DNA from: Clostridia bacterium
Lineage (GTDB): Bacteria; Bacillota; Clostridia; TANB77; CAG-465
Length of the DNA: 43,370 nucleotides
Reading direction: 5' to 3'
Assembly: GCA_017478805.1 (NCBI GenBank)
Contig: JAFVCY010000094.1
Coordinates: 1 to 43,370, forward strand
The position numbers and the translations under genes were made by a program. Positions 1 through 43,370 of the stretch are shown here, in pieces. The first letter of the stretch is position 1. Every line of letters starts with the position of its first letter. The notes beneath the pieces are model-generated. The model ran no database searches and was not told the origin of the DNA. It was given only the letters and a program-made list of their open reading frames with translations.

Positions 1-2
1 AT

Positions 3-863
3 AATAATAATAATAACGATAGTGATATAAATAATGAAGAAAAAATTACTATTGTTACAACTCTATTTCCTACATATGATTTTGCACGAAGCATTGCTGG
101 GAATTTGGCTGATGTAAATTTAGTTATAAAGCCTGGAACTGAAAGTCACTCATATGAACCAAGTATTTTAGATATTGCAAGTATTACTTCTTCAGATCTA
201 TTTATTTACACAGGAACGCAGTTAGAACCATGGACAGCTTCTCTTCTTTCTGCTACAGAAGATTCTTCAAACTTTGTAGATGCATCTCTAGGAATAATTC
301 TTTTAGAAAATAATGATAAAGATGAGGATTTGGCATATGACCCACATATTTGGATGAGTCTTAAAAATGCTGAAATTATGGCTGAAAACATATATAATGC
401 TCTTTGTGATTTAGATAGTGAAAACATAATAACTTATACTCAAAATTATGAATTACTTCTAGATGGGCTAAATAATCTAGATGAGCAGTATTCTAAATTA
501 TACTCCGACTATACTTTGAAAACTTTAGCATTTGCATGTCCTTTTTCCTTTATTTACTTAACTGAAGAGTATAATTTAAGATATATATCTGCTTATGAGT
601 TTTGCTCAGAGCACTCTGAGCCTAGTATTTATGATGTGAAAAAAGTAATAGACTTTATTAAAGATAATGATATAAAAATAGTGCTATATGATAAACTTTC
701 TACTACTAAAACTGCTGAAACAATATCTTCAGAGACTGGTGCAAAAATGTTAAACTTTAATTCTATTCATAATATAAGTAAAGAAGATTTAGAAAGTGGT
801 TACACATACATTGATTTTATGACTGAAAATTTAAATACAATAAAAGAAGCTCTTAATTATTAA
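3..863 (+). CDS. znuA: Metal ABC transporter substrate-binding protein, ZnuA/MntA type (5' end outside window)
   Basis: The reading frame is open from base 3, so the true start and the lipoprotein signal lie upstream; the first codons encode an Asn/Asp-rich linker followed by a TLFPTYDFAR strand typical of cluster A-I (ZnuA/TroA) binding proteins. HSYEPS and YDPHIWMSL carry the first two metal-binding histidines of the family. At the third ligand position, where the family has His before an AF-Y motif, this protein reads CPFSFIYL, so Cys seems to replace His. The fourth (acidic) ligand region near LYDKLS is present. The ATPase and permease genes follow 13 bases downstream. The substrate is probably Zn2+ or Mn2+; the sequence does not decide. 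It would work on the outer face of the membrane. Confidence 0.9.
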   Translation, partial: NNNNNDSDINNEEKITIVTTLFPTYDFARSIAGNLADVNLVIKPGTESHSYEPSILDIASITSSDLFIYTGTQLEPWTASLLSATEDSSNFVDASLGIILLENNDKDEDLAYDPHIWMSLKNAEIMAENIYNALCDLDSENIITYTQNYELLLDGLNNLDEQYSKLYSDYTLKTLAFACPFSFIYLTEEYNLRYISAYEFCSEHSEPSIYDVKKVIDFIKDNDIKIVLYDKLSTTKTAETISSETGAKMLNFNSIHNISKEDLESGYTYIDFMTENLNTIKEALNY

Positions 864-876
864 GGAGGGAGTAATT

Positions 877-1537
877 TTGGATTTAGTAAATGTAAAAAAT
901 CTGCAGATATCATATAATGATTCTGTCATTTTAGATGATATATCTTTCTCTATTAAACAAGGTGAATATGTTATTATTGTTGGGAAAAATGGAAGTGGGA
1001 AATCTACTCTTCTTAAAACTATCGTTGGACTTAAAAAAGCATCTAAAGGTATTATAACTTTAAATCTTCCAAATGATGAATATTCATATTTAGAACAAGT
1101 TAACACTAAAAATAACGATTTTCCAATTACATGCTATGAGGTTATCTTAAGTGGTATGCAAAAGCCAAAGAAGTTATTTTACAAAAAATCCGACTATGAA
1201 AGGGCAAATGAAATGCTAAAAATGCTTAAGATTGAAAGTTTGAGGAATAAAAAGATATCAGAGATATCAGGCGGTCAAAAACAAAGAGTATTAATTGCAA
1301 GAAGTTTAGCTAAAAGTCCTAAACTCCTCATTTTAGATGAACCTCTCTCTCGGTCTAGATACTAAAATTTCAGCTGAAATATATAACATTTTAGAAGAGT
1401 TAAACAAAAAAGGAATTACTATAATAATGTCATCTCACGATTTGAATTTTTTCAAAAATAGCTCAATTAGAATTATTATGCTTGATGATGGGAAAATTGT
1501 TTTTAACGATTTGAAAGAGAAATGGCAAGGTGGTTAG
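877..1537 (+). CDS. znuC: Metal ABC transporter ATP-binding protein (ZnuC type), read through a +1 shift at CGG 1351-1353
   Basis: ATPase subunit of the metal importer. The start is TTG, 7 bases after AAGGAGGG. Visible motifs: Walker A GKNGSGKST (36-44), Q-loop Gln near 74, signature SGGQ (131-134), Walker B LILDE (151-155). The zero frame then reads CGG and ends 4 codons later, in the middle of the D-loop. Skipping the C of CGG 1351-1353 gives EPLSGLDT, the expected D-loop, and the frame stays open through the H-switch SSHD to a stop at 1535-1537 (219 residues in all). The glycine made by the shift is nearly invariant in ABC ATPases. Either the gene is recoded or it is a one-base pseudogene; eleven other identical sites favour recoding. 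Confidence 0.88.
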
Positions 1538-1540
1538 AAG

Positions 1541-2350
1541 ATGCAAATTTTAGATTTTTTAAGTTATCCATTTGTGATTAAAGCTATAATTGTTGGAATA
1601 TGTATATCAGTTTCTGCAGCTTTAATTGGAGTTATATTAGTACAAAAGAAATACTCAATGATAGGTCATGGACTAGGTGAGGCTGGTTTTGCTTCACTTG
1701 CTATTGCTCTTACTCTTAATTTGAACCCTATTTTGGTTTCAATACCAGTACTGATTATTTTCTCACTTATTATTATGCTTATTAGTCAAAAGAAAAATAT
1801 TAGTGGTGATACTATTATTGCAATGGTTTCAACAACTGCTCTTGCTACCGGTATTATCCTTACTGCTATAAATAACGGATTTAATGTTGATGTGTATGGC
1901 TATATGTTTGGCAGCATACTTACAATGTCTACCCTAGATGTTATACTATCAATTCTACTTTCAATTACTTTAACTATTATTTACTTTATATTTTATAACA
2001 GGTTATGCCTCATATCTTATGATGAGAATTTTGCAAAGACTTCAGGAATAAACGTTACTTTTTATCAATTTTTAATTGCAGTAATTACTGCTTTAATTGT
2101 GGTTGTTGGTATGAGAATGATGGGAACTTTACTTATTTCTAGCTTGATTGTGTTTCCGGCTATTACTGCAAGAAAAATCACAAATAGCTTTAAATCCCTT
2201 ACTCTTGTATCTTGCATAATATCTGTCATAACTTTTCTAATTGGCATTATTATTTCAGCTATGTTTTCGCTTCCAACAGGTGCAAGCATTGTTGCTGCTG
2301 ATGTTATTTTATTATTTTTTATTACTATATTAAAAAAAATTGTTAAATAA
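1541..2350 (+). CDS. znuB: Metal ABC transporter permease, ABC-3 family (ZnuB type)
   Basis: A 269-residue integral membrane protein with about eight hydrophobic segments and the family's GHGLGEAGFASLAIAL and GMRMMGTLLISSLIVFPA stretches. It forms the membrane channel of the importer with the ATPase upstream. The ATG lies three bases after the stop of znuC, so the genes are probably translationally coupled. A hairpin with a T-run follows immediately. No in-frame CGG is present. Confidence 0.92.
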   Translation: MQILDFLSYPFVIKAIIVGICISVSAALIGVILVQKKYSMIGHGLGEAGFASLAIALTLNLNPILVSIPVLIIFSLIIMLISQKKNISGDTIIAMVSTTALATGIILTAINNGFNVDVYGYMFGSILTMSTLDVILSILLSITLTIIYFIFYNRLCLISYDENFAKTSGINVTFYQFLIAVITALIVVVGMRMMGTLLISSLIVFPAITARKITNSFKSLTLVSCIISVITFLIGIIISAMFSLPTGASIVAADVILLFFITILKKIVK

Positions 2351-2384
2351 AAGTGCACAGAATTTATTTCCATGCACTTTTTTG
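2350..2384. terminator. Bidirectional terminator between znuB and the next, convergent gene
   Basis: Inverted repeat AAAGTGCA (2350-2357) and TGCACTTT (2373-2380) with a T-run on the plus side and an A-run before the stem, so it can serve both the metal importer operon and the convergent gene ending at 2389. Confidence 0.75.
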
Positions 2385-2388
2385 TATC

Positions 2389-2910
2389 TTACTCGCTAAA
2401 CGTACGTATAAGATGCTTTATATGATAATACTTCTCCCACTGGTCTACTGACTCTTTATGCTGACTTCTGAAAACAGTAATATTTCTTTTTACGGCCTCA
2501 AGAATTTTAAAGTTTTCATCATATCTTTCCGGGTCCTCTTCAATTAACTTTTCGTAAATTGCTCTTTTTTTATTTAGCATTATCCAAGAATGAAGTTCCG
2601 GACTTTGCTTCTTTAACTTTTTCATTTCTGCAGAAGTTTCAGATGTAATTGTAGAAAACTCTTCACATATTCTAAGATATGATATAACATCCTCTTCCAG
2701 TTTTAGCTTTTCTAACTGATTTTCTAACATTTCAGTATACTTCTGCCTAAGCATAAATAACGTTGTCTCCTGCATTTTATCAATGCTCTTCCTTACCTGC
2801 CTAATCTCTTTTTGAATATCACAGTAATCCTTTACTAATACTGATTTACTCTTTAAAGACGTAAGCCGGCTTCCTATTTCCATTATTTTGTCTACTGTAT
2901 TTTCCTTCAT
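2389..2910 (-). CDS. Unknown charged, helical protein, 173 aa
   Basis: Not recognised. The protein is rich in Lys and Glu and is predicted by eye to be almost entirely helical, with coiled-coil-like stretches at about 25-75 and 85-125; no signal peptide or membrane segment is seen. The ATG follows AAGGAGGT by six bases, which fixes the start. Codon 15 is an in-frame CGG (2866-2868) followed by CTT; here the frame stays open without a shift, and a +1 shift would hit a stop 5 codons later. It is therefore one of only three genes in the window where CGG seems to be read in frame. Confidence 0.7.
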   Translation of the reverse strand: MKENTVDKIMEIGSRLTSLKSKSVLVKDYCDIQKEIRQVRKSIDKMQETTLFMLRQKYTEMLENQLEKLKLEEDVISYLRICEEFSTITSETSAEMKKLKKQSPELHSWIMLNKKRAIYEKLIEEDPERYDENFKILEAVKRNITVFRSQHKESVDQWEKYYHIKHLIRTFSE

Positions 2911-3125
2911 TTATACCTCCTTGTAATTACCTTAGGTTTTACTAAATACATGTATTAACATTCCTCCTATCTATTTTTTTACACCCTTATTATTATACCA
3001 CAATAAAATAAAAAGTTAAAGAGTTAAATTCAAATTATGTGCAAAATTTACATAACTTTATCTATTTCGACATTTATTGACAAGATCAATTTCTCCTTGA
3101 TGCCCACAAAAATATCATTTCTTAT

Positions 3126-4358
3126 TTAATTTCCAAGAGAAACTATAGGGTACAATGCATACGTATTACTGCTACCAGTACGCACAGATTTTCTTATTCC
3201 ATAATAGGTATTGTCATCATGCACTTGTAACACTAGGCTACTACCACCACAAGAAGGAGAAGCCAGCCAAATGTTCCCACCAGTCATACAATATATATAA
3301 TTTGGTCCATCACTTAATGAATTAGCACTTTGAGCATATCCACTATTTGAATATGTTCCATTTACACCAACAGCATATCCTGATACGCTTGAGCTTTGCC
3401 ACTTGTAGCTTTGTGGTCCTGTCGTACTTGTGTATCCCCCCCATTGGTTGTATGAGTCCATGTACATTTCTACACTTGGAGATAGCACCGCATACTCTCC
3501 CACTCCACTTTGTACGTATTGTGCACATAATGAATTATTTCTATGACACATATATGCACTATGATTCTCATTTAAATTTCCTATTGCTCCATCATTTCTT
3601 CCCCATTCTGGATTAAATTTTATCATATCTGCTAGTATCTCTGCTTTTGTTGTGCTATTACTTTCATTTGTATAATATGTTGCTGATGTACTGCTACTGC
3701 TTATTTGTAATGTAGTACTACTATTATAATTTCTCTTTATATACAATGTATTTGTTCCATCTCCATATTTGTTTGCTGTATCTAAATAGAATATATTCCA
3801 TATTCCGCCAGCTATTGGATTATAGTCTACCTTTCTTCCTATATATGATGCTATATTACTTTCATTTATTACTGCCTTTGCATATTCTACTGGAAGTGCT
3901 CCATCACTACTTGATAAAACTCCCACCTTTATCTCTTCCCATGTAATTGTTTTACTTCCTATTGATACATTTATATTTATTTTTGCATATCCTGTTTTTG
4001 ATAATGCATTTATTGTTATCTCAGTATTACTATTTTTCGTAACTGTTGCTACACTTGCATCACTTGACTCTACTTCTATATCTACATTACCTGGATTTGT
4101 TATTGTTATACTTTGATTTTTTGTGTATGTTAATTCTACTACTGTCTGAGAACATTCTATGCTTCCTATTTGACTTACCCCAGAGCTTGCTTTAGTATAC
4201 AAATCATCTAGTGCTGCTTTAACTGATACTTTAGTACTATCTGATTTGGTATATTCTACCTCACTCGCATTCATTATATAGTCTGCATATACTTTTGCTC
4301 CTATTATTGCTGTGATTACCGCTATCATTAGCAGTATTTTTGTTAAATTTTTCTTCAT
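3126..4358 (-). CDS. Surface/secreted protein paralog P1: N-terminal anchor, Ig-like region, C-terminal variable domain
   Basis: 410 residues, first of three paralogs (P1, P2, P3). The N-terminus has a short Lys stretch and a hydrophobic segment (about 8-25), then YADYIMNASEVEY and VSVKAALDDLYTK, near-identical in all three. Residues about 65-145 look like a bacterial Ig-like (Big) domain with the TVTKNSNTEITINALSK repeat motif. The C-terminal half contains KYGDGTNTLYIKR, WLASPSC and ends YPIVSLGN, resembling C-type-lectin-like surface domains. No sortase signal is seen. P1 contains no in-frame CGG and is open without recoding. The ATG follows GGAGTG. Function is inferred only as cell-surface interaction. 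Confidence 0.75.
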   Translation of the reverse strand: MKKNLTKILLMIAVITAIIGAKVYADYIMNASEVEYTKSDSTKVSVKAALDDLYTKASSGVSQIGSIECSQTVVELTYTKNQSITITNPGNVDIEVESSDASVATVTKNSNTEITINALSKTGYAKININVSIGSKTITWEEIKVGVLSSSDGALPVEYAKAVINESNIASYIGRKVDYNPIAGGIWNIFYLDTANKYGDGTNTLYIKRNYNSSTTLQISSSSTSATYYTNESNSTTKAEILADMIKFNPEWGRNDGAIGNLNENHSAYMCHRNNSLCAQYVQSGVGEYAVLSPSVEMYMDSYNQWGGYTSTTGPQSYKWQSSSVSGYAVGVNGTYSNSGYAQSANSLSDGPNYIYCMTGGNIWLASPSCGGSSLVLQVHDDNTYYGIRKSVRTGSSNTYALYPIVSLGN

Positions 4359-4539
4359 AATTTACTTTTCACTCCTTTATATTTCTCGCTATACTCTTTT
4401 GTATAGTTTTGTTTTACATTTTAGTATTTGCCTTTCATAATTTTTTTACTTTTGGTATATCATACTTTCCCTCCTTTCTAGTTAGTTAGATAAGCCTTAA
4501 ACGTTGCTACTTTAAGGCTTTTTCAAAACTACTAAAGGT
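4359..4539 (-). promoter_or_regulatory. 5' leader of P1 with hairpin and five-codon ORF
   Basis: Just inside the predicted transcript is a perfect inverted repeat AAGCCTTAAA/TTTAAGGCTT (4492-4501 and 4511-4520). It is followed by GGAGGG and a tiny ORF at 4446-4463 (MIYQK), then about 90 bases to P1. P2 and P3 have the same order of elements: hairpin or weak hairpin, strong ribosome site, tiny ORF, AT-rich spacer, gene. Confidence 0.5.
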
Positions 4540-4569
4540 AGTATACACTAAAAAAAAAAAAAACTTCAA
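4540..4569 (-). promoter_or_regulatory. P1 promoter with 14-T tract between -35 and -10
   Basis: On the minus strand TTGAAG (4569-4564), then 14 T (4563-4550), AGTG and TATACT (4545-4540); spacer 18. The block upstream, TTATGTAAC, is shared with P2 and P3 (TTATGTCAC). Variable T-tract length would change promoter spacing. Confidence 0.65.
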
Positions 4570-4747
4570 GTTACATAACTTATTTTTCTTTATTTTCATT
4601 CAAATTTATTTTTTCATTATTTTTTAAAGGAACTTAACTTTATTATTATTGCAAACTAATTTATTTATATTTCTTTTAATTTTAACGTTTTCTATTTGTT
4701 ACAGTTATGTTACAAAAGTAACAAGTCAAAGTATTACAGTAAAAAAA

Positions 4748-4798
4748 GAAAAAAAAAAAAAAAAAACAGCATAACTATTTAAAGTATATACTGCTTTT
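4748..4798 (-). terminator. Terminator of the small membrane protein gene
   Basis: Imperfect stem GCAGTATATA...TATGCTG followed on the minus strand by a very long T-run (about 17 T, RNA U-run). It separates the gene at 4899-5324 from the P1 promoter. Between 4570 and 4748 only AT-rich sequence is visible. Confidence 0.65.
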
Positions 4799-4898
4799 AT
4801 TCATTTTTCTATGTAAATATAAATTATTCACTAATGTTAAAAGATAACAAATAAAGTAAAATTTAAAATATTAATTACGATTTACCTACTACTTCTCT

Positions 4899-5324
4899 TC
4901 ACTTTCTTAATCTTAACATCAATGTTATCTGACTTATGAGTAATTTTGCAATAAAAAAGTGTATCCAAACATTCAATAAGATTGCTGAAAAACTAAGTAT
5001 AGAAACTGTGCCATCTCCAATAAAAGCTGAATTTCCACCTGCATCTATGTCAGCAGTTCCAAATAATGTAAGAAAAGCCCAACCAGTAAATAGAAACAAA
5101 TAAAATATTGATATTATTATAAACGTAATAAGTAAAATTGTCAAAATAATAAATATTATCCTCATTATCTTATTTATTTTTGCTCTTTTATTTTCTTTCT
5201 TTATTTCCTTAAATTCAGCCTTTTCAATACCATTTTTCCTATACAAAATACTATTGTATATTAAAAAAAATATTATCAAAATTAATGCTATAAACAAATA
5301 TCCAAAATTTAATTCTATAACCAT
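4899..5324 (-). CDS. Small membrane protein of unknown function, 141 aa
   Basis: Not recognised. Three hydrophobic segments are visible at about residues 8-26, 51-77 and 105-133, with a basic Lys/Arg/Glu-rich loop between the first and second. A Gly/Asn/Ser loop lies before the last segment. The ATG has a weak GGGGGAG ribosome site. A strong hairpin terminator follows the gene. Confidence 0.65.
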   Translation of the reverse strand: MVIELNFGYLFIALILIIFFLIYNSILYRKNGIEKAEFKEIKKENKRAKINKIMRIIFIILTILLITFIIISIFYLFLFTGWAFLTLFGTADIDAGGNSAFIGDGTVSILSFSAILLNVWIHFFIAKLLISQITLMLRLRK

Positions 5325-5435
5325 ACACTCCCCCTTATATTTATATATCGTAAGAACAAAAAAGTAATCCTTTTATTTATTATAAAGTGATAACTTTATT
5401 TTCTAATCATTTTTTAATAATTGTTACATTTTAAG

Positions 5436-6164
5436 TTACTTTTTTAATCTATTTAAAATTTCTTTATCTTTATCACTTACCCTATATGAATCTCGGCACT
5501 TATCTATTGCCTTGTTGTATGTAAACATATCAAATTCTTCTCTTTTGTTTTGCAGATACTCTAAAGTCTTCTCTCTCTTCTTTATGTAGCACTCACAAAT
5601 AGCCCATGCTACTGCCATTTGCACATAATACTCATCTTTTTTTACTAAATAGAAAATTTCAAATAATTTATCTAATTTTTCATCCTCTATATAATAATCC
5701 ATAAGGCAGATGATTATAAACCTAAGCTCAAATTCTTCACTTGCATTTTCATATTTATTCATAAGATATTTCCAAAATTCATCTTTGTTTTTATTAATGC
5801 ATTTTAGACTTGGTACAAAACTGTCGCATATTCCCCAAGATGAAATTTTAGGAATAAACTTATCTATTCTTTCTATCTTTAAACTAAAATTTTCTTTTAC
5901 TAAAGCTATAACAAAACTCTCTATCATGACTTCTTCTACGTATTTATCATGATTTTTAGCTACTTTTAAAAACGCTACAGCGTTTCCCTTTAGTATTTCT
6001 TTTGCAATTTTCCTTAAAGTGGGTATAGTAATACCTAGTAACTGTTTTGTATCGTTCATAATTCTTTCATTAAAACTCTTTGTTTTTTCACTAGATATTT
6101 CCTTTAAATAATCTAAATACTTTTCATATATTTTATTATTCCAGTTTTCTATTTTTAACTCCAT
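5436..6164 (-). CDS. DNA alkylation repair protein, AlkD-like HEAT-repeat glycosylase
   Basis: 242 residues, the usual length for AlkD. The protein is built from helical HEAT-like repeats and has the family's early KQLLGITIPTLRKIAKEI segment, EVMIESFVIALVK, SSWGICDSFV and AVAWAICECYIK near the C-terminus. AlkD enzymes excise bulky or positively charged alkylated bases from DNA without flipping the base. The start lies one base after the stop of rlmB (TAATATGG arrangement), so the two genes are cotranscribed. Substrate is inferred from the family only. Confidence 0.85.
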   Translation of the reverse strand: MELKIENWNNKIYEKYLDYLKEISSEKTKSFNERIMNDTKQLLGITIPTLRKIAKEILKGNAVAFLKVAKNHDKYVEEVMIESFVIALVKENFSLKIERIDKFIPKISSWGICDSFVPSLKCINKNKDEFWKYLMNKYENASEEFELRFIIICLMDYYIEDEKLDKLFEIFYLVKKDEYYVQMAVAWAICECYIKKREKTLEYLQNKREEFDMFTYNKAIDKCRDSYRVSDKDKEILNRLKK

Positions 6165-6165
6165 A

Positions 6166-6912
6166 TTACACCCCTTTTAGCTTTTGTCTTACTATTTCAT
6201 ATATTGAAATTGCTGCTGAAACAGATGCATTTAGTGAGTTTATATTCCCACTCATAGGTATTTTTAACATCTCATCACAGTTTTCTTTAACAAGTCTTGT
6301 TATTCCTTCTCCTTCATTACCTATAACTATCCCAATTGCTCCATCTAATTTTACATCAAAAATGTCTTTTGCACCTTCCATATCTAAACCATATATCCAC
6401 AGACCTTCTTTTTTTAGGTATTTTATAGTCTCAGTAATATTAGTTACTCTTGCAACTTTTACATAGCTACATGCTCCTGCTGCTACTTTTTCAACTGTAT
6501 CTGTTACCTGACACGCATTTCTTTTTTGGATTATACATCCATGCACTCCCATACACTCTACTGTCCTTAATATTGCTCCTAAATTATGGGGGTCTTCTAT
6601 TTTATCTAGAATTATGACAAAAGGAGGCTCATTTTTAGATTTTGCATAATCTAATATGTCTTCTACTTCTACATACTCAAAATCAGTAACTGATGCAACT
6701 ATTCCTTGTGAGTTTTTTATTTTCTCTCCTTCCATAGTAATCATTCTATCTAATTTGTTTTTTTCAGCAAATACAGTAACTATCTTCTTTTCATTTGCTT
6801 TTTTCATTACCTCACATGCTTCTTTATTTCCTTTTTGCACATAAATCTTGTTTATTGTCTTTCCTGAATTTACTGCCTCTAAAACTGGATTTACTCCATA
6901 AATATATCCCAT
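6166..6912 (-). CDS. rlmB: 23S rRNA (guanosine-2'-O)-methyltransferase RlmB, TrmH/SpoU family
   Basis: 248 residues. The N-terminal substrate-binding part (GVNPVLEAV, about 5-13) is followed by the SPOUT methyltransferase domain with ILDKIEDPHNLGAILRT (about 102-118), IVIGNEGEGI and the C-terminal IPMSGNINSLNASVSAAI motif that forms the knotted SAM site. It methylates a conserved guanosine in the peptidyl-transferase region of 23S rRNA. TrmH-family paralogs can be confused with it, but the N-terminal extension favours RlmB/YacO. Ribosome site GAAAGGAAAAAAG precedes the ATG. Confidence 0.9.
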   Translation of the reverse strand: MGYIYGVNPVLEAVNSGKTINKIYVQKGNKEACEVMKKANEKKIVTVFAEKNKLDRMITMEGEKIKNSQGIVASVTDFEYVEVEDILDYAKSKNEPPFVIILDKIEDPHNLGAILRTVECMGVHGCIIQKRNACQVTDTVEKVAAGACSYVKVARVTNITETIKYLKKEGLWIYGLDMEGAKDIFDVKLDGAIGIVIGNEGEGITRLVKENCDEMLKIPMSGNINSLNASVSAAISIYEIVRQKLKGV

Positions 6913-7013
6913 AACTACTTTTTTCCTTTCATATTTTTATGATATTATATACTATTTTTTTTATTTTGTAAACAGTATAATATATTTTTATGTAATTTTA
7001 ATTTTACATATAT

Positions 7014-7042
7014 TTGACATTTTATGTAAAATGTGGTATAAT
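7014..7042 (+). promoter_or_regulatory. Consensus sigma-A promoter
   Basis: TTGACA (7014-7019), 17-base spacer, TATAAT (7037-7042). It drives the 125-residue unknown gene starting at 7093; both hexamers match the consensus exactly. Confidence 0.85.
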
Positions 7043-7092
7043 AAAAAAGCTTGAAAAAGCTAAAATTTTATCCAAACTTGGAGGATTTTGAT

Positions 7093-7470
7093 ATGGAAAA
7101 TGCAAATGTAAAAAAGCTTATGACTGAATCAAGACCGATAACTGTTAGGGTAAACAACCTTTCAGAAACAGCTATGAGCGTTCGCAAAGCACTTCGTATG
7201 CCTGAATTTAACGAACAAGGAGAAAAACACCGGGTAATTAAGATATACCCTGATGGAACGCCTTATGTAAATGATGTAGACGTACGTTATCTTTGCGACA
7301 ATGTCGCATATAACGCAGTATACAGAAGTGATGCAGCAATTATAGTTGACGGCATAGTGGTATTTTTGGGCAATGTTGAAGAAAATATTATTAACTTGAG
7401 CCTTGAAAAGCTTATTACTTCTAACATTTCAATGACGCCTAAACCTATAAAAAAGTATAGTTACGCTTAA
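7093..7470 (+). CDS. Unknown conserved-looking protein, 125 aa
   Basis: Not recognised. I chose ATG 7093 because GGAGG ends 8 bases before it; a longer TTG frame from 7051 lies too close to the promoter. The protein is soluble, with an acidic first half and beta-strand-like DAAIIVDGIVVFLGN near residue 90. It carries an in-frame CGG (7231-7233, codon 47, followed by GTA) that is not shifted: a shift would stop at once. The middle part uses more G/C-ending codons (GAC, TGC, CGT, AAC) than its neighbours. A perfect promoter precedes it and a terminator follows. Confidence 0.7.
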   Translation: MENANVKKLMTESRPITVRVNNLSETAMSVRKALRMPEFNEQGEKHRVIKIYPDGTPYVNDVDVRYLCDNVAYNAVYRSDAAIIVDGIVVFLGNVEENIINLSLEKLITSNISMTPKPIKKYSYA

Positions 7471-7471
7471 A

Positions 7472-7512
7472 ACTTATACAAACCTCTAAAGTATTCTTTA
7501 GGGGTTTGTTTT
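7472..7512 (+). terminator. Rho-independent terminator
   Basis: Stem CAAACCTCTAAAG/TTTAGGGGTTTG with loop TATTC, followed by TTTTCGT. It overlaps the end of the convergent yqeK gene. Confidence 0.75.
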
Positions 7513-8076
7513 CGTCTTACACATATCTAAATAGTAATTATAACATTTAACTGTATCTAAATGTAGCATTTTATTATCACTTAAGATATAATTCATGCAC
7601 CACTTACATATTTCTACCATCCCTCTATCTATATCTTCTTTTATAATGCTAACATACTCTTTAGGTAAGTAATCTCTACTTTCTTCTGTTGCATCTGCAA
7701 GACATATAATTTTTTCTAGCACACTCATATTTTCTCTTCCTGTTGTATGATATTTTACTGCATTTACCATATCTTCTGTAAATCCATATTCATGCTTTAA
7801 AACTTCAGCTCCCACTTTTGCATGTATTAAGCTTTTATTCTTCTTTTCTATTTCATCAAGCTTAATATCATACTTAGTTATATACTCCATATTTTCTTCA
7901 TCTGTAAATTCTTTTGCTATATCATGAGCAATTGCACAAAGCCTTACTATTTCTTTGTCTACATTATATATTTCTGCATATTCCAAAGCTCTTTTTACAA
8001 CAAGCTCAGAGTGCCTAAATCTTTTTTCTGAAAGCTTATTTTTTACATCTTGATATAACTTTTCATAACTTACCAT
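7498..8076 (-). CDS. yqeK: HD-domain hydrolase of the YqeK family (Ap4A hydrolase)
   Basis: 192 residues. The HD metal-binding signature is present: RHSELVVKRALEYA (first His), CAIAHDIAKEF (HD pair), SLIHAKVGAEVL, and VKYHTTGRENMS with its conserved His, then LADATEESRDY. These are the motifs of YqeK, a symmetrical diadenosine tetraphosphatase. In Bacillota yqeK usually sits beside nadD and rsfS; neither is here, so the gene is outside its usual cluster. AGGAGGAAAACAAA precedes the ATG. Confidence 0.88.
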   Translation of the reverse strand: MVSYEKLYQDVKNKLSEKRFRHSELVVKRALEYAEIYNVDKEIVRLCAIAHDIAKEFTDEENMEYITKYDIKLDEIEKKNKSLIHAKVGAEVLKHEYGFTEDMVNAVKYHTTGRENMSVLEKIICLADATEESRDYLPKEYVSIIKEDIDRGMVEICKWCMNYILSDNKMLHLDTVKCYNYYLDMCKTKTNP

Positions 8077-8158
8077 TTTGTTTTCCTCCTAAAAGATATA
8101 CTAACAAAATTATATCACTAAAAAGATTATTTTAAAATATCTTTTTTATTTTGTTTTT

Positions 8159-8299
8159 CTAATCTTCATTTAAAACATTTTCTACTTTTCCTTTGTGCCA
8201 TTCTTCTTCAACTGGAAATTCTTCAAATGCTTCTTCTAAATCTTTAACTCTACCATATTTATATGCAATTTTTAAAAAATCACTTAATTCTTCTTTCAT
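8159..8299 (-). CDS. Small acidic protein, 46 aa
   Basis: Short gene with AAAGGAGC seven bases before the ATG and its own promoter upstream. The product is strongly acidic (MKEELSDFLKIAYKYG, then many Glu) and probably helical. No family recognised. It lies between yqeK and lepA, both on the same strand. Confidence 0.6.
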   Translation of the reverse strand: MKEELSDFLKIAYKYGRVKDLEEAFEEFPVEEEWHKGKVENVLNED

Positions 8300-8471
8300 G
8301 AAAGCTCCTTTCTAATGTGCATTTTTTTCACATAACTTTTATCTTTCAATATCCACAACCTTTTTCATTTAATCTAGTAATTTTTCCATTATTTTAGTTA
8401 TTATTAACATTTTACTGACATTATTAAAATGTTAATACAAAGTTATACCGGCATTTTATTTGTATAGAAAT

Positions 8472-8500
8472 ATTATAGCAAAATAATTTCTAATATGCAA
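8472..8500 (-). promoter_or_regulatory. Promoter of the 46-aa gene
   Basis: On the minus strand TTGCAT (8500-8495), 17-base spacer, TATAAT (8477-8472). The -35 box overlaps the T-run of the lepA terminator, so one operon ends where the next begins. Nothing else was seen in 8300-8470. Confidence 0.7.
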
Positions 8501-8541
8501 AAAAATCGAAAATTGTAAAACTCTTGTTCAACAACTTTCGA
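8498..8541 (-). terminator. lepA terminator
   Basis: Stem TCGAAAGTTGT/ACAATTTTCGA with a 12-base loop, followed by seven T on the minus strand. Confidence 0.7.
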
Positions 8542-8559
8542 CATATTACTACACTTTAT

Positions 8560-10365
8560 TTATTCATCAAGTTTAAGCACAGTCATAAATGCGTCTTGTG
8601 GAAGGCTTACAGAGCCTACCTGCCTCATCCTCTTTTTACCTTCTTTTTGCTTTTCAAGAAGTTTCTTTTTACGAGATATATCTCCACCATAACATTTAGC
8701 AAGTACATCTTTCCTTAAAGCTTTTACTGTTTCCCTTGCAATAACTTTTCCGCCTATAGCCGCCTGAATTGGAATCTCAAAAAGCTGTCTTGGAATTATT
8801 TCTTTTAATTTTTCAGCTATCTTTCTTCCTCTTGTTTCTGCCTTTGATGCGTGAACTATAAATGAAAGAGCATCTACTACTTCCCCATTTAATAGGATAT
8901 CTAATTTAGTAAGCTTTGACCTTTCATATTTTGCTATTTCATAGTCAAATGATGCATAGCCTCTAGAACGTGATTTAAGGCTATTGAAAAAATCATATAT
9001 AATTTCATTAAGTGGCAAGTAATATTCAAGATTTACCCTGTTCTCATCAATATACTTCATGTTTATGTACTCGCCTCTTCTTTCTTGTACTAACTCCATT
9101 ATATTTCCAACATATTCTTTTGGAACAATTATATCAGTTTTTGCAATAGGCTCTTCCATGAAAGCTATTTCTTGAGCACTTGGAAGTTCAGATGGATTAT
9201 ATAGTTCTAAAACCTCACCACTTGTCTTATGCACTTTATATATAACAGAAGGAGCAGTTGTAATAAGATTTAAATTATATTCTCTCTCTAGCCTTTCTTC
9301 TATTATTTCCATATGTAAAAGCCCTAAAAAACCGCATCTAAATCCATGCCCAAGAGCAGCTGATGATTCAAGCTCGTAATTTAGCGCTGCATCATTTAAT
9401 TTTAATTTTTCGAGTGCTTCTTTTAACTGTTCATAATCTGAGCCATCAGCTGGGTAAATTCCGCAGTATACCATTGACTGCACCTCTTTATACCCTTTAA
9501 GTGGAATTTCACAAGGTCTATCTTTTAAAGTAATAGTATCCCCAACATGTACATCAGATATTTTCTTTATACTTGCAGCAACATACCCAACCTCTCCAGC
9601 TCTTAAAATATCTGTTTCTTCATACTCTCCGGGTTTAAAATACCCCACTTCAGTTACTTCAAACTGAGCATTATTTGACATTGTAATTATAGTATCGCCT
9701 TTTTTTAGTGTGCCATCAAACATCCTTATATATGCAACCGCCCCTTTGTAATTGTCATACACAGAGTCAAATATAAGGGCAGAGGTAGGACTTTTTTCAT
9801 CTCCCTTTGGTGCAGGCACTTTCTTTACAATCTCCTCTAAAACAGACTCCATATTAAGACCTGTTTTTGCTGAAACCTCTGGAGCGTCACTTGCCTCTAT
9901 TCCAATTACATCCTCTATTTCTTTTTTTACCTCCTCAGGTCTTGCTTGAGGTAAATCAATTTTATTTATAACAGGAAGTATCTCTAAATCATTATCTAAA
10001 GCTAAGTACACATTAGCTAATGTCTGAGCTTCAACTCCTTGAGCGCTATCTACAACTAAAATTGCACCTTCACATGCCTTTAGACTTCTAGATACTTCAT
10101 AATTAAAATCAACATGCCCTGGAGTATCTATTAAATTTAAAATATACTCCTTTCCATCTTTTGCTATGTATTTCATCCTTACTGCTTGAGACTTTATTGT
10201 TATACCTCTTTCACGCTCTATATCCATATTATCTAAAAGCTGCTCTTTTAAATCCCTTTTTTCTATAGTACCAGTCATTTCAAGAAGTCTATCTGATAAA
10301 GTAGACTTTCCATGATCAATATGCGCTATTATACTAAAATTCCTTATATTTTCTATTTTATACAT
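8560..10365 (-). CDS. lepA: Elongation factor 4, ribosome back-translocating GTPase LepA
   Basis: 601 residues, full length. The G domain shows AHIDHGKST (P-loop), RGITIKSQ (switch I), DTPGHVDF and NKIDLPQA (guanine specificity). Downstream come the EF4-specific parts: [30 protein letters not shown] and the C-terminal [17 protein letters not shown] with [14 protein letters not shown]. LepA acts on the ribosome during initiation or stalled translocation. All CGG triplets in this gene fall between codons; none is in frame. Confidence 0.97.
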
Positions 10366-10408
10366 TTTTAGTCCTTTCTAAATATAATTTAGAAGAAAAG
10401 CGTAATTT

Positions 10409-11434
10409 CTACTTTTCTTCTTCATCTATTTCAGCTTTTTCTTTTAATTCATTTGCAATTTTTTCTATTATTTTATTTTCCAAAAGTCTTTTTGCTTGAA
10501 ACAAAGCTTTTTCATAAGTTTCTATATTTGATGACCCATGTACTTTTATAACGCCCTTTTTAACACCTAAAAGCACTGCCCCATCACTTTCTTTGTAATT
10601 AAACTTTTTCATCATCTTTTTTACGCTTCCTTTTACTATTAGCCCCTTAAGTTTATTTACAAAACTTTTAGAAAACTCTTCCTTTAATGCATTTTTTAAA
10701 GTAGAAACAGCACCCTCTAATGCTTTTAGTGCTACATTTCCCATAAGGCCGTCTGCAACTATAACATCTGCCTTAGATTTTAAAATATATCTTGCCTCAA
10801 CATTGCCTACAAATTCTTCTTTATATATTTCCCTTAATCTTTTATTCACTTCTTTAAGCTCTGGCGTACCTTTTTCTTCTTCTGCACCAATATTTAATAG
10901 TCCTATTTTTGGCTCATCTATAGATAGCATATATTTTGCATAAATTTTTCCAAGTGCTGCGTACTGAATAAGTGATATTTCTTTTGCCTGTGGATTTGCA
11001 CCAGAGTCTAAAAATACAACTGAAGTGCCATCTACTTTTGGAAGAAGTGTAATAAGTGCTGGTCTATGCACTTTAGGTATTCTACCTACTTTTAAAAGAG
11101 CTCCTGCCATTAACGCTCCAGTATTTGATGCTGAAATAAACACGACATCTTCATTATTTTTTAAATAGTCAAATGCTTTAACTAAGTTTGACTCTTTCTT
11201 ATGCTTTATCGCTAAGGCTGGCTCATCATTATTTGTAATATATTCAGTGCACTCTATAATTTCAAATTTATCTAAATATTCTTCTTTCTTTAACTTTTTT
11301 AATTCTAAAACAATATCTTCTTTTTTCCCAACTAAACATATACTGCAGCCTATTTTATCAATTATATTTACTGCTGCATTTATTGGAACAGAAAGTCCTT
11401 TATCTGCCCCAGCTATATCTAATAATATCTTCAT
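10409..11434 (-). CDS. plsX: Phosphate acyltransferase PlsX
   Basis: 341 residues, the family's usual size. It makes acyl-phosphate from acyl-ACP for phospholipid synthesis. Motifs: MKILLDIAGADKG at the N-terminus (family usually GGD), VFISASNTGALMAGAL (about 98-113), RPALITLLP, VVFLDSGAN, VIVADGLMGNVALKALEG, and ESDGAVLLGVKKGVIKVHGSS near the C-terminus. The next gene upstream on the same strand is plsY, 13 bases away, which uses the acyl-phosphate product: a two-step lysophosphatidate unit. Confidence 0.95.
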   Translation of the reverse strand: MKILLDIAGADKGLSVPINAAVNIIDKIGCSICLVGKKEDIVLELKKLKKEEYLDKFEIIECTEYITNNDEPALAIKHKKESNLVKAFDYLKNNEDVVFISASNTGALMAGALLKVGRIPKVHRPALITLLPKVDGTSVVFLDSGANPQAKEISLIQYAALGKIYAKYMLSIDEPKIGLLNIGAEEEKGTPELKEVNKRLREIYKEEFVGNVEARYILKSKADVIVADGLMGNVALKALEGAVSTLKNALKEEFSKSFVNKLKGLIVKGSVKKMMKKFNYKESDGAVLLGVKKGVIKVHGSSNIETYEKALFQAKRLLENKIIEKIANELKEKAEIDEEEK

Positions 11435-11447
11435 ACATCACACCTTC

Positions 11448-12044
11448 TTAAAATAACTTTTGTTCTTCTTTATTCATTATTCTTACTATATTTTCTTTAT
11501 GCCTAAATATAACTATTGCAGAAGAAATAAGGACTGGAAGTATATATTCTGGCATCATTACTATCATCATAATGACATAAAGTAAAACTCCTGCAAGTGT
11601 TCCTTTTGAAACCGTTCTTGTAAGTAAAATAATAATTACTCCTACGATTATACATACTACTGCAATTTGTTTATTTATGCAAAGCGCTGAAATAAGGAGC
11701 GTAACTATTCCTTTTCCACCTTTAAAAGAGTAATAAACAGGATAGCAGTGACCTAAAACTGTAGCTATCAAAAATATGGAATTTGCTGATATATCTATCT
11801 GTTCGTTAAATATTTTAGACATAAGAATTATTCCAAGATATGATATAAACGCTTTTGATGCATCTAATATAAATACTAAAGCTCCCCAGCCTTTTCCCAT
11901 TACTCTTAAAGCATTTGTAGTTCCAGCATTTCCAGACCCAACACTTCGTATGTCCTGACCTGTTACCTTTTTACAAAGAATTATTGCTGGATTTAAACTA
12001 CATATTAAATAACACATTATAAATATCAATATATTAAAAAACAT
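11448..12044 (-). CDS. plsY: Glycerol-3-phosphate acyltransferase PlsY
   Basis: 198 residues with five or so membrane segments. Motifs of PlsY are present: VGSGNAGTTNALRVMGKGWG (acyl-phosphate binding) and YYSFKGGKGIVTLL. It transfers acyl groups from acyl-phosphate to glycerol-3-phosphate at the membrane. I chose the ATG at 12044 because AAGGAGAG precedes it; a longer frame starts 21 bases earlier inside the ribosome site. Cotranscribed with plsX. Confidence 0.94.
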   Translation of the reverse strand: MFFNILIFIMCYLICSLNPAIILCKKVTGQDIRSVGSGNAGTTNALRVMGKGWGALVFILDASKAFISYLGIILMSKIFNEQIDISANSIFLIATVLGHCYPVYYSFKGGKGIVTLLISALCINKQIAVVCIIVGVIIILLTRTVSKGTLAGVLLYVIMMIVMMPEYILPVLISSAIVIFRHKENIVRIMNKEEQKLF

Positions 12045-12111
12045 ACTTTCTCTCTCCTTATACAAGCTCTAAAATAGTTTATCACACAAGTGCTAAAAAA
12101 TCAAGCTAGCC

Positions 12112-12140
12112 TTGAAAAAACATATGTCATATGATATACT
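12112..12140 (+). promoter_or_regulatory. Promoter of the ClpE-like gene
   Basis: TTGAAA (12112-12117), 17-base spacer, TATACT (12135-12140). The spacer contains CATATGTCATATG, a double palindrome that could be an operator. No CtsR-type GGTCAAA direct repeats were found. Confidence 0.65.
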
Positions 12141-12176
12141 TAATTTATTAATTTTTGGAAATAGGAGTGATATATA

Positions 12177-14477
12177 TTGTTATGTGTAGATTGTAAAGAA
12201 AATGTTGCTGTGATTTTTGTTAAAAATGCAAGTGGCCAAATTGGGCTATGTGCCGATTGTGCTAAAAAAAGAGGTATTGATCCAATGAAGGCTATGATGG
12301 ACCAGTTTTCAAATAACCCTGCATTTGATATTCAAAATTTAACAGCTCAAATAGATAAATTAATGTCTGAAATGGATCCGGAAGAGCTTGAAAAGCTTTC
12401 TAATGCACCTTTTATGGCTTTTAATTTTGATGACATAGCTAAAATGCAAAAAGAAAATGAAGAAAAGTCAAATAGTGATAGTGATAGTGATAAAAATCAA
12501 AAAGATACTGTGAAGAAGAAAAATAAAAAGACTAAAACGTTAGATACTTTTGGCATTAACCTTACTGAAAAAGCAAGATTAAATGAACTTGATATTGTTA
12601 TTGGTAGAGAGTCTGAACTTGAAAGAATGATTCAAATACTAAATAGAAGGTCTAAAAATAACCCCGCTTTAATTGGCGAACCTGGTGTTGGTAAGACTGC
12701 TCTTGTTAATGCTCTAGCTATTAAAATTGCAAAAGGTGATGTTCCTCAAAAATTACTAGATAAGGAAGTTTATCTCCTTGATATGACTTCTCTTATGGCT
12801 GGTACTCAGTTTAGAGGTCAGTTTGAAGCTAGAGTTAAAGGGATTATTGATGAGTGTAAAGCAAATGGTAATATAATACTTGCAATAGATGAGGTTCATA
12901 ACATCGTAGGTGGACAGGAGCATGATAATTCAATGAACGCTGCAAATATGCTAAAGCCTGCCCTTGCAAGTGGCTCTGTGCAGTTAATTGGTGCAACTAC
13001 TTTAAAGGAATATAGAAAGTATATTGAAAAAGATACAGCCTTAGAAAGACGTTTCCAAACTGTTATTATTGATGAGCCTACACAGGAAAATACTATAGAA
13101 ATACTTAAAGGATTAAGACCATATTATGAAAGTTATCATAAGGTAAAAATTCCAGATGAGGCATTAGAAAAGGCTGTAGAGCTTTCTGTTAAGTATATCC
13201 ATGATAGATTTCTTCCTGATAAAGCAATAGATTTGATGGATGAGGCAGCTTCTAGAGTTAATTTAGATGACAAGGTTTTAGCTGAGATTACTAAGACTTC
13301 TTTTGAGATATCTACTTTAGAAGAGGCTCTAAATAAAATTGAAACGGAATCTCAGACAAGTGATGAAGCAAATGAAGAATCATCAAGTGTAGAAACTTTT
13401 GAAAAAGCAGCTATTTTGAAAGAGAATATCTGTAAACTTAAAACTAAACTTGATGAACTGAATAAAAAAGCTAGAAAAAATATAGTAACTGATGACCATT
13501 TAGCAAAGGTTGTTGAGCTTTGGACTAAAATTCCTGTAAGTAAAATAAAGACTTCTGATAAGGAAAAGCTTCTTAACCTAGAAAAGCATCTAAACTCAAA
13601 AATTATTGGTCAGCCTGAGGCAACTCATGATATTTCTGCTGCTATTATTAGAAGAAGAGCTGGTCTTCAAAATACTATAAAGCCTCCTTCATTTATATTT
13701 GTTGGCCCAACAGGAGTTGGTAAGACTGCTCTAGTTAAGGCTCTAGCTGAAGCTCTTTTTGACAGTAGCGATGCTGTTATAAAGCTTGACATGTCAGAGT
13801 ACTCTGAGTCTCATAGCACTTCTAAATTGATTGGTGCGCCTCCTGGATATGTTGGATATGATGAGGCAGGTCAGCTTACTGAAAAAGTTCGTAGAAATCC
13901 ATATAGCATTATTCTTTTTGATGAAATTGAAAAAGCTCATTCTAGTATATATAATGTTCTTCTTCAAATCTTAGATGAGGGAATTCTTACTGATGCACAG
14001 GGAAAATCTGTTTCATTTAAGCATACAGTAATTATTATGACATCTAATCTTGGTACTAATTTTAAAAATGATAGTTACGGTTTTGGAGATAAAAAAATTG
14101 TAAGTGATTCTATGAAAAAGCACGTTGAAGGAGCAATAAAAGATTTCTTTACTCCAGAGTTCTTAAATAGAGTTGATGAAACAATTATCTTTAACAAGCT
14201 TGATAAAGATAATATTGATAAAATATCTAAACTTATGCTTGATGAATTTATAAAAGATACAAGCAAAAAAGGTTTTGAATTTGAATTTACTAAAAACGTT
14301 ATTGATTACATTTCTGATATTGGTTTTGACTCTAAATTTGGTGCAAGACCTTTAAGAAGAGCTATTCAGAAGAACATTGAAGATGTTCTTGCAGTTTGGC
14401 TTTTTGAAGGCAGAATTAAGCCTCATAAGAAATATACTATTGATTATGTCGATAATGCTTTAAAAGTTGTAGAGTAA
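12177..14477 (+). CDS. Clp ATPase with N-terminal zinc finger, ClpE-like
   Basis: 766 residues. An N-terminal CVDC...LCADC zinc finger (about 3-30), as in ClpE and McsA, replaces the double Clp-N domain of ClpC. Then AAA+ module 1 with Walker [10 protein letters not shown] and ILAIDEVHN, a short coiled middle segment (about 385-445), and AAA+ module 2 with GPTGVGKTA and [11 protein letters not shown]. It probably unfolds proteins for ClpP under stress. The start is TTG 12177, after AGGAGTG; the nearby ATG is out of frame. A Ser/Asp-rich linker lies at about 98-115. No CtsR, McsA or McsB genes are next to it. Confidence 0.9.
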
Positions 14478-14503
14478 ATATTGACATTTAACTAAAATGA
14501 AAT

Positions 14504-14558
14504 AAACTGTATAAATTAAAGTGAAAAAGTTTTATCACAATAATCTATACAGTTTTTA
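14504..14558 (+). terminator. Terminator of the ClpE-like gene
   Basis: Perfect ten-base stem AAACTGTATA (14504-14513) and TATACAGTTT (14546-14555), an inner GTGA/TCAC stem and a T-run. Confidence 0.7.
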
Positions 14559-14623
14559 TTTATTTGTATTTTTAATTGAAAATTTTTTGATCTTTTAAGT
14601 GGTAATTTTTCGTTAATCTACAT

Positions 14624-15896
14624 CTAAGATCCAAGAGAAACTAGCGGACAAACCCCATAATAACCGACGGTGAAGCTATATTCCAAGTACTCACAGCTAG
14701 AGAGGCCATTCACACTGCACACGCTGTCACCGATTATAACACGACGGAGAAGCCAGCCACCAAAATTTACCACTTGTCATGAACATGCTATTTGCATCAG
14801 TAATTAATGAATGAACTGCTGATTTATAATTAAAATCTGTTATACTTGTACTTACATATGCTGGTGCATATGCATATCCATTTGCTCCTGCAGATGCTGT
14901 ACCATTTGAAGCATATAATGTTGCTCCACTTGCTACCAATTTATAATCCAGTAACTTACTTCCTTTATACTGATTCCATGCATCTATATACATCTCTACA
15001 CTTGGACTACCTATTGCATATTCTGCTATACTACTATCTAAATATGAAGTCCATGCTCCATGATAGCATAAGTATGATGCTACGTTTTCATTTCTTGCAT
15101 CTATAGTTCCATCTACTGCACTCCACTGTGGGTTAATTTTTCGCATATCTGCTAGTACCTCACTTGGATTTGAACTTTTTGTATAATATGTTCCATATGA
15201 GCTATCTGACATAGTTGTTGAACTGTTATAGTCTCTCTTTATATATAATGTTCCTTCTCCATCTCCATATTTTCCTGTTTTATCACAATAGAATATTCTC
15301 CATGTCCCGCCTCCAATTGGGCTATAACTTACTTCTGTTCCTTGAAATACTGATATATTTTCTGGAATTATTATATTCTTTGCTGTCGCTACACTCATTG
15401 TTCCACTTCCACTCCATACTCCTACGCCTATTTTTTTTGCGACAAATGTTATATTATCTACTGTTGCTTTCACTTTTATTACTGCTGAACCTTCTTTTGA
15501 TAATGCATTTATTGTTACTTGAGTATTACTGTTTTTTGTTACCGTTGCCACTGTACTATCACTTGACTCCACTGTTATTTCCAAGCTATTTGGATTTATT
15601 ATTGTTACACTTTGACTTTCTGTATATGTCAATCCTACTGCTGTTTTTGATAATTCTAATGTATCTAATTCATCCAAGTAGCTATCTAATTCATACAAGT
15701 CTACATACATTTCATTCAACTTTTGACTCTTTGTATACAAATCATCTAGTGCTGCCTTTACTGATACTTTTGAGCTATCTGATTTTGTATATTCTACCTC
15801 ACTTGCATTCATTACATAGTCTGCATATACCTTTGCTCCTATACACACTGTTATTACTGCTATTATTAGTAGTATTTTTGTTATATTTTTCTTCAT
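14624..15896 (-). CDS. Surface/secreted protein paralog P2, C-terminus reached by a +1 shift at CGG 14730-14732
   Basis: Same plan as P1: N-terminal hydrophobic anchor, YADYVMNASEVEY, Ig-like region with TVTKNSNTQVTINALSK, GTWRIFY and WWLASPSC. The zero frame ends right after AAT CGG TGA. Skipping the C of CGG (14730-14732) reads Gly and continues for 34 residues to GVCPLVSLGS and a TAG at 14624-14626, matching the YPIVSLGN end of P1. The recoded protein has 423 residues. The last 130 bases are richer in G and C than the rest. Extra acidic YELDSYLDELDTLEL residues follow the anchor region. Function inferred as surface interaction. Confidence 0.8.
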
Positions 15897-16103
15897 ATTC
15901 TCCTTTTCACTCCTTTATATTTCTTTTCAATTTCTTCTTCTTTTTTCTTTTGTAATTTTGTTTCTCTTTTTAATATTTTACTTCCATATTTTAATTTTTA
16001 GATGCTCTGTTATAATCTTATCTGACATACTAACCTCTCCTTCTAGTATTTGTATTTAGCTTTAAATACTACAAATTTAAAGCTTTTTCAAATAACTAAA
16101 ACC
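15897..16103 (-). promoter_or_regulatory. 5' leader of P2 with hairpin and 16-codon ORF
   Basis: Inverted repeat AGCTTTAAA/TTTAAAGCT (16058-16066 and 16076-16084) near the predicted transcript start, then AAGGAGAGG and a small ORF at 15978-16028 (MSDKIITEHLKIKIWK), then about 80 AT-rich bases before P2. Order and spacing match the P1 and P3 leaders. Confidence 0.5.
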
Positions 16104-16130
16104 ATTTTACACTAAAAAAAAAAGTTTCAA
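16104..16130 (-). promoter_or_regulatory. P2 promoter with 10-T tract between -35 and -10
   Basis: On the minus strand TTGAAA (16130-16125), C, 10 T (16123-16114), AGTG, TAAAAT (16109-16104); spacer 15, two short of optimum. Upstream block TTATGTCAC is shared with P3. Confidence 0.6.
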
Positions 16131-16209
16131 GTGACATAAATTATTTTTTATTGTTTTTTATAAAATGTAATATTACTGTAATATTTATTCTAATTTATTA
16201 ATTGTAAAA

Positions 16210-16245
16210 TATAAAAAAGAGACACATTAAATGCCTCTTTAACTA
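16210..16245 (-). terminator. argS terminator
   Basis: Stem AAAGAGGCATT/AATGTGTCTCTTT on the minus strand followed by a T-run. Confidence 0.7.
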
Positions 16246-16254
16246 AATATTTCC

Positions 16255-17979
16255 TTACATCTTTTCAGGAGTCTCTATTCCTAAAATATTTAATCCCTTT
16301 TTAATTACTACGCCTGCTCCATATACAAGTTTTAATCTTGCTATTTTCTCATTTTCATCTTCTGATAAAACAGTATTTGAGTTATAAAATGTAGAAAAAG
16401 CACTTGCTACATCTATTATATATCTAGTAAGTATTGATGGCTCATAATTTTCTGCAGCCTCTTTTATAACATTTGGAAGTTTTCCAAGAAGCTTTATAAC
16501 CTCAGTTTCTACATCGTTATACTCATAGCTTGAATCTTTAATATTATTTTTATCAAAACTTGCCTTTTTAAGTATTGAAGAAATTCTTGCATACATATAC
16601 TGAACATAAGGCCCTGTTTCTCCATCAAACCTTAATACCTCATTTAAGTCAAATACCACGTCTTTTATTTTATTATGCTTTAAATCATTAAATACTAAAG
16701 CTCCAATTCCTATTTGTTTAGCAAGCTTTTCTTTATCTTCCACATCCGTATTTTTCTCTTCTAAAATTTTCATTGATTTCTTTATTGCGTCATCAATTAA
16801 ATCTTGAAGATATATTACAGTGCCTTCTCTTGTAGACATCTTACCTGTTTTAAGTCTTACCATTCCATATGGAACATGTACTAAACCTTCTATGTATTTT
16901 TCATCTACCACGTATTTTGCAACCCTAAAAATCTGGTTAAAATGGTGAATCTGCTCATAAGATGTTACATATATACTTTTAACATAATCATAATTTCTAG
17001 CTCTCCAAAGTATAGATGCAAGGTCTCTTAAAGCATATGTTGTAGATTCATTAGATTTAATAATAATGCAAGGAGGTTCATTTTCGCTTAAATTTACTAC
17101 TTTTGCACCTTGACTTTCAGTTAAAACTCCTTTTTCATTCAGCATATCTATTACTTCGTTTGTTCTTTCACTCACGCTAAATTCTGACTCTCCTGTGTAT
17201 ACATCAAACTTACATCCCATTAAATCATATATTCTATAATACTCTTTAAGTGAAGTGTCCCTAAAATACTTCCAAAGATTTAAGCACTCCTCATCTCCCT
17301 CTTCTAGTTTCTTAAAGTTCTCACGTGCTAAATCCATTACTTTTTCATCATCTTTAGCTAGATTATTTGCCCTTGCATACATATCAGAAAGGCTGTGAAG
17401 AGGGTCTTTTTCTAACTCATACTCATCTTTAAACCTTTTATATCCCTCAATAACTAGTCCAAACTGCCTTCCCCAGTCTCCTAAGTAGTTGATGCCTACA
17501 GGGGTATATCCAAGCTCCTTATACAAATTATACAATGCTCTACCAATTATAGTTGTCCTCAAATGTCCTAAATGGAAAGGTTTAGCAATATTTGGAGAAG
17601 AATAGTCAATTAAAACGTTTCTCATGTTTCCAATATTTGTACTTCCATATTCCTGGCCTTTTTCTATTATTTTTCCTAAAATATCATCAGTAATTTTTCC
17701 AGAGCTTACATAAAAATTTATATATGCACCTATAACCTGTATTTTCTCTATTTTATCTTCAGCGCTCAATTCTTCTTTTATTTCTAAAGCAATTACATTT
17801 GGTGATAAATGTAAATCTTTAGCAAATCTAAAGCATGGGAAGGCAATATCTCCATTTGCTTTATCCTTTGGACTTTCAAGCATAGAAAATATTTCCTCAT
17901 AACTTAACTCCAAATTATATTTTTCATTTAATGCCTCTTTTAGCTTTTGCGCCACATATATTTTTATTTCTTCCATCAT
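16255..17979 (-). CDS. argS: Arginyl-tRNA synthetase
   Basis: 574 residues, class I enzyme. The N-terminal Add1 domain precedes the catalytic core with PNIAKPFHLGHLRTT (HIGH motif as HLGH) and RLKTGKMSTREGTV (KMSKS as KMSTR). The C-terminal anticodon-binding helices include YVQYMYARISSIL. It charges tRNA-Arg in the cytoplasm. The ATG overlaps the stop of the RNHCP gene by four bases, so they are coupled. Of interest here because this enzyme supplies all arginyl-tRNAs, including any for CGG; nothing in the sequence looks abnormal. Confidence 0.96.
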   Translation of the reverse strand: MMEEIKIYVAQKLKEALNEKYNLELSYEEIFSMLESPKDKANGDIAFPCFRFAKDLHLSPNVIALEIKEELSAEDKIEKIQVIGAYINFYVSSGKITDDILGKIIEKGQEYGSTNIGNMRNVLIDYSSPNIAKPFHLGHLRTTIIGRALYNLYKELGYTPVGINYLGDWGRQFGLVIEGYKRFKDEYELEKDPLHSLSDMYARANNLAKDDEKVMDLARENFKKLEEGDEECLNLWKYFRDTSLKEYYRIYDLMGCKFDVYTGESEFSVSERTNEVIDMLNEKGVLTESQGAKVVNLSENEPPCIIIKSNESTTYALRDLASILWRARNYDYVKSIYVTSYEQIHHFNQIFRVAKYVVDEKYIEGLVHVPYGMVRLKTGKMSTREGTVIYLQDLIDDAIKKSMKILEEKNTDVEDKEKLAKQIGIGALVFNDLKHNKIKDVVFDLNEVLRFDGETGPYVQYMYARISSILKKASFDKNNIKDSSYEYNDVETEVIKLLGKLPNVIKEAAENYEPSILTRYIIDVASAFSTFYNSNTVLSEDENEKIARLKLVYGAGVVIKKGLNILGIETPEKM

Positions 17980-18290
17980 TTTCCCCCATTTTTTGCATAA
18001 TTTGATGCAATATTGTATATTTCTTCCTTACTATCATCTATAGCTACAATGTTTCTGACTTCTTTACCACATTTTTTACACCTATACACAATCTTATCTT
18101 TTGAGCCTTTACTTTCAACGTATATAGGTACTAAAAGCCCCTTGCACTCATTTTTTCTATCACCTGGAGTAATATCTACATGAATAGAGTGTAAACAATA
18201 ATTACAGTGGTCTCTAGATGTGTATTTTAATTTTTCTACTTTCTTTTTGCAGTTTATGCAAACAAACTCTTCATCTTTTTTTACAAACAT
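17976..18290 (-). CDS. RNHCP-domain zinc-ribbon protein
   Basis: 104 residues with CINCKKK, SRDHCNYCLHS and YRCKKCGKE: several CxxC pairs and the RNHCP-type SRDHC core. The family is small, probably zinc-binding, and of unknown function. The gene sits directly upstream of argS and overlaps it by four bases, which is a common neighbourhood hint of a translation-related role, but this is inference. Confidence 0.8.
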   Translation of the reverse strand: MFVKKDEEFVCINCKKKVEKLKYTSRDHCNYCLHSIHVDITPGDRKNECKGLLVPIYVESKGSKDKIVYRCKKCGKEVRNIVAIDDSKEEIYNIASNYAKNGGK

Positions 18291-18339
18291 ATTCTTTCCT
18301 TTTTAAATATATAAATTATACCACTTAAGTCAAGCTATT

Positions 18340-19299
18340 TTATCCATTTAAAGTTAGTATAAAGGTAGCAAAATAATATACAAGAAATACTATTCCTTCT
18401 TTTCTACCAATTTTTTTCTTATGAATAGTAAAGTAATACATCATAGCAGTAGCAAGACCTAAAAGAACTAATTGCTCTATCTCAAACTTTCCAATAGCTA
18501 CTTTTCCTACTATTCCTGAAATTCCTAGTATGAGTAATATATTTATTATATTACTTCCTACTACGTTCCCTATTATTATATCAAAATGTTTCTTTTTAAG
18601 TGCAGCAATTGTTGTAACTAATTCTGGAAGAGCTGTTCCTATTGCAACTATAGTTGCACCAATTATTCCTTCATTTACATTTAGTCTTGTAGCAATACTT
18701 TCTGCCGTATTTACCACTAAGTTTCCACCAAAGAATAGTCCTAGGCATCCAAAACCTACAAACAATAATATTACAATCCAGTCTTTCTTCATTATTTTAA
18801 GCCCTATTTCATATATCCACGCTTCACCTTCATCTGACTGTTCAAGCTCTTTATCCTTTTTAGACATGACAAATAGGCTTACTAGGTAAATACTTAACAT
18901 TAAAAGGAATATTACGCCATCTACTTTTCCAATTCCCATACCTATTACTGATAGAATTATGAATATTCCAGTAACTACTGTCATTTTCTCTATTTCCATC
19001 TTCATATTTTTATGTATTGTTACATTAGAAGCAAGAAGAGCTATACCAAAGACCAAGCATATATTTATAATATTACTTCCTGCTATGTTTGAAAATGCAA
19101 TAGAGCTACCCGAAATTGATGCCATTACTGATACAACAGTCTCAGGAACAGAAGTTCCAAGTGCTACTATTGTAAGTGAAACTATTAATTTAGAAATATG
19201 CATTTTTTCAGCAAGCTTTACAACTGCCTCAATTAGCATATTTGATGCTATTACTAAAACAGCTAGCCCAATCATTATTAATATTATATCTAAAACCAT
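18340..19299 (-). CDS. Calcium/sodium antiporter, CaCA family (YrbG type)
   Basis: 319 residues with about ten membrane segments. The two alpha repeats are clear: ALGTSVPETVVSVMAS...GSNIINICLVFG and AIGTALPELVTTIAAL...GSNIINILLILG, each with the GTxxPE motif that binds the cation. A short charged loop (about 145-160) separates the halves. It likely extrudes Ca2+ in exchange for Na+ or H+; ion preference cannot be read from sequence. It lies 27 bases after rlmN. Confidence 0.9.
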   Translation of the reverse strand: MVLDIILIMIGLAVLVIASNMLIEAVVKLAEKMHISKLIVSLTIVALGTSVPETVVSVMASISGSSIAFSNIAGSNIINICLVFGIALLASNVTIHKNMKMEIEKMTVVTGIFIILSVIGMGIGKVDGVIFLLMLSIYLVSLFVMSKKDKELEQSDEGEAWIYEIGLKIMKKDWIVILLFVGFGCLGLFFGGNLVVNTAESIATRLNVNEGIIGATIVAIGTALPELVTTIAALKKKHFDIIIGNVVGSNIINILLILGISGIVGKVAIGKFEIEQLVLLGLATAMMYYFTIHKKKIGRKEGIVFLVYYFATFILTLNG

Positions 19300-19326
19300 A
19301 TCACACCTCTTAATTATTATTTTGTC

Positions 19327-20367
19327 CTAAGCATCATTTTCTATGTATTTTTGTCTTAGCTGACCACATGCAGCATCTATGTCTGAACCTAGCTCTCTTC
19401 TTACAGTAGTTACTATAGAGCATGAGTTTAGTGTATTCATAAACATCTCTATATTTTCTTCTTTTGGCCTTACAAACTCACCATTTTTTATTTCATTTAC
19501 AGGTATTAGATTTACATGTGCAAGCATGCCACGAAGTAGTTTTGCAAGTTTCATTGCAGTTTCTTTATTGTCATTTTGACTGCCTAAAAGAGCGTATTCA
19601 AAGCTTACTCTTCTTCCTGTTTTTCTAATATAATAGTTACATGCATCTAAGAGCTCTTTTATTGAATACTTATTTGCAATAGGCATTATCTTTCTTCTTC
19701 CCTCATCTGTTACCTCATGAAGTGATATCGAAAGAGTAGCTTGGATATTTTCATCTGCTAATTTGTATATTTCAGGTACTAAGCCACATGTTGATAAACT
19801 TATGTGTCTTGCACCAATATTTAGCCCTATGTCGCAGTTTATAATCCTTATTGACTTAACTACGTTATCATAGTTGTCTAATGGCTCTCCTATTCCCATA
19901 TATACTACATTTGATATCTTCTCATTAGTATACTTTTCTACTGCTATTATTTGACCTTCTATTTCACTTGCAAGAAGCTTTCTTATCATACCATTTTTAG
20001 TAGATGCACAAAATTTGCAACCCATTCTGCAACCAACTTCAGTTGATACACATATAGTATTTCCATGATTATATTTCATAAACACTGATTCTATAGCGTT
20101 ATTATCAGGAAGCTTTATAAGGAACTTTTTCGTTTCGTCTTTTTTTGAGCACTGCACCTTGAGTATTTTAAGACTTAATATATATGTTTCTTCTTTTAGT
20201 TTTTCTCTTAAACTTTTAGATATATCAGTCATTTCGTCAATTTCTGCTATCTTTTCTCTATGAATCCATTTAAATATTTGCTTTGCATGAAACTTCTTTT
20301 CTCCTAAGCCTTCAATATATTTTTCTAACTCTTCTATTGTAAATTCATTTAAGTTTATTTTGTTCAA
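19327..20367 (-). CDS. rlmN: Dual-specificity RNA methyltransferase RlmN
   Basis: 346 residues. Radical SAM enzyme that methylates C2 of A2503 in 23S rRNA and A37 in some tRNAs. The cluster motif CRMGCKFCAS is at about 110-119, with VVYMGIGEPLDNYDNV and HISLSTCGLVP following; the C-terminal AACGQL contains the catalytic Cys. I place the start at TTG 20367, which follows AAGGTGA; the longer frame upstream is hydrophobic and has no ribosome site. Confidence 0.94.
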   Translation of the reverse strand: MNKINLNEFTIEELEKYIEGLGEKKFHAKQIFKWIHREKIAEIDEMTDISKSLREKLKEETYILSLKILKVQCSKKDETKKFLIKLPDNNAIESVFMKYNHGNTICVSTEVGCRMGCKFCASTKNGMIRKLLASEIEGQIIAVEKYTNEKISNVVYMGIGEPLDNYDNVVKSIRIINCDIGLNIGARHISLSTCGLVPEIYKLADENIQATLSISLHEVTDEGRRKIMPIANKYSIKELLDACNYYIRKTGRRVSFEYALLGSQNDNKETAMKLAKLLRGMLAHVNLIPVNEIKNGEFVRPKEENIEMFMNTLNSCSIVTTVRRELGSDIDAACGQLRQKYIENDA

Positions 20368-20581
20368 ACAAATCACCTTCACTATACAATGATACACTAT
20401 ATTACATAATATTTCAAGTAAATCTACTATATTTTGGATATTTTTTATTACATCTACACTTAAGAAATATATAACCATAATTTTTAGAAAAGCTAGGAAA
20501 TATATAATTGATAATACAATAGAAAAACTACAACAAATATGTTACACTTATACTAGAATGGAAAAAGGAGTGTGAAACAAA

Positions 20582-20881
20582 ATGGTATATGAGTTTGCAA
20601 AATATCCAGATGAAACATTAGTTGTTTTTTCGGATATTAGGAAAAAAAGTGGTGAAGAATATTTAATATTTTCATTTGAAAGGCCAACAGATGATGGATT
20701 TGATACTGTAGTTTTTGAACTTCCAAGCTATAAAATAATAGAAAAAGATGGTAATTATACTAAAGAAGAAATAAAAGAATTTAAAGAAAACGCTCAAAGA
20801 GCCACTCATTTATTTTTTAAATATGTACGAGAAGGATGGCTTAATAATAATCCCAAAAGTAAAAAAAAATCCAAAAGATGA
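20582..20881 (+). CDS. Unknown small protein, 99 aa
   Basis: Not recognised. AAAGGAGTG lies upstream of the ATG. The N-terminal half alternates strands (TLVVFSDIRKK, EYLIFSFERP, FDTVVFELPSYKII) and the C-terminal half is helical and ends in a Lys-rich tail. No membrane segment. Its transcription diverges from rlmN. Confidence 0.65.
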   Translation: MVYEFAKYPDETLVVFSDIRKKSGEEYLIFSFERPTDDGFDTVVFELPSYKIIEKDGNYTKEEIKEFKENAQRATHLFFKYVREGWLNNNPKSKKKSKR

Positions 20882-20912
20882 GTAAAAACATTTGGCTCAT
20901 CTTTGGGATTAA
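20866..20912 (+). terminator. Terminator overlapping the end of the 99-aa gene
   Basis: Stem CCAAAAGATGAG/CTCATCTTTGG (20871-20882 and 20896-20906) with one bulge; the following T-run is weak. Confidence 0.45.
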
Positions 20913-20984
20913 TATTTATACTTTCAAATTAATGACTATACAAGTATATAATTAATCATTCTATACAAAACATACTTTAGTATA

Positions 20985-22076
20985 TTACACAATATAAATT
21001 TTAAACAAAATTGTCATAATTGTAGCTATAAAGTTCCATGTAAAATGCCAAAGCATTGTATGCGCTATATTATTAGTTTTTGCATAATTGTACGCAAAAA
21101 AGAATCCAAGTATGCTGTATGGAATAGCTTGAACAAGTGCAAGTGGCAAACTTCCTTCATCATATGTATGTAAAAGACCAAATATTATAGATGAAAGAAT
21201 TATAAATACCTTTTTATTCTTTACAAACACGTGAAGTATGTTTCTAAATATATTCTCTTCAACTATTGGTGCATATATGCATGCACCAAATAGTATAAAC
21301 AAAGTTCCCATTTTTTCTATTTCTTCCTCATTTTTTGGAAGTGGTACATAAAATATAAAATGTATTATGTATGAAGCTATGAAATTTACTATTAAAACAA
21401 GAAGTAAAATCTTAAGTGCAGGTATAAAGTAATTTAAAAAGTTCTTCGTTATATCTTTAAAGTCCCTTAAAAGCTTTTTTCTAAATATTACTATTACACA
21501 TATCGTAAAAGCAGAATATATACCTATCTCAGTCCATATTAAAGCATTTTTACTTAAGCTATCTTTCATAAAATCTAGTGGCAATAGAAAAACTAAGAAA
21601 TATATACCTGCAAATATAGCCATAATTATCTTCTCACGTTTGCTATGCTGAAATACCTCAAGCTCTGGTAGTTTTCTCTTTACAGGATAGTCATCTTCAG
21701 TTTTTCTTTCCATCATTATAAGTACAAATGCAGATACTATATCTATAATGCATAATATCAAGTTAAAATCCGACAAATTTAATGCAAATATAAATAAGAT
21801 AATTATAAAAAATAGCTTTCTTTTTAATATATTTGATTTATTCGTATATATTATACCAAATAGAGATAAAAGCACTTGAAACGCTATAGTTATATAAAAT
21901 GACATCTTTAAATCATCTATAGATAGCTCCATACTTTCTTCATCATAACTACTTAAAATACTTTCTGGGATTTCATTTATTTTTTCCTCTACTAAATTAT
22001 CAGCTCCAAATATACACCATATTCCAAATAATATATTAAGTAAAAACACTATGCTAAAAAATATTCTTCTGTTCAT
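20985..22076 (-). CDS. CPBP-family intramembrane metalloprotease
   Basis: 363 residues with eight or more hydrophobic segments. The three CPBP (CAAX protease and bacteriocin-processing/Abi) motifs are present in the C-terminal third: EENIFR (EExxxR), FGLLHTY (FxxxH) and WHFTWN (HxxxN). The N-terminal half is an extra, family-variable membrane region. Substrate is unknown; such proteins process prenylated or small peptides in the membrane. The fmt gene lies 22 bases upstream on the same strand. Confidence 0.85.
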   Translation of the reverse strand: MNRRIFFSIVFLLNILFGIWCIFGADNLVEEKINEIPESILSSYDEESMELSIDDLKMSFYITIAFQVLLSLFGIIYTNKSNILKRKLFFIIILFIFALNLSDFNLILCIIDIVSAFVLIMMERKTEDDYPVKRKLPELEVFQHSKREKIIMAIFAGIYFLVFLLPLDFMKDSLSKNALIWTEIGIYSAFTICVIVIFRKKLLRDFKDITKNFLNYFIPALKILLLVLIVNFIASYIIHFIFYVPLPKNEEEIEKMGTLFILFGACIYAPIVEENIFRNILHVFVKNKKVFIILSSIIFGLLHTYDEGSLPLALVQAIPYSILGFFFAYNYAKTNNIAHTMLWHFTWNFIATIMTILFKIYIV

Positions 22077-22098
22077 ATTCTATCAATATACTCCTACA

Positions 22099-23040
22099 CT
22101 ATACAAACTTTTTTCCTACCTCAATTTTATTACCAGCAAGGTATGAAATAATATCCATCTTTTTTGAGTTTGGTGCTTGAAGCTCTAAAATATCTATAGT
22201 TCCACCATTTACTGAGATAGTTAAACTTTTTTTGGTTACCTCTACTACTTTCCCTACCTCAGATGTTTCTTTCATTTCATTTATTCTTACCTTAAATACC
22301 TTTATCTTGTTTCCCTCATCATCTTCCATATACGCTGCATACATTCCTCTTACAAAATTAAATACTTCTCTTGGGGATTTATTAAAATCTATCTTTGTCA
22401 TTTCTTTTGTTATCATAGGTGCGATAGTTGCTAAAGCTTCATCTTGCTTTACTCTATCAATTTTGCCACTAATTAATCCATCTAAAGTCTCAACTATTAG
22501 TTTTGAACCTATTTTTTCTAACCTATCAAATACTGCCATTAAATTATCTTCTTCAGTGATTTCTGTTTCTTCTTTAAGCAGCATATCTCCAGTGTCCATA
22601 CCAGCATCCATAATCATTGTCGTAATACCAGTTACTTTCTCGCCATTTATAATAGCCCACTGAACAGGCGCACTTCCTCTATATTTTGGTAGAATTGAAC
22701 CATGCACATTTACTGGCGCAATTTTAGGTATATCTAATATACTTTGTGGTAGTATCTTTCCATATGCTGCTGTTACTATAAAGTCAGGACTAAATCCTTT
22801 TATTATATCTAAAGCTTCTTCATTATTTCTTAATTTCTCAGGTTGATATACCTCTAAACCTTTTTCTAAAGCATACTCCTTTACCTTTGACATTTTTAAT
22901 TTCATACCCCTACCACTTGGAGTATCAGGATTAGTTACAACTAAATTAACATTAAATCCTGCATTATATACTGCTTCTAAAACCCCTCTTGCAAACTCAG
23001 GTGTTCCCATAAACACTACATTATACTCACTTCTGTCCAT
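22099..23040 (-). CDS. fmt: Methionyl-tRNA formyltransferase
   Basis: 313 residues. It formylates initiator Met-tRNA. Motifs: VVFMGTPEFARGVL at the N-terminus, PSGRGMKLKMSKV, NVHGSILPKYRGSAP (catalytic Asn-His), ITTMIMDAGMDTGDML and the C-terminal barrel. Start chosen at 23040 because TGGAGG precedes this ATG; a longer frame adds 28 residues without support. The usual neighbour def is not in the window. Confidence 0.95.
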   Translation of the reverse strand: MDRSEYNVVFMGTPEFARGVLEAVYNAGFNVNLVVTNPDTPSGRGMKLKMSKVKEYALEKGLEVYQPEKLRNNEEALDIIKGFSPDFIVTAAYGKILPQSILDIPKIAPVNVHGSILPKYRGSAPVQWAIINGEKVTGITTMIMDAGMDTGDMLLKEETEITEEDNLMAVFDRLEKIGSKLIVETLDGLISGKIDRVKQDEALATIAPMITKEMTKIDFNKSPREVFNFVRGMYAAYMEDDEGNKIKVFKVRINEMKETSEVGKVVEVTKKSLTISVNGGTIDILELQAPNSKKMDIISYLAGNKIEVGKKFV

Positions 23041-23336
23041 TATTTTTCCTCCACACATAATATAACAATACATCTTACTATAATCTAAGATATATCGTAA
23101 AATAACTAATATATATTTTAACATAAATGAGTGCAGTTGTAAACAAAAAAAGTATTATATCCACTTTTTTAAAATTACAATATTACTACAATAAAACTAT
23201 TTATTATTTTTACAAATAGACTTGATATTTTATGGATTTATTATGCTTATTAATTCTTTACTATATCGTTATATTTTATTTATCTTTTTTAAACTCTTTG
23301 AAAACATTTAATAAATTTTTTAAATAAAAATATTGA

Positions 23337-23681
23337 TTAAAAATTATGATATTTGTTATAAAAATCATTTTGCTTTAACACTAAATTAAAATCTTGTTTA
23401 CAGTTTATTACATAAAATACATAAACTATATTTTTCTTTTTAGATATATAATACATTATCCTATATCCTTCTTTTCTATTCCTTCTATATATAACCTCTT
23501 TAAACCTTTTATCATTTATTTCAGGAATATATCTTCCAATATATGAAAAATAATTTAATTTTTCTAAATACTGATTTATATTCATATCAACCTTTATTGC
23601 ATTATTAATCGAATAATTACAGTTATTAAGAAAAATATTATGGATACACATTTTAGCCGAATTTTCTACTATAACTTTCAT
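23337..23681 (-). CDS. RelE/ParE-type toxin
   Basis: 114 residues, basic. The fold signature is readable: long N-terminal helix pair, YIGRYIPEINDKRFKEVIY, GYRIMYYISKKKNIVYVFYVINC. This matches the RelE/ParE superfamily, whose members cut ribosome-bound mRNA or poison gyrase. AAGGAAATAT precedes the ATG. The gene overlaps the upstream small gene by 29 bases, a usual arrangement for antitoxin-toxin pairs. Target is not decidable from sequence. Confidence 0.7.
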   Translation of the reverse strand: MKVIVENSAKMCIHNIFLNNCNYSINNAIKVDMNINQYLEKLNYFSYIGRYIPEINDKRFKEVIYRRNRKEGYRIMYYISKKKNIVYVFYVINCKQDFNLVLKQNDFYNKYHNF

Positions 23682-23871
23682 ATATTTCCTTTCTTTCTTT
23701 TATATAATCCTCAAGTGGAGTTCCATTACCCATATTAATATCATTTACTCCCTTCTTAATACCCATTAATACTTGTAAGTTATATATACATCCATAGAAA
23801 GTTCCATCATCTTCTTTATTATTTCTTAAATAATCAGTTATTTTATCTAGTTCTAAAACTTCTTCTTCCAT
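23653..23871 (-). CDS. Probable antitoxin, 72 aa
   Basis: Acidic protein (MEEEVLELDKITDYLRNN) of 72 residues directly upstream of and overlapping the RelE/ParE-type toxin gene. The position and charge suggest the antitoxin. No DNA-binding domain is recognised. GGAGGG is six bases before the ATG. Confidence 0.55.
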   Translation of the reverse strand: MEEEVLELDKITDYLRNNKEDDGTFYGCIYNLQVLMGIKKGVNDINMGNGTPLEDYIKERKEIYESYSRKFG

Positions 23872-23889
23872 ACTTTCCCTCCTTTTTTA

Positions 23890-24084
23890 TTATATTACAT
23901 TTCCTATTATATTTCTTATACACTCTTTATCACCTTCAGATAAATCATCTACTCCATATGTATCTACATACTTTTTAGTTACATCATATATTATTTCATT
24001 AAAATCTTTTTTTAGTACTTCTTCATCTATATCATATGGCAAAGACTCAATCGTTTTTATAAACCTTGCTTTAACTTCTGACAT
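23890..24084 (-). CDS. Small acidic protein at the head of the toxin operon, 64 aa
   Basis: Not recognised. I start it at the ATG after GAGGAGTTTAT (24084). It is acidic and helical (FIKTIESLPYDIDEEVLKK). It is the first of three tightly packed genes with the antitoxin and toxin, so it may be a regulator or part of a three-component module. Confidence 0.5.
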   Translation of the reverse strand: MSEVKARFIKTIESLPYDIDEEVLKKDFNEIIYDVTKKYVDTYGVDDLSEGDKECIRNIIGNVI

Positions 24085-24110
24085 ATAAACTCCTCTCTTT
24101 TCTTTTATGT

Positions 24111-24152
24111 TATAACACAATTTGATGCTATTTGCTAGCTAAAAGTGTTATA
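24111..24152 (-). promoter_or_regulatory. Inverted repeat upstream of the toxin operon
   Basis: TATAACAC (24111-24118) and GTGTTATA (24145-24152) form an inverted repeat with a 26-base gap, just upstream of the three-gene operon; the lower arm overlaps a TTATAA-like -10. It could bind the autoregulating antitoxin complex. Confidence 0.4.
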
Positions 24153-24313
24153 GCATAATTATAATTCAAATACAATAATTTTGGCTATATTTTAAAATTT
24201 TTAATTAAACTTTCCATACAAAAAAATTTCAATTTACATAAATTATTTACTTCATTAAAATAAATTTTGTCGGAAAATATTGAAACATTTGTTTTATTTT
24301 TTTGACATTTTTC

Positions 24314-24342
24314 TTGACTTTAGGATAATGATTTGCTATAAT
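24314..24342 (+). promoter_or_regulatory. Strong promoter of the small hydrophobic peptide gene
   Basis: TTGACT (24314-24319), 17-base spacer, TATAAT (24337-24342). Predicted transcript starts at about 24349, right at the GAGGATACGTCT arm. Confidence 0.7.
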
Positions 24343-24349
24343 ATTTATA

Positions 24350-24635
24350 GAGGATACGTCTTTAATATATCAGATGTTTTTCCCTTCCTTTTATTCTAAG
24401 TTATTTTTTCTTTTGAATAAAGAAAGGGGGCTAAAATTATGTCAAAAAGAGAAAAAACACTTTTCGATATAATTCTACTACTAATTATGGTGATAATATT
24501 ACTAATTATTTAAATTTATATCATAATTAATAAAAAGCATCTGATTTAAGCTTCTAGCTTATTTCAGATGTATCTCAAATAAAGGGGAATGCATCTGATT
24601 CGACGATTTCAGACGTATCCTCTTTTATTTTACGC
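24350..24635 (+). repeat. Long-range inverted repeats around the small hydrophobic peptide gene
   Basis: GAGGATACGTCT (24350-24361) is repeated inverted as AGACGTATCCTC (24611-24622). CAGATG/CATCTG arms recur at 24371, 24538, 24565 and 24592. On the plus RNA, the 5' end can pair with the 3' end; on the minus strand a CATCTGA/TCAGATG hairpin with TTTTTATT (about 24530-24570) could end an antisense RNA. This resembles the folding of type I toxin mRNAs. Confidence 0.55.
24439..24513 (+). CDS. Hydrophobic 24-residue peptide, candidate type I toxin
   Basis: GAAAGGGGG lies eight bases before the ATG. The product is MSKREKTLFDIILLLIM plus seven hydrophobic residues: a basic N-terminus and one membrane helix, as in type I toxin peptides. 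Its mRNA is flanked by long-range inverted repeats and has a strong promoter. No family match is known to me; the assignment rests on architecture. Confidence 0.5.
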   Translation: MSKREKTLFDIILLLIMVIILLII

Positions 24636-24777
24636 TTAGAAGCATAAAATAAATTCTATACTTTAAGTATATCACATATATAGCTAAAATACAACCTCAA
24701 TTTTAAAATTTTGCTGTATTTTTATCTAGGTATTTTTCAATATTACATTTTTTTCACTTGTTCTATACTTCTATATA

Positions 24778-25645
24778 TCATTTCTTCTCCCAAATAGTAG
24801 TTACTCCACAAGGAAGGCACATACTGCTATTTTCACACTTAATACCAATTTCTTCTGACTGAACACAACTTAAGTCTTTTTCATCAAAAGCCTTCATAAG
24901 AGCAGTCTCAATTATACTTCCAGAAAGTCCACCTGTATATGTATTTACCATTACAAAAAGTGGCTTTTCTGATAGAAGCTGTTTTAAATCAGATAAAAGA
25001 TTAAATAAATCCTTCTCAATAGACCAAACCTCACCATTTTTACCTCTACCATAAGAAGGTGGGTCAAGAATTATTGCATCATATTTATTTTCTCTTCTTA
25101 TCTCTCTTTTAACAAATTTAACCACGTCATCTACAATATATCTAACTTTGGCGTTTTCTAAACCGCTTGCCTTAACATTTTCTTTAGCCCATGAAACCAT
25201 ACCTTGAGAAGAATCAACATGACATACACTTGCGCCAGCTTTCAAGCAAAAAGTAGTTGCAGCTCCTGTATATGCAAATAGATTTAAGACCTTTATCTCT
25301 CTTTTTGCATCTTGTATTTTGTTAAAAGCAAAGTTCCAATTTACTGCTTGTTCTGGAAAAAGACCTGTATGTTTAAATCCCATTGGCTTCAAATTAAAAG
25401 TAATTCCGTCTATACTTTACAAGCCAAGAATCTTTCATATCTTTTAGCTTTTCCCACCTGCCTCCACCACTTGAGCTCCTTATATATCTTGCATGAGCCA
25501 TTTTCCAAAGCTCCGGCTTTTCCTTTTTAGTCCATATAATTTGAGGGTCTGGCCTAATTAAAATATACTTTCCCCACTTCTCCAGCTTTTCACCACTTGC
25601 CATATCAAGTAGTGCATAATCTTCAAAATCATCTACAACTTTCAT
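24778..25645 (-). CDS. Class I SAM-dependent RNA methyltransferase (RlmI-like), +1 shift at CGG 25406-25408
   Basis: 288 residues after recoding. The N-terminal part (zero frame, 79 residues) contains GRWEKLKDMKDSWLVKYR; the frame then reads CGG and stops four codons later. Skipping the C yields Gly, then ITFNLKPMGFKHTGLFPEQ, which is the family's normal continuation. Downstream: FAYTGAATTFCLKAGA (SAM motif I), VDSSQGMVSWAKENV and AIILDPPSYGRGKNGEVW (motif IV DPPSYGRG). Members methylate cytosine in rRNA; the N-terminal PUA part is short here, so the exact target is uncertain. Another ATG inside the second frame could start a shorter protein, but it lacks a ribosome site. Confidence 0.82.
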
Positions 25646-25688
25646 AAATTCTCCTTCTTTTTAATAATATATATTTAGGTGAAAAAAA

Positions 25689-26610
25689 TTGAAAATAAAT
25701 AATGTTATATACTTAACCCTATTTATATTCCTTCTCACTATGTTATTTACCTTCTCTATAGATATATCGCAGTCAATATATACCACAACATACCTATTCA
25801 TAACTAAAGTATTTCCTGCACTTTACCTGTTCACTATATTTTCAAGCATAATACTATCAAGTAGCATAGTAGATGTGCTTTCAGATGCTCTTTCATTTCT
25901 GCCAAAAATATTTAGACTGCCAAAAGAAGCTACAACACCCATAATTCTAGGCTTTCTTTTTCGGATTTCCAAGTGCTTCGTCTGCTATAGACAGACTCTA
26001 CTCTGAAGGCAAACTATCTAAAGAAGATGCATACCATTTGCTATCATTTACAAATAATGCAAGCCCAATATTCATAGTTTCTGCAATTGGCATTTCACTT
26101 CTTTCAAGTGAAAGCATAGGTAAAAAGCTACTTTTAGTACATATACTATCTTCAGTTATAATTGGAGTAGTTTATAGTTTTCTATTTAGAAACAAATATA
26201 TTATACAAGAAAATAGCTTAAATTTAAAGATAAAAGTCAAAAAAAGATATGAAAAGTCATCAAAATTTGACATTTTAAAAGGAGCTATTATAGATTCTTT
26301 TAAAACTTTTGCATATATTTTAGCATACATGATTATATTTAATATTTTAGGAGATATTTTGAATTCATTTAATATACCAAACATATACTACATAACATCT
26401 ACTTTTGAGCTTACTAAAGGTATATCAAATTTTGCAAATATAAAAAATATTCCATATATATCTTTTTTGCTAGGTTTTAGTTCATTTAGCATAATATTTC
26501 AATTAAAAAGCAGCCTAAAAAACCTAGACTACCCACTCAAAAGCATTATATTTTTTAAATTTCTACATGGCATGCTTTCATACATCATATATTCATTAAT
26601 ATTTTTTTAA
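25689..26610 (+). CDS. YlbJ-like sporulation/nucleoside-recognition membrane protein, +1 shift at CGG 25962-25964
   Basis: 306 residues after recoding, with about seven membrane segments. The zero frame ends 13 codons after the CGG; skipping its C gives LGFLFGFPSASSAIDRLYSEGK, as in YlbJ-type proteins (GFLSGYP-like), and the frame continues through FTNNASPIFIVSAIG, the family's conserved second motif. YlbJ is a membrane protein needed for the spore coat in Bacillus. The start is TTG 25689 after AGGTG. Only one gene of a sporulation type is in the window, so sporulation itself is not shown. Confidence 0.78.
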
Positions 26611-26765
26611 ATAGCACATATAAATATAATAAAGTAGTCATTGTGATAAAAGTGTTCAATGACTACTCAAAAAAGAAGGGGGATAACCTTTATATTTAAT
26701 ACTTTAAGGTTACAATTATATTATTACCTCTTTTAAATTTATTATACATTTTTTAGGAGGATTTT
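26611..26765. other. Two stem-loops between YlbJ-like and the next gene
   Basis: A perfect ten-base stem GTAGTCATTG/CAATGACTAC (26634-26643 and 26657-26666) and a second stem TAACCTT/AAGGTTA (26684-26690 and 26706-26712). There is no T-run on the plus strand; the minus strand is T-rich after the first stem. They may end transcription or sit in the leader of the 101-aa gene. Confidence 0.45.
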
Positions 26766-27071
26766 ATGGAAAATAATTCTAAACCATTTTTTGACCCATA
26801 TATATTAAATACTCAAATTGCAAGTGCAAATGCAAATAACTATGCAAAAGCTAAAACTTCAGTAGACTCTGAAAACGCAGGTGTTCCAAGCTTAGATGAG
26901 CTAAAAAATATTAGTTCAAGTATACCTAGTGCTACTAAGTTTTATGAAGAACAGTACATGTACTTTAAATATTTATCCCAAGTTGTAGATTACAAGACAA
27001 GGCTTTTTGAGTACGAAAAACTAACCAAAATGCCAAATGAAACCTCACAAAGAGGTAGCGTGCAAAAGTAA
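26766..27071 (+). CDS. Unknown protein, 101 aa
   Basis: Not recognised. TAGGAGG is six bases before the ATG. The sequence is polar, Asn/Ser/Ala-rich in the first half (ASANANNYAKAKTS) and Tyr-rich in the second (KFYEEQYMYFKYLSQ). No signal peptide or membrane segment. It converges on the FAD oxidoreductase gene with a two-base gap. Confidence 0.65.
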   Translation: MENNSKPFFDPYILNTQIASANANNYAKAKTSVDSENAGVPSLDELKNISSSIPSATKFYEEQYMYFKYLSQVVDYKTRLFEYEKLTKMPNETSQRGSVQK

Positions 27072-27073
27072 CT

Positions 27074-28273
27074 CTATTTACCTATGCATGCCTCTCTTCC
27101 TATTCTAAAGAACCTAACTTCTTTTGTAAATAGGCCATTTACTGCATTTCTTAATATTTTTCCGCCTACTATACCATTTAAAATTGTTCCATGCCCGAAA
27201 GAACATATTACAAAGCAGTTTGGCATGCACTCTATTTCATCGATTATAGGGAGCATGTCAAATGTTTTTGCGTAAATAGTGCTATAGCACATGCCTTTAT
27301 CTATATACTCACTCATATCTAATAGTTTATTTAGCTGTACTATTAGCTTAGTATATTTGCTAGTATCCATGCTCTCTTTGTAATTTTCATCTAACATCTT
27401 CATATTTATTTTTGTGTCTTCTCCAGTTATAACGGTATTACCACTATTTAAAAACTGTATATATTCTCCACCATCTGCATTAAAGTTACACATGACTTTT
27501 TCTTTTCCTACATTTTCCTTTATTTTCTCTGTAACTACTGTATACTTTTGATATGTCATTACATTTACATCAATAGTCTTTAACACGTCCATACCAGTAG
27601 CATACACTACCTTATTTGCAGTAATAAAAAAATTATTATTTGTAACCATTTTTACAATCTCATACTGCGGGTCCACATTTACTATTTCAGTATTTTCATA
27701 TATTGTTACATTTTGCTTTTCTAATAGATATTTTGCAAGTTTTTGTATCATTTCACCAGGATTTAAAACTATAGTCTTGTCTTCCCACTTTATATTAAGT
27801 ACACTGTCTACGCCTTCTATTTTATCTATTAGCTCTCCACCAACATTAAATAGCTGACTTTTTAGATTTATATTTTTTTGCATGTTCCCTTTTTGCATTA
27901 TTTTATTTGTATAGCTATACTTATCTATTTCATTATATTTTACACCTATTTCATCTAGCATTTTCTTTAAATCACTTCTTGCCTCTTTATACACCTCATA
28001 AAGTTTCATTATATCTTCTCTTTTTTTAAGTTTAGTTATGGCATTTAGGTCTATATCAGCTATGCTACATGCTCCTAAACTTTGCCCGTAACCTATAATA
28101 TTCTTTTCTACTATAATTACATCTTTTTCCTTTTTTGAAAGGAAATATGCTGTTATAAGGCTTGACAAACCTCCGCCTATTATACAAATATTACAAGTCC
28201 TATTTTCCACTAAATACGGATATACCTCTTTATTTTTTTGTTTAAAAAACACATTTCCATTTACTATTTTCAA
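27074..28273 (-). CDS. FAD-dependent oxidoreductase of the DAO family
   Basis: 399 residues. FAD-binding Rossmann motif NICIIGGGLSSLITAYFLS (about 28-46) with VIIVEKNIIGYGQSLGACS, and a C-terminal CSFGHGTILNGIVGGKILR that binds the cofactor. This is the layout of glycine oxidase or YurR-like enzymes; substrate not decidable. Typical Rieske C-terminal domains of this group are absent. The start is TTG 28273 after AGGTGATTA. Confidence 0.8.
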   Translation of the reverse strand: MKIVNGNVFFKQKNKEVYPYLVENRTCNICIIGGGLSSLITAYFLSKKEKDVIIVEKNIIGYGQSLGACSIADIDLNAITKLKKREDIMKLYEVYKEARSDLKKMLDEIGVKYNEIDKYSYTNKIMQKGNMQKNINLKSQLFNVGGELIDKIEGVDSVLNIKWEDKTIVLNPGEMIQKLAKYLLEKQNVTIYENTEIVNVDPQYEIVKMVTNNNFFITANKVVYATGMDVLKTIDVNVMTYQKYTVVTEKIKENVGKEKVMCNFNADGGEYIQFLNSGNTVITGEDTKINMKMLDENYKESMDTSKYTKLIVQLNKLLDMSEYIDKGMCYSTIYAKTFDMLPIIDEIECMPNCFVICSFGHGTILNGIVGGKILRNAVNGLFTKEVRFFRIGREACIGK

Positions 28274-28370
28274 TATAATCACCTAAAGTTATTTTTTGTA
28301 TATTTTTACCAATTTATACAAAACATTTTATATATTTCTTTTTAGCACATAATATTTTTGAAAGTAGGTA

Positions 28371-29294
28371 ATGTTTATGATAACAAAGAAAAAATTAATG
28401 GTAATTTTTACAATTATTTTATCAATGATAATGGTATCAAAAGTTTTAGGTGCAAATATTACGACCTATGCTCCAAAGTATGCTATAACGACTTCTAATG
28501 TAAATCTAAGAAGCGGTGCATCTACTTCTTCTACTATTTTTCAGACTATAAAAAAAGGTACAAATGTTAAGATAATAGGTGAGCTTGGAGATTTCTATGC
28601 AGTTCAAACTCCAAATAACAATGTTGGTTTTTTATCTAAAAACTACGTTAAGATGACTGGCAAGATAACTATTGGCTCCACTTTTTATAGCCTTACGCCT
28701 TCTAGCTACGAAACAAAGGCAAATTCCATAGTTAGGAAGCGGTCCTTCTACTTCTTATGCTAAAATAACAACACTTGTAAAAGGTAAGACTGTTACTGTT
28801 TTTGGTAAAATTAATGATTTCTACCTAATTATATATGACACAAATAAAATTGGGGCTATGAGTTCTTCACTTCTTGAAAAAAGCTATGCAAATATGGATT
28901 ATAACCCAGGCAATCTTTCTCAAAGAGATTTAGTTATATACTATATTAATGAAGAAAGAAAAAAGGCAGGACTTTCTAGCCTTAGAGACACTACTGATTT
29001 AAACAGGGTAGCTTTGCTTAAAGCTGAAGATATGGTAAAAAATAATTATTTTCTGCATACTTCTCCTACATATCGGCACTCCTTTTAACATGCTAAAAAA
29101 TTACGGTATTACATATAACGTAGCAGGTGAAAATATTGCTCGGTAATACTTCTATGAAGTCAGCTGTTGATAAATGGATGGCATCTGATAGTCACAAACA
29201 GAATATCCTTTCTAGTAAATACAAAAATATTGGTGTGGGAGTTGTTAAGAGTGAAAAATATGGATATGTTATCGTTGCTATGTTTACAGGTTAA
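28371..29294 (+). CDS. Secreted SH3b-SH3b-CAP/SCP protein with three +1 shifts at CGG
   Basis: 306 residues if all three shifts occur. A signal peptide (about 1-24) is followed by SH3b repeat 1 (SNVNLRSGASTSST), repeat 2 (ANSIVRKGPSTSYAKI) and a CAP/SCP-type domain (VIYYINEERKKAGLSSL, LLKAEDMVKNNYFLHTSPTYGTPF, AGENIAGNTSMKSAVDKW, SDSHKQNILSSKYKNIGVGV). Shift sites: CGG 28740-28742 (K-G-P), 29074-29076 (Y-G-T-P) and 29141-29143 (A-G-N-T). Each zero frame stops within seven codons, and each shift restores a family-conserved Gly. CAP proteins of Bacillota are often cell-wall bound. Three independent events in one gene are hard to explain as decay. Confidence 0.82.
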
Positions 29295-29301
29295 TCTCTT
29301 C

Positions 29302-29330
29302 TTGACATCTCATGTATAAAATGCTATAAT
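29302..29330 (+). promoter_or_regulatory. Consensus promoter of the DUF212 gene
   Basis: TTGACA (29302-29307), 17-base spacer, TATAAT (29325-29330), only eight bases after the stop of the SH3b/CAP gene. Confidence 0.8.
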
Positions 29331-29384
29331 TAGCAAGGGTAAAAAAATACTTACAAAAATCTTAACAAATGGAGGGATTTAATT

Positions 29385-30068
29385 ATGAACGAATATACTG
29401 AAATGTCAAATAATATGATTCTTTTTCTTCTTGGATGTACGGTTACTTCTTGGTTTACATCTCAGCTATTTAAAGCAATACTTAACTGTGCAATTGCGAA
29501 GAACTTTAGCTTTGGTTACTTTTTCTCATGTTTTTTTGCAGATGGAGATTTTCCTTCTTCGCATACATGTTTTTCAGTAACTTCACTGATTATAACGGTG
29601 CCATACGCTGAAGAGATAATTGCAAATGCGGACTCTACTTTTGCTGATGTAACTATATGCCGGCTTATAGAGTTTCTCTGGATTTTGTTTGTGTTTGTAA
29701 TAGTAAAAGATGCAATAAGTGTTAGAGGTTCTTTAAAGAAACTTTCAACTGTAGTTAAGTCTTTTCTTTCTAAACCTGAAATATTCTTAAATGAAGTAAG
29801 CTCAGAGCTTCAAGACTTTTGGACAGGTATTGCGGAAGGAATAAACGTAAATGTAGGTCATATGCCACATGAAGTAATTGGTGGGTTAATACTTGCAGTT
29901 ATTATTGGGAGTATTGCAAATAGTATAAGACTTGGAATTTATCCGCTTTTGATAGTTACAATAATTATTGCTATATGCTATTTCCTAATCACTTTTTACG
30001 TACTTACAAACAAACAGCATTTTCTTGAAACTTATAAGAAAATTTGCAGTATATTTAAGAAGAAATAA
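29385..30068 (+). CDS. DUF212 (divergent PAP2) membrane protein
   Basis: 227 residues. The divergent PAP2 family motifs are present: FPSSHTCFSVTSL (PSSH), VKDAISVRGS (family FDATGVRR) and VGHMPHEVIGGLILAVIIG. Hydrophobic segments frame these. The family is thought to act on phospholipid-like substrates; no activity is shown. AATGGAGGG is seven bases before the ATG. It contains an in-frame CGG at 29661-29663 followed by CTT. The frame is open across it, and a +1 shift would stop two codons later, so CGG is read here, presumably as Arg. Confidence 0.85.
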   Translation: MNEYTEMSNNMILFLLGCTVTSWFTSQLFKAILNCAIAKNFSFGYFFSCFFADGDFPSSHTCFSVTSLIITVPYAEEIIANADSTFADVTICRLIEFLWILFVFVIVKDAISVRGSLKKLSTVVKSFLSKPEIFLNEVSSELQDFWTGIAEGINVNVGHMPHEVIGGLILAVIIGSIANSIRLGIYPLLIVTIIIAICYFLITFYVLTNKQHFLETYKKICSIFKKK

Positions 30069-30087
30069 AATTTAATATACAATTTAG

Positions 30088-30265
30088 AAACCGGCCTTAT
30101 CGGCCGGCCCCTTGCCGGACTTACAGCCCGGCTATTTTTTTGCTCGCCCCTCTAAAGTCGGGACATGCTGAATCTTTCCTTCACACTTTCAGCCTAAAAC
30201 GAAAATGTATTACTCTTTTTTAGCCCGCACGTGAGCCCAGTCGGCTTTTGCACGCTAAATTTACT
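30088..30265 (-). ncRNA. GC-rich structured element, candidate noncoding RNA
   Basis: Far more G and C than the surroundings and no ORF. Inverted repeats: CCGGCC/GGCCGG (30091-30107), GCCGG/CCGGC (30114-30132), GCTGAA/TTCAGC (30167-30193) and AGCCC/CGGCT-type arms near 30222-30246. On the plus strand the second stem is followed by TATTTTTTTG, so it can be the terminator of the DUF212 gene. Read on the minus strand, the whole block looks like a folded RNA downstream of P3. A raiA-type RNA would be my first class to test; I cannot confirm it. Confidence 0.4.
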
Positions 30266-30331
30266 GCCTCAATTACTTTTCTGCCATATTTTAGCTAATT
30301 CTCAGTTTAAGAACTTCTGTTTGCTATTTAT

Positions 30332-31566
30332 CTAAGATCCAAGAGAAACTAGCGGGCAAACACCCAAACCTATTGAATTTGAAACAACAGACAAATACTC
30401 ACCTGTTGAGTAACCGGCACACAGAGCATATGTAATTATTGTGATTGCAAGCCGGAGAGCACAGAAGCCAAGTCCAACCACTTGTCATGAATATACTATT
30501 TGCTTCTGTTGTTAATACGTGATATGGTGTAGTTATTCCAAATTTGGATATGGCAGTTTGTCCATATGCTGGTGCATACGCATATCCATTTACAGATGCT
30601 GCTCCTTTTTGTCCACTCGTATTATATGCTATCGTCGTTCCACTTGCTACCCATTTATAATCTAACTTCTTTTCTCCTTTGAACTGATTCCATGCATCTA
30701 TATACATTTCTGTTGATGGGCCTCCTATCGCATATGACGCTACACTACTATCTAAATATGTCTCCCATGCTCCATGGTAACACAAGTATGATGCTACATT
30801 TTCATTGTTTTCATTTATTCTTCCATCTCCTGCAGCCCACTGTGGGTTAAATTTTTTCATATCCGCTAGCACCGCACTTTTATTTTCACTATTTGTGTAA
30901 TATGTTGTACATAAACTATAGTCTAGCATTGTTGAACTATCTAAATCTCTCTTTATATACACTGTTCCTGCTCCATCTCCATATTTTCCTGTTTCATCAT
31001 AGTAAAAAATTCTCCACACCCCTTCTCCGGCTAGGGTTATAATCTACTACTGTTCCTATGTATGAGGATATGTTACTTGAATTTATTACTGATTTGGCTT
31101 CTGATATTGGCATTACATATTCAAATACTCTTATACTTATTTTTTTTCCTACATATGTATTGCTATCTACTGGTTCCATTACTGTTATTACTGTATTTCC
31201 TGTTTTTGATAATGCATTTATTGTTATTTGGGTATTACTATTCTTTGTTACTGTTGCTACTGAAGAATCACTTGACTCTACCGTTATTTCTATATTGTCT
31301 GGATTTGTTATTGTTATACTTTGACTTCCTGTATATTGTAATATTACATTTGTCTTAGAAAATGCTAAGTTTCCTACTTGATTTTCCACCTGTTGACTTT
31401 TTGTATACAGATCATCTAATGCTGCCTTTACTGATACTTTTGTACTATCTGATTTTGTATATTCTACCTCGCTTGCATTCATTATATAGTCTGCATATAC
31501 TTTTGCTCCTATACATACTGTGATTACTGCTATCATTAGCAGTATTTTTGTAATATTTTTCTTCAT
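30332..31566 (-). CDS. Surface/secreted protein paralog P3 with two +1 shifts at CGG
   Basis: 410 residues after recoding, same plan and length as P1. The N-terminal frame ends eight codons after CGG 31027-31029; skipping its C gives NPSGEGVWRIFYYD, the match of NPIAGGIWNIFY in P1 and SPIGGGTWRIFY in P2, so the recoded Gly aligns with Gly. The second site, CGG 30414-30416, lies in the C-terminal segment; the shift opens 27 more residues ending GVCPLVSLGS, identical to the end of P2. The start is ATG 31566 after AAAGGAGTG. The last domain (WLLCSPAC onward) differs strongly from P2 except at its flanks. Confidence 0.8.
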
Positions 31567-31774
31567 ATTTTTCACTCCTTTTTTACTTTTTAATTTTTAA
31601 TTATTTCTTTTGTATTTATAATATTTTAACTTATTATATCTACCTTCCATATTTTGTTTTATTCAATTTTAATAATTTTTTACCTTTTTTGTCTAACATT
31701 TTATCCTCTCCTTCTAACAACTTTATTTGATTTAAATACTATTGTTTTAATGCGTTATTCAAGTTACTAAAAGT
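31567..31774 (-). promoter_or_regulatory. 5' leader of P3 with 19-codon ORF
   Basis: AAGGAGAGG is followed by a small ORF at 31640-31699 (MLDKKGKKLLKLNKTKYGR), then about 75 bases to the P3 start. The hairpin near the transcript start is weaker (ATTAAA/TTTAAAT) than in P1 and P2. Confidence 0.45.
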
Positions 31775-31803
31775 ATTTTACACTAAAAAAAAAAAAGTTT
31801 CAA
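31775..31803 (-). promoter_or_regulatory. P3 promoter with 12-T tract between -35 and -10
   Basis: On the minus strand TTGAAA (31803-31798), C, 12 T (31796-31785), AGTG, TAAAAT (31780-31775); spacer 17, the optimum. Confidence 0.65.
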
Positions 31804-31854
31804 GTGACATAACTCATTTTTTTCTTATTTTTATAAAATGTAATAAAAGTGAAA

Positions 31855-31900
31855 TATAATAAAATATAACTGATAAAGAACTATTTTCTTTACCAGTTAT
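31855..31900 (-). terminator. Terminator of the D,D-carboxypeptidase gene
   Basis: Stem TAACTGGTAAAG/CTTTATCAGTTA with a nine-base loop, then TATTTTATTAT on the minus strand. Confidence 0.6.
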
Positions 31901-31993
31901 CATAATTATTTTTTTCATATTTATTATTATTTTTTTCTCCTCCGTTATATACAGCTATATATTCAGCCATTTTAAACTATCTTTGTTATATAA

Positions 31994-33152
31994 TCATACA
32001 AACAAATTAACAATCTCGTTATAATACTTCTTAACCGACTTTTTCTCTATATCCTCTTTTAAAAAATAGTCTTTTGAAAAAATAATATCATTTCCAAGTA
32101 TAAGCTGAATTTTACCTAAGTACTTTCCCTTCTCATCTCCACCATTAAGAGTTGGAATAATATCCTGCTTTACATATATTTTATCTATTTCATCTTCTCT
32201 TACAGGATAAATAATATCACTTTCATCTACTATAACCTTAAAATAGTCCTCTTCTCCTTTTATAACCGGAATATCAATTTCAAACTTTAGCATATTAGAC
32301 ACATCTTTTTTTGAATACCTATTAAACGTATCTTCCATTATATTCTTGCAAGTGTTGAACCTAAGCTCTGTTGACTCTGCACCTAAAACAACTGCAATTA
32401 TTCTAAAATTATTCTTAGTTGCAGTGCATATTAAGCATCTCTCAGCCTTATCGGTATAACCGGTCTTTCCACCATCTGCATATTCATACGTTTTAAGTAG
32501 TGCGTTGGTGTTATTAAGCACTCTTATCTCACTATTTACCTTTATCTCCTTAGTTTTAGCCTTTATAGTCTCATTAAATAAATCATACTTTAGTGCATAC
32601 CTAGTAATTAAAGCAAGATCATAAGCAGTAGAATAATGCCCTTCCGTATCTAGTCCATGTGGATTTTTAAACGAAGTATCATATGCTCCTATCTCTTTTG
32701 CTTTACTATTCATCATCAAAGCAAAATTTTCTATACTGCCTCCAACATGTATAGCAGTAGTATATGCAGCATCATTACCAGATGGAAGAAGCATACCTGC
32801 AAGCAAATCCTTAGCTGTAATCTTGTCACCGAGAGTTTAACCCCATAACCGAACCACCAAGCCAGTCAACTTCTTTTGGCGCAGTTATTACATCACTTTC
32901 ATTTGTATTTTCAATTAAAAGTATGCTAGTCATAACTTTAGTAAGTGATGCCATAGCTCTTTCTTCTAAAGCATTATGACTATATAGCACTCTTCCAGTT
33001 TTTGCATCAATTACCACAGCAGACTTTACGTTTACATTTAAATAGTCTTTCTCTTCTATTTCTCTTCCCAAAATACTACTTCTTAAAATTATATATGAGT
33101 ATATTACCATAAGTGTATAAATCATTATTTTCTTTCGTTTCTTAAAAGACAT
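31994..33152 (-). CDS. D-alanyl-D-alanine carboxypeptidase (DacF/PBP5 type), +1 shift at CGG 32829-32831
   Basis: 385 residues after recoding. An N-terminal membrane segment is followed by the transpeptidase-fold motifs: SLTK (SxxK, about residue 69), SGN in LLPSGNDAAY, and KTG in DGGKTGYTDKAERC. The first two are in different frames: the zero frame reads GLNS, CGG, TGA. Skipping the C gives GLNSGDKITAKDLLAGML, the family's usual link. The C-terminal part is the beta-rich PBP5 domain. It trims peptidoglycan side chains at the outer membrane face. Without the shift the enzyme lacks two catalytic motifs. Confidence 0.85.
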
Positions 33153-33490
33153 ATAACAGCACCTCTTAGGAAATTATATGTAAGTAAATTACATATTATT
33201 CATTAAGATGTATATATATTTATCATTTATTATCCTAAATATTTGACTTAAGAAGTCATCAAAAATTAGTTACCAAAATATTGATATTAATAGTTTTGAA
33301 CATTTTGCTGACGCCAATAAGTTGTCAAAACATGCTAATAATGTGATTATTTTAATAACTAATTAACTAATTAACTAATTAACTAGATATTAATGTTTCA
33401 TTATAGTTAAAAAGATTATTGAATATTTTTTCAGTTTTATTATACACTTTACACTATTATCAAAAGTTACATGTGATAATTTGAAAAGTC
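33153..33490. other. Intergenic region with an eight-base tandem repeat
   Basis: AT-rich gap of 338 bases. It holds 3.75 copies of TAACTAAT (33356-33385) and a TATGTAA/TTACATA inverted repeat near 33176-33194 just upstream of the carboxypeptidase gene. No ORF or clear promoter was seen. Confidence 0.5.
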
Positions 33491-33891
33491 TCATGCATAA
33501 TATCTTTCTAAAAATTCACTAGCATTCATAATTTCTGGTCTATCTACAAGTACATCATTAAAATCCTTATCTCCTGTTATAAATATATCAACATCCTCTA
33601 TTATTGCAGTATGTAATATAATATAGTCATCTTTATCTCTGATTTTAAATAATTTGTTCTCCACATTAATTGGAGAATAAACTAATGTAAATGGGAAGTT
33701 TTAAAAAAACTCATCTAGTTCACTAATTTTTACATTAAACTTCGTTGCTACTAATTCTTTTAATTCTTCAATTGTATAAGAACAAATTACAATTTCATGG
33801 TCTTTAGATAGAATATAAATCAAGTCATTCATTTTTTACTTTTAAAAATGAATGCAGAAATTAAAATATTTGTATCTAGCATTACTCTCAT
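33491..33891 (-). pseudogene. Decayed PIN-domain toxin
   Basis: The broken frame reads MRVMLDTNILISAFIFKSKK, stops at TGA, resumes one frame over as MNDLIYILSKDHEIVICSY, meets an in-frame TAA in DEFF-stop-NFPF, then runs through KLFKIRDKDDYIILHTAI and VDIFITGDKDF to the end. LDTN, the KDDY aspartates and the TGDKDF motif are PIN-domain metal sites. The first break is an A-run one base short; the second is a nonsense change. No CGG is involved. It lies one base after the AbrB-type antitoxin gene, the usual pair order. Confidence 0.75.
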
Positions 33892-33892
33892 A

Positions 33893-34150
33893 TTATTCCT
33901 TACTTCTATTTTTTCTAACTTCTTTTATCATTTGGACAACATCATCTTCTGTATTTAACCCCATTCTTTCTGCTTCTCCTTCAAAAGCCTTTTGTATTTT
34001 TTCTAAAGCCAACATTGCAGAATTTTGAATAACTATATCATTTCCCTTTTTAATAAATAAAATTTTACTTCCTTCTTTTAAATCAAGTAAATCTCTAATA
34101 GATTTAGGAATAGTTATTTGACCTTTAGTTGTTACTTTTGCAAGTTCCAT
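33893..34150 (-). CDS. AbrB/SpoVT-domain antitoxin
   Basis: 85 residues. The swapped-hairpin AbrB domain is clear at the N-terminus: AKVTTKGQITIPKSIRDLLDLKEG, then KILFIKKGNDIVIQN. The C-terminal helix (EVRKNRSKE) would bind the toxin. It is intact although its PIN partner is broken. It is preceded by a nine-base repeat that is rich in purines on this strand. Confidence 0.85.
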   Translation of the reverse strand: MELAKVTTKGQITIPKSIRDLLDLKEGSKILFIKKGNDIVIQNSAMLALEKIQKAFEGEAERMGLNTEDDVVQMIKEVRKNRSKE

Positions 34151-34174
34151 AAAATCACATCCTTTTCTTTTTTT

Positions 34175-34210
34175 TACTTTCCTTACTTTCCTTGCTTTCC
34201 TTACTTTCCT
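34175..34210. repeat. Four copies of a nine-base repeat upstream of the antitoxin gene
   Basis: TACTTTCCT x2, TGCTTTCCT, TACTTTCCT. On the coding strand of the antitoxin the unit is AGGAAAGTA, so each copy resembles a ribosome binding site. Copy number changes could alter expression. Confidence 0.8.
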
Positions 34211-34305
34211 TATTTTTGTTATACGCTAATTTTGTAATTTTATCAATAATTAATATAAAATTTAGGAAAAATATGCAAAATATGCAAAAAATTTTGTAAC
34301 TATAC

Positions 34306-34336
34306 AAAAAATAGCACCATTTTTGATGCTATTTTA
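34306..34336 (-). terminator. Terminator downstream of the 125-aa membrane protein gene
   Basis: AAAATAGCA/TGCTATTTT stem with T-runs on both strands (minus: TATTTTTTGTA). Confidence 0.7.
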
Positions 34337-34434
34337 AAGTGGTTGTATAAATAAATTTCATTATTACCGTATTTTTTAAAACCTTTTATATACTACTACT
34401 GATTGAGAAAGTTGTAATTCATATATCATTTTTA

Positions 34435-34812
34435 TTACTTCATAATCTGCGCAACCGTTATAATATAATTTAAAAAGAAAAACTCAAAAGCTAGCAAAAT
34501 ACCTATCGTAAGTAATTTTTTTACTATATGTTTTGTCTGGTACAAACTTCCATCTATGTTCATAAATACTCTAATTAGCATCATAACGTTATATATAATT
34601 ATGAACATAAAAACAAAAAACAGTACCAAAATAACTGTAAAAAATGCAAGCTCTTCTGATGTCTCTAGAGCATTTGAAGATGCACTAAAAACATGTGACC
34701 ACTGACTATATGTTGACTCATCAGGAGTAGAGCCATTTAACCCTTCTCTTGCAGAAGTAGTATTTTTAACCTTATCACCAATAATAGTAAGTAGCATTCC
34801 TAAATTAACCAT
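34435..34812 (-). CDS. Small membrane protein of unknown function, 125 aa
   Basis: Not recognised. The first 50 residues are polar (NGSTPDESTYSQWSHVF); two hydrophobic segments follow at about 55-85 and 100-120, separated by a short basic loop (QTKHIVKK). The arrangement recalls small pilin-like or TrbC/VirB2-like membrane subunits, but no motif proves it. GGGGGAAG lies before the ATG. Confidence 0.6.
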   Translation of the reverse strand: MVNLGMLLTIIGDKVKNTTSAREGLNGSTPDESTYSQWSHVFSASSNALETSEELAFFTVILVLFFVFMFIIIYNVMMLIRVFMNIDGSLYQTKHIVKKLLTIGILLAFEFFFLNYIITVAQIMK

Positions 34813-34838
34813 ATATCTTCCCCCTAATAATTAATATT

Positions 34839-35528
34839 TTAAAGCCTAGTTACTTCAAAACCTGTATAATCACAGCCAATCATAACATATGTCACATTAC
34901 CAATTTTTCCCTCTTTTACCTTTGTATGTCCATATCCATGAAGATGTCCATAGACACATTTATACACGTCATATTCATTAATAACATCTTGAAACTCTTT
35001 TAGAAACGGTGGGAAATGCATTGCAAGTACTATTTTCTTACCTACATTTTCACCTCTTAATTTTACTGCCTCATCTAAGCTAAGCCTTAATCTAATTGCC
35101 TCTCTTTTAATTATTTTCTCATCTAATTCTTTTTCGCCCTCTACTTCTCCCCAGCCTCTAGTTCCACAAATGATGTAATCTCCAATATCTATTGCATTTG
35201 TTTGAAGTACGTAAAACTCATCCATATGGTTATCCTTAAAGAACTTCTCCATCTTAGTTTTTGATGCGAAATAATAGTCATGGTTACCTTTAAGTATTAT
35301 CTTTTTTCCAGGAAGACTATGTATAAACTCAAAGTCCTTTATACTTTCTACAAGATGCATCCCCCAAGATATATCACCAGCAATAATAACAAAGTCATCG
35401 TCCTTTACCTTCTTCTTCCAATTTACTTTGACCTTTTCTTCATAATTATCCCAAACTTTTCCGAATATGTTCATTGGTTTATCTACACCAAATGATAGAT
35501 GCAAATCCGAAATTCCATAAAGTGCCAA
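34839..35528 (-). CDS. Metallophosphoesterase, calcineurin-like
   Basis: 229 residues. Motifs in order: YGISDLHLSFG (DxH), VIIAGDISWGM (GDxxW), ILKGNHDYYF (GNHD), ALAMHFPPF-like VLAMHFPPFL and VYGHLHGYGH (GHxH). All dimetal ligands are present. Substrate unknown; the family includes nucleases and phosphatases. It lies 26 bases downstream of tsaD. Confidence 0.88.
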   Translation of the reverse strand: MALYGISDLHLSFGVDKPMNIFGKVWDNYEEKVKVNWKKKVKDDDFVIIAGDISWGMHLVESIKDFEFIHSLPGKKIILKGNHDYYFASKTKMEKFFKDNHMDEFYVLQTNAIDIGDYIICGTRGWGEVEGEKELDEKIIKREAIRLRLSLDEAVKLRGENVGKKIVLAMHFPPFLKEFQDVINEYDVYKCVYGHLHGYGHTKVKEGKIGNVTYVMIGCDYTGFEVTRL

Positions 35529-35554
35529 ATCTTGTGCACCTCCTCTTTTTTTAA

Positions 35555-36568
35555 TTATTTTTTATCTAGTTTTAAGCTAGCTATTGCATTTAGCTCTAAG
35601 TTATTATGTATGTCAAACTTTTTCTTATCTTTCTCACATGTGTAATTGTAATATGCTGCGCATGCTATCATAGCAGCATTATCTGTGCAGTACTTAATTT
35701 CAGGCATATATGCCTCAAAATGATTCTTCTTTGCCTCTTCAAATAATTTAGATCTTAGATATTTATTTGCAGCAACTCCTCCAGCTAGTGCTATTTTATT
35801 TACTCCTAAATCCTTCATTGCACTATATGCATGTTCAACTACTGTATCACACACATTTTTTTCAAAACTCTTTGCTAAATCCTCTCTTCTTAGATTCTCT
35901 TTTTCTTTATTTGCAAGGTTAATTACAGCTGTCTTTATGCCACTAAAGCTAAAATCATAGTTTTCAAACTTTGTTTTTGGAAGCGTGTAAGTATCATTTC
36001 CATTTTCTGCAAGCTTGCTAACCTCCGGTCCACCTGGATAATTTAGTCCTAAAACCCTTGCTACTTTATCAAACGCTTCACCTATTGCATCATCCCTAGT
36101 TTTAGCAATTACTTCTATATCTGTGTAATCTTTAACGTATGCTAAATGAGTATGTCCGCCTGATACTACTAAAGACATAAAAGGTGGTTTTAGCTCCTTA
36201 TTTGTTAAATAGTTTGCCGCAATATGCCCTTCAATATGGTGAACTGGAACAATTGGGATATCTAAAGCGTAAGCTAAGGCTTTTGCATAAGATACTCCAA
36301 CAAGTAGTGCCCCTACAAGCCCTGGACCATAAGTTACACCTATATAATCTAAATCCTCAAACTCAACTTTTGCTTCGTCTAGTGCTTGACGAGCTACATA
36401 TGATATATTTTTTACATGGTTTCTTGAAGCAATTTCAGGAACTACCCCTCCATAAAGCTTATGTATATCTATTTGTGAAGACACAATATTACTAAGCACT
36501 TCTCTATCATTTTTAAGAACTGCCACGCTAGTTTCATCGCAGCTAGATTCTATTACAAGTCCTAACAT
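35555..36568 (-). CDS. tsaD: tRNA N6-threonylcarbamoyladenosine transferase TsaD
   Basis: 337 residues. Motifs: LVIESSCDETSVAVL at the N-terminus, GGVVPEIASRNHVKN, HHIEGHIAANYL (HxEGH metal site), LVVSGGHTHL, FDKVARVLGLNYPGGPE and LAGGVAANKYLR. With TsaB, TsaC and TsaE it makes t6A37 in tRNAs that read ANN codons. None of the partners is in the window. A further t6A-linked enzyme, MtaB, is encoded 2 kb away. Confidence 0.97.
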   Translation of the reverse strand: MLGLVIESSCDETSVAVLKNDREVLSNIVSSQIDIHKLYGGVVPEIASRNHVKNISYVARQALDEAKVEFEDLDYIGVTYGPGLVGALLVGVSYAKALAYALDIPIVPVHHIEGHIAANYLTNKELKPPFMSLVVSGGHTHLAYVKDYTDIEVIAKTRDDAIGEAFDKVARVLGLNYPGGPEVSKLAENGNDTYTLPKTKFENYDFSFSGIKTAVINLANKEKENLRREDLAKSFEKNVCDTVVEHAYSAMKDLGVNKIALAGGVAANKYLRSKLFEEAKKNHFEAYMPEIKYCTDNAAMIACAAYYNYTCEKDKKKFDIHNNLELNAIASLKLDKK

Positions 36569-36589
36569 AACTAAATTCCTTTCTAAAAG

Positions 36590-43370: not shown

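Follow-up and report, generated by a model that had tools for sequence, protein, structure and literature searches.

The stretch of Clostridia bacterium DNA analysed in this study (the window; 43,370 nucleotides) contains, at positions 24286-24712, a locus that is best explained, at a probability of roughly 0.8, as a chromosomal type I toxin-antitoxin (TA) module, one of a dispersed family that is restricted to its lineage. The type I identity was proposed by a sequence-only reading of this DNA, and it is strongly supported for the architecture of the locus by sequence-level tests of that architecture and of its conservation. The module looks like a previously undescribed sequence family within type I TA systems, since neither the peptide nor the RNA showed similarity to a described family. 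It would add to type I TA a peptide family that lacks detectable relatives; the genome concerned has about 1.4 Mb, and the searches revealed no other member in its group.

Proposed convergent genes and predicted RNA folds

The boundaries of the repeated unit, drawn from blastn against the genome of origin and from alignment of the copies, enclose a putative toxin gene, a putative antisense gene and both of their promoters. On the plus strand, the strong promoter claimed earlier was located at 24314-24342 (TTGACT-17-TATAAT), with transcription expected to start at approximately 24349-24350; in the alignment, TTGA(C/A)(A/T)-17-TATAAT is also present in copies C2, C80, C81 and C54. A Shine-Dalgarno sequence, AAAGGGGG (24423-24430, plus strand), stands 8 nt upstream of the ATG of the putative toxin open reading frame (ORF), MSKREKTLFDIILLLIMVIILLII (24439-24513, plus strand; 24 amino acids). 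The 3' end of the mRNA (24582-24634, plus strand) combines a local hairpin and U-tract, likely the sense terminator, with two 3' arms at 24582-24599 and 24611-24623.

The antisense promoter (24666-24694, minus strand) is of the extended -10 type, TTGTAT-17-TGaTATACT, with its -35 hexamer at 24694-24689 and its -10 hexamer at 24671-24666. The sequence-only reading had placed the TATACT near 24669, leaving the TGa extension and the -35 unmentioned, and had noted a minus-strand hairpin with a T-run; the latter was confirmed at 24571-24531, where a hairpin and then TTTTTA form the predicted intrinsic terminator of the antisense gene. When the sequence was re-read, all of the features named in that reading were found where it had put them or within a base or two. 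With an expected start at approximately 24659, the promoter and predicted fold define a putative RNA antitoxin of approximately 129 nt (24531-24659, minus strand). The promoter (-35, -10, 17-nt spacer, and the TG extension or a near match to it) is kept in seven of eight copies, while the predicted fold of the antisense RNA (z = -5.8), with three hairpins and the terminator hairpin, is common to six copies, including the divergent C52, among which four pairs have changed on both sides. The opposed promoter and terminator argue most strongly for a minus-strand RNA as a functional component of the module and point, as far as sequence evidence goes, to an overlapping antisense RNA gene with its own promoter and terminator. 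The predicted end of this RNA, at approximately 24531, lies downstream of the toxin stop at 24513, and its complementarity is limited to the 3' UTR of the mRNA; because it ends past the stop, it could act only via the 3' UTR.

The toxin mRNA has a predicted fold of -92.8 kcal/mol (z = -9.3) in which three blocks of 13, 3 and 17 pairs join the 5' leader to the 3' UTR. Long-range 5'-3' folding had been proposed from a 12-base inverted repeat, and it is borne out in the prediction well beyond those bases. The repeat itself corresponds to the outer helix, in which the 5' arm AGAGGATACGTCT (24349-24361, plus strand) forms 13 pairs with AGACGTATCCTCT (24611-24623), and the CAGATG/CATCTG arms, also remarked upon earlier, lie in the inner helix, where 24369-24377 pairs with 24591-24599 and the pairing is extended by TTCCCTT/AAGGGGAA, such that the complete inner leader arm is ATCAGATGTTTTTCCCTT (24369-24386, plus strand) and its partner 24582-24599. 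None of 500 dinucleotide shuffles matched the best leader/3'-UTR pairing score of the window copy, and 90% of the cells of the long-range helix are paired across copies, compared to 33-54% when the arms are slid. Covariation within the long-range helix amounts to two double changes, including one compensatory change from C-G to U-A in the outer helix of C52; with few sequences, this number is not above that of column shuffles because most pairs never vary.

The CCCTT of the inner leader arm has an alternative partner in the ribosome-binding site. The hairpin that buries the Shine-Dalgarno sequence (24382-24429, plus strand; arms 24382-24396 and 24415-24429) is kept in all six of the copies that can be folded (C32, C80, C81, C54, C52 and C2), and a second predicted hairpin (24435-24473, plus strand), with 76% of its cells paired and weak covariation, holds the start codon. 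The result for C2 comes from the constrained folding, since its row in the shuffle test, with a misplaced start codon, is invalid. The divergent C52 keeps both alternative leader pairings in largely different letters: its Shine-Dalgarno hairpin pairs CUCCACUUA.GAUAUUG with CAAUAUuUGUAAGUGAGG, and its own 3' UTR contains CAAUAUCCUAA, a perfect complement of the same leader segment, UUAGGAUAUUG. In a shuffle test of the C52 leader region, 20 of 1000 shuffles were equally good, which makes this modelled dual pairing suggestive but not decisive.

Under the type I reading, an mRNA of approximately 280 nt (approximately 24349-24632, plus strand) would encode a short hydrophobic peptide whose head is basic. 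Hairpins that take in the Shine-Dalgarno sequence and the start codon, together with the folding of the 5' leader onto the 3' UTR, would keep translation of this mRNA low. A constitutive-looking extended -10 promoter on the minus strand would drive a short RNA (approximately 24659-24531) against the 3' UTR of this mRNA, and the two RNAs would pair through their 3' parts. The series GAGGATACGTCT...ATCAGATG...TTCCC(C)TT runs in the same order in the antitoxin RNA and in the mRNA 5' leader, and this shared order suggests competition with the leader for the 3' UTR. By copying the leader sequence, the antisense RNA may displace the leader, which, once freed, may close the Shine-Dalgarno hairpin; such mimicry of the mRNA's own leader, with a switch into the closing hairpin, is put forward as a tentative model at well below even odds, and the occurrence of both leader pairings in different letters in C52 makes it directly testable. 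Constrained folding leaves the Shine-Dalgarno sequence mostly hidden, and its accessibility low, both with and without the 3' UTR. A strong form of the switch, in which the site is open at full length and closed once the 3' UTR is occupied, is not clearly borne out by this folding, and the predicted concealment without the 3' part does not favour AapA/hok-like activation by 3' processing. The mRNA/antisense duplex would be a substrate for RNase III, for which a gene is present. Upon loss of the antisense RNA, the peptide would be made and the membrane damaged or depolarised. The pairing arms of the antisense RNAs are nearly identical between copies; therefore, antitoxins may also act on the mRNAs of other copies.

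The peptide and its proposed role

The 24-residue basic and hydrophobic peptide described in the sequence-only reading is indeed encoded as an ORF, but it is not typical of the family, since an earlier in-frame TAA makes it 7-8 residues shorter than the peptides of intact copies, which have 31-32 amino acids (MSKREKTLFDIILLLIVVVLSLIVLIFFIIK or MSKREKSYFAIILLLIVVVLLLLIILLIFIIK). The N-terminus, REK followed by a hydrophobic stretch, is conserved across copies. That reading had named a frame not conserved in relatives as evidence against itself; the small hydrophobic-peptide ORF is conserved as a frame across diverged copies, with pN (0.07-0.18) below pS (0.26-0.40) between distinct copies over the first 20 codons. 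This excess of synonymous over non-synonymous change indicates that the peptide frame has been under purifying selection. A break at codon 3 disrupts the frame of C52, whose RNA structures are still present, a combination that fits type I TA, where decaying copies are usual. The copies have decayed to various extents, and in C52 the RNA structure has survived the loss of the frame; together they form a natural record of module gain and loss.

The peptide of the window copy may be weakened by its shortening, and it is possible, if somewhat doubtful, that decay of the toxin locus has left this copy with a role at the RNA level only, either as an antitoxin or as a decoy acting in trans on other copies. 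The premature TAA and the intact RNA parts, with pairing arms that hardly differ from those of other copies, would both be expected of such a locus. However, the 24 residues retain the head and a hydrophobic run of approximately 14, and the promoter, Shine-Dalgarno sequence and frame are intact. Decay of this one copy is in any case compatible with the family being a type I TA family.

The toxin role of the family is putative, and it is also conceivable, at rather low probability, that the same RNA layout serves a small, antisense-regulated membrane peptide with a function other than toxicity (e.g., a regulator of a membrane protein). The present peptide lacks the highly charged C-terminal end that is frequent among type I toxins, which counts against type I TA and is in keeping with a non-toxin. 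The family searches can be read in the same way: the peptide had no match in Pfam, NCBIfam, PHROGs or PADLOC, where very short peptides limit sensitivity, and none to TxpA/BsrG, BsrE, YonT, Fst/Ldr, Ibs, Hok or AapA, not every one of which may be modelled in these libraries. For the RNA of the locus, there was no match to an Rfam covariance model. On the other hand, dispersal in multiple copies, several inactivated copies, translational locking and an antisense gene accompanying each copy typify type I loci and favour a toxin.

Copies within the genome and the search for relatives

The sequence-only reading had suggested looking for dispersed copies, and these were found in the same genome by blastn and covariance models. 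In the blastn search of this genome (1.44 Mb, 102 contigs), the unit also occurs at C2 (86% identity), C80 (79%) and C81 (78%). Contigs C26 and C54 have partial copies at their ends, C5 carries the 3' part, and C80 and C52 contain remnants. In total there are at least seven related copies in addition to decayed remnants, or approximately ten that are intact or decaying, and their gene neighbourhoods differ. At the end of C26 and the start of C54 (G000), the contig breaks fall inside module copies, as assemblies do at repeats; the true copy number is probably above that seen. Two further relics were observed. At G000:C52:1689-1766 (minus strand), a weak remnant recovered with the peptide profile, SKRSNFFDMIILKIMVIILLISLIFIALIR, precedes a palindrome and a T-rich stretch, and it is possibly an older copy of the module. 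At L010 (G000:C80, 240-1101), toxin-promoter sequence persists as a relic with 86% identity directly upstream of a 245-amino-acid ORF, which may encode a DUF1016/YhcG-type protein.

Around the window copy, no signs of prophage were seen in the adjoining sequence. Three small adjoining ORFs (114, 72 and 67 amino acids; 23337-24093, minus strand), with no Pfam match, lie beside the module on one side. On the other, a SAM-dependent methyltransferase gene (Methyltrans_SAM; 24778-25645, minus strand) is split into ORFs of 204 and 83 amino acids by either a frameshift or an assembly error near 25393; in two congeners the gene is a single frame of 293 amino acids, and the module is absent beside it. 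This absence, together with the scattering of copies among different intergenic sites, would also suit a small mobile or MITE-like repeat in which the palindromes function in transposition and not in RNA regulation. Such an explanation is very improbable, as no terminal inverted repeats or target duplications were noticed at the unit edges in the alignment, and both the reading frame and two opposed promoters are under selection. Promoter-like and short-ORF matches are common in AT-rich DNA (15 found versus 9.5 expected), but chance palindromes and a chance ORF can be dismissed: the fold z-scores (-9.3 and -5.8) speak against chance, and conservation in diverged copies already refutes it.

Outside this genome, covariance models built on the 5' part and the 3' part had no genuine match in 37 genomes of the family, 339 of the order (5' part) and 391 of the class, and the peptide profile gave no convincing match in 146 genomes of the order and 391 of the class. 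No real relative was obtained by blastn and tblastn of plasmids and phages, or by patterns and the peptide profile in viral and species-level genome contig collections; these named collections may omit the window's own genome, so absence from them is uninformative on very near relatives. Several candidates were rejected upon inspection: a match at G033:C28 is inside a larger membrane-protein gene resembling rodA; another at G535:C38 amounts to one terminator hairpin, lies in GC-richer DNA and does not fit the leader model; and peptide matches in G034, G108 and G122 are without the leader hairpin or antisense features. Among the genomes sampled, the family was seen in this one only.

Comparison with known type I systems

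The Fst/RNAII system (par of pAD1) is made up of convergent transcripts with a buried ribosome-binding site, both of which are predicted here; it differs in that the present peptide has no Fst-type match and the present antisense arms lie in the 3' UTR only. The clostridial modules CD2517.1-RCd8, CD2907.1-RCd9 and CD0956.2-RCd10 of Clostridioides difficile, with their relatives, are convergent, overlapping and multi-copy, and encode hydrophobic peptides of 34-59 amino acids (PMC6563280). The present family shares their convergent, overlapping layout, copy number and small hydrophobic products, but not the peptide itself: in the C. difficile toxins the N-terminus is hydrophobic and the C-terminus lysine-rich (PMC7699646), whereas the present peptide is charged at the N-terminus (MSKREK) and has a single terminal K.

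In Bacillus subtilis, TxpA/RatA relies on 3'-3' pairing and RNase III cleavage, and in BsrG/SR4 the binding of SR4 extends the stem that hides the Shine-Dalgarno sequence and RNase III cleaves the duplex (PMC6562991). The present locus resembles both in its convergent genes, predicted 3'-end pairing and ribosome-binding site held in a short stem, and the overlap restricted to the two 3' ends, together with the Shine-Dalgarno hairpin in the toxin mRNA, corresponds to the BsrG/SR4 mode. It differs in its unrelated peptide, as judged by Pfam, NCBIfam and PHROG searches, and in the long 5'-3' pairing (approximately 30 bp) predicted here. That pairing is shared with AapA/IsoA of Helicobacter pylori, which is multi-copy within one genome and in which the AapA mRNA forms a 5'-3' long-distance interaction and metastable Shine-Dalgarno hairpins during transcription (PMC6733600). 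A conserved long-distance interaction of the AapA/hok type, accompanied by local hairpins that mask the Shine-Dalgarno sequence, is likewise present in the predicted fold of the toxin mRNA. In contrast to AapA/IsoA and hok/Sok, to which no sequence relation was found, the antisense RNA of the present locus is confined to the 3' UTR and leaves out the leader and the ribosome-binding site. BsrG/SR4 and AapA/IsoA provide measured precedents for separate steps of the proposed mechanism (PMC6562991, PMC6733600).
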